This document shows, one piece after another, positions 1 to 64,000 of a stretch of DNA of 64,000 bases (its first letter is position 1; each line of letters starts with the position of its first letter). The stretch spans positions 152,171-216,170 of the forward strand of contig JAODTK010004121.1 in assembly GCA_026419785.1 (NCBI GenBank), in the 5' to 3' direction. The stretch is from Sclerodactyla briareus (Eukaryota > Echinodermata > Holothuroidea > Dendrochirotida > Sclerodactylidae). Made by a program: the position numbers and the translations under genes. Under the pieces are notes generated by a model. It was not told where the DNA came from and searched no databases. It saw nothing but the letters and a program-made list of their open reading frames with translations.

Positions 1-1100
1 ATTACACTGTCCACTTGTCAATAACTGCAGTCATATGACAACTGGTGGTAATGAGATAGCCATGTCATTTGCACGTAGGCTAACGTTAGCCTAATATTTC
101 CGTAGGGTTGGGAGTTTAGAGAAATATTCGTTTGAATGTATGATGAGCCTTCAAGTGAAACGTTACCTCGGGTCGAAGAAAACGATTTTAACATGTTCAC
201 CACGTGTTTGGTTATCGCTTTTTGGAATAAATAGGAGCCAAATACAACCACGGACGTCTGTACTCACGTTTAGTCTTCGAAAGGAAGTGAACACGGTACC
301 ACTCGTTGCTGCAATCGTACGTACCTCCACTGCATGCAGCACGCATATAATTGCATGCGTTCGGCTGTACAATGCGGATAGGCCTCTATTGGCGATGTGT
401 GCACCACCTCGACCTGAGACACAGTGAACACTGGGCATTCATATTGGCCATCGCGAGTCCCAGCACGGCAATCCAATGATATATCTGCTGTACTAGATTG
501 ACGCTGGTATTAAAAAAAGGGAGATGAACAATAAGTGAAGTTTTTTGTAACTTTACTATGTCTACGTGTGAGACATTTTCAACCGACTTTTCGTACCAGC
601 CGCCCAAACTATATCTAGACGACGACAAGTCCCCACACTCGTGCCAGAAGGTGATAGCACTCCTGCGCGTTGATACTACTGCTACACACAAACTGTCACT
701 TTCCACATCCATGTTCCTCTACTAACTAGACCTCACCTCGATGACTGGGCCATAAAATTTCGAGCTTAGAGGAACACAACTGCTGAACATTTCTTTCTCT
801 TCATATAGTTACATGCATTTGCGTGCCACATGCCTATCCAGTTGATATAATAACTCCATTGGTACAGTCAGATTGTACTAGCGGCGTTTTCCGTGTCCAT
901 ATGGACAGTTGATTCCACCCGGAGGGTGTGGTGGTACAAGGGATCAATTGATCATACACCCTGGGAGGATAGAGGAGGAAACTCCACTGTAGATGTACTG
1001 TGGGTGCTAACTTGCATTACATAACGCTTCAGGAGTAACGCATTTACTGTACACATAGGCTGGGGGTACGTGCGTTACAACGATCAGAGAGATTGGACGC
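1..1100. other. No recognisable gene
   Basis: I see no gene, RNA or known repeat here. Several overlapping frames of 60-110 codons exist on both strands, but none shows a motif, and their overlap argues for chance frames. Short palindromes around 900-960 are not distinctive. Confidence 0.5.
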
Positions 1101-1109
1101 TGTGGATTT

Positions 1110-1260
1110 GAAAGGGGGGCAGTCATGGAGGGGGGGGATGGCGTGAGGCCCGTCCCCCCAATATTTCGGTTGAGGTTGGAATCAATGCATTTTGTCCCCC
1201 CCCCCCCAATAGTTGAGCTCGACTACTATTTCGCTGACATGTATCCCAGGCGCGTAGCAG
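1110..1260 (+). repeat. G/C-homopolymer repeat (family C), copy 1
   Basis: A G-run, then GTCCCCCCAATATTTCGGTTG, then a C-run followed by an AATAGTTGAGCTCGACTAC-like segment and TTTCGCTGACA. The same ordered blocks recur in the same orientation at 16,545-16,700. It is likely a short non-autonomous DNA transposon; its left end here has diverged from the CATGGGCG-type end seen in other copies. No coding capacity is seen. Confidence 0.6.
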
Positions 1261-1739
1261 CTACAAAAAGTGGGGCGGCCAAATGTGAAGAATGATCTAA
1301 GCGTAGCGCCCCCATCTCGGCGCGAAGCGCACACAGAAACTTTTGCCTTCAGAAATGCCATTGCCGGGCAGAGAAGCATGGACCCACCACCGTATAATTC
1401 ATAGAAAGTATGCCTAATAAGTTCCAAAGAAATATGTATGAAAACTTGAACGCTAATGAAAGGTCATGGTCATGGCCAACGTTTGAGGTTAGGCGGTGGG
1501 AGTCAGGTTCCCAGCCCCAAATATTGCGTGGATGGAATATTACCAAAGCGTGAGGTCCCCATTTTGACTGTTTGATGGCGCGATAGAGAGGTTGGAACTA
1601 AAAACTTATTTAGTCTTTTAGATACCTCGAAGAGATAAAAATGACCCTCATCAGGTTTCGAAACATGGATCCCAAGTGTGTACCCAGGATTTTTTTAGGG
1701 GTAGGACTCTCGTCGTTGTCCGGGGGAGGTCTCAAGAGG

Positions 1740-2270
1740 GAAGTGGTTCCCATCGCATTTATTAATGTACTTCCAGGGAAAATTGCCAAATTACCACGGT
1801 CATAACTTTATGTTCGCCGTCTTGGGGTTGTACCCACTCTCCTGTGCGATAAATTTTTTGAATAATCAGTGTCGATGACATGAGATTTAGTGCTAAGTGG
1901 TTATCTGCTCTCACATTTGTGTTTGAGAATCAATGTTTCCAGGGGAAATTACCACGATCATGCCCGCCGTCTTGGGGGAGGGGTTGGAGAACGAGGGCAC
2001 TGATAATTCCCTTCGATATTTTGGAACAATTTAGTCTCCTTACATTATGATCGATTTGGTGCTAACCTTTTATCTTCGAAGTAAAAAACGTGTATGAGAA
2101 TTTACTTCCTGGGGAATTGCCGGATTGCCACTAGAAAGTTGCGATGGGGAAGATCGAGGGCGAATTTCCCTCTGCGTACGCAAACTGTGGCTCATATAAT
2201 ATATTTTCGGAATGACGGATAAGGTAAATTAAAATTCGTTTTTTTTTTTAACGGGGAAATTTCCACCGTT
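1740..2270. repeat. Degenerate tandem repeat, about 170-bp unit, three copies
   Basis: The block 'CTTCCAGGGAAAATTGCC...CCACGGTCATAAC...GCCGTCTTGGGG' (about 1,767) returns as 'GTTTCCAGGGGAAATTACCACGATCAT...GCCGTCTTGGGGG' (about 1,933). It returns again, weaker, as 'CTTCCTGGGGAATTGCC...TTGCCAC' (about 2,102). Spacing is about 166-170 bp. Copies are strongly diverged with many indels. Confidence 0.6.
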
Positions 2271-2439
2271 TAATATGTATCACACTATCTTGAATTCAAG
2301 AGATCATTAGGCTAGCAATACGCAGAAGATAGAGAAGGTGCGTTGTTTCCACACGTACCTCCCATAGCACCACCTCATATTGCCTTTGAAAATGAAATCT
2401 GCCCCACTTGGGTTTGCAAACTGAAGAACTGCAAGAAAT

Positions 2440-2600
2440 GGGAGCGGATTAGCTCAGTCGGGGTAGAGCTCCAGACTGCAAAACAAATCGTTTGCGAGTT
2501 CGGAGTCCCTTGGAAGCCCGATTCTTTTTCGCAGTGCTGTTGCCAGACTGCCCTGGAATGTTCCACGCACCCCGTGTAAAGTGGGTAACACATTGTGGGG
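2440..2600 (+). repeat. tRNA-derived SINE-like element or tRNA pseudogene
   Basis: The segment from about 2,442 carries an A-box-like stretch (GATTAGCTCAGTCGGGGTAGAGC). About 40 bp later comes a B-box-like GAGTTCGGAGTCCC (2,497-2,510). The spacing matches an internal RNA polymerase III promoter. Stems do not pair well enough for a working tRNA: there is an extra GG in the A box and a base inserted in the B box. A tRNA-derived SINE head or decayed tRNA gene is therefore likelier. Downstream to about 2,600 I cannot define the 3' boundary. Confidence 0.55.
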
Positions 2601-2817
2601 TGACTTGTGAAGAGTATCGAACGAGCCGTATGTGCTGCTGATATTGGGTCCTCGTGGCCAGATGAATGACGTACGATATGGTTGCGTCAGGAGAGAACAG
2701 GCGAAGGTGCGTGCTGTAGGTACGGGTGTGCCAAGTCCCTAGATCAGGGTATTCTGTAAAGCGCTTGACATTCTTCGACTGGAAAACGCTATATAGAACG
2801 AGATATTATGATAGTTA

Positions 2818-3060
2818 TTACCGGGGCGGGGCGCCACAGGAGGGGCAGGGTGCGGCTTCCCCCCCCCCCCCACATGGGTTTTGGGCCGAAAAAATAAAAG
2901 CGACAGAATGACGTTTTAATGCACACATTTTCATCAGGGTGGGTTTTGAATGTCAAAATACGTTATCCAAGTTAGGTTATTTTCTATTCGTTCTCATCGA
3001 GACTCAATCGAGACTCAAACTGTTGAAATTTTACCATGAATCCGTTGCTTGTGCACTCAC
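2818..3060 (+). mobile_element. Family B element, 5' portion
   Basis: Matches the left end of the roughly 1.75-kb element at 13,030. Shared blocks are GGGGC(T)GCGCCACAGG, a G/C-run, a TTTGGGCCGAAAAAA-like block, TTTAATGCACACATTTTC, and TTATCCAA(G/C)TTAG followed by TTTTCTATTCG. The match fades near 3,060. A 3' part of the same family is found at 4,560-4,900, so the original element may have been split by later insertion, including the inverted hairpin-family element at 3.55-4.17 kb. Confidence 0.65.
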
Positions 3061-3544
3061 CAAAACTTATAGAAACTTGTTTCATATTCCGGTTTGCGAC
3101 CACTAGCCAAACAGCTGTACACGGTGGACTAGACAGAGAGAGGTCCATTCGCGGGACACGCTACGATATGAACTGAAAGACCAACATCCAACATATGATT
3201 TGAGGGTGATCAGGATCGGAGTTCAGGGGATGGGACACGGCCTAGGTGGGTGCGTGCCTTTTATAATAGTAAGTACTATGTAATACAATCTATGTCTTTT
3301 ATGAAAAGAAGAAGTTTGTCACGGAACGCTTTTAATTTATCCTTTTTTTTTTTTTTTCCACACGCACTCGCTTTAAGTTATGAAAGTCCTGCAAACCCAA
3401 GGGTGGCCGCTTGTGGGGATGTGCGAGTGTGACACTAAGTCAACCATGCAGTTTTTTAACTACTATTTCAAAAGGACTGAAACAAGAAAAGGGGCAAGAA
3501 GAGAGCCTTAGAGGAGGGACTATGGTTGACTTGACCATTGGCCC

Positions 3545-4170
3545 CGAGCGTCGTTATAAATTCCTCACTTCGGGATATTATGTTTTGCCTTCTTTGTGTT
3601 CCGCCGCTCCGCGGCCGCCGCCGCCCGCTCCACCGACGCCGCCGCGTCCCCGCCGCCGCGTCCGCCGCGCGTAAGAATGTTCGCGTTAGCGCGATAACTT
3701 TCTTCTAGATTGGATGCATCACACAGGAGTGTACAACTTTTACAAAAACCGCATGTATGGAAAGGTCATTAAGGTCACGTCAGGGTCAGAAACGATTTTA
3801 ATAACTTGTTTGGCAATAGCCCTGGGCGTTTTAGCAAAATGCAAAATGCTCTGAGGAGTGAATGTATCACATGGGTAGCTTACAATTCATGAAACCTGCC
3901 ATGTCATTAAAGGTCATTCAGTCACTTAGGGGTCAAAAATGTTTTTCTGCCGTAATCGAGATTGAATATCTGTGAAGCTGGAGGTTCACCATTGTGATAT
4001 AATTGTTGACCTGCATGTGTGTGACCTCGACTGCATTCCGACCTTCCCCCCTGTCGTTGGGTCATGTGGTTAAAGTTTGAGTCTTGATAAATGGTTGCTT
4101 ATTTAAGGAGTTAACGGGCAAAAAAATAGAAACGGTTATTGGCAAATGGGAATATACACGTTGGCGGTCT
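3545..4170 (-). mobile_element. Hairpin-terminus modular element (family A), single 590-bp-type unit
   Basis: Reading the minus strand: a segment equal to part of one internal unit of the 39-44 kb arrays (CATATCC..AATAACCGTTTCTATTTTTTTGCCCG, then the 'TGACCCCTAAGTGACC' zone), then GCGCTAACGCG, then a GC-rich (CGG)n stretch (3,600-3,672). It ends in GGCAAAACATAATATCCCGAA, the family terminus. Here unit and terminus join without the roughly 870-bp tail present at 40.6-41.46 kb. The GC-rich part creates a spurious Arg/Pro-rich reading frame. Confidence 0.6.
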
Positions 4171-4559
4171 ATGCCAGGCGGTTCTAGTTATGTCGGTGTT
4201 GACTATGAATGCTCCAATTTGTTGCAATGTACCACTCTAAAAAAATATGTTACTTTTATTGTGTTACTCCAAATGAGTGATCTGGGGGCATACTATGGCA
4301 GTATGGGATGTCCCCCCCTTTCAAAAGATCATTTGGAGTAATTTTACCCAACCATGTTTTTTTTTAGTGTACGGCTGAAGGAGTGGAAAATATCAGTTTT
4401 TGTCAGCTTGATATATTGTGGATATTCTGGTTGAGACTGCTTCTAATTGCTTTTCCCTGAGTGATTCTATTTGGAATACAGAAAAATTAACCAACACTGG
4501 TCTTTTTTTATTATTTTACCACCATCTTTAGCATACAATGCATGCATTTTTTTCTAAAA

Positions 4560-4900
4560 ATAACCCTGCCTATACCGGTACAGAACGTAGGTACAGCTTC
4601 ATCGGGTTTATTTTTTGTCAGGTGGTATCGAATGACATATGACCTGCCTGGACAAAATTGTCGTGCATTTTAATTTTTTCCATCACTTAATATGGATTTT
4701 TGTCAAAACTCGTTGACGTAGATACACTTACAAAGTGTTCAAATGTGGCAATCATTTGCCATCTAGCAGTATTAAGACTCAAAAATCGACAAAGGGGAGG
4801 TGACTCCCCTCCCCTTATAACCCTCACCTCCCCCATCGTCGTGCATCCATGCCAATCTGCCCCCCCGCTAATCGTAAAAACCTGGCGGGCCGCACTGTTT
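4560..4900 (+). mobile_element. Family B element, 3' portion
   Basis: Colinear with 14,430-14,755: CCCTGCCTA..., GGTACAG.TT, GGTTTATTTTTTG, TATGACCTGCCTGGA, AATTGTC.TGCATTTT, CAAAACTCGTTGACGTAGATACAC, then a CCCCTCC-rich block and an ATCGTAAAAACCTGGCG end. The inverted version appears at 22,195-22,550 and 34,085-34,420. A 131-codon frame across it is incidental. Confidence 0.7.
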
Positions 4901-5197
4901 ATATTATTATTAATTTTAAATTTTGTTTGGGGTTGCTTCTTAGTGCTTGAAGACCAGCACGACCGGGAAATACCACCCGTTAGTCACGATCGATCAATCG
5001 ATGGGACATTCAGATTATCGGTAAACAGATTCATCAAAGTTTTCAGACAAGAAAAGCATTCCAATTTTCGACTTGATCTTTCATACTCACTTTGAATTTT
5101 TTTCTTAAAATACCTTTGCTTCGATGTGCAATGGTTTATCTTTTACATATTTCGACTCTAATTGCACGCCAAAACCGTTTTACTGGTCTTAATTTTC

Positions 5198-5267
<70 letters not shown>

Positions 5268-6340
5268 TTTTTTTTACCAACGTAACGTTCCACCAATATT
5301 CCTAAAATCAGTGCTCCTCGCATTCCCCTCGCTTGTCTATTCGACCTTCCATATCTGTGAATCCGTAATAATAAATGGGGTTCGAACACTGTTCAAAAAA
5401 TCACTGAGAAAACGTAGATTAGAAACTCCCGTCAATCCTATCACTTCAAATTCGCCCTGATACAAGGGAAAAAAAGTCTTTGTTCCAATTATCAATATAG
5501 TTCGTCAATCATTATCTGATAACCCGATCAGTGCGTAGATAAGTAAATATTAGCAGTGCGTGCAGGCACACATGAATTGAATGTAATAATTCACGTTTAT
5601 AATATTATCAAACCGATACATTCTTGATAATTTTCCTTTCTCTTCTACAGAGCACTCCAATTTTTACGATATTTCACAAATTTTAGTTAAAACTGAGTCG
5701 ATACTGATTTACTTCTCCAATGTTCTTTTCATCCAGAAACAGGCATTGCCAAATGACATCTTCCTCGGACATAATTTTCAAGGAGTTCTCGATCCAATAA
5801 CTGATGCTGCCAAATTCTGTGTATTTTGAATAGGGTTAGTAATAAGAATGATTGAAAATATCCGTTACTCTTTAGGGATCGACTCCGATTACACCATCTG
5901 ACACCGCTAACCTACCCATGCTGTGACGTCTAAGCCCCGACCATAGTCAGTTGAGTTTGAGGCGGCGTCGCACTTGCTGCGTAATTAAGCATACTTGTCT
6001 AACTGTCCCCTGAAAATCTTCTCCATTGCTATCCGATCTGAGGACGACAGTCGAGTCTAACCCATTGCTTTCTCAACTATTTTCTAACCCAACGATCTCT
6101 CTGTGTGTGGTAGCGGGAGATATAGGAAATGTTAAATAAATCTTGAGATGTGTTCAGGGAGGACATATCTCGCGTTCTTCAGATCGAAATTGGCAGTCAG
6201 CTGCCCGGAATAAAACATTAGAACATAGAGATTGCAAAAAGAAGCGCGAACTATTACCATCATTAATTCTGATTAGATTTCAGCTCACCACAGCCATTTG
6301 CAGGTGAACTATGGTGATCGTGCATTGTGATTTGTGATTT
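4900..6340. other. No gene seen; contains a long poly-T tract
   Basis: Apart from T65 at 5,202-5,266 (listed separately) this AT-rich stretch shows no RNA gene, recognisable coding exon or repeat shared with the rest of the window. Overlapping frames through the poly-T are low-complexity artefacts. Confidence 0.5.
5202..5275. repeat. Poly(T) tract of 65 T, then G, then 8 T
   Basis: An uninterrupted T65 run (5,202-5,266), a single G and T8. On the minus strand it reads as a poly(A) tail, so it may mark the 3' end of a retroposed minus-strand transcript. I could not identify a body for such an insert to its right. Runs this long are also prone to sequencing and assembly artefacts. Confidence 0.9.
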
Positions 6341-6357
6341 GTGCATCTACTCTCTAG

Positions 6358-6435
6358 CTACTATCTATCTATCTAACTATCTATCTATCTATCCTATCCT
6401 ATCTATCTATCCTATTATCTATCTATCTATCTATG
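6358..6435. repeat. (CTAT)n microsatellite, left flank of LINE 1
   Basis: About 15 CTAT repeats with small interruptions (CTAA, CCTAT). The same repeat occurs immediately right of the LINE (10,123-10,345). Confidence 0.9.
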
Positions 6436-6672
6436 ATCGTTTAGTGTGCTTGCCTTTTAGAGGCATTGCAGGGGGGTCAGTTGGATGGCGGGGGGCGGGT
6501 GAGGGTACTGAGGAGGGGCGACAGTCAAAGCCGGTGGTTTCAGTTGAGGTGGGTGGAAGGTGGATTGTGGGGGGGGGGGATAAGGAAAAGGGAAGTGTTT
6601 GCTATGGTGGATTCGATGTCCGGTATTTTGACAGGGAATGTGTCGCATAGATAAGCTGACGCGTACGCGTGT

Positions 6673-6930
6673 TTGTCTTTCCGGGTGCAGGGTGAAGGAT
6701 TTAGTGAGAGGGTTAATAGTATCGGGGGAGATGAGAAGTGGGTGTTTGTCGAGGTAGGCACTAATAATCTCCCGGTGACAGAGTCAGGACGTCCTAGAAT
6801 CCCGATTCCTGTTGAACTGCTGTGCAGGCTGAAGTCCATTAGGTCGAAAGTCGCGATTTGTTGCATTCTCCTCCCTAGGTTGACGGTCCGTGTTGCAGGT
6901 AGGGCGATAGCGGGTCTCAACAGTGGTTAG
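6673..6930 (+). pseudogene. LINE 1 ORF1 fragment, GDSL-esterase-like domain
   Basis: An 85-codon open stretch including KWVFVEVGTNNLPVTES, then PIPVELLCRLKSIRSKVAICCILLPRL. This resembles the esterase-like module of ORF1 in CR1/L2-type LINEs: a beta strand ending in V-G-T-N-(D/N), then a helix and an 'I-L-P-R' strand. The usual Asp after GTN is Asn here. Homology continues past the stop, in other frames, to about 7,080 (GLQFVDVS.FW.WGNLFAKDGL, LN.AGASVLGKL), where the catalytic-type 'KDGLxLN' block lies. Activity is unlikely. Confidence 0.65.
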
Positions 6931-7199
6931 ATTTAGAGTGCGCTGGGTAGGGCTTCAGTTTGTGGATGTTTCGTGTTTCTGGGAATGGGGGAATCTTTTC
7001 GCTAAGGATGGTCTTCCCCTTAATTGTGCGGGGGCTTCAGTGTTAGGAAAGTTGGTCAATTTCTGCGTGGAAGGGTGTTAAACTAATTTGGGGGCGAGGG
7101 TTTCTGGTGTCTGTAGGCTTACTGGCAGGGCTGATAATAGTAGCCTCGCAGTGGGAGGCTGGTGTCGATGTCCCATTAGCGATAGATATGTTAGCCAGC

Positions 7200-7830
7200 T
7201 GTATTTTTTCTGTGTCTAATGTTCAAAGTATCAGGCCCAAGTTTGATGAGTTGCAGCTTTTAGTTCCAGAACGCAGCCTGACGTCAATGGTATTACAGAG
7301 TCGTGTTGAACAGTGATATTTCCACGACCGAGGTTCACCTTCCTGGTTATGTTTGTTCTAAGGCAGATAGACCCGTACTCTCCGTTGCATTGGTGGTGGA
7401 GTTTTGTTGTATGTGAGGTCTGACATTGGAATATTTTGAGAAGGCAGATATTGGTGTAAGTTTTTTCAACTCTGTTTGGGGTGAAATTCCGTCTAACTCA
7501 TCTGGTAGTTCCCCAGTTCTTTATTTAGTTGGCGTGTGTCCCGTTCTCCACATGCTCTGAATACAACAATCTCTCTTTCTGTCCCGACATGCTTTTTCGA
7601 ACTTTTGAAGAGTAAAATTATTAGGTGATTTCAATTATCCAATATTTTTTCTGTCTAATGTTACTAGTGGCAGTCGTGGATCTGGCTTTTTCAATGTCAC
7701 GCAGGATTGTTCCTTTCTATTCTCAGCATTTACATTTTTCCCTACCGAGAAACCATTATATTTTGATTAGTTTTGAGCAGTGATCCAAATTGTGTAGATA
7801 TAAGAGCTAGCTTGGTACGCTCGGTGCAAG
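7200..7830 (+). pseudogene. LINE 1 APE-type endonuclease, frameshifted
   Basis: Successive frames give an S..SIRPKFDELQLLVPE start, GITES with the catalytic Glu, a glycine-rich GGGVLLYV-like turn, KLLGDFNYP with the Asp/Asn pair, and a degraded SSDPNCVDI region. The order and spacing are those of a LINE apurinic-like endonuclease. Several single-base shifts and stops interrupt it. Confidence 0.7.
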
Positions 7831-8499
7831 TGATCACTATATTTTAAGCTTTCAATGTGTCTTGTGTCTGCAATATTCCACAGTGTCGAGCCTTGTTCCT
7901 TGTTTTCGCGAAGGGCCCATGTCGATGGCATTTCTAGGTTTTTTAGCGATGTAGATTGGCATAAATTGTTAGATAGTACGATGTCTGTTGACTCTGGAAT
8001 GGTTTCATGACAAGGTTTGAACGAGGTTATGACTTTTACGTTTCCTTGGAGGAACGTCGCAGTAGACCAATGGCTTCTTTGATGAAAAGGGAAGTTTTTT
8101 CTGGCCATCAAACGTAAAGCGACATGATGGCGACTTTATCGTTCTTCTGGGTTGGTGTCTGATCTTGACATTTCAAAGTTTCAAGCAAAAGCTTGTCGCA
8201 GCGTTTAGTTTCTGGTGCTAACTTGATTTGAGAAGCGATTGCCTCTATATTAAGGAGAATCCTCGTGCATCTTTCTCTCATGTGAGGGGAAGCAGAAGTT
8301 CAAGAAGCATTTGTCCTTTGATAGATTCCGACTCGGGTTAGTAACAATCAGCGTAATCCAGGAGATGGCTATGGTTCTTAATAATTACTTTTCGTCTGTT
8401 TTTTACTCCATGAGAACTTTGGATCCTGTTGGTGCCTAGTTGTCGGGGTTCTCCGCATAGTCATTATAATAAGGTGTGTTCGCCTGGTTTGTGGAAGGA

Positions 8500-9680
8500 G
8501 AACTGCAGAAGCTCAAGTGATAAAGCTCCTGGTCCCTACGAGTTTGATCCTTCCCTTACATACTAAAATCCTTTGCGACGAGTTGTCTGTTCATTGCTAT
8601 TATTCAATAAGACCCTGTTAGAACGTATTGGTTTTCCGGATGAATTGAGGAAGCAAATGTTTCCTCTATTTCAATAAGGTAAACGGTCTGCTTTCTTGTA
8701 ATTATACAACAAAGGCCAAGTCAGTCGTACTATGTTTGTCTCAAGGTAATGGAATCAACATTCGGAGATCATTGGTTGATTCTTCCATGAGCAATATCCG
8801 ATTAGAGATTCTCAGCACGGGTTCAGTAAGCAATCGTTCATGTTTGACTAATCTCTTGGCATGAAGAAGATGTTACGAGTTCTGTTGACAACGGCTATGC
8901 TGTTGATATAAGTTTTCCCTGGAACTTTCAGAAAGCTTTTGACAAAGTTTCCTCATGATCGTCTCTTGCTCAAGTTGGAAAGCTTGGCATTGAGGGAATG
9001 TCCTTAAGGGATTCGTGAGTGGCTTCATAATAGGGAAAACGAGTTGTCATTCATGGCGTCGTCTTTTTGGGCCACAAGTCACTAGTGGTTGTTCCCCAGG
9101 ATCAGTTCTCGTGCCGTCCGCTTATCTGGGCGTATGGTGACGATCGTGAAGGTTCGTTCATTCCATGTTAGAAGTTCGCAGACATACCAAATGTTGTACC
9201 GGGAGGTCGGTTCGATTGATGAATGCTGCAATTGTTTAAAGGGATCTGGATATAATTTCCAATGGTCTTTTCCGACTGCAACCATTGTGTATTTTCAATG
9301 TTCGAGTGCAAAGTTATGCATGATTTGTTTTCACAATCGCAAACGCTTTCCTTCAAGTTAAATGGCCAAAATAATTCAGGAAGGTGCTTTCGGAAAGATC
9401 TTGGGGTTTGTTTTTTTATTCTTCTTTGAAACCTTCCAACAGTGGTGCCGACTGCTAGAAATGGTAATTGGATTCTTGGCTGATTAACGTCATTTCAGTT
9501 CCGTGATAATTAGATTGTTGTCAGGCTTTTAAGCACTGTGAGACCGCACCTGGAATTGCGGTACAGTTGTGGACTCCTCACTTCAAAAGACACGCCATGT
9601 TCTTGAAAAACGTTCCCAGCGTAGGGCCACTAGAATGTTCACTGTCCTGAAGAATTTATCCTAAGAGGAAAGATTAAGGC
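8500..9680 (+). pseudogene. LINE 1 reverse transcriptase and C-terminal region, frameshifted
   Basis: Includes the fingers motif SSDKAPGP, the palm motif A region FQKAFDKV..HDRLLLKLE (catalytic Asp kept), and 'GIRGWLHN.'-like and VVPQ(D)SVLVP-like remnants near 9,000-9,110. A YADD box is not clearly preserved. After a compressed stretch, VRPHLEL, VLEKRSQRRATRMFTVLK and RLRRPRLTTMGA match the conserved C-terminal end of LINE ORF2. Numerous stops are present. Confidence 0.7.
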
Positions 9681-10122
9681 GTCCTCGTCTAACTACCATG
9701 GGAGCTGAGGGCGAATTCCGGGGTGACTTGATCCGGTTTCAAATTGGTCCCTGGACCGATAGCCTTTTTCCTTTCACTACTCTCCACTACTTCTTTTCCA
9801 ATGTACTTACTGCAAATAGAGTCATTGTCTCAAGTTTCGTGGCAAGCGCTGTAGAATGGACATTCGTCAATATTTTTTTTCTCTTTCTTTTCTTTCCTCG
9901 CAGAGGTGATCAATGGAGTGGATTGTTCTCCGGACAATGTTGTTTTTCTCTAAGAGTGTGAATGCGTTCAGACCTAGTCCTTGGTTTATTTGTCAGGAAT
10001 CACGAGCGAATTATTTGGAGTTTTGGTTCATTTTTTCTTTCATGGGATGTTGTGGCTCCGGGTCGTTTATGAGGATTATGTCCGTCCTGAACCCTATTCA
10101 CTAAACTAAACTAAATAAACTC

Positions 10123-10345
10123 TCATCTATCTTTCTATCTTTTTAACTATCTATCTATCTATCTATCTATCTAGTCCTATTATCTATCTATCGATCTATC
10201 TATCGATCGATCGATCTACGCTCTATCTATCGATCTATCATCGATCGTCTCTCGCTCATCTATCGCTCTATTTCGATCTATCGTTCTATCTATCGGTTAT
10301 TCGCAACAATCTATCTATCGATCTCATCTATCGATCGATCGATCT
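10123..10345. repeat. (CTAT)n/(CGAT)n microsatellite, right flank of LINE 1
   Basis: More than 200 bp of CTAT repeats, degenerating into CGAT/CTCT variants. It starts directly after the A-rich 3' tail of LINE 1. Confidence 0.9.
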
Positions 10346-11380
10346 AGCTCCTAGCTTACAAGTCGTCCAGGACTGGGAGCAACTGCGAGGCCAAGGTACC
10401 CGCCTCCAAGGGGCGAGTATGGACGCCGTTAATACCGAAACCCCGTAAAGTTTTTGGGGGAATTCATGCGCTCCCAACTCACTTCTTAAGTCTCATCAAT
10501 TAGCAGACGGTTCGCACCGTGCAACACCGGTAGACACTACTGGGTTGGGGCGGGGTGGGTTCACCTGGAAAGCACGTAGAAATATCCCGGACTAATGCCA
10601 ACCGCCCCCCCCCCCCCTGTAGCAAGAGACCCAAGCATACACGACACAAAACGAACGTCGAAGGATTGCCCGGCGCCTCCGCCAAGGATACTTTGACTGA
10701 GACCGACTTGGTTATTGAAGGTTGTCATGGATTAACGACGCAGCTGTACGATACCTATAACGTGAACTTCAGTTGGACCCCTGTGAGCCAGAGTCTATAC
10801 TTACTTAAATACCACGAAGTTCTCATTTCTCTGTTAAACAATCGGACGAAATTTGAAATTTGCGCAATCCAACAGTTCTTCATTTTGGGAATTAGAGCCA
10901 ATCCTGGCACCCCCACCAGAAAATCATTTTTACTGATATGTTAAAGGCCTGAAGTTATTGGTGGAACTCCATCCGAATATTAAATACATATGAATTATTC
11001 TGGTTTCAATTCATTTCCCAATTTTGTTAGGCCACGTTTTTTTGTTCGAACAATGAATACAACATTTGCTGACTCAAGCCTGCAACTGCGCTGCTAGCTC
11101 TGTACAGTTTAGCTCAACCATTCTTGGAATTCACTCAACCTTTTCGGTATTTATCGAGTTTAATTAGTTGCCCTGAAGATTCTCAACAATTATGGGAAAC
11201 TTTTAGAAATCTAGAAATCTTTTCTCTCCCACGTTGTTCGATCAATCATAAAAATAATCAGTAAATTCAGGGCCATGTAGTGGAATATCTCCTACTTCCG
11301 TTGTCCGTACACTAAATAACAACTTACTGCAGGTCATCAAAGCAAATAGTAACAAATCTCTCGGTACGGTTTCGCGCCCG
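10346..11380. other. No gene recognised
   Basis: A 129-codon + strand frame (10,555-10,944) starts in a C-run and has no recognisable motif. A short segment at 10,380-10,470 is rich in paired GC blocks but folds into no RNA I know. Nothing else is supported. Confidence 0.4.
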
Positions 11381-11384
11381 TGTA

Positions 11385-11545
11385 CATGTGTGCCAAGTTA
11401 CGGATCAATCGGATGAAGCTTGAAGAATTATTGCGCTAACACGACATCTTTATGCGCAAAGGTGGTGCGGACGCAGTTGCCGGCGGCAACGCGGCCGCGT
11501 TACGACGAAGGCAAAACCATAATATCCCCGAAGTCACAATTATGT
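11385..11545 (+). repeat. Family A terminus, solitary fragment
   Basis: ACGGATCAATCGGATGAAGC, then ATTGCGCTAACACG, a GC-rich GCCGGCGGCAACGCGGCC block and GGCAAAACCATAATATCCCC. The order is the one seen at 27,410-27,570 and 41,320-41,455. The terminal hairpin is only half preserved (CCCCGAAGT...). No internal repeat units are attached. Confidence 0.6.
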
Positions 11546-13020
11546 GAACAAATACGTACAACAACTTTCATACGTCACGCGTTGACAGGATTCGATTTTC
11601 CCTACCCGGGGAATACTATGACTACTCAATCAAGCGCAATCACCGCATGGTTGGGCGCTCCTTCAAGAAAATGCTGTGTGTTTGCTACACTTAGATCAGT
11701 GACTTAGAATGGTAAGAAGCTGCTATCGAACCATTGTTACTTTCTAAGCAAAGCGCCACCATGGTTGGGCGAAATCGTACAAAAATTGGTTTTTACAGAC
11801 CCTCAAGATTGCAGGAAACGGCATCCCCGAATCGATTTTGGACACAGAACAGCATTCCCCAACTTTCGAATCTTTGGAACCAAAATTGTGTGATTTTTCC
11901 ATTATGTCCCCTCACACCAATTATTGCGGACATGTCCCCGTGTAATGCCTGCCCCACATGATCCGCCGTTCGTGTGCGAAACAAACCATATCAACTCTCA
12001 AAGTTTAGTAAAATTGGCTAATTGTATTTCAAATTATCTTGGAAAGTAGTTACACCTTGACCCGTGTTCCACTGGTTAGTTTGCTGATGGGACTTAAAAT
12101 GGCTGTCCCGGGAGCAGGTGGGATTCGTTCAGCTCTGCCTCGATATCATCGATCTACTAACTATTCGAAAAGATATTGTCGTGGTTAGGCAGCAGCAAAA
12201 CAACCCAAACCAAAACAAATTCGCGACCCGTCCAAAATTCCTTCGCCACCCAATATGGTCTCGACCCAAGGTTGCCTACCGGTCGCCTTAGATCCCTGAA
12301 AAACATTCCTGGGTTATTAGCCAGTTATAATGAGATATAACGCATATTGTGTAAAATGTCTAAAGGGAACTCCCGTGCATACACATTTTTCGAAACTCCC
12401 CTGCCGAACATAACGAATCCTGCTCAACCACCAGAACTATCACAGATTTTCCCCCATACTTGTAGTAACAATAACCATTCGGAACATGGGATATGGTTGC
12501 GTTTTTTAAATAGTGGGTGACAGTTCTCAAAATTAGCCGTACGGTATTGCTAGGGGGAATCTGACCGAGTCTCGTCTATTCCCCCAACTTTTGTGGTAGG
12601 CGTGCGATTTATACACTTTGAAAAACAAAATTGTAGGGCGGCTCCCTGGCCCCAAAGGGCACTGACCCACTGCATTAAACCGAAAACCCATCATCGGCAC
12701 GGTTTTACTGAGCGCCCCCTCCAAACACCATTCCTTCCCACAACCCGCATCTGCACCATCCGATGATATCCGCAGCCAGTAGTACTACACTTAGATTGAA
12801 TTCAATTTTCTCTGTGACAACGTGGGCCTCTGCATGTGGTGGCGACATCATAACTGTGACGATGTGGTTAAACGGAGAATTACAGTCTGGAAAATCTCTC
12901 TACATATTGAAGCACAATATGTCCTGAACATTTTAATACCAAAAATTTTCCTTCAAAATATTTGTTCTCTCCCTCAGTTATAAAGAAGCGTTTAAAAACC
13001 GAGGCGGGCCCGCTGCCATT
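11546..13020. other. No gene recognised
   Basis: Only short overlapping frames without motifs. I detect no match to the repeat families described elsewhere in the window and no RNA gene. Confidence 0.4.
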
Positions 13021-13029
13021 TTCGCTCAG

Positions 13030-14755
13030 CAGGGGCTGCGCCACAGGGGGGGGGGGGGCGGGAGGGCGGCTTCCCCTATATGGTTTGTAGACCGAAAAAA
13101 AAAAAACACGACTGACGTTTAATGCACACATTTTCGTCGGGGGTGGGGTGAGTGTCAAATACGGTTATCCAACTTAGGGTATTTTCTATTCGTCTCTCGA
13201 GCCTCAAATCGAACTCAAAATGTTGCGTAAATAGCGTTTCGCGAATGTGGCGTATGTTCCAAGGCCGTGCGATCGGGTGGTGTCACGCCCCTCCCAATAA
13301 TTTCATGCCGTCGCAAATTTTCGGTCTGTCCGTCGGCAAAGAGGAGAAAAGAGGATGAAAAGAAAAGGAAAAAGGAGAAGGAAGAAGAAATAGGGGGAGG
13401 GAAGAAAAGAGAAGTAAGGGAGTTGAAGGGGAATAGAGGATGGACAGTGAATAAAAGGAACACAACGGAAGCCAGACTTTTTCGACTTTTTTTGCTCTGA
13501 CCTCATTCAGCGGCCGGCAAGAGAATGGCACGACGTCGGGCAAAAATTAGATCATATGTGACAGCCCCTCGCTGTCGGTGAATTGGACGATTGACCGAGT
13601 CTGTCGGCATTTCGGCAAAAAGGGAAATGACGATTACGTTAGCGTTGACATTCTATTTCTCATGAGTTTGTCAGTTCTTTGACAGTTTTTGTTTCTTATT
13701 TGGTCCTATATTCCCGAGATACATTATTTCGGAGCCGTTTCGCTGAAAAACAATTACAAAGAATTCCAGAACTTACAATGAAACGTCTTTTATGTGGAAA
13801 ATCATCGAGTTGGCAAAAGTGCAAAAGTGGAAAGAGGTAGGGGGGGTGTTTTCTGAAATTTGGACTAAATGGCCGAAAATTTGATCAATGGCCCAAATTG
13901 TCAATTTTTTTTTACGCGCTCCGCGCGCAGTTTGCATTGATGATCTGCTTCATACCCACGAGCTGCAATAAAATCAGAGGCATTGTTTAGGATTCGGGCA
14001 GAATTTTTCGGCCTTCCAATTGAAGGGGTCCCGCGTACGTGGTGAGTCTGTGGTCGAATAATTACTGAACGACCCATTGTACTAAAATATTGCACCAGAT
14101 TCATCTGAGGACGTTTCATATCAAAATTTTCCAAAGGAACCCTCTCCCCTATTCAGTCCACCATTGCCGATCCGTCGGCAAAAACTCATCTCTACCCCCC
14201 TCCCCCCAAGACCCCCACCCCCCGCTCTACGCTACGCCCGAGTGTTTACTGTTTTGAGAATACTGCAGTGTGGGCATCGTTTGTTAATACTCATTGTAAC
14301 AACTTGCAAACTACACAGCGCTCTCTGGCCTCACGTGTGACCACGTGGCATGCGTGATCACTTCGCCCCATGCCGATTTACGTTACGCCATAGGTATCTT
14401 CGAATTTGCATTATTAACAAGTCTTCAAAGTAGCCCTGCCTACCTTAGGAAAAACCTAGGTACAGTTTTTCATTGGTTTATTTTTTGGTGGTGTATCTAA
14501 TGAACTATGACCTGCCTGGAAAATTGTCATGCATTTTGATTTTTTTCAGAAATTTATGGATTTTTCGTCAAAACTCGTTGACGTAGATACACTTAAAGTG
14601 TATCAAATGTGGCAACCATTTTGCATCTAAGCAGTATTATGACTCAAAATTCGCAACGGGGAGGGGAACCCCCCTTCCCTTAGACCCCTCCCCCATGTCA
14701 GACATCCATGCCAAATCTTCCCCCTATCGTAAAACCCTGACGCCGCCCCTGCCTC
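13030..14755 (+). mobile_element. Family B element, near-complete copy (about 1.75 kb)
   Basis: Colinear with the reverse complement of 22,195-24,000 along its whole length. In order: GGCTGCGCCACAGG with a G-run; TTTAATGCACACATTTTCGTCG; a CGTCGCAAATTTTCGGTCTGTCCGTCGG block; a 13,335-13,480 purine-rich tract; GACAGTTTTTGTT..; ACTTTTGCCA-type segments; GAGCTGCAATAAAATCAGAG; GGTCCCGCGTACGTGG; CACGTGTGACCACGTGGCATG; and an AAACTCGTTGACGTAGATACAC/CCCCTCCC end with TCGTAAAACC. Both ends occur alone elsewhere. It has no convincing ORF and is probably a non-autonomous DNA transposon; the class is unknown. Confidence 0.75.
13330..13480. repeat. Polypurine tract inside family B
   Basis: About 150 bp almost purely A/G on the + strand (GAGGAGAAAAGAGG.. 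to ..GAATAGAGGATGG). The inverted partner at 23,570-23,730 is the matching polypyrimidine tract. It generates low-complexity Lys/Glu/Arg frames on one strand and Phe/Leu/Ser/Pro frames on the other, none a real gene. Mirror-repeat purine tracts of this type can form triplex DNA. Confidence 0.85.
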
Positions 14756-15630
14756 CAGGTGAATGGCAGAGACTTGAACAAATCTAACTATGATGTCACA
14801 CAACCCCTACCAGCTGGATTAATATATTTCTTAGTTTTCCCCACCTATCATCCACATGGCTGTCCAAATGTACCTTTTATATTGAATCACTGGAGGAAAG
14901 TGCTAAGGAAATTTTGAGACGGAATTGGTTCAAATCTGTGCACCGGCATATCTTAGAATTATTTGATCACAAATTATAATAAAGAACAAAAGTCTCTCAG
15001 GTACAAGTGGTTAGGTGATATCACAATCCTTATCAAAATGGCAACGTCCTGTCGTTTCATTCGAAGTGACATATCTCGGAAGGTATGCAATATTTTTGGA
15101 TGAAATTTGGGGAAAATGTTCATGACATGATGGTCTCTCATTTAACAATAACAGTTCACTTTCAAAAGTTCAGACTTATTCTCTCTTTAACTCCAACGAG
15201 TTTTCTTGTCTGACTGGGGCATTACATAGACTTTACATTTTCGCTCTAGCTGGACACGCATACTCGCTTTTCGATAAACGTTTAGCAGAACCTTGGAGAA
15301 ACTTCAATTGAAAAAGGTAAATATTCTCCTCAGTGAGATTGGGTCAAAGTTCCTGCCCAATGCAGTCAGGTGTCACAAAAATCCAAGTTAAGAAAACTAG
15401 TAGCTCAATCCGGGGGTAAGAATGAGAAAAATATGAGCAGGGTGAGAAGTGAAAAGCAAAATGCAAAATATTTACAGAGTACCCACAAAAAAGGTGGTTT
15501 CCTCATACGTACTGTACAGGTAACTTCAATGAGATTTAGGCAACTATTTTGAGATTTAGGGTAATTTCAATTGGATAATATGACCAAAGACATCATTAGA
15601 TGTATAGCGGCACCTAGAAAACTATGGCTA
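14756..15630. other. No gene recognised
   Basis: AT-rich, with no RNA gene, coding exon or recurring repeat that I can identify. Confidence 0.4.
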
Positions 15631-15639
15631 CGCCACTGC

Positions 15640-15800
15640 GTCAGCCCCTTAAAACAGGACAGAGAAGTGCTATTTCCTGACATATAGGAGGCCTCATTCC
15701 CCCAAATTTATGTGTATGCTACGCGCTAATCGATGCTGACTCTCCGTTTAGACATTACTCCGATGACCCCATGAATACCCCCCCCCCAGCGCCACCCACT
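15640..15800 (+). repeat. Family D fragment
   Basis: Contains the 'GAAGTGC.ATTTCCTG..ATATAGGAGG' and 'TACGCGCTAATCGATG..GACTCTCCGTTTAGA' blocks followed by a C-run, as in 18,100-18,245. A diverged, truncated copy. Confidence 0.5.
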
Positions 15801-16179
15801 GGGAAAAGTACCATTTCCTGTAGTCTGAGTGATCTATTTCTCTCAAAAACATTCTCAACGATCTGTGCCAAACGTGAGTGGAGCCCGTTTAGACACACGG
15901 CAAAATCATCTCCCACATTTTTTACAACGGGTGTGTTATGTCACATATTGTCACTTCGCCGATCAGATCATTTGTGAACTTGCAGTGGGTTCTGGGTATT
16001 TAGTACTGTAATCCTTGCTGAAAATACTCTTTTTCACAAAACTATAAGAGGCCGTAGATGCTGTGTTGCTTTATTTACTGCCTACATCCGCAGAGTGACA
16101 ACTTTTCAATATCCTTCTTTTACTGAAATTGCACATACAAATGTTTGCAATTGAGCCCGGCAAGTACCAGTGAGGTATA

Positions 16180-16315
16180 AGACGCCAAAATCTTCTCCGT
16201 AGTACTTCGCGCCAACAATGGGTGGCGCTCGCTTACTCAGTGAATTGCAGTCCACTCCGCCCCCCACTTTTCGAAACGGATCGACGCCCCTGATCATGCA
16301 TGGTACCATGGCGTT
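16180..16315 (+). repeat. Family D fragment, right end
   Basis: ACTTCGCGCCAACAATGGGTGGCGCTCGCTTA, then a C-rich block and CACTTTTCGAAACGGATCGACGCC. It matches 26,895-26,998 and ends in the reverse complement of the CATGGGCGTCGATC-type terminal motif. The 149-codon minus-strand frame over it has no recognisable domain. Confidence 0.6.
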
Positions 16316-16544
16316 GCGTGACATACGTATTATTTCATATATTGGTACTTGGTAGCGCGGTTCCTGGAGCACGCGCTCGTCTCTACGGAGCCACGGCAGA
16401 AGCAGTTTTGCTCTTCTTGTCGAATGGGACAAGGCGGGTAAGGCCATTGAATGTGCATCAATGATCTCAGCCTGATATGAGGCGTACCTTATGACGGAGA
16501 ATACTGCCAGTTCATCGACCCATGTATTCAAACATGAATCGATT

Positions 16545-16700
16545 GTCACATGCATGGGCGGCGATCATGGGGGGACGGGGGGAGGGGGGACGGCGTCCCC
16601 CCCAATATTTCGGTTGGGGGGGACGCAATGCATTTTGTCCCCCCCCCCCCAATATTTTGAGCCCGACTGCTTTTTCGCTGACACTGTATCCGACATCTCC
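16545..16700 (+). repeat. Family C, copy 2
   Basis: Starts CATGCATGGGCGGCGATCAT, then a G-run, GTCCCCCCCAATATTTCGGTT, a second G-run, GCAATGCATTTTGTCCCC, AATATTTTGAGCCCGACTGC and TTTTTCGCTGACA. Its left end is the mirror of the right end of family D, suggesting a common terminal inverted repeat. Confidence 0.65.
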
Positions 16701-17079
16701 AGCAGTAACCGTTTTTAAACAGATGCATGATGACCTAAATGATCAAGTTGATTGAATTATGATGCTCCATTTTCGAGGGTATTTCATGCGCCGGTAGTGT
16801 TCAAACATTTGATGTGCCTTATGAAGCATAGATGTTCTTACAAGAAATGCCTGCAATTTACTTTGGTTGTTTCTTAATTCAATGAAATCTATCCCCATCG
16901 TTTGCATAAGTCCGGCTTTACCAGCTTTGGTGTGTTGCTCCTTCATTGGACGTTGTCTATTTTCTGCTAAGGGACCAAACAAACAAACAAACTAACATAA
17001 CGAATCGCTCCCTTGAGGAAAGAGGGGGTGAAAGGCACTCGCGGGTAGGTTCGCAAATGGGCCGGGATCTGTTTTTTTT

Positions 17080-17690
17080 TAGTTCATGGGTACGGGTGCG
17101 AACATTTGTTGAAAGTTGTGTGCACGGTGCACATACTATCACTATGAGGGCACACGGTGCGGCATCGAAAATGCAAAATGCATGCGGCCAGGGAACGCCA
17201 CCAATTGTGTTATCAAAAAGACATGATTCAAAATTCAAGTGAAGAAAAGGTTTATTCCCAAATATGCCTGAATTTTCGATGGAATGCCCTTAAGTGTAAC
17301 CTTTTGTTGGTATTAAGGGGATGAAGTTTGAGCGATGGGGTAAGTTCTACCACCTGTCGGGACCTGTGCATTTTTGGGGGCATATCTGTGTTGTTGCTTT
17401 TCGCAACTATAAAATGTAGTATTCAGCAATCAATTCATGGGTGCGACCACTTGTTGAAAGTTGGGTGCGTGAACGGTGCACATACTGAGGGGGCGGTCAC
17501 ACATGCTGTGGAATTCCCCCCTGAAATAGCCGTCAAAGATTCGGCCGGTGAACGCCACAAATTCGTGCAAAGACATGATTCAAAATTCAGGTGGAGATAA
17601 GTCTATATCCAAAGATTTCTGACTGACTTTTCGATGGAATATCCAAAGTGCAAAATTTTCGCGCGCGCTCCGCGCGCAGTTGCAGTTTTA
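17080..17690 (+). repeat. 352-bp tandem duplication
   Basis: ACATGATTCAAAATTCA occurs at 17,221 and again at 17,573. Upstream, TTCATGGGT.CGGGTGCG..AC.TTGTTGAAAGTTG and ACGGTGCACATACT occur in both halves. Downstream, TTTTCGATGGAAT occurs in both. Copies differ by many substitutions and indels. The second copy runs into family D at about 17,650. Confidence 0.75.
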
Positions 17691-18250
17691 CTTTCTGTGT
17701 TATACTCATTTGGCCACCTGTCTAGCCGCAATTGGAATTGTCCCTCCTACGCGCCTGTGGTCCGCAAAGAAGACAAAATGTGGGCCGTAATCTTTGAATA
17801 AAAACTCAGGCTAAGTGATAGGCCAGAGACCCTGGGGTCATGCAGTGCAATGTCGTTGGTCAAATTGGATAACCTGCAAAATCTCGCGCTTCGCGCGAAC
17901 GTAGTGGTTGTTGTGCCTTTGCCCATTTCCATTGCTGCTCTCATGACCGTATACCTCACTTGCATCGTATTTTAGAATATCACAGCACCCAACGCCTAAC
18001 CTTGAAATTGATCTCTGATGCGATGATTTTTGGAGAACCTTCCCTAAAATAACAAAATTGTTATCAATTTCAGGAATGCTGCTTACTGTCCCATAAGGCA
18101 CGGGAAGTGCCGTTTCCTGCAATCTAGGAGGTGGGGGGTGTCAACTGGAAAAATTTTCTTTGTACGTTACGCGCCAACCTATGGTGGCCTCCGCTTAGAT
18201 ATTATTAATCTTGTTCGTCCCCCCCCCCCCAATCGCCAACACAATCGCCG
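17610..18250 (+). mobile_element. Family D element, long copy
   Basis: Colinear with the reverse complement of 33,545-34,085. Key blocks are a GCGCGCTCCGCGCGC hairpin (about 17,661), TGCGGACCACAGG on the complement, GGCCTGAG..TAGGTCAG, AATCTCGCGCTTCGCGCG (about 17,880), CACAGCACCCAACGC, TTGTTATCA, TTTCCTGCAATCTAG, TACGCGCCAACCTATGGTGGC and a C-run ending in CCCCAATCGCCAACACA. It is non-coding and likely a non-autonomous DNA transposon with two internal short GC hairpins. Confidence 0.65.
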
Positions 18251-18914
18251 CCCTTGGTCACATGCTTTTCCTCTCGATCTGAAAGATTACACAGACAACA
18301 TACTCTGCATTGAATCATGTCAGTGCCCATGAATGAGAGATTGCTTAGTGTCGGGCTTAGGCCTATACTGTATAGGCTGACGGCGGAGGAATCGATGTTG
18401 TCACTTATATGGCGTTGGCTTAGGTATGTCTGTATCATTATACCCTATCGGAATAAATAGTCACTAGTTGCAGAGGTTGTTGAAACTAGGGCCCACCTTG
18501 GAAAGAGGACCTGTCAAAATCGGCCACCCCCAAGTTTGAAGGTTCTTGCATGTCGAGTTGTTGATATTTCAATCTTCAGCCTCTCGACTCCTTCCCTTTC
18601 TTTTTTTGTAGGAACCCAGCATCACGGGGGGGGGGGGGGAATAATGGGCAAAAGGCCCCCCCCCCCCCCTCATAGAACCCAACAAAAGCAAATGTTGCGA
18701 TTGTGTGCCATGATAACAGAAAAAAGGAGGTATTCACTTACAAATGAATGAGATTATTCTTTAATATACAGAGAACGACTTTGTAAATTTTTATTCGGAG
18801 CCCACAATATTTTGGTTGTAAATGGGTCTGAAGTAGTTTTACGGCGTCCATCAGTCATGAATAGAAAGTACCAAAAGTCCAGTCAATATTTACATGACCA
18901 TTAGCTTTAGTCAA

Positions 18915-18985
18915 GTGTAGTACAGTGGCGTAAGGCCTACGCCAGTGGCGTAGGCCTGCGTAGCTACGCCACTGGGGTACCTGTA
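18915..18985. repeat. Large imperfect palindrome with CAGTGGCGTA ends
   Basis: From about 18,919 to 18,981 the sequence is nearly its own reverse complement: GTACAGTGGCGTA..GGCCTACGCC is mirrored by GGCGTAGGCCTGCGTAGCTACGCCACTG..GTAC around a CCAGTGG centre. CAGTGGCGTAGCTACGC resembles terminal inverted repeats of hAT-type DNA transposons, so this may be two transposon ends back to back or a minimal end-only remnant. Confidence 0.8.
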
Positions 18986-19050
18986 GTGTTGTAGTGAGGT
19001 TATTGACTGTCCTTTATTGTCATGACCCCTAAAGGCTAGGGACCATGTAC

Positions 19051-19130
19051 CATTATGGCGGAACCCACTGCCCATATCATTATGGGGAACCCACTGCCCT
19101 ACTCATTATGGGAAAACCCCCTGCACCTAC
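19051..19130 (+). repeat. Short tandem repeat, 26-bp unit, three copies
   Basis: CATTATGGCGGAACCCACTG starts at 19,051, CATTATGGGGAACCCACTG at 19,078 and CATTATGGGAAAACCCCCTG at 19,104. Confidence 0.85.
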
Positions 19131-19428
19131 CAAGTATTAGATTGGTCCCATCCAGCCCGGTCCGCGTTATCGTGTTCACAGCGCTTTGACTCTTCCAACC
19201 GAAGCAGCAAGAACGCACACTAAGTAATGTGCTTCCTTGCCATATTGGCTGCTAAACGAATCTCCACCTATGACTCGCTTGTTGTTTTAGGTATTAGTTG
19301 ATAGGCTATTTATTTCAGACATCGGTATCACTCAGTTGCAACCTCAAATAAGCTTTGACCTGACCACACAAGAACAGGTTTCGGGGTAAAGGCAACAAAC
19401 AGAGGATCGTCAGTTTCAAGTATAGCCA

Positions 19429-19481
19429 GATTAGAGGTTTCCACGATGATCTGATTAGAGGTGTTTCCACGATGACAACCG
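19429..19481 (+). repeat. Short tandem duplication
   Basis: GATTAGAGG(TG)TTTCCACGATGA occurs twice in succession, separated by TCT. No function is apparent. Confidence 0.7.
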
Positions 19482-19699
19482 TAATTCCTTTTCGAGTAGG
19501 GCTAGGTAATACGGGTCATTCTGTAATTGACCCAGATGTTAATAGATATACGTTCTCTCTTGTTATTTAGGTTTGATTTTTCGAACAGAACAGATTGTGA
19601 AGATGAAACATGCCAAATTTCATTCCTGAGGCCTTTGCGATAGGTTCCATCTACTGTTGTAAGCCGCAACTCAACTCAAACTCAATTGTTTGCAACTTT

Positions 19700-20260
19700 G
19701 TGCGGATACCTTTCGTGATGGGGGAAGGAGGTGGGGGGGGGGGGGGAAAAAAGTAGGTGTGGTCTTTCCCGGTTCATGTGGCTCGATTTTGTGTTCTGCG
19801 TCACCTGTGGTGAGAGGGGCTTACATGTACTGCTTCATTGGAAACAGTGTATCAAACAGGATGTTCTGCATGCCCCCCCTCCCGTATTCAGGTTTTCTCT
19901 CGCCATATACACTACTGGTTGTACTCTTCCCAAATTAACTTCGATTGGGTGTACTTTTGTTGAGATGCCATAAATGAATCATCAAGATTTGTCATAGCCA
20001 GTTTTTTCTGTGAGTTCGTGTATTCATTGCTACACTGAGATCTTAATACACCAGTGAACATTCGCAACCTTCTAGGGCGTCCTTAGAGACTGGACCATGA
20101 ATAACCCAAAACCTCCTGTTGAACTATAGGGAACCATCATGGGTGAAGGATACATGCCATTACCTGCTGCCACAAGACAATATCAGTCTGTTCAGGGAAA
20201 TTGTGTGTATAGTGAAAAGGTGGACAATTGGGAGTCATACAGGTGCATTTACAGTAATAT
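19700..20260 (-). mobile_element. Family E element
   Basis: Reverse complement matches 32,740-33,245. Shared blocks (plus strand here) include GTGTTCTGCGTCACC.GTG.TGAG.GG.CTTACATGTA, GAAACA.TGTATCAAACAG.ATGTTCTGCA, and GTGAAGGATA...CCACAAGACAATATCAGTCTGT..AGG. Identity is uneven with indels. No convincing ORF, although 60-80-codon frames on both strands follow the conserved block. Confidence 0.65.
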
Positions 20261-20469
20261 CTACACACTTTTACTTCAGTGGGCCATCTAAGGTTTCCCT
20301 CAATTGGTGTATCACCTACCCCTGCTGAGGGATCTATACGAGGCACCGGGCACAATTATGTTGAATATATTTTTGTTCATCCCTGTCACAAGCTCTTAAA
20401 ATTGGCTGAGTGTCAGGTGGCCCACACAAAATATTCATATGTCCAAACGACAGGTAGGCTCCCATGCAT

Positions 20470-20850
20470 AAAAAAGCGGAACCTAGATGCAGTTCGCCTA
20501 ACGAACCAAACTTTACATTACAACATCCCTCTAAATGTTTTGTTGCCAAGGTTTCAATGCCAAACGTCAAATTTAGGAATCATTCCAGTGTTTTTTAGGC
20601 TGTCTCGACCTTTAAACACATGTGCGTTCCTTGAGATAGCTCGTGATAGGAGTGTTTGGCTTACATTAGCCTAATTCACATTATGGTTTGTCCTAAACAA
20701 GACGAATCTGGTCATCACAAAAAAAACTAGCACTCAATGTTACAAGATCGAGAGGTCAACGAGGTCAAAGGTCGAATGATTCAAGTAGTATCCAGATTAG
20801 TTCGCCCGGACTAACTATCTTCCCATTACGACTGTCCCTCAAAAATTTTT
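20470..20850 (-). repeat. Family F fragments (AGGTCA-rich)
   Basis: Two pieces, at about 20,500-20,580 and 20,740-20,840, are reverse complements of the block at 30,590-30,830. Shared features are CTTGGTAACGGAACATTTTAGAGGG-like, ATG..AAAGTTT.GTTCGTC.GGCGAACT, then TTTGACCTCGTTTGACC-like pairs of hexamers. A third copy lies at 33,300-33,520. Confidence 0.55.
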
Positions 20851-20859
20851 CTTTGCCAA

Positions 20860-21780
20860 AATTATAGGGATTTTCCTATGGTGATCTGAAACGACCTTGA
20901 CCTAACATCAAAAACCAATAGGGTTCATCCTCACCATACTGCACCCACCTACCTGATATAACTTGAATACATGCTTGTCGTTCGCTCTATTATCGTGCTG
21001 ACAGCTTTTCAAGTTTGCCCTCTGGTGACTTTTTTGGAATACCTTGAACTCAAAAACAATAGGGGTCATCCGCTATATGTTTAACACCCGTATTTAATTT
21101 TTGGACTTCATACATGCTTGCGTTCGATAGATTCGCTGCTGACAAGGGGTGGTCACACACCACCACAGACACACCATCTTAGTTATTGTGGATAACGAGG
21201 TAGTGTGTTTTTTTACCTAACCAACGAAGGAACGTACTTATTTCCATATCCACTGCGTTTCCCTCCATCAGCCAGGAGACACACCCTTCACATGGCCACG
21301 GAGGTAAGCCTATACCTCAAAAGCTACTACGCGAACGAGGTACTGTAAAATTTAATTAATGCAAAACGAAGTGGTAAGCGTGCGGAGACTTTTCACCGAC
21401 TAACCGGGAATTTGCTCAAATGATCTGATCGAGTTTCCGCGATAGTGGATGGTGCAGATCGCGCCCTCAATGTCCCTTTATTCTAACGAGGTATTTCCCT
21501 GTCGTTGTCATGGTTGCCCCTCGATTGGCGGTGTAAAACCCCTCATGTGTTAACTTCGGTGTTTATCCACCATTTAACAACCAACCCCCCCTCCCCCCCT
21601 CCCCACCACACACACGCGACACTGGCCAGACTGCATCGATTCCTAAACTTCGTCAAGGAATAAAAATACAAGCATCCCCATAACGCCTTCTAGGTTTAAC
21701 TGGACATGTGCAGACGGGTTAACCCCCAACGTGCTATCCCCGCTAAAAAGCCCTCATGGACTTCGTTTTTAGAGATAAAC
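20860..21780. other. No gene recognised
   Basis: Diverged TGACCT-type repeat material near 20,880-21,080 (TGACCTAACATCAAAAACCAATAGGG and TGACTTTTTTGGAATACCTTGAAC, both followed by GGTTCATCC/GTCATCC and 'ATACATGCTTG.CGTTCG'), forming two diverged units about 170 bp apart. No gene elsewhere in the interval. Confidence 0.45.
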
Positions 21781-21789
21781 ACGCACATT

Positions 21790-21888
21790 ACTTAATGGGA
21801 ATTTTGACCTCTGGTGACTTAGAAATGCGTACCTGGTGTTTAGGACCAACTGTAGTCCGCATCTCCCCATGTTTTCAGTTGACCTCCT
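21790..21888 (+). repeat. Single TGACCT-type unit (family A body)
   Basis: TTGACCTCTGGTGAC..TAGAAATG, then GACCAACTGTAGTCC.CAT and CCCCATGTTTT, as in 27,580-27,660. It is cut at TTGACCTCCTG by the family C-like element that starts CATGGGCGTCGATC. Confidence 0.65.
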
Positions 21889-22040
21889 GCATGGGCGTCG
21901 ATCTGGGGGGAACAGGGGGCCACGTCCCCCCCCCCCGCACTTTTATCGAAGTGGGGGAACATCATATCAAATGTCCCCCATTTTTGATCCTCGATGAAGA
22001 CCGAATTACATGTCCGTTTACACACACGTTAAGTGGCTAG
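21889..22040 (+). repeat. Family C/D-type element end
   Basis: Begins CATGGGCGTCGATC, then G-run, GTCCCC.., CGCACTTTTATCGAAGTGGGGG. The start is the exact reverse complement of the end of the family D copy at 26,985-26,998. Confidence 0.6.
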
Positions 22041-22194
22041 TGGGGGGCTGAAAAATCTTGAGAAAGCAGCCTCACAGACCACAGTGATGAACCTTTATTC
22101 CGTACCCGAATTGTTTTATTGTCCAAATTTCCGCGCGCTGCGACGACCTGTAACTGTTGCCTATTAACAGTGTCGTGAGCGATGCGTTTTGAAA

Positions 22195-24005
22195 CAGGGG
22201 CTGGCGCCAGGTTTTACGAATAGGGGGGGCAGCCAGATTGGCTTTGATGTCTTGGGGGGGGGGAGGGTCTAAGGGGAGGCCCCCCTCCCCATTAGACCCT
22301 ACCCCCTCCACTTTTTTTTTTTTTGTATTTTTTTTTTTTAAAATCATTAATTACTGCTTATATGCAAATGGTGCGACATTTGATACCTTTGTCCGTGGTA
22401 TCTACGTCACGAGTTTTGACAAAAATCCATGAATTTCTGGAAAAAATGAAATGCATGACAATTTTTCCAGCAGGTCGATCATTTGTTCACCTGACAAAAA
22501 ATAAACCCGATGAAACCGTACCTACGTTCTGTACAGGTAGCAGGCTTTCCCTGCCTAACTTTCGTTACTAAATGCAACTTCGAAGATATTCTAATGGCGT
22601 AAATCGGCATGGGTCGGAGTGATCACGCTGCCACGTGGTCACACATATAAGGCCGAAGGCGCCGCGAAGTTTGCAATTTAACATTGAGTCCTTCCACCTG
22701 ATATTAACAAACGGGGGCTCATAATTACCCACAGTGTTCTCAAAACAGTAAACATCAAGGCGTAGCGGAGGTTTTTTTTTTTTTTTTGGTGGGGGGGGAT
22801 TGGAGATGATGTTTTTGCCGACTGATCCGCAATTGTGACCGTATGGGGGGGGGTCTAATGTGGGGATGTCCCCCCCCCCCCTTTGGAAATTTTTGAATAT
22901 TGAAACGTTCCCAGATGCAATCTCTTGGCAATATTTTAGTAAAATTGGGCGTTCAGTATTACTCAACCCCGCGCGCCACGTACGTAGCGGGACCCTTTCA
23001 ATTTGGAACGCCGAAAAGTTCTGCATAATCCTAACACTTGCCTGATTTTTTGTTGCAGCTCGTGGGTATGGAGCATACCATCGATACACCCCGCGTGCGA
23101 AGCGCGCAAAATTGACACGTCAATGGGGCAATTTTTTTCACATTTTCCGCCATTTAGTACAAAATTTCGACAATCTTCCCTTTTGCACTTTTGACACGCG
23201 CATGATTTCCCACCTGAAACCAACTGTTTCATTGTTTGGGTTCGGGAAAATTCTTTCCTAATTGTTTTTCAGCAAAAGGCCTCCGACATAAGTATCTCTG
23301 GAAATCTAGAAGCAAATAGGAACAAAACTGTCAAGAACTGACAAACTCATGAAAATAGAATGTCACACGCTAACGTACGCCTTCATTTCCTCTTTTGCCG
23401 AAATGCCGACGACGCGGTCACTCGTCCAATTACACCGACGCCGATCGACGGTCCGTCACATTATCTATTTTTGCTCTTTCTCTTGCTTTTTTCTATTGCC
23501 ACGCTGAATGGTCAATTAGATCAAGGCCAAAAGTCGTAAATGTCCGAAATAAAGTCTGGCTCTTCCGTTGTTTTTCTTTTTCTATTCCACTTTCCATTCC
23601 TGCCTTCCCCTTCACTCCCTTACATCCTTTTCCTTTCCTTCCCCTCTTTCTTCTTCCCTCCTCTTCTCTTTTCTTTTCTCTCTCCCCCCTCTTTCCTCTT
23701 CTTTCACTTCCTCTTTCTCCTTTTTGACGACAGACCGAAGTTGCCGACGGCATAGAATTATTGGGAGGGGCGTGACACCCCCCCCCCCCCCGGCTCGCTA
23801 CGGACCGGAACATACGCTGCTGCGATGAGAACGATAGAAATACATAACCTAAGTTGGATACTTTTTGACACTTCATTCCACCCCCGACGAAAACGTTTTC
23901 ATTAAAACATTCTGTCGATTTCATTCTTTCGGCCCCAAACCATAGGGGGGGGGGGCAGCCGCCCTCCCGCCCCCCCCCCCTGTGGCGCCGCCCTGGGTGA
24001 TATGA
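22195..24005 (-). mobile_element. Family B element, near-complete inverted copy
   Basis: Reverse-complement colinear with 13,030-14,755. The order on the + strand is CTGGCGCCAGGTTTTACGA, a G-run/CCCCTCCCC block, TCTACGTCACGAGTTTTGAC, TGACAAAAAATAAACC, GGCGTAAATCGGCATGGG, GCCACGTGGTCACAC, CGCGCGCCACGTACG, TTTTTTGTTGCAGCTCG, GGGTTCGGGAAAATTC, CCGACGACGCGGTC, a polypyrimidine tract (23,570-23,730), GGTGTCACGCCC on the complement, and a terminal GTGGCGCCGCCC. Minus-strand frames of 173 and 197 codons fall entirely within it and show only homopolymer-derived low complexity. Confidence 0.75.
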
Positions 24006-24009
24006 AGCG

Positions 24010-26460
24010 TTTTTGCAAGTTTTCTCACTCAGAAACATAAGTGAGACTATTCTATTATGTTGTTTTTTAAACGAGGTAAGATTCACATGAAATGTCCTTC
24101 ATTATACACGAACTGCGTTGGCATACTAGGCGGATAGAGTTAGACCGTGCTCCAACACTTCTGGAAGTAAGAAGCAATTTTGCAGATGAGGAGCACGCTG
24201 GGCCAAGAATAGGCACATTTCAAGCATACAAACCTGCCAAAGTGGATAAATGGCCCACAATGTCATCAGATTGCCGATTTCTCTGTCGAATAGCCCAGAT
24301 GATTGAACAAAAATTTGTCAATCTTGTCAAGTTTGGACGTTGTGATTTTATCAAGTCCAAAGTATGCAAAAACTTCGTCCGTTTCGGTATCCTGATGGTT
24401 GTTTCGCTGTCAGTTACTGTAGACCACCTGCCCGATAGCTATGAGATTCCGTGAAAAATATTTTGTCTGCAATTTTGTAATTCTGGGACAATAGTTTACA
24501 AATTGCTCCCTAGACATCCCATTTTCTAGTCAGCTGAAGGCATCGATAGACGATGCACTCCAACTTGAACAATATATATCTTGACACTTCAATTTCAACA
24601 AAAACAGTCCGTGGCCCATGTTCCATGATCCGAAACGAGGACAGAAAACAATTGCGGAGCGCGTCGAGATATTCCCTACTTTGTAATGCGCTATATATAG
24701 GAATGAACATGTTATGTTAACGAAACCCGGGCAAGAAATGTATTATTCTAGCAAAGATGAGAAGGCATTTTTTAAATTCATAGACTATACCAGGAAATCG
24801 TGCGAACTTAGCACCTTTCGACTTTTGTGTGCCATTCTACCTTCATGAACTGCAACAAAATTCGAACAACTTTGTGATATTCAGTTAAAATTTCCGTCGA
24901 AGAATCGGGTACGAGCCTACGAGGCAAAACGAAAAATTATAACCTGGGTTCTCTAGAATGAGTTAACCGGTCTGACTTCCAGACCTTTTCTTCTCCCTAG
25001 AACTAAGGGTGGTGCCATGGAGGTAGACTCTCCAATAACCAAAAGAAGAGAACTTACTGCCCTTGGTGGACAGCACATTTTGGCACAAAAAAATCACATT
25101 TCAGAGCATGAATTAGACCTAAGCGCAACTTTTCAAAGGGGTTGGGTAAAACCTGACTGCCTGAGACCCCTCTCCAGGGCCCTAAAAAAAAAAATAAAAA
25201 AAATGTTACCCTCCCTAGTCAGAATGTCTTAAGTCACTGCTGCCGACAGAGTGAAACATAAATCTAGACCTCAGTGGCGGATTCTAAGTTTTCCTTCCTT
25301 CCTGCTACATGAAATCACATGGCACTACTATTTTCGCAGGGCGGAAATACCTTCACCCAATAAATCAATTAGCTACGCCCCAGTCTGGACCGAGTACTAG
25401 GCTACATATTTTGTTCACAATTCATTATTGTAAATCCAAACTGCTTTGAATTCTGGCTCGACTTTACGAAATTGCGTAGCCCTTTGAAGAGCGCAAAGTT
25501 TTCTGGGTGAAAAATTCGGGCAAAAATTGACAATAATTCGAAGGAAATGCTCAAAATTGTCTGCTGACTGGTCTGAATTTTCCATCAAACGCCCGAAAAA
25601 CATGCAATTTTTTTCGCGCGCGTGGCTGCTTTTCTGTCGTTTAGGCCAAAATCATGTTCTGCAAAAAATCAGAAGAGTCCCGTACGCTCAGGCCAGCTCA
25701 TCAGCACTTTATTCTCCTTTCGAATTATTCTGCAGTTGCCTACGGATGCATGAGGACAAATGTTCTCTGATGTGCTCAAACAAGCTGGCACTGGCAACAC
25801 ATCGGCTTTGCGTAATAGTCGAGGGGCCAATTCTCCTGGCTGAAATTTGATGGTCCCAGGTGGTCAAGAGTAAAACAGATATGTCCGGAGGCCTTCCAAA
25901 AAGTTTGGGGGTCACGACCCCACACAGACTGCGCACCCTTGGATTTGAAATAGTCCTAGCAGATACACCGTAATATTTGCAAGGGCAAACAGTTATTTTT
26001 CATTCATTTTTCAGTTGGTGATTTGTAAAATCATCAATGATAGTAAGATGGATATCACGGAAGCTAACCTATCCACTTAGGTAAATCAGTCATATTATCC
26101 GAGACTGGGTCGGCCGGTTGCAGGATCTTTTAGAGTGAACACAAACGAAAATACCCAAATTCGAAGAAATAATGGAAGAAATTTGGCAAATACAATTAAA
26201 ATTTTCTTAATTATGATGTGGTAGCCGAATTTTCGCGCGCAACAGTACTGATATAAGTTGTGCATATTAACTGCAATTAAATCCACTAACCTTTTTTAGT
26301 CTGGTAAGTTGTTCTGCCTCAATTTACTGAACCTGTGAACGTGTACCGTGCACCTTGTCATTTTATTATAGTGGGGGTGCGGTTGTTCACAGTGATAATC
26401 ATAATTTGATGATCGTTTAAACTGACTCAATTATTGTCTAACCGAACAATAATCGCGTTG
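24010..26460. other. No gene recognised
   Basis: A 120-codon + strand frame (24,092-24,454) is the cleanest here but matches nothing I know and has no upstream or downstream exon evidence. Around 25,500-25,640 a stretch with TTTCGCGCGCGTGGC and ATCAAACGCCCGAAAA may be a diverged family D piece. No RNA gene is seen. Confidence 0.4.
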
Positions 26461-26489
26461 AAAATGTCTTGGTCCAATAATTCAGGTGC

Positions 26490-26998
26490 GGACCCCAGAG
26501 GAAGATCTCGACCCCACTAGGGGTTCCAGATCTTCATCACTGACTTTTTCGATAAAATGCCCGGAAAACTGCAGAAAATTCCGCGCGCTTCGCGCGCGCT
26601 GGTAGTCTTCGATGACAATTGGAATGGTCCCGGGGGTACGCCTATGGCTTCTCCCTTCAATCCCACCAAGGACCGTTGGGCAGACCCCTGGATCCCACGC
26701 AAACGATCGAAGCCAGAGTTAGCAAAAGGTACAAACAAATCCATGTGTGATATGCGTTAAATCATCTTAGTATTCACAATGACACTTTTTTTTTGTCTGT
26801 CTCTTAATCAAATCACACATGTAGATGGGTGCTATCGAGTCTGGCAATTGCCGTTTCCAGCGATCTAGGGGGTATAAAAATCTAAAATTTTCTTTGTACA
26901 CTTCGCGCCAACCAATGGTGGCGCTCGCTTAGATGGTCATTTGCATTCGATGCCCCCCCCCCCCCCACTTTTCAAAACGGATCGACGCCCATGACCTC
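26490..26998 (+). mobile_element. Family D element with intact right end
   Basis: Shared with 17,610-18,250: TTTTTCGATAAAATG, CCGCGCGCTTCGCGCGCGCTGG hairpin, ATTGGAATGGTCCC..TACGCC, CCGTTTCC.GCGATCTAGG, TTCTTTGTACACTTCGCGCC, AATGGTGGCGCTCGCTTAGAT. It then has a C-run and ends CACTTTTCAAAACGGATCGACGCCCATG. The middle differs from the other copies. It abuts a TGACCT-type tandem repeat at ACCTCCTG. Confidence 0.65.
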
Positions 26999-26999
26999 C

Positions 27000-27575
27000 T
27001 GTGACCCTGAAATGACCTCATGTTTGTGTAGGTCTAACATCAGTCCACATCCACTAAGTATTGTTTAAACCCAACGGAGTTCAGAGAATCGTGGAAAAAC
27101 CAAATGTGACCTCTGGTGACCTTGAAATCACCGTCATGTTATTCGGGACCAATGTTTTCCCTCACCGACCAAACTCAGTGTAAATCGGATTCCTTTGTAA
27201 TTTTGCAAAAAAAAACGCACAAATTTGATCTCTGGTGCCCTTGAAATCACCGTCATGTTTTTTGGACAACTTTAATCCCACCCACTAAGTTTAGTGTGAA
27301 TCGGATGAACTTATCTGTATTTTAGTGTAAACCTGCAAAATAGAGGGCGGCAGGCATGCAGTGATGCCCACCCTCAAACTCATTCGAGATTTCACTAGGG
27401 CGGACATGTGTTCCAATTTTCAGACAATCAGATGAAGTGTTAGAGTCATCGCGCTAACGGCTAAAGTTTCCGGCGGCGGCGGCAGCGGCCGTGGCGGTGG
27501 GGACCCCGGCTACACCACCGAAACCATAATATCCCCGAACACTTGAAAGTGTTGCGGGGATATGATTATGTATTG
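27000..27575 (+). mobile_element. Family A element with ~116-bp internal repeats and hairpin end
   Basis: Tandem units of about 116 bp start with TTTGACCTCTGGTGACCTTG (27,001; 27,115; 27,229). They continue AAATCACCGTCATGTT..TTGGGACCAA, then CC.ACTAAGTTT.GTGTAAATCGGA. The end zone is GCAAAATAGAGGGCGGCA, GAGATTTCACTAGGGCGG, CAATCAGATGAAGTGTTAGAG, GCGCTAACGGCTAAAGTTTC, CGG-rich block (27,470-27,500) and a CCCCGAACACTTGAAAGTGTT(G)CGGGG hairpin (27,532-27,561). No ORF. A second set of units follows to 28,092, where LINE 2 interrupts it. Confidence 0.7.
27532..27562. other. Terminal hairpin of family A (best copy)
   Basis: ATCCCCGAACACTT and AAGTGTT(G)CGGGGAT form an inverted repeat with a 2-base loop, an almost perfect stem of about 13 bp with one bulged G. 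The same hairpin occurs degraded at 41,425-41,450, 45,150-45,185 and, inverted, at 57,892-57,912. Confidence 0.8.
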
Positions 27576-28092
27576 TGTCTATTTGACCTCCAGTGACCAT
27601 GAAATGCCCTACTCGTTGTTCAGGTCCAACTGTAGTCCACATTCCCCATGTTTTGTTTAATACGACAGAAGTTAAAAAATTACATGATTTAGGCAAATTT
27701 GACTTTCTGTGACCTTCAATGACTTCATGTGTTTAGGACCAACAGCAGTTTTGTTCAAATCAGACGAAAAAATTGCGAAAAACACCAATTGACCTCTGAT
27801 GACCTAGAAAGCAATGTCTTGTTATTTGGGACAAACTTTTTGTCCCCACCCACAAAGTTTCGTTTGAATCGGACTTATCTGTATATTGCAAAATGAAAAA
27901 CACATGCACACACACATTTGACCTCCAGTGACCTTGAAATCACTGTCATATTTTTCGGGACCAACTTTTTTTCCCACCCTCCAAGTTCCGCGTGAACCGG
28001 ATATACTCAGTATTTTTCGTGTAAAACTTGCAAAATAGGGGCAACCTGCATACAGTGATGACCACTTTCGAACTATCCGAGATTTCACTAGG
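27576..28092 (+). repeat. Second TGACCT-type array, cut by LINE 2
   Basis: Units begin TTGACCTCCAGTGACCATGAAATG (27,580), TTTGACTTTCTGTGACCTTC (27,700), AATTGACCTCTGATGACC (27,788) and TTTGACCTCCAGTGACCTTG (27,916). The last ends in TGCAAAATAGGGGCAACC and GAGATTTCACTAGGGCGG (28,079-28,096). The GC-rich hairpin end expected next is missing because LINE 2 starts there. Confidence 0.7.
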
Positions 28093-28265
28093 GCGGTGCA
28101 TGGGACCTCTATCGCAGTGAGGAGCTCTATTTCATCTATGGAAGTCAATCCTACGAACAGTGACAATGAGCTTGTCTGATCAAAGTGGATAATACCAATA
28201 GCGAGTCCCCAGTTTATGTTGGCGCCTTTTAAAGGCCACCAGGCTGCAGTGACAGTTATGTTGAA

Positions 28266-28560
28266 GTGCTCAAGCAGTCTCTTAACAATCTACCGACCAA
28301 TTGCAGTATAATTTTATATGGGGATTTTAACCTTCCCGACATTGAGGGTTCAATAACTCTTTTATCAGCTGTGGTCGTTACCCGTCTCCAAGCAAGATGT
28401 TACTTGATGCTACGCATGACTTCAACTTCTCAATCTCAAATGGTCCAACCCCCAACTAGAGGAAATTCCATTCTGGACCCCTGTCTAACAAATAGGCCAG
28501 ATGCTATACAGAATGTTCAAGTCAAAGATTGAATCAGTGATCATGATATCGTAGTCTTTA
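28266..28560 (+). pseudogene. LINE 2 endonuclease fragment
   Basis: The 88-codon frame covers LKQSLNNLPTNCSIILYGDFNLPDI; after a small shift it gives the 'LDPCLTNRPDAIQNV' segment, and in the next frame SDHDIVVF. These are the Asp-Asn and terminal Ser-Asp-His motifs of LINE APE endonucleases. The reading frame breaks just before SDH. Confidence 0.75.
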
Positions 28561-29549
28561 GTGCCGTTGTCCACCCCACACATACCAGACTTGGTCGTCG
28601 GAAAATCTATCTGTTTTCAAAGGGCAACTATGATGATGTTTCCCAACGCTTACAACAGTTTTATAATCAAGCCTTCTCTGAACTACCGGAGTCTACATGG
28701 TCTGCATGGTTACTTTTTAAACTTTTAAACAAGAGTTGTTCTTGCCATTGATAATTTTATTCCAAGCGAAATGTCTTCATCCAATTTCCATACCCATGGA
28801 TTGATGCTAGTCTACGTCGTCGAGTAAGGAAAAAGCAACGCCTTTATATCAAAGCAAAGCGATCATTAAATCCAGATAATCAGTCAGCATTCAGAAGTTT
28901 CGTAGAAATCTGGAAAGAGCATCAGGATTGCTTACAATTGTACCTTCAGAATATCATTTGCAGCAGTTGACAGTAACAATACCAAGCCTTTTTGGAAGTT
29001 TTATAAATCTAAGCGTAATCACCATTCAGCATCAAGACAACTTGCAGTCACCTCCGCTATTGGGAAAGCCGAACAGCCTAATGAATATTTTTGTTCCGTA
29101 ATTCAACAAAAGAGAATACTGATTCACTGCCGTCTCTACCCACCCCCGTTGTGAGTCAGTTTTTTCATATCTGATTTGAATATTTTGGAACAGGGTGTGC
29201 AGAAACTTTTGGATGAACTCAATGTGAATAAATCCTGTGGGCCAGATGTATTATTTCACCATATGTTCTGAGAATGTGTTCAACCACCATCGCTCCGTTT
29301 CTAACAATCATTATCAAAAGTCAACCAACTTCGGACAGCTGTCTCAGGATTGGAACACGGCCGTGGTAACACATACATACCAACATACCTTAGAAGAAGA
29401 AAAATACAGGGCGCCCAGTTTCGCCTCACCCTATTCCAGGCAAAAGTGTTATTGGAACACATCATCCACCACCATCTATGAGATATTTGAATCGTCATCG
29501 TCATCAGCTTATGACAAATGTTCAACATGGTTTTTGGACAGAATCACTC

Positions 29550-30190
29550 CTGGTAAACTCCAATGGCTATGACCATCAACGATCTGGCTAGAAGCTTGGA
29601 CTGTAAAGCTCAAACTGATGTAGTGATTACAGATTTCAGCAAAGCTTTCGACAAGGTGCCACATAAGGGTCTGGCCTACAAGCTCCAACACTATGGTATT
29701 TCTGGTAAGATCCTCATATGGATAAAGGCTTTTTGAATCACCGTACCCAGTGTGTTTTTTATCGATGGTTGGACATCGCATATCAACAACATTGTTTGTA
29801 AAGCCTCCAAAGTTCTCGGATTGATCGGTAGACATCTTCACGACTGTGATATCAAAACTAAAGTTACTGCTTATCAATCGCTTGTTCGTCCCTGTTGGAA
29901 TATGCCCTCTTTAGTTTTGGGATCCCTACAAAGCATGTAACATTTACAAACTGGAACTGGTTCAGCTACTTGCGGCTGTGGTACTGGGAGATCAGCTCGC
30001 TTTGTTGGAAAGCCTCGTCGATCACCAGTGTAACAGCCCTTCTTCAACAGCTTGGCTTGCCTAAGCTGCAGGAGAGGAGGCGGGATTCACGACTCAAGCT
30101 TTTCTACAAATCAGTTATCAGGTGGCTCTCCCAGTACCAGACTTTGTCGAGTCGACTAATCATCATTCAAGATCTTCATTAGCCAATGGC
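29550..30190 (+). pseudogene. LINE 2 reverse transcriptase and C-terminal remnants
   Basis: TDVVITDFSKAFDKVPHKGL carries the palm motif A Asp. YKLQHYGISGKILIWI follows. Then comes the internal deletion described for LINE 2. KASKVLGLIGRHLHDCDIKTKVTAYQSLVRP is the conserved post-RT segment. The region to 30,190 has mixed frames of the C-terminal domain. Confidence 0.75.
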
Positions 30191-30309
30191 TCTAGTTATA
30201 GACACCGTCGTGTTTTACACAGATGCTTTCAAGTGGTCATTTTGGCCAGATTTCAGATTCCAGATTGGAACAAAAGTGCTTTCAAGCCATTAAAAGAACA
30301 AAAATCCCA

Positions 30310-30490
30310 GTCATTTTCAGTGGTTTTGTACGAGTCATGACCCGAGTCACTACATTCCATATGAATGGGACTCGAAAACTTTGTGGAATTTTCCCCATTG
30401 AAACAGTACAGTGACTCGAGTCAGTGACTCGACTCGAGTCATCTAAATCTCTGAAAGTCAATGACTCGAGTCATGAAATTTAGTTACTCG
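30310..30490. repeat. GACTCGAGTCA palindromic repeat cluster
   Basis: GACTCGAGTC and close variants (CGAGTCATGACCCGAGTCA, GACTCGAGTCAGTGACTCG, ACTCGACTCGAGTCAT, ATGACTCGAGTCATG) occur at least four times in 180 bp. Each is self-complementary, so the stretch could form several cruciform arms. Similar GACTCGAGTCA-type repeats occur in many animal genomes. Confidence 0.8.
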
Positions 30491-30589
30491 TTACAACACA
30501 GTCCTTTCTAACATTGATAGAGATGGTTCAACATCAGGTCTTTAAGTTCGTGCATGTTGGCCATGTGGCCGCTATGCAGGAAACTATAG

Positions 30590-30830
30590 TTGGGTGTTTA
30601 CATAGTGAACAACAAGACAAGCAATCCTTTATATAATCTTGGTAACGGAACATTTTAGAGGGATGTCGTTATGGAAAGTTTTGTTCGTCTGGGCGAACTA
30701 CATATGGTGACCTACTTCGACCTCATTTGACCTTTTGACTTCGTTTGACCTTGTGACATTGAGTGCTAATTTTTTGGTGATGACCAACTCGTTTTGTTGA
30801 GTCAAACCATAAAGTGAATTAGACTCGAAG
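30590..30830 (+). repeat. Family F, plus-strand copy
   Basis: TCTTGGTAACGGAACATTTTAGAGGG, then ATGGAAAGTTTTGTTCGTCT, GGCGAACTACAT, and TCGACCTCATTTGACCTTTTGAC. Matches 20,500-20,840 inverted and 33,350-33,520 directly. Confidence 0.65.
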
Positions 30831-30834
30831 TAGT

Positions 30835-31960
30835 CTCGTCACAGATTAGGTTGTTTGCCGATGATGCCTTGCTCTATCGGCAAATTGATTCCTCCAATGA
30901 TCAAATTCTCTTGCAATCGGATCTTTATTGTTTAGCCAAATGGTCTTGTGACTGGTGTATGGAATTCGATCCAAATAAGTGTTGTGTTCTCACTACAACT
31001 TTGAAAAGTAAACCTTATAGATTTACTTATAATTTTGTTAGGACATAATCTTGATTCTGTGAAATCTCCCAGTTACGCTTAGTGTATTCTAAGCTTTCGT
31101 GTTCTCCCTCATTAATTAACATGAGCAGAGGCTAATACGTTCCTGAATTTTCTTTCTCGTAATTTGGGGTATAAACTGCTCCTCCCCCCAAATTTATTAG
31201 GAAAAGGCATATCTTATTTATGTCCGTCCTCAGTTGGAGTATGCCTCCCCAATTTGGTCTCCACAAACTATTACTGGCAAGAGAAAACTTGAAGAATATC
31301 CAATCTAGGGCTGGCAGATTTGTCACTGGCCGTCACAAGCGCTCTGAAAGTCTTACTGACATTATGTCAACTTTGTGTTGCCCCGCTTGAATGTACACGT
31401 ATATTACATCTTTATACTGTCATAAAATCATCCATGACAACTTGTAGTTCCTTCTCAAAACATTTTTGTTCCACACACTAGTCCTACTAGAACTAACACT
31501 AAGTCGTTTCAAAAATATTACCGTGCAACGGGTGGTCTGCTGGCACATCCTACTCCCCAAAACATTTCCAGGTGGAGCAAGCTCCCCCCAGACTAGCCCA
31601 ATTGGATATTGAAAACACATTCAAGAGGGCAATTTCCACTGGTGCCGGCCATCAATAGGTTTCTCTGCACACTCGGCCTACCCTCCATCGAATGCCTGTT
31701 GAGGGCGCATTGGAGTAATCGTACAAGAACAGAACAAACTAATGTGATGCAACAACCTCCCATCACGAGCTACGTCAAGTAACGCACATTGTGAAGGGTC
31801 AACAAAAACCTAAACACTGGGATGATGTAAAACGTTTGACGTTTGACATCTTGGCAATACCACATTTTAGGGATTTAAGATGTTGTAATTCGTTTCGTCA
31901 AGCCAACTGAAGTGGTTTCGCTTTGCATGGAAGCCTACATATCGTTTTGAACTTATGTAT
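30835..31960 (+). mobile_element. LINE 3: 5'-truncated non-LTR retrotransposon
   Basis: Begins within reverse transcriptase palm motif C: LFADDALLYRQIDSSND (from 30,846), with the catalytic Asp pair intact. A 65-codon frame continues to CMEFDPNKCCVL. Beyond it, in alternating frames, come LSRNLGYK, RPQLEYA-like (about 31,228), KNIQSRAGRFVTGRHKRSES (about 31,291) and a C-terminal tail. The C-terminal block corresponds to the KASKVLGLIGRHL block of LINE 2 but is clearly different, so this is a separate family. The 3' boundary near 31,960 is approximate. Confidence 0.8.
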
Positions 31961-32730
31961 ATTTTGTGTGACCACCCTCCACTCGCAAATTTAAGATGCT
32001 TGGGTCAGATAAAAAAATTTTTGACATAATTGTGCCCATATATCCCTTAACAAAAAAACGTGTGCAACCTGTTGTCAGAAAACAGCACTTTTTTGCCAGT
32101 GACGAAGCGGGCAAAATGGCAAAAAATAATAGAGCAAAATAATGAGGCAAAACCTGTGATTTTGGAACAATTTTTCGTTTCACCCCTGTGTTTTTTACCA
32201 CAGGTTTTCCCCACTTGACCGGTCTTGACATGTGTATCAAAACATGTGGAAACATGGGGCAACCGGGTTTAGGAGAATAACGTGGCATACATGGCAAGGT
32301 GTGGTAATTTGTGTCACCTGTTGTCGTTAAACCTGTGGTAACTGGGGTTCATTACTTAGTGCATACTTTGGGAACAATATCTAATAGAAAATGAATTCCC
32401 CATTGGATGTGGGCCTGCCACATATTTCCCACAGGTTACCCCTGTGTATTGGCATGACACAGTCTTTACCTTGACATGTAAACCACAGTTTTGTCAAAAA
32501 CCTGTTGTCATCTGGCGGTAACCATGTTTTCCTCGGTTTGACTGGGCAAACTGTGGCAATGTGGGGCAATAACCAAACCTGTGCTAATGTCCCGGTTTTT
32601 TCCTGGTATGTGTGTTTTTTGGAACAACTTGCCACACGTTTTTTTTTGTGCCACGATGTATTTTTCCTCAGGCACGGGGCATGTGTACCCGATTTGAGGC
32701 AAGCTTGCACCTTCAGATGCCACTCAGGTA
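31960..32730. repeat. Diffuse CCTGTGGTAA/CACAGGTT quasi-repeat
   Basis: Variants of ACCTGTGGTAAC, CACAGGTTTTCCCC, ACATGGGGCAA and GTGGCAATGTGGGGCAA recur irregularly from 32,060 to about 32,720 without a fixed period. Both orientations occur. It is not coding: frames here are rich in the same tripeptides and full of stops. Confidence 0.5.
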
Positions 32731-32739
32731 AAAGTGTGT

Positions 32740-33250
32740 AGAATTTCTGTGAATACTGACTCCAATAATTGCCACTTTTTCCTATACACACATATCCCTG
32801 GACAGACTGATATTGTCTTGTGGCACTGCAGTAGTGAGCATGATATCCTTCACCCATACTGTCCTGTAGTCAACTGTGGTTTTGTACTATCACTGGACAC
32901 ACCTATAAAACTTGCCAATGTTTACTTGTATATTAGGCTCTCATGTAGCCATGCATCCCTTACTCTCTCCCATGTGCCTATGAAAACTTTGAATGATTTA
33001 TTTATGGGCATTCTCACAATGTAGGCCAATCTAAGTTATTTTAAAAGGGTGCCACAGCTGTGGGTATAATGACAGAGAGAAATACCGGGAGGTACGTACC
33101 TGCAGAACATTCTGTTTGATACATTGTTTCCAACAACAGCGATACATGTAAGACCCCTCACCGCGGGTGACCCAAGAACACAACATCGAACCCTCACAAC
33201 CGGGATACAGTACCAACCACCGGCCCTCCATCTCTTCCCCCACACATTGC
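32740..33250 (+). mobile_element. Family E element, partner of 19.7-20.26 kb
   Basis: Contains GGACAGACTGATATTGTCTTGTGGCA (about 32,800), CACCCATACTG, then GCAGAACATTCTGTTTGATACA (about 33,103), ACATGTAAG.CCCCTCACC and CAAGAACACAACAT..AACC. The last blocks are the reverse complement of 19,780-19,890. No functional ORF. Confidence 0.65.
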
Positions 33251-33299
33251 AAACATTGAAGTTTTGATATTATACACATATGTGAGGATGCAACCCTAT

Positions 33300-33530
33300 G
33301 TTTTTTGTAATCAGGTCAAGTCAATTGAATGGTCAACCACAGTGTATTCCTGCTATATCTTGGCAACGAAGCATTTCAGAGCAGGTTTTAATTGAAAGTT
33401 TTGTCCGTCTAGGGAACTCCTCTGGTGGACTTACTTTGATCTCAGTTGACCTTTTTGACCTCATGCGACCTATTGAACCTTTGTGGGTCATTTTCGTGAC
33501 GACCACCCAGCAAACACAGAATTTATCATA
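33300..33530 (+). repeat. Family F, third copy
   Basis: TATCTTGGCAACGAAGCATTTCAGAG, TTGAAAGTTTTGTCCGTCTAGGGAACT and TTTGATCTCAGTTGACCTTTTTGACCTCATG parallel 30,640-30,760. Confidence 0.6.
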
Positions 33531-33544
33531 ACATTTTAAAGAGG

Positions 33545-34085
33545 GCTCAAGAGCGGAGCGGTTTTGTGTTGGCGATTGTGGATCGGACGAGATAATACTG
33601 TCCTATAATCTGAGGCGCTCCGCTGCCGGTTGGGCGCGTAGCGGACGATAAACATTTTTCGTTGACAGACCCCCCCCCCCCCCCCGCCAGATTGCAGGAA
33701 ACGCCCTTCCTTGCTTATGGACAAAAAGCGGCAATTTCTAAAATGATAACAGTTTTATTTTGATGGAAAGGTTCTCCTCCAAAAACTTATCGATTGGTAT
33801 CAATTTTCACACGGTTTTGCGTTGGGTGCTGTGACGTTCTGGAATAAGATGCAATGAGGTTACGGTCATGGAAGAAGTAATGGAAGTGGGCGATGGAAAC
33901 AACCCTACGTTTCGCGCAAAGCGCGAGATTTTGCAGGCTCCAATTTGACAATACATTGCACTGACCCCTCGCTGACCTATCACTTAGGCCTGGGTTTTTC
34001 ACTTGAAGTTTGCGTCCCCCATTTTAATCTTCGTTGCGGACCACAGGAGCATGGGAGGGACACTTCCAATAGGGGCTGGAGAGGT
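33545..34085 (-). mobile_element. Family D element, inverted copy
   Basis: Reverse complement of 17,735-18,245. On the + strand here: TGTGTTGGCGATTGTG, ATAATCTGAGGCGCTCCGC, GCGCGTAGCGGAC, TTTTTCGTTGACA, C-run, AGATTGCAGGAAACG, GATAACA.TTTTAT, GCGTTGGGTGCTGTGACG, TTTCGCGCAAAGCGCGAGATTTTGCAGG, TGACCTATCACTTAGGCCTG and TTGCGGACCACAGGAG. It abuts a family B fragment on its right. Confidence 0.65.
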
Positions 34086-34420
34086 GACCAAACAGGTGCA
34101 GCGCTAGGGTTTTTAACTGATAGGGAGGCAGATCTAGCATGGATGTCTGACATGCGGGAGGGGTCTAAAGGGGATGGGAGATTTTTTAGTCATTAATAAT
34201 ACTGCTTAGATGCCATTGGTCTCCACATTTGATTCACTTTGTAAACGAGTGTATCTACGTCAACGAGTTTTGGACAAAAATCCTAAATTCTGGAAAAAAT
34301 TGAACATTATAGCAATTTTGCCAGGCAAGGGCATATTTCATCATTCGATAACACTTGACAAAAATAAACCCTATGAAACTGTACCATACGTCTGTACAGG
34401 TAGGCAGAGGCGTCCTTTTT
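34086..34420 (-). repeat. Family B element, 3' fragment
   Basis: Matches the 3' portion of family B inverted: TAATACTGCTTAGATGCCA, GTGTATCTACGTCAACGAGTTTTG, ACAAAAATC..AAATTCTGGAAAAAAT, CTTGACAAAAATAAACCC.ATGAAACTGTACC and a GTCTGTACAGGTAGGCAG end. Confidence 0.7.
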
Positions 34421-36010
34421 AGAAATGCACTGTTGTATGCTGAAGATTGGTGACTGAACTTAAATGACACTCAGGCCTACCGCCGTCTACCGGTACCAAT
34501 TTAGGCCTAATCTATACCAGGGGGTCGGACCGTTGTGAACAGGTTGGGGGGGGGCACACATCGAACGAAATTATACCATCTTAAGTCGTAGCGCGCCGCA
34601 TCGTTTGGAAAAATTTGTCCCAGTTAGGTGTACTGCCGCAACAGGCCGCAAACCGCACCGCTGTGGAGTATGAATTGGAACGCGCGTGAAGGACGTTTCT
34701 GAAATGCGGCGCGCGGCCAGCTTCAGCGAGTAAGACAACAGAAACGGAAAGTATGAACGTGTGAACGGCTGGACGCCGGTCATCACCATCACCCCCCGAC
34801 TTAGAACTGGAACTAACCTAACTCGACCTCACTCGGATGGACATTCAACTTGGGCCGAGTCCCATAAATAGTACGTTACATGCTCCGTATTGTTTTGGGG
34901 TCAGGTCAAGGTCATCAGAGGTCCAAGAGAGGTCAGATTCCCAGAATGCCTGTCCGGCGACCAGGTTGAAATTCAGTCATGCAGCTTTCCTATGAGGAGT
35001 ACAGGAACCCTATTGTTTTTCTTTTTTTTCAAAAGGTTTTGATTTTTGGAAAATTGGGAAATTGTGAAAATTTGCTAATTTGGCAAATTCTGAACTTCCG
35101 TGAATTTCAGTGTGTAGCTTTCTTATTCAAGAGTATAGGACCCTATTGGTTGGAGGAATAAATGAGGAAATTTGTCAGATGTTATGTCTATGTTTGTCGC
35201 ATAATGACTGGTGCAATCTCCCATTGTCCGCGGTGTCTCGCTATAGGTTGCAGAACCCAAGAATAGCCACTAAGCCTTTTGGCTTTCTGGTTAACACCAA
35301 GACTCTCTGTTGATTACCAGCCCATGTTATATAGCATGTACATGGTAATGCACACAGGCAGTACCCTGTGATGGAATGCTAGCTCGCTGCGCATCGCATC
35401 AATATGTGTGGCCAATTTAAAAAACAGTGCGGATCTAGAACTGAATTCAATTTTATATCCGTGATTTCTGGAATTATTGGGGGTGAGTTTAGGAGAAATA
35501 AAAATCAACTTCATCCAATTGTCACTATTTGCGCATGTGATTAGTGAAGAAATAATCTCACAGGTATATACATGGTTGAAAGAAGAAAAAAGGAAATTTA
35601 GCAATAAGTCTTTTTGAACGGCAACCCTTACAGCACAAAGACATAGTGCTGTAAGACCCAAAAAACCGTAGGGCGAAAAAACACCACCCAGGAAGGATGC
35701 CGATGGGCCCAGAAAGAAGACAAACCCGACCCCCGAGGAGGCCCCGGGAAGAAGAAAGTATCGTTAGGTGCCAAAAAAAGAACACTGTAGTCTCAACTGT
35801 GTTTTTTTGCAAGAACTGACCAAAACTTTCACTCACTAAAATTGTCGCTAGCTAACATGTCTCTAAACATAACGTTGCCGCTATTCAGCGGGAACCTAGG
35901 ATTAGTTCTTGGCACGCCAATACAGACCAAAATACTGTCGCGCACTGCATCATGGGTTGAAAAATGTGACCTGAAGAAGTCAACGCCCCATAATTGTATA
36001 GCCATTTACA
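34421..36010. other. No gene recognised
   Basis: Short frames only. A 34,540-34,800 stretch is GC-richer with several CGCGC words but no motif. Nothing matches the recurring families. Confidence 0.4.
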
Positions 36011-36014
36011 GGGA

Positions 36015-36115
36015 AGTGCCCACGCCGGGCGGCACCCGGTGGTAACGCCCGGCACTCAGGCCTTTTACCCGGCACTCATGATAAATTAGCCAAATTTAAC
36101 CGGCACTATCTTCTT
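36015..36115. repeat. CCGGCACT short repeat cluster
   Basis: (A/C)CCGGCACT or CCCGGTGG/CGCCGGGC words occur five or more times within 100 bp, some inverted (GCCGGGCGGCACCCGGTGG). Confidence 0.6.
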
Positions 36116-36564
36116 GTTTCTAATAAATTATATACAATGCAGTCGCTTTGAGTTCCCCACTGCCGTTTGTGACCATGTTTCATCCAGTACTCTGAATTTT
36201 CTAGGCACATCCCTGCTATAATTCATATTGAGAATAAAAGTTGGAAGTGCCTCACAAGTAAATCAGAGCAATTGCAGAATTCCCCACAACTTTGCGGTGT
36301 GAATTTGAACTGAAGTCAGAAGTTGCGGTGTATTCTGTAGTTGCTCCCCCAGTTTACCTGGGATCATGAGATACTGGCCAGGGATTAACTTCAAGGGATG
36401 GGGTTAGGTCGATCAGTGTTCACGCGGGTAAGTGTGCACTTGTGGGATCGCGCCTCTCACCTCATGATCCCCCCAGCGAATGGTCAAGTGGGAAATTCCA
36501 GCACGTGGGATGTGAGATTGGCACAAAACAAAAACAACCACATGAAGCCCAGTAAAGTGCCTCC

Positions 36565-36695
36565 AATTAACCGACGGCACTGACGGCAATCGCCGTCGGA
36601 GCCCTGCCATTTGCCTTGATGCCCTTACATTTCATGCTTCACCGACGGCAGTGACGCCATGCCCCAATTGCTCATTGCCGTCGGTGCCCCGCCTC
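36565..36695. repeat. Pair of CCGACGGCA...TGCCGTCGG palindromes
   Basis: First: AACCGACGGCACTGACGGCAATCGCCGTCGGAG (36,569-36,601). Second: CACCGACGGCAGTGACG (36,642 on) paired with ATTGCCGTCGGTG (36,674-36,686). The two share arms and a GACGGCA(C/A)TGACG core; the second has a longer loop. Confidence 0.75.
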
Positions 36696-36699
36696 TCCC

Positions 36700-38735
36700 C
36701 CTCTCAAAATAGCGATAGTACCCTAAAGCAACTCTGAAAGTTCGTTAATAATTAGGCCAATTACCATGTAAAAGTGTCATGGGTTTCACATTTCGGAAAT
36801 CAATGGATATAAATGCATAATTAACTTAACCCGGCCTGGCCGGCCCCGCACTGTCCACACATTACATAATTATCAAAAGGGCAGTATGAATGCACAGCGG
36901 CGGCCTAAGTAAGTCACATAATTGTAAATTCACTTCTATCTGTAAACTGTATTTCTATACAAAACTCACATGGGAGTTTCTGCAAAATATACATCACTGT
37001 TCAGCTACAGCAATGCTATCGACATGCAGCAGTGCAGCTGCATGTTGTCATTGGTTAGTTTTTTAAACAGGTGATAAAATTACAATGCTTGATAGTGCGA
37101 CGATTTCTAGCGTCAACGTGGGACCACAACCAATACTAGATCCGCGAAAAAATTAAAGGCTTTTCAATACAGACCTGCAGGCAAGGCGGGTAATTGCATT
37201 GCCGTAGAAAGAGGGGGTGCGGCTGTAGCGTAAACAGAGTATATTATATTCCACTACTCTGTGAAACACTTAGTGCAAAAAAGCAAGGAGGGAGGTATAC
37301 AAGGAGAGAGCGTTTGTGAAATGACAGATACCGGTGTCAAGGCATCGGTATACCGGTTCCACAAAAATCATCAGTACTGCACACCTCTAGCGGCTACGAG
37401 AAGGACGCTTACGGTCGTATGTACATGTGTGGGGGGTCTGAGGTGATCCTGTTATGATGAACTGCTAGTGAGTTCCTGCCGTCGCGACGACGAAACTTTT
37501 CACATCCAATTTATAAAAAGTGCAATATAGCAGTAGTTCTACATGATATGCGTGAATGAATATATTGCCAGAAAAGATACATTGTGTTTTCCATGGAAAC
37601 TATAAAAAAAAGATCTCATTGGGTTATGTAGGTAAATTAATTACGAGTTGACAAATCATTGTCAAAATCGTGGTTGACCGACCGGACAAGGAATACACTT
37701 GAGCTCGCGAGTAGCTAGCTAGTATGATGAGAGGTACATGATACAATAAAAAACGCTTTGCCGTACCTTTTCAAATTGGCCTTCTGCCCTTGTCTTTTTC
37801 AGATGCCTTGCTGGCCCTTAAAAAAATCTTCTAAATGACTTGGTGCCCCGCCATTTTGAATGTACCGAGCAATTTTACATTGCCTTCAGGAAATGAGCCT
37901 TGCCCTTCCACTGTATTCGAGGCCTGCAGTACTTATTTATGGCACATAAAAATATATCAGTCATTCATAATATTGTGAAAACTACACGGCACGATCACAG
38001 CAAAGTCATATGCCTCAACATTAGAAGAGCATTCGTCACAATACATGATGACGACTCAGTGCCTCAGAGCCACTACCCAAGCTATGCCCAATATCGGGCC
38101 ACGGAGAGCACTACACGCAACCCAATTTGCTTCAAGTTAACAACTCGTAGCCTCCTCTAGTTTATGTGTATGATTTTCCATGAGCAAGAGATGGGGTTGG
38201 CGGTATATCGGTATTGTATAGTACGGTACTCAAGTACTGGGAGGGAAACTGCACGTTACTATTTACTGGTACTGGCAAAATTACGTATTGGCTACCAAAC
38301 ACCGGACTAAATAAAATTGTTTTTTTCGCCAAGCCGCCGCCGGGACATCGCAGCTCACCGGAAACTGGTGAAAAGATTAAAAACTGCCCCACGTGGATTG
38401 CGAGCTGTGATACTTGCTTATTGCCAAAATATCCAAGACGGGCAGACATCACAGCTTTATGGTACGTAATAATAAAAAACTGCATGAAGCTATGTTGGCT
38501 TTTACTTACTGTCTCATCGCACTTGACAAGCATCCCACTGATAATGTACAATGCATTTACACATACCAAGTTCGGCCCACTCCTATGACTTGTACAGGAC
38601 GCCGGCAGCAGACCTTTTATCGCACACAATCAAATCTAGGGGGTTTCTACCTGACTCTGTGAAATTATTACGATCGTCGATCCAACTCGATCCCCGGTAA
38701 TGCAATTTAATTTTGTGTTGGACTACAATTCTGAG
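36700..38735. other. No gene recognised
   Basis: The 155- and 124-codon opposite-strand frames at 38.16-38.63 kb overlap each other and lack motifs. No RNA genes or shared repeats were found. Confidence 0.4.
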
Positions 38736-38740
38736 GAATG

Positions 38741-41455
38741 AACTAGAAAGTGTCGGGCGGGTCAACCGCCAAGACGTATCTTTCCCCGCATCTCTTATTC
38801 CAGACATTTGGTGAACATGACACAGGACAATATTGTGGAAGAACATTTAGACTTGTGAAGCGACCAAGTGTACTGCGTAAATGGGTCACCATAATGCACT
38901 TGTTAATTATTTGAGGCACCCCTATAGCCCGGACAAGGTGCGTCCATTAAATAAGCACATTTTTCAAGATCGCGACCTTTAACCACATGGGCACACCCGA
39001 AGGGTCAAATTCAGGTCAGAGGTCACACACAGGCAGGTCAACAATTAGAGCACATGGTGAACCATCCAGCCTTCGCAGATATCAATTCTCCGATTATAGC
39101 CCAGAAAAACAGTTTTTGACCCCTAAGTGACCTGAATGACCTTAATTGAGAGGCAGTTTTATGAAATGTTACCTCAATGTGATACCATCCACTCCTAGGA
39201 GCATTGTGCATTATGATGAACACACCCAGTGCTATTGCCGAAAAAGTACAAAATCAGTTTTTGAACCCTAAGGACCTTTAGGACCTCCAATGACAAGCGG
39301 TTTTTATGAAAAATGTTACACTACATGTGATGCATTCACACCAGAAGCATATTGCGTTCCAATGATCATGTCCACTGTTATTGCGCAAAAGGTATAAAAT
39401 TGAACTTTACCCCTTGTAACTACCAAAGTAAAGTGTCTGATCGAAGCGGGAGTGTTTCTCTCCAGGAAAGCACATAAAGCTCAATCACATATCCAACAAT
39501 AACCAGTTTCTATTTTTTTGCCCGAACTCCTTAATAAGCCACATTTATTCAAGATTCGCCCTTCACCAACATGAACACCCGACAGAGGTCAAATTCATGT
39601 CAGAGGACCAACATGGAGGTCAACAATTAAATCAAAATGATGGTGAACCAACCAGCCGTCGCAGATATTCAATTCTCCGGTTTATAGCCAAAAAAACCGT
39701 TTTGGACCTTAAGGACCCTGAATGACCTTTAAGATATGAAGTTTTAGAGACTGTTACCTATCCATGTGATCATCATCATAGGAGCATTTTGCATTCTGAT
39801 GAACACACCCGTGCTATTGCCGCGAAAAAGTACTAAAATCAGTTTTGACATAAGTGACCTTTAATACCTGCAGACATGGCATTTTTATGAAAAATTTACC
39901 TCCATGTGATGCATCCACTCATAGAAGCATATTGTGGCATTCCAATGAACAGTCCAAGTTATTGCGAAAAAAAAGGTATAAAGTGAACTTGACCACTTGT
40001 AAACTACCCCAAAGTAGGTCCGATCAAAAGGGGATTTTGTTTTCCCTCATAAAGCACACAAAGCTCTATCCCATATCCAAAATAACCAGTTCTACTTTTT
40101 TTGCCCGTAACTCTTAAATAAGCACATTATTCAAGATCCGACCTTTAACCACATGACCACCGACAGAGAGAGGTCAAATCAGGTCGAGGTCCACACAATG
40201 GAGGTGAAACAAGTATAAATCAACAATGTGTGAACTCTTTTCAACCGTCGCAGATATTCAATTCTCCGATTATAGCCAAAAAACAGTTTGTGACCCTTAA
40301 GTGACCAGAATGAAAAAACCCTTTTTTTGAATTTTTGGGGGGGGATATGACAGTTTTTGGAGAATTGGTAATCCCATTGGGATACTCCACTCCTAGGAGC
40401 ATTTTGCAGTTGAGGAAACACCCACTGTATTGCCGAAAAAAAGTACTGAAATCAGTTTTTGACCCCTAAGTGACCTTTAAATGAACTTCAAGACATGGCG
40501 GTTGTTTTATGAAAATGTGACACTCCATGTGATGCATCCACTCCTAGTCGCATATTGCATTCCAATGAACATGTCCCATGTTATTCGAAAAAAGTATTAA
40601 AACTCATCATTTTGACTGATCAGGACAACTAATATGGAAAATAGTCCCACAATGCCGCAGTGATATTGATGCTATTGAATTAAAGTTATCAGGACTGGTA
40701 GTAGCGGGTCCTATTTCACAAAGTTTCGTCAAAAATCCCTAAAAGTTGAAGAAACTAATTGAAGTAATGAGTCTATATGCTAACGAATATCTTTTGTTGA
40801 ATAACCCAAAAATAATGACCTTCAGTGATTTCAATGCCAATGGAATAAATTTACGGGAAGTTAGCAAGGTCCTTACTGAAAAGTTCGTGAGAATCCCAAC
40901 GGAAGTTTTATAAATTTGTCTATTGAATTGGGCCAATAGTATGCAATTAGTCATGCAAGATGACTCCAGTGACCTCGGCGACATTGGGAAAATTCATCTG
41001 CACTTATAGTTGGCCCTAGTCACCAAGTGTCATGAGAATCCAATGAAGTTTGAAAGATACATATCATTCTGCTATTGCTATAATTCGGCTACTGGCCAAA
41101 AAAAAAAAAATGCAAATTGACCTCGGATGACTTTAGACCCCAATGTCACCAGTTTTTCGGCCCAACAAATACCCAACAACCACCCACGTTTCGTGGTAAA
41201 TCGCACAAACTTGAAAATTTTGCGGAAAAACATGCAAAATAGAGCGGCAACAAAAATTATACGATATAGCCCATTTTCGAACGTATACGAGATTTACTCA
41301 TACGGGACATGTGTCACAAGTTGGGTCCATCGGATAAAGTGTTAGAGAATGAGAGCGCTAACGCCTAAAGGTTTCCGGCAGCGGCGGCGGAGGAGACGCG
41401 GGCACACGGCCAAAAACATAATATCCCCGAACACTTACAGTGTTGGGGGTATAAA
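38741..41455 (+). mobile_element. Family A long element, copy 1 (three 590-bp units)
   Basis: The header starts AACTAGAAAGTGTCGG-CGGGT-AACCGCC and runs through ATTCCAGA.ATTTGG.GAACA, GACTTGTGAAGCGAC and CCCGGACAAGGTGCG. Three tandem units of about 584 bp follow, starting AATAAGCACATT at about 38,952, 39,535 and 40,119. A tail of about 870 bp (40,594-41,455) has TCATCATTTTGACTGATCAGG, TTGACCTCGGATGACTTTAG, GCAAAATAGAG.GGCAAC, CGAACGTATACGAGATTT, a GCGCTAACGCC zone, CGGCGG block and a CCCCGAACACTTACAGTGTT hairpin. Copy 2 follows directly in the same orientation. No ORF or transposase is seen. Confidence 0.8.
38952..40593 (+). repeat. Tandem array, about 584-bp unit, three copies
   Basis: Each unit reads AATAAGCACATTTATTCAAGATTCGACC, CCGACAGAGGTCAAATTCAGGTCAGAGGTCACACACATGGAGGTCAACAATTA-type cluster, GATATTCAATTCTCCGATTATAGCC, two halves with TTTTTGACCCCTAAGTGACC followed by CTCC.TGTGAT.CATCCACTCCTAG.AGCAT.TTGCATT, and a CATATCCAAAATAACCAGTTTCT end. 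The halves are about 170 bp apart and partly similar, so each unit is itself an old duplication. The last unit is truncated. Confidence 0.85.
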
Positions 41456-41864
41456 TATAACACAGCCTAACACACACACTGCAGTGCGGTACCCGGTTGT
41501 ACTAAGTATAGGCCTACACGGTGCAATCTTTAGATAGGCAACAAAAAATCTACGTAATGGCTATTTTTTTTTATTCTATCTTTTTGATAGTGAAATGGGT
41601 AGAATTTATTTTTGCTAAATCAAATTACGACATCATCTTTTATCCTCCCCACTTTAAAAAAAAGACGGTCAATAGTCACCATCAAAGTGCTGTGTAGTTA
41701 CTTTCCAGGACTTTCGCATTGATACGTGTTAGGTTTAGGCGGTATTAAATATACAGTACGTATGGGGATGGGAGTTTGGTTATTTGTGTGATCATTTATT
41801 GCCTTTCGTACTACGACAATCACCATTGGAAAAAACCTTACGTATTGAAATTAGTTCAGAGTAA
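41456..41864. other. Spacer between the two long family A copies
   Basis: About 410 bp of AT-rich sequence without a gene. It has no counterpart at the matching position beside copy 1 or copy 2, so the two copies are probably separate insertions or an old duplication with its own spacer. Confidence 0.5.
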
Positions 41865-44800
41865 AACTAGAAAATGTCGGCGGGGTAAACCGCCAGAAGT
41901 ATATATCCCCGCATCCTTATTCCAGAAATTTGGAGTGAACAGTGAAAAACAGGACAATATTAGTGGAAAGAAGACACTTATAGACTTGTGAAGCGACAAA
42001 CGTGTACTGGTAAAATGGGTTCATTACAGAAGCACTGTAATTGGAGGAGGCATCCCTACAGACCCGGACAAGGTGCGGTCCCAATAAGCACATTATTCAA
42101 AGATTCGACCTTTAACCACATGGCACCCGACAGAGGTCAAATTCAGGTCAGAAGGTCACACACATGAGGTCAACAATTATATACACAATGGTGAAACCAT
42201 CAGCCTCGCAGATATCAATCTCCGCGTGTAGCAAAAAAACAGTTTTTGACCCCTAAGTGACCTCGAATGACTTTAATGATATGGCCGTTTTTATGAAAAT
42301 TGTTACGCCTCCATGGGATAAAATACATCCTAGGCATTTTGCGTCTGATGAACACCCCAGTGCTATGACGAAAAGTACTAAAATCAGTTTTGAGCCCTAA
42401 GTGACCTTTAACCTTCAATGACATGCGGTTTTTATGAAAATTGGTACAAATCCATGTGATGCATCACTCCAAGAAGGCATATTGCATTCCATGGGAACAT
42501 CATGTTCAATGTTATTGCAAAAAAGGTATATATAAAATTGAAAATGGACCCTTGTAACTACCAAAGTAAAGTGTCTGATCGACTAAGCGGGAGGTTGTTT
42601 TCTCCATAAAAGACACAAAGTCAATACATATCCCAAAAATTAACCGTTTCTATTTTTTTGCCCGTAACTCCTCAAATAAAGCACATTATTCAAGGATTCG
42701 ACCTTCACACACATGACCACCGACAGAGGTCAACTTAAGGTCAGAGGTCACACACATGCCCGGCAACAAGTATATCACAATGGTTAACATTCCAGGCCTT
42801 AGGCAGATATCCAAGTCACGATATAGCCAAAAACAGTTTTTGACCCCTAAGTGACCCCCCAAATGACCTTTAATGATATGACAGATTTTTTTGAAAGTTG
42901 TTCCTCTCCATGTGATACATCACTCCTAGGAGCATTTTGCATTCTGATGGACAAAAAAACCACCCTCTATTGCCGGAAAAAGTACTAAAATCCAGTTTTG
43001 ACCCCTAAGTGCCTTATGAACTTCCCAATGACATGCTGTTTTTATGAAAATTGTAACTCCATGTGATGCATCACTCATAGGAGCATATTGCATCCAATGA
43101 ACATGTCCAATGTTATGCGAAAAAGGTATAAAATGAACTTTACCACTTGTAACTACCAAAGTAAAGTGTCTGATCGAAGGGGAGTGTTTTCTCTCCATAA
43201 AGCCACACAAAGCTCAATCAAATATCCAAGAATAAACAGTTTCATTTTCTGCCCGTTAACTCCTAAATAAGCACATTTATTCAAGATTCGACCTTCACCA
43301 CAATGACCAACGAAGAGGTCAAATCAGGTCAATGGTCACACACATGCAGGTCAACCCAATATATCACAAATGGTGAAAGCATCCAAGCCTTCGCAGATAT
43401 CCCAATTCACCGATTATAGCCAAAAAAACAGTTTTTGACCCCTAAGGACCCCAATGACTTCATGATATGCAGTGTTTTATGAGAAGTTACTCTCCATGTG
43501 ATACATCCACTCCTAGCCTAGGAGCATTTTGCATTTCTGATGAACACACCCCCAGTGCTATGCGGAAAAAGTACTAAAATCAGTTTTGACCCCTAAGTGA
43601 TAGCTTTAATGACCTCAAGACAGGGCGGTTTTTATGAAAAATGTTACACTCAATGTGATTCATCCACTCCTAGAAGCATATTGCATTTCCATGAAACATG
43701 TCCAATGTATTGTGAAAAAGTATAAAATTTAACTCTGACCCCTTGAAACTACCAAAGTAAGTGTACGATCGAGGCGGGAGTAGTTGGTGCCCGCATAAAG
43801 CACACAAAGCTCTACACATATCCAAAAAAATAACCAGTTTCATAATTTTTTTGGCCAGTAATCCTTAAATAGGCACATTTATTCAAGATAGATTCGACCT
43901 TAACACAGGACAACCCGACAGAGGTCAAATTCAGGTCAGAGGTCACACACATGGAGGTCAACAATTAATCACAATGGTGAACATCCAGCCTGGCGCAGAT
44001 ATTCAATTCTCCGATTATAGCCCAGAAAACGTTTTGACCCTTAGTGACCCGAAGACCTTTAATGATATGACAGATATTATGAGAATTGTGACTTCATGTG
44101 ATTACATCACTCATAGGAGCACTGTTGCATTCTGATGAACACACCAGTGCTATTGCCGAAAAAAAGTACTAAAATCAGTTTTTGACCCCTAAGTGACCTT
44201 TATGACCTTCAAGACATGGCCGGTTTTTATGAAACTTGTTACACTCCATGGTGATGCATCAACTCCTAGAAGCATATTGCATTCCATAACATGGCCAATG
44301 TTATTGCGAAAAAAAAAAGGTATTAACTCATCATTTTGACTGATCAGGAAACATATGCAAATTAGTCACAAATTTTACCCTCAGTGATCTGATGATATTG
44401 AATAATGTATCAGCCTGTAGTAGGTCCTATTCACAAAGTTTCGTCACAATCACTAAAAGTTGAGAAAATAATTGTTTGTTCCAGTAATTATTCTAATTAT
44501 GCTAACGAATATGTGAAATTAAACAACACATAATGACCTTCAGTGATTTCAAGCAATTGAATAATATCGGGAAGGTTTGAAGGGTCCTACTCACCAAGTT
44601 CGTGAGGGAATCCAACAACGTTTATAATTTGCCCTTATTGCTAATTGGGCCAAACTATAGCAAATTAGTCATGCAAGAGACCTCGGGTGACGCGGCCACA
44701 TTAGGAACATCATCGCATGAAGTTGGCCATAGCACCAGTTGCATGAAAATCATGAGTTTGAAAGATCACATACATTCTGCTATAATTAGGCTACTGCGCC

Positions 44801-45195
44801 AGAATAAAATGAAAACTTGACCTCGGATGACTTGACATGTCACCAGTTTTTCGGGCTTCCAACAATAACCAAACCATTCACTGGTTCGGTAAAAGCGCTC
44901 CACGAACTTGAAAATTTTGCGGAAAACCTGCACAATAGAGGGCAACAAAATATCCACGATATAGCCCATTTTCGAACTTATCCGAGGATTTGCATAATAC
45001 GCACATGGTAACAAGTTTGGGTACAATCTTGGAAAATGTTAAAACAGATATGAGAGAGCCCCGCCGACGCCTAAAGTTCCCCCGGCGGCGGGCGGAGCAC
45101 CCCGGCGGCCGGCGGAGACAGCGAGCGCCGGACCACGGCCCAACACAATCTTTCCCGCCCCACACACTCTACCAGTGTTCGCGGGCGACTATAAC
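41865..45195 (+). mobile_element. Family A long element, copy 2 (four 590-bp units)
   Basis: The same header (AACTAGAAAATGTCGGCGGGGTAAACCGCC..) is at 41,865-42,075. Units start at about 42,085, 42,678, 43,268 and 43,870, with periods near 593, 590 and 602. The tail (44,330-45,195) repeats copy 1's tail and ends in a GC-rich block (45,058-45,130) and a degraded hairpin (CCCGCCCCACACACTCTACCAGTGTTCGCGGG). It differs from copy 1 by unit number and many indels; no ORF. Confidence 0.8.
42085..44330 (+). repeat. Tandem array, about 595-bp unit, four copies
   Basis: Same unit as the 38.95-40.59 kb array. Indels between units are frequent and mostly 1-2 bases, often in homopolymers, resembling raw long-read error more than ordinary divergence. 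Confidence 0.85.
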
Positions 45196-47300
45196 CCTTA
45201 TTGTGATTAACTAGGTCAAATGCGTGGAACACACAATAACCACCCCCTATACATACCAGGCATATAGTGCACGACCTTGGTGGCTTTAGGGCTGATTTTA
45301 GACTGAGCCTTGCCTTGAGTTTGTTGTCTCACATGAATGAAATTCAGGAAGAGACTTATGCCCCTTTCAGACTGCCTTAACGTTGCACCACCGGCTGGAT
45401 TCACAGTTTTGAACCTTTACGGTGAACCTCCATGGAAAATCCGCGCGCGGCACTTTCATACGGCAACAGAAAAACACGAGGATTCGAAACCTGGATCCGG
45501 ATATAGGCTTGAGGCGATCCCGTAAGGGGCGCACTGTGTGGGGTATGCTCTAGAAATCTGAGCGCTTAATATAAACCCAGGGCCTTTGCATTCACCAGTT
45601 CGGAGATTATCCTTGTTTGGGAGAAATTATCCAGTTTCTGTTCGGGGAGAATCGGTATGTAATACAGATATGGAATATTCCTCTGGTCTGCGGACGGTTA
45701 GATACAAAACAGCCGCTCCAATTTAATGATACCCTGCGCTGTTTGAGTGATCTAACATTAGGTCGATTACTTACAGTAACATGTTTCCATAACATGAACG
45801 ATGCTACTGCAGTCCGATGTCACTCCTTATCAAACGCACAGTAACATCACAAACGAAACCGCTGTCGGACGACTTGTAACCAAATCTAATCCCAAAAAGA
45901 TATCAACGAAGTAGTCTATTCTCATATCAAAATATTATCGAAATTACATTGACAACTTCAATCCAAAACACACTCAAGCTTTCTTGTAGCTGGAACAGCA
46001 AGGATACCGAATATGCAATGGAAATGAAGACTCTGACTGGAATAATTTTTCAATGGGTGGAATAAATGTCTCCTATATATTTTCATATGGGAGACCGTTG
46101 CATTGGGGTATACCATATGGTAGACCAGGGAATTATTCAAATTTCTAAACAGGAGAAATCTTATTCGAGTATAATATCCCGGACTGTTAACGTGGTTGGT
46201 GTACTTGTGAACTACTGAATTAAAATGGCGGGGTTGATTTCACTGGGTTTAGATGTTTCTGGAGCACTGGACTAATACGAAATCCGAATATTGGCTGTTT
46301 GAGCAAGCAAACGAGCTGTGGACATCGGAGGGGAAAGAACTACGATAGAGCGGGCAAGGAAACACCGCCCACCGTACGCATCGCAGGATAATGTGTTTTT
46401 TTTTGCAGTTCGCCTTATCCCAGTACGGTGGTGAGTCCTAGCAGGCGGTCACGTTGATCGAACAGAAGGAGGAGAACGAAACTGCATGCAAGAGTAAAAT
46501 AGGAGTCCATGTTGGGTTTGCTACGAAAATTTTTCGTGACCATTCTTCGTATGTCAAAGGCTGACTTCATACGCTTAGCCTCGGAATTAAGGCTAAGGCT
46601 GGAGAGGCAAGTCACTACTTGATGTGCCCATTGACTACAGAGTTCGACTGGCTGTTGTACTGTGGGGCTTATAGCAACCCCAGGCGAACACAGAAGCACA
46701 TGCCACTGTTTTGCTCTTGTGATCTCTACAGTGTGCACTTTGACACGGCCGGTTGTGTGGAAATCGGTGGCAAGACACCCAAAATATAAGCGGGTTATAT
46801 TGAATCACTTGTACATGTACTCAATACGCCGTACCACATCCAGTGCACTGTTCAGCTAGTCAAAAGACAATGCCAGATATTCAGATGGACGATAGTACAA
46901 TTGAAAAGACGTAAAAAACTCGACACCTACGAAACGCTATGATTACGTGTGAATTCAAAATTTGGGGACCAGCCCAAAAACTCGCACGTGCGGACCGCCA
47001 AAACAAAAACATTAATCTGCATTTCACACGGTGTTCACCGCGACGACATTCCCACTGTTCTTTCAACGGTGAAGTCCCGAGGTGCCCTGGTCGTTACCCT
47101 GGGCGCTTCAGAGGTAAAAAAACGGAAAAGTTAATCGGTGTTTCACCCGTGTTTTCCACCGCTACTACCTTTCACCCTGGGTGAAGTCCCGGGTGTACCC
47201 GTTAAAATGTTCGGCAGTGTGAAAGGTGGTATTAGTGGTGCCTATGGCATGTTGTGTATGTGTGTATGTCCGCCTTCCCTCGTTAGCAGGATTTCTCACA
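45196..47300. other. No gene identified; expected location of upstream YBX exon(s) not resolved
   Basis: The first coding exon of the Y-box gene should lie upstream of 48,731, but I found no sequence here that I could assign to its variable N-terminal segment. 47,030-47,210 has a loose repeat of GGTGTTCACCG/CACCCTGGGTGAAGTCCCG words. The rest is featureless. Confidence 0.4.
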
Positions 47301-47309
47301 ATCCGTGGG

Positions 47310-47840
47310 GCCGATTATGATGAAATTTGTGTGTAGCACCGGTTGGGTGTACACGATCTTGAGTAGATTTTGAGCAGCAAAGTCAGTATTCAGTTGGGTA
47401 ATTAGCTTATTTTATGTAATTTATGTTAAAGCTCGTTAGAAGATTACGTAAGAACTGAATGTGCTACAGTGATGTTTGGCATGTAGGATCCGGATGGACT
47501 GGTAGATGAACGATGAGATTTCCACCTGGAAATGCTAAAATAAGTGTCTAATTGCATAATTTATGCCAAATTTTACAAGTTGTCGGATTTGAGCGAAAAT
47601 TGGTGGATGTGGTCTACAGGTTCCCGAGAAATTTAAAAGCGGAGTCCAGGGTCACTGGAGGTCATTAATGTTCTAATTTGCATATTTTAGCTTTTTTGAA
47701 AGTTCGTAGGATTTCCACAAAAAAATTGGTAGATGATGTTCCGCCTTTGACCCAATCATTTGAAGGTATAGCTGGGGTCAGTAGAAGTCATGTATGTGCT
47801 AATTTGCATAATATATTCCAATTGCCAGCTTGGTAAGATT
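47310..47840 (+). repeat. Family G: GCATAATTTATGC / TTGGTGGATG quasi-tandem repeat
   Basis: Degenerate units of about 125 bp: TAATTGCATAATTTATGCC, TTGTCGGATTTGAGCGAAAATTGGTGGATG, CGAGAAATTTAAAAGC, GTCACTGGAGGTCAT. Units start near 47,400, 47,545, 47,675 and 47,800. Related units occur at 48,630-48,715, 53,170-53,235, 56,070-56,370 and 58,060-58,380, mostly inside introns of the Y-box gene. Confidence 0.65.
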
Positions 47841-48629
47841 CGCCAAACTCAGTAGGTATGGTCCATTAACATTTTATGTATTTGAGGTGCTTTGATGTTC
47901 AGCGACTGTGAACTAACTTCATCTATAATAGGCTTCTGTTAGAATAAACGCTGAGGAATGATGGAACCATAGCTCCTGTGACAATTTTACTGCTGTTATA
48001 AGCTCATTTATGTGGCCCTAGTTTGAATAGATTTATTCCAAGTTTCCCACTTGTAAAGAATCTTTGAACAAACTGGGGACGGGACAAATGTGGAGGTTCC
48101 TAAAGATATTATGTGCGGACATCTTGACTGCTGCGTGGGGATAGTTTGTGGTGTGGGGGAGGTGGGGAAGGTGTGTGCCTAGAGGGGAGGGGAGGGTGGC
48201 ATGTCCTGGCTGCTTGGAAATAAAGGCAATGAAAGATATTGAAGGAAATAATTTTAGGCAAAAGAAGCCCAGACTCCTAAGGGGATTTAGAACCATTTCA
48301 AGTTGGATTTTGGGTCAAAGAAGGGTTGAATGAACGATAAAACTTTATTCAAATTGGGTATATTTATGGAGAGAAGGTTGCGGGGCTGAAGAAGAAAAAA
48401 AGCAATGAGCACTTCTGTAATAAACTGTCAACTTATTGGTCAGTGTATTTTAGGAATTATGTGTTATATGTGAGCATATGTATGTGTTTGACGTGACGAT
48501 GGTCTGCATGAACTAGTGGTTGTGTATAGTGTGGTTTAGTGAATAAGGAACACCGGAATTTGTTGTCCAACCAGGCCAGATACTTTCTGACGATCGCCTG
48601 TTTATCTGGATCAGGTCAATGGGTCATTC

Positions 48630-48715
48630 AAATGCATAATTTATGCATAATTTGAAGTTTGCCGGATTTACGTGACACTTGGTAAATTCCCTGATTTGCA
48701 TAATCTGCTATAAAT
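48630..48715 (+). repeat. Family G unit immediately 5' of YBX exon 2
   Basis: CAAATGCATAATTTATGCATAATTTG, TGCCGGATTTACGTGACACTTGGTAAAT and TTGCATAATCTGC. It ends about 15 bp before the splice acceptor at 48,730. Confidence 0.65.
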
Positions 48716-48730
48716 GTCTTTAACTTACAG

Positions 48731-48795
48731 CCGTGAAAAGTGTACGGCCTGGTGAAGTGGTTCAACGTGAAGAACGGATATGGCTTCAGCTGCAG
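48731..48795 (+). CDS. YBX exon 2: CSD strands 1-2 with RNP1
   Basis: Acceptor TTTAACTTACAG ends at 48,730. The exon reads x-V-K-V-Y-G-L-V-K-W-F-N-V-K-N-G-Y-G-F if one A of the AAAA at 48,736-48,739 is ignored; as read, a TGA precedes the lysine. K-N-G-Y-G-F is RNP1 of the cold-shock domain, with aromatic residues that stack on nucleic acid. The exon end is placed at TGCAG|GAAGTT, which looks like a GTAAGT donor lacking its T. Length 65 nt versus 64 in vertebrate YBX1. Confidence 0.85.
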
Positions 48796-51700
48796 GAAGT
48801 TGTCTGCAGCACTAGTCTTGTTCAGACTTGTATCGCCAATTGTCATACCCAAAACGCTGGCCGTTTAGCATTTAAATGTTTACATGAATGGTCGGCCGTT
48901 TAAACAGACCAATTTCTTAAAAAACATTCAGCATGTGTGTTGTAAATTTGCCGAAGAATCAGTTAAACTTTATGGCCCATCGCAATCGATCAAATTGCCA
49001 GATGAACTTTATCTGGATATACGTAGGCACACGATTGTTTTTTTTTTTCTCTTTTTTTTTTTTTTTTGTTTTATGGCAGATGAACTACTAGTATTAGTAA
49101 TAATCACAGATCATCGGACGCTTGCACCCGACCAAAACCAAAGGATGCAATGACTGATTAGTTTCATCGAACTCTAACAATTTCTGGGAGATCAATAACA
49201 AATAGGACTTACCCTACAATGGCTGGAAAACAAGGATAGTAAAAAATTAATAAAGCCATGACAGTGCTCGCATGTATGTTCATTGACAAATGCACGTTAT
49301 TCCTGAAACGTGGTTTTTGTTTATTTGTTTGTTCATTGCGGACAAAACAGTCAAAAGCGTCAGTCCTGTTCGTTTTCTTAGGTGGTGGTTTAATAATGAT
49401 CACTTTGGAAACACCAGCTGAGTCGGACATGGGCCCGCAAACATAGCTGTAATAATGTTGTGGGCAGTTGGTGGCATGCAGGTACACAATGCAAGGTTTA
49501 TGCAAATGTACGTTTTGTAGTGGCTAGTATTTAAGATGTAGCAGTGCACACTGCCGAGGGTTGCAGCTGTTTGCGATATTTCAGGCAGTGTGTGCTCTAT
49601 TCTTTTCCACCCATGGGTCCACAGTTTCATTGACGATGCGTTTTGCAAAGATAATCGTGAGGTTTTTCAAACCTCGCAAGGATGTTTGAACAGAGAGTGC
49701 AAGGCATAGTTTATCTAACCACATGCCATGGGCGCACATCCCCAAAAATGTCACAATGGTTTGGATTTCCAAACTGAGTTTGTACTGCTGTTCTATACAT
49801 CACAGCTGCGTGTACCGTAAAACCTATTGAATTAAGAATGATTAAACTGCATGCAAAAGCTGTATGTTGCTAGCTCTCTCGCCCATGTGTGAACTACTGT
49901 TAAAGATAAGATCTGCACAAGTTTGGAAACAGCACAAGACCAAGGCAGCCAATCCATTGACTAGTACTTTTTACCCCACACAGTTAACGTCAAAAGGAAG
50001 TTCCCATGACAATGTGAATTTATTAACGATTGTCGATTTCCAAGGTCAAATTCATTCACGATTGTCGATCCGCGATAAAATGATACGGCATTAAATTCGT
50101 AGACCTACAATTCTATGAATGAATGAACGTGTATAAGTAGGTAATTGGTGGATGGAACAATTATACATGAAGGTTTAGCAATGAATCAGAGGCATTTATG
50201 GCTAATATTAGACTGTGCCTTGCTTACTGCAATACCGACGGTTTCAGTTGTTGCTAAAATTCATCACAGTTACGTTGGGGTATCTGTAATTGTAATAGCT
50301 GACCTGTTTGTGCGAGCAGGCATACCACTGGAAGGATATCTTCAGTTGTACAAGTATTTGCCTGCCATACCAGCATGGGACCGTGATCGCACTTGATGTG
50401 CTGAGTGCCTGCAATCATGTTGTCATTGCATTGTTTATGCCTTGACGCTTGCCACTTTTGCACTGCAGTAGCACATGTGGGAGCTTTTCGGGAACCAAAA
50501 GAAATGAAAACGATGTTTTGAATTTTAACAGGAATTAATGGATGTAGAAAATTACAGAAGAATGATAGCAGTGTCTTCTGAAGTCCATGAAGACCCATGG
50601 CCTACTATATAAAAGGATACACCCGATACCATCTATGAAGCAAGTTTTAACAATCCCTTGGCATTCTTCCACATCCATCTTGTAATGAAGCTTAATAAGC
50701 CTCATATAATCAATCCCCTATGTTTTATAACTATGAATTATAAGCATTGAATTTTGCTATGCGCATGAGACGCTGGGTCCACTGTATCAGATTATCATTC
50801 AAATGTTACTTGGGTTTTGTTGTTGTAACATAATGTGATTCTCTCTATTCTTACAGGGATGATACTCAGGAGGACGTATTGTCCATCAGTGAGTACAAGC
50901 CGAGGATTGGAAACATATATGCCTGTTTTGTTGCCTGGAGGTTTGCCTGTTGTGTTCTGCGCCGTTTTCTGTTGCAGAGTTGTCTCAGTAACCACAGGAC
51001 CGATATTAAGGGAATCGTACTGGTATTGATGGGATAAAGTGATATTGTGATCATATTTGGGGTTCAAGTCGTTATAAATCATTGGGGGTAATTAGCCCAT
51101 ACCCATATGTAATTATCATTTTAAGTTCATATAGCAAGAGTGCGGCAATAATTTCAGGGGAGGAGTGGGAGAGAGTGCACGGTTGCAGATGTTTGCAGCG
51201 TTATGGTTCCTCTGCCTCAGGTCCTACCAAAACATACCAAGCAGAGAATTTGGTCACTGTGGTACAGTCTTTACAGAAGAAGGAAGAAAGTCCAAGAAGA
51301 GGGGCACTATTATGTGTTGCAGTGCTCGACAATCTCACCTGACAGCAGGTCGTCGGCTTCTAACTAGTAACTTCCACTAGCCCGAACGAAAATTTGATAG
51401 CACGATAAAATGTATTAGGCCGATCCCACTGCTCGGTTTCTTCATGTCGAAACTTTCAAACCACGTATGCTGGAGGAGCGAGTTACGTGACAAGTCGCGC
51501 GAATAGCTGCGAACAAGGCCGTAAGTAGGTCAAAGATATCAGTCATATCGTAATCAGTGTTAATGCTCGGTTTCAAAATGTGGGAGAATTGCCCCCCCAC
51601 AATTTTTCCAAAGGGGGAGTATGAAATCGGGGGGGGTGGTTATCAGAAAAAAGTATCAGCAGTTCTTGGTTAACCATGCGCATACCGCCGAAATTTGCAC

Positions 51701-54700
51701 GTTGCCAGTTTTCAACAATAGGATGTGTTGCTAAGGGGTTACAGCCCCGCTCTTGGCCCAAGTTTGTCTCCCAGGCTCCTCTCTCACACTGGAACGCATG
51801 CGAAAACTATTGCTACACAAGTTAAACTGTATATAGGCAAGGGGTACTGGGGATAATCACCCATGCCATACCATTCGTGCTTTCATCCATAGTACATGAC
51901 TGTCCCCGGAAAGGGCCATCCTTCAACGGCAACTTCTTCTGGCCCATAGTGAATGTTTTCCCAGGCAAAATGGATTTTGTGTGAAGAAATAAGCGGAAAC
52001 ACAAAAATGATAATTTTCAAAAAAAAAAAAAACATCCACAAGCGGTAGGTAGCCAGCAGTACACCTAAGTTGCTGAACTTGCCATGATTTGTACAGTGAC
52101 CACACTTAGCCTAGATCAGGAAAGTGGTTATCTGAAAACACATGGCAAATAAATGATTCAATCTTGTGTGGAAAGTGTTTGTAATTCAACCCATCTACAG
52201 CCTTTTCCATTATTTGATGATTTAAATGTTTTCAGATTGCAAATTTTAACGTTATATTACAGTGAATTTGGTCCATTCCACATGGTTAACTTAGAATGGT
52301 ACATAAACCAGTTCTACAAAATCATGTCAATCGAAGGTATCGATTTGTGTAGGGTGAGTGAAAAAATAGTGTTTGCTCTCATGTTCTGCAGTGGTACGAT
52401 GTCTGACACACAGGATGCATACATTGTGCCTTGAAGTACCGAGATCGTGATTGGTTGAAAAGAATTGACAAAATTTACTATTCCTGTTATGGAAAACCAG
52501 TAGCGAGTCATTCCACGTATAAATTATGTTGTGCGCCGGGGGATTTTGAGTTTGAGTGCGCAAACGTGCGATCCATCACTATTTTAGCCAGTGAACACTG
52601 ATCGTAAGGCACACAGTTCACTCGGTGAGTCTGTGTACACGTGGGGGCCGGGCGTTTATTATAAATGTTTTTGTTATGGACTAAGATCGTTGATCGGCCT
52701 ACATTTCTGACGGTCAAGTGGTCAGTGTCATGGCGAATGTTGGAGTCTTCGCAGAAGCTCATTTTCTGTGGAAATATTTAGTTTGCAAATACGCTAGTTC
52801 GTCAGTTTGTGGCCGCTTATTTTATGAAAAGTCCATTGAAGGAGTTCAGGATCCGTCGTAGTTTATTTTGTATTTTTAGTGTGTCCTGCACCCTAGACCT
52901 TCAACTGGAATTTTCTCACTAGCCCGAGGGCAAGCTGCAGCAAAGTTTTCTAGTAGCCCGAACTGAAACTTCAAAAGTAGCCCGGGCTATCGGGCTTAGT
53001 GAATTTCGAGCATGATGTGTTGCAAGGGAGACTGAGACAGAATTAACCATCAGTGTATAAACCAGCATACCATCTAGTGAAAAATTCAAGTACTTTGGAT
53101 GGCGCTATTGAGAGCCAACGGTTACACAGGACAGTGGACATAGCAATATTCAGCATGATTCAAGTAGGTACGATTTGCATATATGCAAAAATTGTAAGGT
53201 TGTCAGATTTTCACCCACAACTTGATGGATAGATTTGCTCTCGTCTTTTGAGAAAAAAAATCAACATAATTTGTGCTGTTCATCGAATTATGTCTAATTG
53301 CAATAAAACGATGAAATAGAATTTCATGGTGAACTTGAGTTCCTAGTAGGATATATTTCGTTATTGTAAAACAGTGAGACTGGAGCAACTCATAGTACCT
53401 TTATTTGCTTCGGACCTTTTCAGATTCAGGATTCTGAAACAAACCGAAACTGGGGGACGAGAAGCATGTTACTATTGACCAGTGTTTGTAGCTAGAGAAA
53501 TCTGAGTGGCCGGGGCATTCTGCACTGAATTCTGTAAAGATTAGTCATGGATACTGTAGCGTCGGGTACGGAGTAGCGCGGTCATGGCCGGGGCCCAGGC
53601 CAACAGAGGGTCAATTGATATTTTGTGGACATACATAGTAATGGGCCTTCACATCATGGGACCCCCTATATTTTTGCATTAGACAGTATATCCATGACTA
53701 AAAAAAAAAACCCAAAAAAACCACAAAAAAACAATTTTTTTATTTTTTGTGCAGGGCGGGCATGGCTCCGATATGCGTGAGTGGCCGGGGCGCACTACCT
53801 GGTGCCGGTACCCCCGCCCGGCGCCGCTGGCGTAGCTACCTCCATGCTATTGACCCCTGCTTTCTCAGGGGAATAAACTCTGGCCTCGGAAGGTAATCAG
53901 ATGGCCCCCGTTAACCACTGTGCAGGGACCCTCGCATCACACTCCAGCAAGCATCACTTGATGTGGCAATTTTCGATAGCCAAGTGCTGGGGCGAGGTCC
54001 ACTGAATGAGGACAGTTGTTGTGAACTTTGTGAAGAATATCTATGATATCGTGGTCGTGTGAGACGTGGGTCAACACCTCAGCAGTGAAACCTCCGCCTT
54101 CTCAGGAAAACGCAGGGCTCAGAGGGTAACAGAAACATTGATGATCACAAAAAACAGGCATGACTAGCATTTCAAGATGTGTATTAATTGTTTTTGGTAT
54201 GTTGAGGCCGTGTGGCTTTTGATCCAATGTATGCTAATCAAGCTATCAGTGAAGGATCCGATCCATTGGAATGGACAGTATGTCAGCAGCAGAGTGAGGG
54301 GGAGGGAAGGGAGTTTTAAGTGTAGCACTGTAGTCATGTGAGATTAGTCTTGTTGAAAGTGACGTATGGATGGAATTTTTGCTCAGGTGGTTCCCACACA
54401 TGTTGGTAATAAAAAGTTATACTTTGATACAGTGCTTGGAATATTGCTCTCTGTCTTTTGCAGGACGGCAATCGCCAAAGGGGGGAACAAACCAGAATCT
54501 GAGGCGCACGTCAGGCGAGGGGGAGGGGGGGGGGGGGAGACTGCGAGACTGTCGAGTTTGATGTTGTTTCAGGGCGACAAGGTGAAGTCAGGCATGGCAG
54601 AGTAAATAGTCTGTTGACACAGTGTATTACAGTGGCGTGTGTTGACGGCAATCAACGAAGTATCTGCATTCTGGAAAATCTTGGTCGGGTAATTACAGTT

Positions 54701-57700
54701 GCCTTCTCAATCGGCACTTAAGAGATTGAATCGGAAGGGTGGGTAACGAGCATGCTGACTGCCTACATGTTAATTCGGAGCGAAGAAAATAGCATGGGTG
54801 GATGTTATCAGTGATGCTTGCAAGCGAAACTTGAGCGAGTCAACGGGACCAGGTTTTCCATAAGGAGGCTGTTCCTGCAGTTTTGATGGGCATAGGTTCT
54901 TCTGGATCTTCACTTCATGGTTTGGAGGTAATGCAATGAACCTTTCTGGGGTTGCTGGAGTTTGTTACGGGAGGTTTGCAGGTCACATTGTTGAACTTGA
55001 ATTCAGCTCTCAGGTTCAGAGAAAGTGGGGGGGGGGTTCTGGAGTCTCTGCCTGTCGTGGAGAAGGCAAGCGGAAATCGGGTCCTCCAGTTCAGACAAGA
55101 GCGGGGATGTGAAATTTGACTCCTCTCAGTCTAATACCGTTCACTATTAGCATGTAAGGGACGAACCTCTGCGTAGCTGATTCTCAAGCCAGCCTGTGAG
55201 ACATTCGATTGAGTGATCAACGATGTGTCATGAACAACAGATCGGGATATTAGGGACTTTAGGCAAATGAGACTGTCATTCAGTATTCATCAGAGGATCA
55301 TAGATCAAAAGTGGTCTACTAGAACTCTGCCCAGCCTCAAGTCCTCAGGAATCACAGATTGAAAGTAAAGTAAGTACTTCTGTGGATGTGGAGCGTCAAT
55401 ATTTAGTCCATGCTGACTCCAGCAATAATTTGCAAGGAATTTCAGCAGCAATAATGATCTGAACGAAAACCATGAAAATTTATTAATGTGAAGAATATTA
55501 CAGGCAGGGCCTCACGTTCCTCAGCAAACATGAAGGTGGGCTTGTATGGGGGATAATATTCTGACGTTGTCCCACCCTTTTCCACCAGGGCACGGAAAAG
55601 CGAATAATGTGCACAGGCCATGATGGCAGCCCCGGGGCAGGGGAGCAAGTATGCCCCTGACCGTTGACGCCGTAGACGCCGCTTCATGTACCGCCGCAGG
55701 GCAGACGCCAGTTGCCGAGAAAGAAGGATGGAGGGTGGATAGCGTTAATAATTAGGGGTAGACACTGAAACATCGGAAAGCTGAGAATGCTCATTTTTTG
55801 ATACCTTCGCTTCTGATTGATTTAATTGCTACGGGTTCAGGGAGCACATTTTAGGCCCATTCGAGGAATCAGTCATGTGATTAATTGATGAGCACTTGTG
55901 ATACTCGGTGCTTCAGATGCTATCGAGGACAAGGGGGCATACCCAATCCATCCGGCTCGCTGGACCCCCATTATATGAACCCCCAGATGGGCATGGATGG
56001 ACACTAGCACCGTCCCACTCTTAGTAGGGTACCAGCCTACAGAGATTTAAGGTAGATGCAACTAGTTTTTAGTTGCAGCATGAAAATATGCTAATTAACG
56101 GGATTTGGATTGGCATAAGTATGCACCAGATTCTGTCCGGTTTCCTGGAACTAGCTTTAGTCCGGAGAAATTTTAACATCTAGGTCCCACTTGGTTTTGT
56201 TATCCGTGTTCTTATTTGACTTATTCATTTTTCCCAGTTTACATGAAGCTTCTTTCCTATAGTCCACCTTGGGGTCTCCAGTAGTAGAGAATAAGTCACT
56301 GGAGGTCAAAATAATGGGTCAGAAAAGTGACATGGTCCAAATTCAGTCACATTGAATTTGAACTTCTGGTTGATTTGCCAATTTTCATATGGAAGCCTGA
56401 GGGCTGGTAGACTATAGGCCGGCTCTATGATGCTGTTAGATTTATGCTGGGTATATATGCTAGACTAGCATTTTTTTGCTCTGTCCACCTTCAAGCCAAA
56501 ATTGGGATGGTTTCGTAACAGGGGCTGTATACTTTAACAGAAAAAGTTATTGATTGTGGAAAACAGGTGAGAATAAGGGTTTGAGAACACACGGAACAAT
56601 GTTAAGGGTTCAAACAAACAGGGATCCTAAGCTCACCATCTTAGTCTCCAATTTGGCATCCGATAGACATAGGTGGAGATTACCAAAAGCACTACTTGCC
56701 TGATGTGGGATTGAGGCATTGAAAAAAGCGTGCCAGTGAAATGAGCGCGATTAGAACACCCTACTAGTATGTGATTGGCTGCGGATTCTACGGACGCCAA
56801 TCCCACCGGTGAGAAGAGTGTATGATTTTTTTCTGGTGTGTAGGCACAGAACTTTGTGTTGCTCGTATTTCACAACTGTCATGGGCATATTTTGCAGATT
56901 GCCCCTTTATGATTCAGGATTGGCATATAATATTGAAAAAAGGTTTCATACAATCAATAAGTTTGCACACACCTTATATTTCAAAACAATGCAGGGAGGA
57001 TACACAACATAATAATTCACTCATTGTCAAGGATCACATCTTGTTCTCTGAGTCAATAACCAATGTAGGCAGAGATTTTTGTCCTATTAGGCCTTCTTCC
57101 CCAGAGATGCTATGAGGTTGCATCGCAGCCAAATCCCTTGTTTATTACCAGGGTGTTAGAGCCCTTTTAGCGTTAGCCTTTGGTTGACCACTTCCCGATG
57201 TGGAATGAAACACTGTTTTTGTCTCTCTTCTAGTGGTTCCTGTGGCGAATGGTTGATGTGGGCACGGACGGCGGTGACAAAACAGGGGGGAAGGAGGACG
57301 CAGCCAGAAGGAGAAGGGGGGATGGGGATACCGTCGTAGGCTAGAATACCGCCCTCGTTAGACCGAGAAGAAATGATGGCTGACGGAGAGGTTTTTCCTC
57401 CTGAGTGATAATATTAATAATAAAAAAATTTTAGAAAGGATGCACCCAGAAACATTCTGGGAATCTTCAAAACGAGTGCTCCTAACGAAAGGCAGTTTTG
57501 GGGAGTGTCCACTGTAATATGACTAGTGCCCCAGGCAGGACCTCAAATACAGCACATAGACATCAGTCAACTAGTAAGGTTGTGAAAGACTTGGATGATG
57601 ATAAAAAATATTGATGATAATAATGGTAACCATGACAGAATTTGTTCTCTGCTCTCATATATCGGTTTACACTGGCCATTCGGGGGGTAACTGCTGGTAC

Positions 57701-60339
57701 ATTAGTGTGTTATGAGCAGGGCAATTGTTTAAAAAATATCTATCTGTGGGAAGGTAAGCATTTAAATGTATTTCCACGAAACTAATCAGTCCAGAGAAGA
57801 AGAAACCTGCTCCTTGTACAGGTTAGTGGGTGGGTGGGCCAGTTAGTGTTTCCATTAGATTGGCCTCCTAAAATCATGAATTGATAATTATATCCCGCGT
57901 GTCAAGGGATATTATGGTTTTGGGTGATTAGCCGCTGTCAAAGGCTCCGCCGCCGGAAACTTTAGGCGTTGCGCAATAACTCTTCAACGCTTTATCCGAT
58001 TGATCTAGTGAAATCTCAGATGAATTCGAAAGTGGGCATCACTGCAATGCTGGGGCCGCTAAATTGCCTAATTTATGCGAGATTCTCAAGTTAGTCGGAT
58101 CTGAACGAAACTGGTGGGTAGGGACTATAGTTGATCCCGAAAAATGTGGAAGTTATTTCAAGGTCATTGGAGGTCGAAATTTGCGAAAAAATTTATGCGA
58201 TTTCCCAAACTTGTCAGATTTGAACGAACTTGGTGGCTGGGGGCTACATTTGTTCCTCATAAAAAATTAGAAGTCATTTCAAAGGCCATCATGGGTCAAA
58301 TTTGCATAATTCATGTGCCTATAAACTTCCATGGATTACAAAAAAACTTGGTGGATGAAGTTTATCTTGGTTTCCGACCAAAATGGGGGTCTTTATGGGG
58401 TGTTAGTTACTTCTCACAAATGATTGCTCAAAAGCGAGGATATACACGTGAGCGGTTCACCAGCCTACACATGTCCAGTTGGTTCTTGAGAAAGGTGACA
58501 GGACAGTGATTGCAATACTGCCAGTTGTGCTCTTCTTGAAGTAAGATGAGCAGTCCATTGCTCTAGATCAGATAGTCTACTTCTCCCCTAATCTCGCATA
58601 CTTCCAAACGCCCCTTCTATTTGGCCTATTAGTGCTTTCTTCTGGCAATTCTACCTAGATAAGATATTCAGGTTCGAAGTAATTTATAGACATACAATAA
58701 CTTCTTCCACCTTCTCTGAACCAACAGGGCGAGCCCATGAGGGGGAGAGGCAGGGTGATCGCGATGGGCCCCGGAGGAATGGGTCCCTACCGTCGCCGGC
58801 TACCCGCAACAACCGGCCACTGAGGGCGACGAGAACAAGGAGAACCAGGCCGTAAACGGGGCGGCGGACGAGGACAAGCCCTACCAGCCAAGATACCGTC
58901 GCCGACAGCGACACACTGAGGGTGAGAACTTATCTTTTTTTCCAAACCTGTACGTAATTCACTGCAGAAACTCCAGTTGACACAAATTATATTTTCTTCT
59001 TCAAGAGAAAACAAGTGTAGCTCCCCTAACATTTCACTCAAAATGTGTATTCTGTTTTGACAACTGATTCATTTTGATTTCTTAATGCTTTGAAATGGAG
59101 TTTCATTTGTCGCAAAGGTATTTCGTTCACAGAAAGTACACTTATATTACGCAAGCAGCCCTCCCAAACATCTTTGCTAATTTCACATGTTTTCATATTT
59201 CGAAAATATTGTTAATCTAATTTATTGTTAATTTAACGAAACTGTTAACTTGGCTAGTTCATTGGGGAACTTTCAGGTTGGGTTTCAAGGTCATTCATGA
59301 TAATCCAGTCGTTTCTCCTGACCCTTACCCTAATACAAATGAATATTTCACTTCTCATATTGATACATGCTCCAAAATGGCAGCCTCCTTGTATTCGTCA
59401 CTGAAATGAGTGTATTCAGAGAAAAAGTACATAGTGTGACTTTGGAGGGCTTTCCCACTTTTCTCGAATGTGGACATTGAATATTGGTTCTAAGCTTGGA
59501 CAAAACCTCAATGATGGATCACAGTATATATGGTGGATTACAGTTTGAAGAAATCTGACTTAATGGATTTGTGTGTATACGCACCTCAATTTTAGTCAAA
59601 TAAAAATTAATGAATATGTGCATTATGTAGGTACAGTTGTTTCCCGTATTAATCAATTGGGGAGCCTAGCATTGTTTATGCATGGGCATGAGAAATATAC
59701 ACGTTTCTCATAACTATGCAACATAGGGAAAAACATTATGTGACATTAGTGGTACTGCCTGTTATACACAGCAAAATATAGGCTGTCCCCTCATTTGGTA
59801 GAGCTCTGTCAGCAAGTGTGAGATGCAGGAGTATTTCCTTTTATCTATGATCCACTTGCCGCGCAGATTACGATCCTATCGAGGGCCCGGCAAAGTGTCA
59901 CACCTGAATGTTGGGCTTTTGATCCACCACCAGTTTCACAGATTAAGGCTATACTTAGAGCAGAACGTTATATTCAAGTGGTGGTAATCACAGGCGATGG
60001 TTAACTTTCCCTAACCCCTTGTTCTGGTTCCCTGCCAAGCCACTCAGCCCTATTTGTTATCAGTATGACCCCCCCAGGATTTTGAAACCTGAGTTTTACA
60101 GGTGTAGCCGACGTTCTGCCAACTGGTGTGCCAGCCAAATCTTTTGGGATGGGGGTGTGGGTGGGGGGGGTGGTCGAAGGTTATGATCGAATATTATATT
60201 ATTGTCACTCCCTACTACATGGTATCACTCCATTATTTCATTTCTCCCTCTGTAGGCCAGTGAAGGGAGCCAAGCCAAGGAGGGTGTGGCCAGCAGCGTA
60301 GAGCCAGCGGCCCAGGCCCCTGTAAACAGCGAGGAGTAG
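48731..60339 (+). CDS. Y-box binding protein (cold-shock domain), gene span of the exons found
   Basis: Seven coding exons in order give the diagnostic parts of a metazoan YBX protein. These are the CSD strand VYGLVKWFNVKNGYGF with the RNP1 motif, the DTQEDV..VHQ segment with RNP2, TAIAK and ETVEFDVVQGDK-type end of the CSD, NVTG..GSPVQGSKYAPDR, Arg/Tyr-rich islands alternating with acidic stretches (ENKENQ), and a C-terminus ending VNSEE*. YBX proteins bind single-stranded DNA and RNA, package mRNA and control translation, mainly in the cytoplasm. The exon layout, including the 32-34-nt exon 3, matches vertebrate YBX1. The first exon (variable N-terminus) was not found. Most exons contain 1-2-base indels, commonly in homopolymers, so no continuous frame exists. 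I judge assembly error likelier than pseudogene because splice sites and introns persist. Paralogue identity (YBX1/2/3) cannot be assigned. Confidence 0.85.
48796..50857 (+). other. YBX intron 2
   Basis: About 2.06 kb. It contains a 48,884-49,153 frame whose start (MNGRPFKQTNFLKNIQHVCC) resembles nothing I know, T-rich runs at 49,038-49,070, and no RNA gene. It ends with a good pyrimidine tract and acceptor TTCTCTCTATTCTTACAG at 50,857. Confidence 0.6.
50858..50889 (+). CDS. YBX exon 3: mini-exon with RNP2
   Basis: Reads (N)-D-T-Q-E-D-V-(F)-V-H-Q across 32 nt. GACGTATTGTCCATCAG lacks one T for the expected Phe codon, and the start GGATGAT appears to lack part of the Asn codon. Restoring two bases gives the 34-nt length conserved in vertebrate genes. 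V-F-V-H is RNP2 of the cold-shock domain. The donor reads CAG|TGAGTA, one G short of CAG|GTGAGTA. Confidence 0.85.
50890..54463 (+). other. YBX intron 3
   Basis: About 3.57 kb. It includes a C/G-run palindrome-like segment (51,588-51,640), two copies of an AGCCCGA/CTAGCCCG motif near 52,920-53,000, a G-rich CTGGTGCCGGTACCCCCGCC block (53,770-53,840), and family G material at 53,170-53,235. No coding exon of YBX and no other gene is seen. It ends in CTCTGTCTTTTGCAG. Confidence 0.55.
54464..54581 (+). CDS. YBX exon 4: C-terminal half of the cold-shock domain
   Basis: Starts ACGGCAATCGCCAAA (T-A-I-A-K) right after the acceptor. It continues with N-Q-N-L-R-R-T-S-G-E-G-E, comparable to the NNPRKYLRSVGDGE segment of other YBX proteins, and ends E-T-V-E-F-D-V-V-Q-G-D-K at the donor AAG|GTGAAG. 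The exon is 118 nt against about 90 in vertebrates. The excess lies in a G-rich stretch (about 54,518-54,545) between G-E-G-E and E-T-V-E-F, and could be a sequence error or an in-exon insertion. A one-base excess in GTTGTTTCAG breaks V-V-Q. Confidence 0.85.
54582..55588 (+). other. YBX intron 4
   Basis: About 1.0 kb, starting GTGAAG and ending CCCTTTTCCACCAG. No genes or clear repeats inside. Confidence 0.65.
55589..55734 (+). CDS. YBX exon 5: post-CSD segment and first basic island
   Basis: Encodes G-T-E-A-N-N-V-T-G.., then G-S-P-V-Q-G-S-K-Y-A-P-D-R followed by a run of arginines, F-M-Y-R-R-R. This is the sequence that follows the CSD in YBX proteins and starts the first basic/aromatic island. 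At least three one-base shifts occur (around 55,597, 55,611 and 55,660). The 3' end is uncertain; a weak G|GTGGAT donor at 55,734 is my choice. The minus-strand 81-codon frame here is a shadow. Confidence 0.8.
55735..57233 (+). other. YBX intron 5
   Basis: About 1.5 kb. Contains family G repeat units at 56,070-56,370 (TGCTAATTAACGGGATTTGG, GTCACTGGAGGTCAAAAT). The frame pair at 56,809-57,115 has no recognised motif. Ends in TGTCTCTCTTCTAG. Confidence 0.5.
57234..57357 (+). CDS. YBX exon 6: acidic and Arg/Tyr-rich tail
   Basis: After the acceptor CTTCTAG the sequence gives V-P-V-A-N-G, then G-T-D-G-G-D-K-T-G-G-K-E-D-A-A-R-R-R-R, and in the next frame G-Y-R-R-R-L-E-Y-R-P-R. The alternation of charged and Arg/Tyr clusters fits the YBX tail, but this region is poorly conserved, so the assignment rests on position and composition. 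The frame changes at the G-run 57,315-57,325. The donor was not clearly identified. Confidence 0.6.
57890..58060 (-). repeat. Family A terminus, inverted, inside YBX intron 6
   Basis: On the + strand: TTATATCCCGCGTGTCAAGGGATATTATGG (degraded hairpin), then GGCTCCGCCGCCGGAAACTTTAGGCGTTGCGC, TTTATCCGATTGATC, GTGAAATCTCAGATGAATTCGAAAGTGGGCATCACTGCA. This is the exact reverse order of the 27,340-27,560 end. Confidence 0.75.
58060..58385 (+). repeat. About 118-bp tandem units (family G type) joined to the family A terminus
   Basis: Units start TTGCCTAATTTATGCGAGATTC (58,064), TTTGCGAAAAAATTTATGCG (58,181) and TTTGCATAATTCATGTGCC (58,301). Each contains (C)GGATCTGAACGAAACTGGTGGGTAGGG and CATTTGTTCC-like blocks plus TTTCAAGGTCAT.GGAGGTC. 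They sit directly against the inverted terminus, showing that families A and G share one element architecture. Confidence 0.7.
58728..58921 (+). CDS. YBX exon 7: basic/aromatic and acidic tail islands
   Basis: First frame: G-E-P-M-R-G-R-G-R, then M-G-P-G-G-M-G-P-Y-R-R-R. After a one-base shift near 58,815-58,821: E-G-D-E-N-K-E-N-Q-A-V-N-G-A-A-D-E-D-K-P, then Y-Q-P-R-Y-R-R-R-Q-R-H-T-E. The E-N-K-E-N-Q stretch followed by P-R-Y-R-R-R parallels the vertebrate YBX1 tail (DKENQG...RYRRN). The donor CTGAGG|GTGAGA is strong. Minus-strand frames over this exon are shadows. Confidence 0.85.
58922..60255 (+). other. YBX intron 7
   Basis: 1.33 kb, GTGAGAACTT to CATTTCTCCCTCTGTAG. Contains a possible minus-strand tRNA-like segment (60,060-60,140). 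Confidence 0.65.
60060..60142 (-). repeat. tRNA-like segment (SINE head or tRNA pseudogene)
   Basis: On the minus strand TTGGCTGGCACACCAGTTGGCAGAACGTCGGC resembles an A-box region, and AGGTTTCAAAATCCTGGGGG a B-box with T-arm, about 40 bp later. The C-run/G-run makes the acceptor stem unreliable. Not a clean tRNA. Confidence 0.4.
60256..60339 (+). CDS. YBX last coding exon and stop
   Basis: Reads A-S-E-G-S-Q-A-K-E-G-V-A-S-S-V-E-P-A-A-Q then A-P-V-N-S-E-E and TAG, an open frame of 27 residues. The acidic, Ala/Ser/Pro-rich ending resembles the C-terminus of YBX proteins. The acceptor is CTCTGTAG at 60,255. The junction phase with exon 7 does not match as sequenced, presumably because of another small indel. 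Confidence 0.85.
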   Translation, partial: ASEGSQAKEGVASSVEPAAQAPVNSEE

Positions 60340-61100
60340 TCAACTCCCATAGGAGGCCGCTGGGAAACATGTAACATAGCCCCTAGCATCCAGCCACCCA
60401 GCTTAAGTCATCTCTATGTTCATTCAATTCAATCTAACCAGCGTGTTGATAAGGCAGTCCTCTCTCATCTTTATTTCACCTCCTTTATGTCTAATGATAT
60501 TTCTGAAGCAGACAAGTAGACACTAGGATTTTATTTTCTCTGCAATGAGATCACCGTAATGAGGTGGGTGGATCCTTGGAGAGTGTATATCCGAAGATGA
60601 AACACACACAGTGCTAACATTGAAGCCCTGTCTTCAAATATAGGTCCATTTGTATCAGAACATGCAACAACCTATGATCAAATTGTTTGGTGCATAGTTC
60701 ACATGTCCTGGCTTGTATCTGGCCAGTCACATGTACCTGGGGTCCAACTACATCCCATCAGTAAGGCTGCAGTGAATCATGTGAGTCCAATGCCCATATA
60801 TACCTTCAAGTTACACTCGATGACATTATGTGAGTTGTGCACGTTGTGAATCCGCCTATATCCAGTCTACTTTTGAGTTAGATATCTGGATTTCTGAAGG
60901 GGCAATGTTGAGAGACTGGCTTATATCCATATGTGGGATGCAACACCACCAAGAAGTTCGTTGCTCCAGTTTACAGCCAGGTTCTTCAGGCATGATTGGT
61001 GATTCGCAGGGAATAGATAGTTGAGGGGGGAGAATATTTGGGGATACAGTTTATCTGACAGAAAAGGCTACGACAATAAAACTTTTGCACAAAGCTGATT
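60340..61100 (+). other. YBX 3' untranslated region (inferred)
   Basis: Sequence after the stop has no long frame on the + strand, is U-rich in places and ends near the AATAAA at 61,075. The extent is inferred from that signal. Confidence 0.6.
61075..61080 (+). terminator. Poly(A) signal AATAAA
   Basis: GACAATAAAACTTTTGC about 735 bp after the YBX stop. It is the first canonical signal with a downstream T-rich/GT zone I can find. Confidence 0.6.
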
Positions 61101-62740
61101 GGAGAAACAGGTTTTATTCAAAGCCGGGCTATATTGTTTCTGAAAAATAGGATATAAGTGGAAAATAATAAACTACTTGGTGGCAGGCGTACCATTTGGG
61201 GAAGGTAGTGGTAGAAAGGGGTCACAAAGGATGAAGCAATAGCAATTGGTAGATTATTATTGTTACTTTGAATTCTAATTTGGGTATTTTAGTTAAATTA
61301 TTTGCTCTTTGTCAGCTGTATTTTGTGACCCTGTATTATTTTTTCAACTTTTTTGTGTGATGGGTTTAATAATCAAGGGTCTCTCCATGAAGCACAGTAA
61401 AGACTAGTCAAAGTAACAAAAATGTCAAAAAATAGGAAAAGTAAAAAAGGTGGTAAAACAGTTCAAAATAATAGGTTTGATTTTCTGAATGCCAATATGC
61501 ACTGATCCCTCTAATTATTTTTGTTGTATTTTTCCATTTTTTGGACAATTAAATTACCGTAAATTACCTTAAATCTGTTGAATTATTTTATACTGGGCTT
61601 GCCAGTTGTAGTAGAATCTACAGAAATCAAGGAACTGGATTGCTCGACATATACAAGCAATGTCAAGTTATTAGGACACCCGACAGCACTCATTTAGTGG
61701 TATGCTCAATATAACGAATTGGCAGCCCTGTGTATATTTACATATACTGGTTATTTTAGGATTGTTGGATGTGCCATTCGCACTCATCAAGTATTTGACT
61801 GATTTTTACCCTCAAATCTATAAGTAAAATTCCTCTAGATTTCATAATGTTTTGAATATTTTTGTTGCAATCGTTAGTGTTTACGTTATGGTCTGCGACC
61901 GTTACTTTTAGGATTTGCTTTCAAATTATTACCTATTAAAAGATGGGATAAGTGCTGGAATAAAAAACGGATAACTAATAATTTTTTGGCTATCTTTTCT
62001 GAATGGGGGGGGGTCCTTCAGGACTTTGTTTGGCTATTGACAGTTATGCATTTTGCGTTTATCTACTGGAAGTGGGATATTAGACTTGTGGCACCAGTTG
62101 ACAGAACCCTTTATCCTTTGGAACGAATCTGGCAGCCCATGCTGACCTACCACTGTATTTGATACCCAGCAGCAACCCCTGCTCCTAAGACGAATGTTGA
62201 AACTGAACAGACCAGTTCTGGTGTTTGCTCAGAGGCACCCGGACCAACACATACAAGGACCTGAGAGAAAAGTTTATTGGCAAGAGGTCAAAAAAAAGAA
62301 AATTGGGTTAAGATTTCTGACATTTTTCCTTCTTCCTTGACAAGTCTGAGCAACCTAACAGTCCTCTGGACAGTATGTGTGTGTGTGTCCTTGGGTTGTG
62401 AACAACAATAAAACCATCACCCCTCCCCCACCTGGTTAGCTCAATTTGGTAATTGGTTCCCTAGGTTTGAAGTCGGGTCACGAATGTCCAGAATGCTTGG
62501 TCATGAGTGGAAATTTGGCCTATGTGCGTTTCTGTGGGGAGTAAATGAACCCTATTGTTCTGGTTTAAACCGGAGTTTCATAGGAGACATAGGGAAATTA
62601 TTAAAAATTGATATTTTTAAGCTTGTTAACTATACCCCACAAAATTGGTAGTGGGCTCCCATTACCAGTACATAGTGTTAGAATTTATAAGCAGAAGTCT
62701 AAGAAAAAAGCACGATCTGATGGGAGTTGAGGTCTATTTA
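61101..62740. other. No gene recognised
   Basis: AT-rich with no supported exon. A weak tRNA-like A-box (GGTTAGCTCAATTTGGTAA) lies at 62,436 without a good B-box. A short (TG)n occurs at 62,377-62,390. Confidence 0.4.
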
Positions 62741-62749
62741 AAAAAGAAT

Positions 62750-64000
62750 CTGGGGTAGATGGGGCTCCTTGCCGTGGTGAAGGAACCCTCTAGGAGACCG
62801 TACTCTGAATAAAACCTCCCATCGTTTTGGAGGTATTTTTTGTAAATAATGTAGAGCCTGTTATTAAGCCTGGTTTTGCATATACCTAGTTTTTATGGTG
62901 CACGACAATTTCACCCTAGCCCACTTGCCTTGTGGGTCCTTGGTTGACAACGGCTAGGTCCACCCCCCTTGACCCAGTGTTCTTGGTTTGAAGCTTCGGA
63001 AGGACATCCGGTTTTCTTAGAAAGTCGCCTCATTATACAGTCACCCGACTTTACACACCAATTGCCTTCATGGTACCGGTACCCAACACCGTGAGTGCCA
63101 ACGCACGGTATGGTGGGGTTGTTCGATGTAAGCACCATCATCCGATCGTCAATTCCCGTGATTGCAATTAATCAGAAGACTTTCAGAGTTAGTGCCTGAA
63201 CCTAGGACGATGCGGCGGCGGTCTCGGTCCTAAGTGAGGCAGTGAAACATAGCCAGGAGAAGAATCGACCTCTGTAGCCTTCAGGAAGTAGGTGGAAAGG
63301 TGCCTCAGCTAGAATGATAACTGGTAAAGACTGCAAGCATAATTTTTCTGGTAGGTAACAGAGTGGTACGGTGGTGTGGGGCAATTTTGTTGGCAGAGAA
63401 GTTGGATAGAAAAAGTTGTTGAGTTACTCGTTTTAGCGACAGAATTGGTTATTAAAGTCATATTGAAGCAGGATTGTCTGTGGCCCTCCTCGTTCACGCC
63501 CCCAAGGGTTTGAGTATAAGTATGAAGGATGCTTTCTATGATGACCTTCTGTCTGTGGTCTCCAAGAGTTGTTGACAAGGAGCTTGTTCTAGTTTGGCTG
63601 GTGATTTAAATGGCCATTGTTGGGAAAGCTGCGGATGGCTACGAAGTGTGCATGGAGTTTTCGTTCGGCTATGGTAATAGGAATCCTGAGGTGAAAGGAT
63701 TTTAGAGTTTTGTGATGCTACAAATATGGTCATTGCGAATACTTTTTCGGAAGCTGAACAGTAGATTAGTTACGTTCCCAGTCGGACTCTAGCGCCAATA
63801 GATTATATTCTGGTCAGAGGTGTTCACAGCAATTAGTAAGGATCAAAAGTTATAGCAGTGAGGAGTGGTGCTTACTCACAGTAGGCTATTATTTTGTGAC
63901 CTCTCCGCCAAGTCATAATAATGGCAAGAGACCCCACGTAGCCAGAAGGAGAGTTTGGGAAGCTCCAAGGAAAACTTCTAGAGGAGATTCAAGAGCAGCT
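62750..64000 (+). mobile_element. LINE 4: RTE-type non-LTR retrotransposon, 5' part, cut by window edge
   Basis: Protein-level traces on the + strand include GVLLAEKWIEKVVEL-like (about 63,385), SMKDAFYDDLLSVVSK (about 63,516), AGDLNGH (about 63,597), ERILEFCDATNMVIANTF (about 63,694-63,750), IDYILVRG (about 63,799) and MARD.PH.ARR.VWK (about 63,920). Order and wording are those of the RTE-clade endonuclease, with the Asp-Leu-Asn-Gly-His and Asp-Tyr-Ile-Leu motifs. Frameshifts are present. The reverse transcriptase would lie beyond 64,000. The left boundary (about 62,750, GGGGCTCCTTGCCGTGGTGAAGG) is approximate. Confidence 0.75.
63380..64000 (+). pseudogene. LINE 4 (RTE) endonuclease, frameshifted
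   Basis: Catalytic-type residues visible are the Asp and Asn of GDLNGH, and Asp of IDYILVR. About five frame changes separate the conserved blocks within 600 bp, so no intact product is encoded as read. RTE endonucleases nick target DNA to start target-primed reverse transcription. Confidence 0.7.

Follow-up and report, generated by a model that had tools for sequence, protein, structure and literature searches.

Two modular elements with arrays of 590-bp units

The window, a stretch of 64,000 nucleotides from the holothuroid Sclerodactyla briareus (contig JAODTK010004121.1, positions 152,171 to 216,170), contains two head-to-tail copies of a modular element. Both had been proposed in a sequence-only reading of the window, which assigned them a common "header" and "tail". 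BLAST and profile searches of the window recover them at the same positions and with common ends, the difference in size being one unit of about 590 bp. The parts are as follows:

38742-41458, minus strand: copy 1 (whole element, 2.77 units), running from a 5′ end near 41458 to the 3′ CTAGT at 38742
38742-38795, minus strand: copy 1, 3′ terminal module with the subterminal repeat (subTIR, altered in this copy), the palindrome GGCGG..CCGCC and CTAGT (E 1.3e-16)
38953-40601, minus strand: copy 1, array with 2.77 units of 590 bp (profile search)
40602-41417, minus strand: copy 1, body of the 5′ module, with diverged 119-bp monomers and a GC-rich block (previously the "tail")
41418-41458, minus strand: copy 1, 5′ hairpin formed by the subTIR and a complementary inverted repeat
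41866-45193, minus strand: copy 2, whole element with 3.77 units; 3′ CTAGT at 41866, 5′ hairpin degraded and this end approximate
42086-44326, minus strand: copy 2, array with 3.77 units of 590 bp (profile search)

Units start at 38953, 39537 and 40119 (partial) in copy 1, and at 42086, 42679, 43269 and 43871 (partial) in copy 2. In both copies the last unit breaks off at position 451-452 of 590, which gives 2.77 and 3.77 units instead of the three and four first counted; the one-unit difference stands, and the partial last unit is a fixed feature. Within the unit, a stretch of about 170 bp is duplicated (80% identity). The former 870-bp tail resolves into diverged 119-bp monomers, a GC-rich block and a hairpin, and a monomer profile made without copies 1 and 2, from the remaining members in the window, matches the two tails at 41117-41237 (E 1.6e-7) and 44817-44927 (E 0.004), as well as in weaker pieces. 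Header, tail-end and monomer profiles gave no match in the reversed window. Between the two copies, the headers align with 183 matches, 13 mismatches and 25 gap events, and the tails with 718 matches, 62 mismatches and 107 gap events. The flanks show no such similarity, scoring no higher than shuffled flanks on the left or the right, and a segmental duplication of the pair is rejected on account of this dissimilarity.

Gaps outnumber mismatches in comparisons of the units: 21 pairs, which are not independent of each other, hold 1186 gap events against 768 mismatches, and 935 of the gaps are 1 bp long. We read this as a sign that the assembly contains many long-read indels. Substitutions between units of the two copies amount to 6-9%, the same within a copy as between copies, which is probably an error floor, and the true divergence cannot be read from these units. 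The unit of a related element at 3556-4188 (see below) is more distant from them, at 10-13%.

Orientation and structure of the ends

The original assignment of the ends has to be reversed. Copies 1 and 2 read on the minus strand; the GC-rich hairpin end of the "tail" corresponds to the 5′ end of a Helentron, and the "header" to its 3′ end. The 3′ terminal module of copy 1 coincides with the start of that header. From 5′ to 3′, a subTIR (TATATCCCCGCA) and the complement of that repeat come first; a CCG-rich block, the diverged 119-bp monomers and the array are next, and the 3′ side has the 12-bp repeat that matches the subTIR, then the GGCGG/CCGCC palindrome and finally CTAGT. A canonical Helitron in the original orientation was rejected, as there is no TC start and no CTRR directly after the tail hairpin.

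A consensus was built from the ends that could be anchored among the genomic copies described below (25 of 39 5′ ends and 32 of 40 3′ ends), and reads AATTATATCCCCGCAACACTGTAAGTGTTCGGGGATATTATGG... at the 5′ end and ...GATGCGGGGATATATACGTCTGGCGGTTTACCCGCCCGACATTTTCTAGT at the 3′ end. Read in the orientation of the element, which is the minus strand for copies 1 and 2, it starts after the T with AATTATATCCCCGCAACACTGTAAGTGTTCGGGGATATTATGGTTTTGGCCGTGTGCCCGCCGTCTCCGC and finishes with AGAGATGCGGGGATATATACGTCTGGCGGTTTACCCGCCCGACATTTTCTAGT. The longest exact inverted match between the consensus ends is 12 bp, TATATCCCCGCA, a length equalled in 2 of 5000 shuffles, and it lies 3 nt from the 5′ end (if AATT is taken as the start) and 36 nt from the 3′ end. 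Measured against the subTIR criterion of at least 11 identical bp, the consensus has 12, and matches within single copies in the window are weaker (7-8 bp, or gapped). About half of the 3′ ends, that of copy 1 included, have GGGGAAAG in place of GGGGATAT, the base in question being near 50%, and these ends therefore lack the full repeat.

The arms of the 5′ consensus hairpin are TATATCCCCG and CGGGGATATTA, the inverted repeat being complementary to the subTIR. At the 3′ end, the palindrome GGCGG-TTTAC-CCGCC lies 14 nt from the terminus in the 32-copy consensus; the terminus reads GGCGGTTTACCCGCC-CGACATTTT-CTAG-T, and the palindrome stops 9 nt upstream of CTAG. The Helitron trait of a 3′ CTRR with a preceding hairpin is thus present as CTAG, with CCAG in two related copies in the window. 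The canonical 5′ TC of Helitrons is absent from the 5′ consensus, which is (A)ATTATATCCCC.

Hairpins are predicted in both consensus ends, from folds that carry no shuffle control. For the copies in the window, the mean inverted-match score over all pairs of ends is 13.3, compared with 9.2-12.0 in 12 displaced controls; this score was reached by 1 of 1000 random placements, and letter shuffles gave a maximum of 12.4 in 300. Folding of the 5′ pieces relative to shuffles gave z values of -7.3, -3.0, -2.2, -1.4 and +1.3, and folding of four 3′ ends gave -3.0 in one and -1.0, -0.4 and +0.2 in the others. Stem scores clearly exceeded those of shuffles in four of six 5′ pieces and in none of five 3′ palindromes. 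We think that the indel-rich assembly accounts in part for the weakness of subTIRs and hairpins in the window.

A dispersed family with a ladder of unit numbers

A search of the assembly (319,486,128 bases in 3171 contigs) with the 210-bp header gave 831 first-look candidates, of which 40 were scored; these include copy 1, and copy 2 is absent among them. The other 39 places were fetched as 38 regions, two places falling in one region and some regions being truncated at contig ends. The header is present in these regions by construction, and the presence of the opposite end is independent of the search. Among the 40 scored of the 831 candidates, both ends were found on one strand in 32 of the 38 fetched regions, and in copy 1, in agreement with the earlier expectation that a header search would return further copies with fixed ends. 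There are 35 end pairings and 33 distinct 3′ ends, two 3′ ends each being paired with two candidate 5′ ends. Copy 2 was left unpaired by the stricter end profile because of its degraded hairpin. No pairing was obtained in six of the 38 regions (L010, L011, L032, L038, L040 and L045), where the 5′ end is missing or damaged or the contig ends.

The number of units in the 32 fetched elements ranges from 0.45 to 7.75, and 24 of them fall on a ladder of n plus about 0.77 units: six with about 0.77, six with about 1.77, seven with about 2.76 (one of them interrupted), two with about 3.77, and one each with 4.74, 5.75 and 7.75. The remaining eight are irregular, among them the element in region L044, in which the script paired the farther of two 5′ ends. 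All 36 junctions between the array and the 5′ module that the script could match fall at unit position 440-460.

Flanks of the listed elements are dissimilar by eye, as already found for copies 1 and 2, with one exception in region L033, where two 3′ ends 5.5 kb apart have a common flank. The proposal that the copies are not segmental duplications carrying their flanking sequence therefore holds apart from this pair. In region L044, units come after the second 5′ end (2857) and extend as far as the start of a further 5′ end (1898). Together with the 119-bp monomers at 27582-28107 of the window (see below), this arrangement fits read-through or end-to-end insertion.

Target sites

Of the 40 3′ ends, 38 could be anchored and two could not; the CTAG-like end is followed by T in all 38 and by TT in 34 of them. 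On the 5′ side, where 23 of the 35 pairings aligned from the first consensus base and the other 12 were dropped, a T stands two bases ahead of ATTATAT in 20 of 23 ends (P 1.5e-8). The base between this T and ATTATAT varies (A in 13, T in five, C in four and G in one of the 23), and with this variable position just inside the 5′ T the assignment of the first base of the element is provisional. For insertion between A and T, as in canonical Helitrons, the corresponding bases are a T downstream in 38 of 38 ends and an A upstream in 13 of 23. The same 23 elements give no signal of a target-site duplication, with a mean exact match of 1.0 compared with 1.03 in shuffled pairings, and eight further offsets, examined without controls, gave 0.4-1.1. 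No empty site was found in the fetched sequence; the two rows that span a site are the elements in L041 and L042 matching themselves, which we take to be the result of misplaced boundaries.

Related elements in the window

The window also contains further members of the group, whose bodies differ from those of copies 1 and 2:

3556-4188, plus strand: similar ends (the 5′ end weak), one partial 590-bp unit and a long CCG block
11381-11545, minus strand: 5′ end and GC block; no other part of the family found there
21699-21874, minus strand: 3′ end (CCAGT) and part of one 119-bp monomer
26992-27570, minus strand: 5′ hairpin, better preserved than any other in the window, with a GC block and three 119-bp monomers; 3′ end not found
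27582-28107, minus strand: 119-bp monomers reaching the 5′ end (about 27570) of the preceding element; no ends found
57884-58479, plus strand: short element of about 0.6 kb whose ends (CCAGT) are related; it has 119-bp monomers but no 590-bp unit

That the GC-rich hairpin end recurs with other bodies had been noticed before, and profile matches at 27366-27577, 57898-58037 and 11381-11533 bear this out. With profiles made from copies 1 and 2 only, the tail end matches the first two of these (E 5e-20 and E 7e-8, respectively), the unit matches 3687-4093 (E 5e-72), and the header gives weak matches at 58431-58492 (E 0.009) and 21693-21743 (E 0.4). Four-copy and five-copy profiles, to which two members were added by eye, including the end at 3556-3605, find the header end at 21692-21744 (E 2.5e-7) and the tail end at 11381-11533 (E 5e-12). 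The genome-wide end profiles are weak on the 3′ end of the short element, the 3′ end at 21699 and the 5′ end at 3571 (E 0.17-0.18), which indicates that these belong to related subfamilies and not to the same one.

Short elements of about 0.6 kb with other bodies have ends in common with the long copies. The one at 57884-58479 is itself a large family; a search of the genome with it gave 3053 first-look candidates, and 33 of the 40 that were scored start at query base 10-18, near the 3′ end.

Coding content and a possible autonomous partner

Ten stop-free frames inside copies 1 and 2 gave no Pfam match above the cut-off, the closest being a sub-threshold match to YkcB_C (E 0.034), and 40 further frames from the window gave two weak matches to retrotransposon families; these 50 frames are a selection from the 164 of at least 75 aa. 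Rfam returned no match in the window at gathering thresholds. The frame at 28233 was considered as a Helentron endonuclease and dropped, as the frames downstream of it read by eye like a non-LTR retrotransposon.

Helitron-like Rep sequence was found in the host genome as three matches on two contigs. On contig C2413, the Rep is broken across two reading frames (PF14214, E 2.8e-11 and 3.2e-9). Rep sequence of the right superfamily is thus present in the host. The autonomous element with the same termini that had been looked for was not found around two Rep remnants, where the ends of the family are absent from the 8.9 kb and 7.1 kb searched (best E 1). Scans of viral contigs and of contigs from prokaryote genomes for the end motifs gave no match, in collections from which close records may be absent.

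Comparison with known Helentron-associated elements

The sequence-only reading had likened the copies to Helentron-associated elements, and their fixed ends, variable central repeats and lack of coding content in the scanned frames agree with that architecture. The comparison draws on PMC4067079, PMC2374699, PMC7992393, PMC11136912 and PMC7492417. As presented there, DINE-1 and Cg_HINE share an order of 5′ subTIR, inverted repeat, microsatellite-like block, central repeats, 3′ subTIR and palindrome, with a T-T target (PMC2374699, PMC7492417).

Among the closest parallels is Cg_HINE of Crassostrea gigas, which likewise has a 5′ subTIR with a complementary inverted repeat, a microsatellite-like block, a variable array resembling satellite DNA, a 3′ subTIR followed by a palindrome, and a T-rich or TT target without duplication (PMC7492417). 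In contrast to Cg_HINE, where units are mostly 140-180 bp and several elements have a GTCY-type block, the units in S. briareus are about 590 bp and the block is CCG-rich. The present elements also differ from Cg_HINE in their CTAG 3′ end and in having, within the 5′ module, another type of repeat, the diverged 119-bp monomers.

DINE-1 of Drosophila, as portrayed in PMC2374699, is similar in the style of its subTIR (e.g., TATACCCTTGCAG, compared with TATATCCCCGCA here), the partial inverted repeat beside it, the tandem block, the 3′ stem-loop, the TT preference and the variable number of central repeats of about 50-500 bp. The likeness described here is one of layout and subTIR style, and the GTCY block of DINE-1 is not seen in the present elements.

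For HINE-Mo of the mite Metaseiulus occidentalis, PMC4067079 places the subTIRs 2-4 nt (5′) and 38-60 nt (3′) inward of the termini, and a palindrome 8-35 nt from the 3′ end; the corresponding values here are 3, 36 and 14 nt. The 3′ subTIR distance falls just under the values for the mite, and the 5′ distance shifts with the choice of first base. Unlike the present elements, HINE-Mo has subTIRs that are themselves palindromic, without an inverted repeat, and its partner Helentron is known. Proto-Helentron-Pi, from the same source, shares the CTAG 3′ end and the lack of a target duplication, but is autonomous, about 14 kb long and inserted between A and T.

Among the relatives suggested at the outset, pearl has been re-classified as a non-autonomous Helentron (PMC7492417). 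A sea urchin element called Tsp was not found in PMC4067079, which mentions DINE-1-like elements of sea urchin and molluscs. Literature searches returned no title describing the present family, repeat libraries such as Repbase lying outside their scope. It looks like a new family, built like the Helentron hitchhikers of flies and oysters.

Classification

The family is very probably a non-autonomous Helentron-type (HINE) rolling-circle transposon. This assignment follows from the fixed ends, the 12-bp consensus subTIRs with a spacing close to that of HINEs, the hairpins in both consensus ends and the T flanks, and also from the lack of a duplication signal, of coding content in the scanned frames, and from an array that varies between fixed junctions. 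The published layout of such elements and the occurrence of Helitron-type Rep remnants in the genome also speak for it. Counting against it are the lack of family ends in the 8.9 kb and 7.1 kb around the Rep remnants, the lack of an empty site in the fetched sequence, the weakness of subTIRs and hairpins within the copies of the window, the variable base just inside the 5′ T, and a 3′ CTAG that is Helitron-like and not Helentron-like.

This CTAG is where the strongest alternative begins. A consensus terminus of CTAG-T, with a hairpin 9 nt upstream, subterminal repeats besides and a T after every anchored 3′ end (38 of 38), may indicate a true Helitron that is non-autonomous, or a form between Helitron and Helentron such as the proto-Helentron, which has a 5′ TT, a 3′ CTAG and an A/T insertion site according to PMC4067079. 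In PMC7992393, subTIRs are reported for 257 of the 751 intact Helitrons that were found in oyster with host AT target sites; together with the CTAG of the proto-Helentron, these give the mixed end a precedent. Set against this, there is no 5′ TC, A precedes ATTATAT in 13 of 23 ends, 12-bp subTIRs and a 5′ inverted repeat are present, and two related copies in the window end in CCAG. We consider this alternative unlikely on balance. A genuine intermediate lineage would combine Helentron-style subTIRs and T-T flanks with a Helitron CTAG; its arrays would span less than one to nearly eight 590-bp units with both junctions constant, and a single free base would separate the target T from the element. 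Such a lineage can likewise be put forward only tentatively. The intermediate form overlaps with the HINE reading, and the probabilities of the two do not sum to one.

Inverted repeats near both ends, hairpins and a lack of coding content in the scanned frames would also be expected of a MITE or fold-back element that a cut-and-paste transposase mobilises, but the repeats here are subterminal and at unequal distances (3 and 36 nt), and no target-site duplication was seen, which makes this origin highly improbable. A non-mobile segmental or tandem duplication, or a dispersed satellite, to which the head-to-tail order of copies 1 and 2 and the common flank of the L033 pair might point, deserves practically no weight given the unrelated flanks of the two copies and the 33 distinct elements with common ends at different places, where the listed flanks are unrelated by eye.

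Possible mode of mobilisation and implications

For a non-autonomous Helentron-type element, a Rep/helicase from an autonomous relative would act in trans and nick at the CTAGT/T end, one strand would be copied through the array and inserted at a T-T site, and the 3′ palindrome could serve as the stop signal. As the array sits between the parts needed in cis, its size would be free to vary, and slippage or unequal recombination, acting while the strand is copied or later, may shift the number of units.

The family adds one more genome in which Helentron-type elements carry repeat arrays, here with longer units, a clear unit ladder and fixed junctions. The ladder raises the question whether arrays are resized during rolling-circle copying or later, and the CTAG end, the unusual trait of the family, informs the relation between Helitron and Helentron termini. 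For annotation, such arrays should not be labelled as satellites or segmental duplications. Small derivatives that have retained the ends together with a few 119-bp monomers would presumably be mobilised by the same means as the long copies.

Copy structure and spread

The 3′ subTIR is present in two forms, GGGGATATATACG and GGGGAAAGATACG, among the copies in the genome regions fetched around header matches (L009–L046, each with its own internal coordinates). In region L033, two 3′ ends are located 5.5 kb apart, at 401 and 5944, and because both have a common flank, local duplication seems to have been the route of spread for at least one copy. The array in L034 (398–3621) is built on a larger composite unit, in which a partial 590-bp unit and a portion of the 5′ module are reiterated together. 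At two junctions one copy leads straight into the 5′ end of another, through its units in L044 (1888–2857) and through its monomers in the window (27570–28107), an arrangement similar to that of tandem Helitron arrays.

Between the repeat units at window 38953–44326, gap events outnumber substitutions and are mostly of 1 bp, and the assembly therefore looks like one produced from long reads with poor polishing.

Neighbouring repeats and Rep remnants

Further features in the window and in the same genome assembly (G000):
Window 28233–29733, + strand: broken non-LTR retrotransposon, with an endonuclease match and reverse-transcriptase-like frames
Window 47553–47664, weaker as far as 47863, − strand: additional 119-bp monomer (E 1e-13), without recognised ends
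G000 contig C2413, 103101–103668: Helitron-like Rep remnant, motif FQQRGSPHAHI
G000 contig C2926, 127103–127219: Helitron-like Rep remnant

Approximately 560 bp past the Rep remnant on C2413 lies an endonuclease-like GDFN frame, a very weak match (E 0.21).

The 119-bp monomers stop at 28107, and the retrotransposon is located immediately beyond them. Its endonuclease match is under the Pfam cut-off (E 9e-4), and the resemblance of its frames to reverse transcriptase was judged by eye. A further, weak reverse transcriptase match is found at 30818–31045. By eye, a repeat with GATCGACGCCCATG next to a long C/G run was also noted at 21886–21960 and 26950–26995, where it adjoins family members in opposite orientations.
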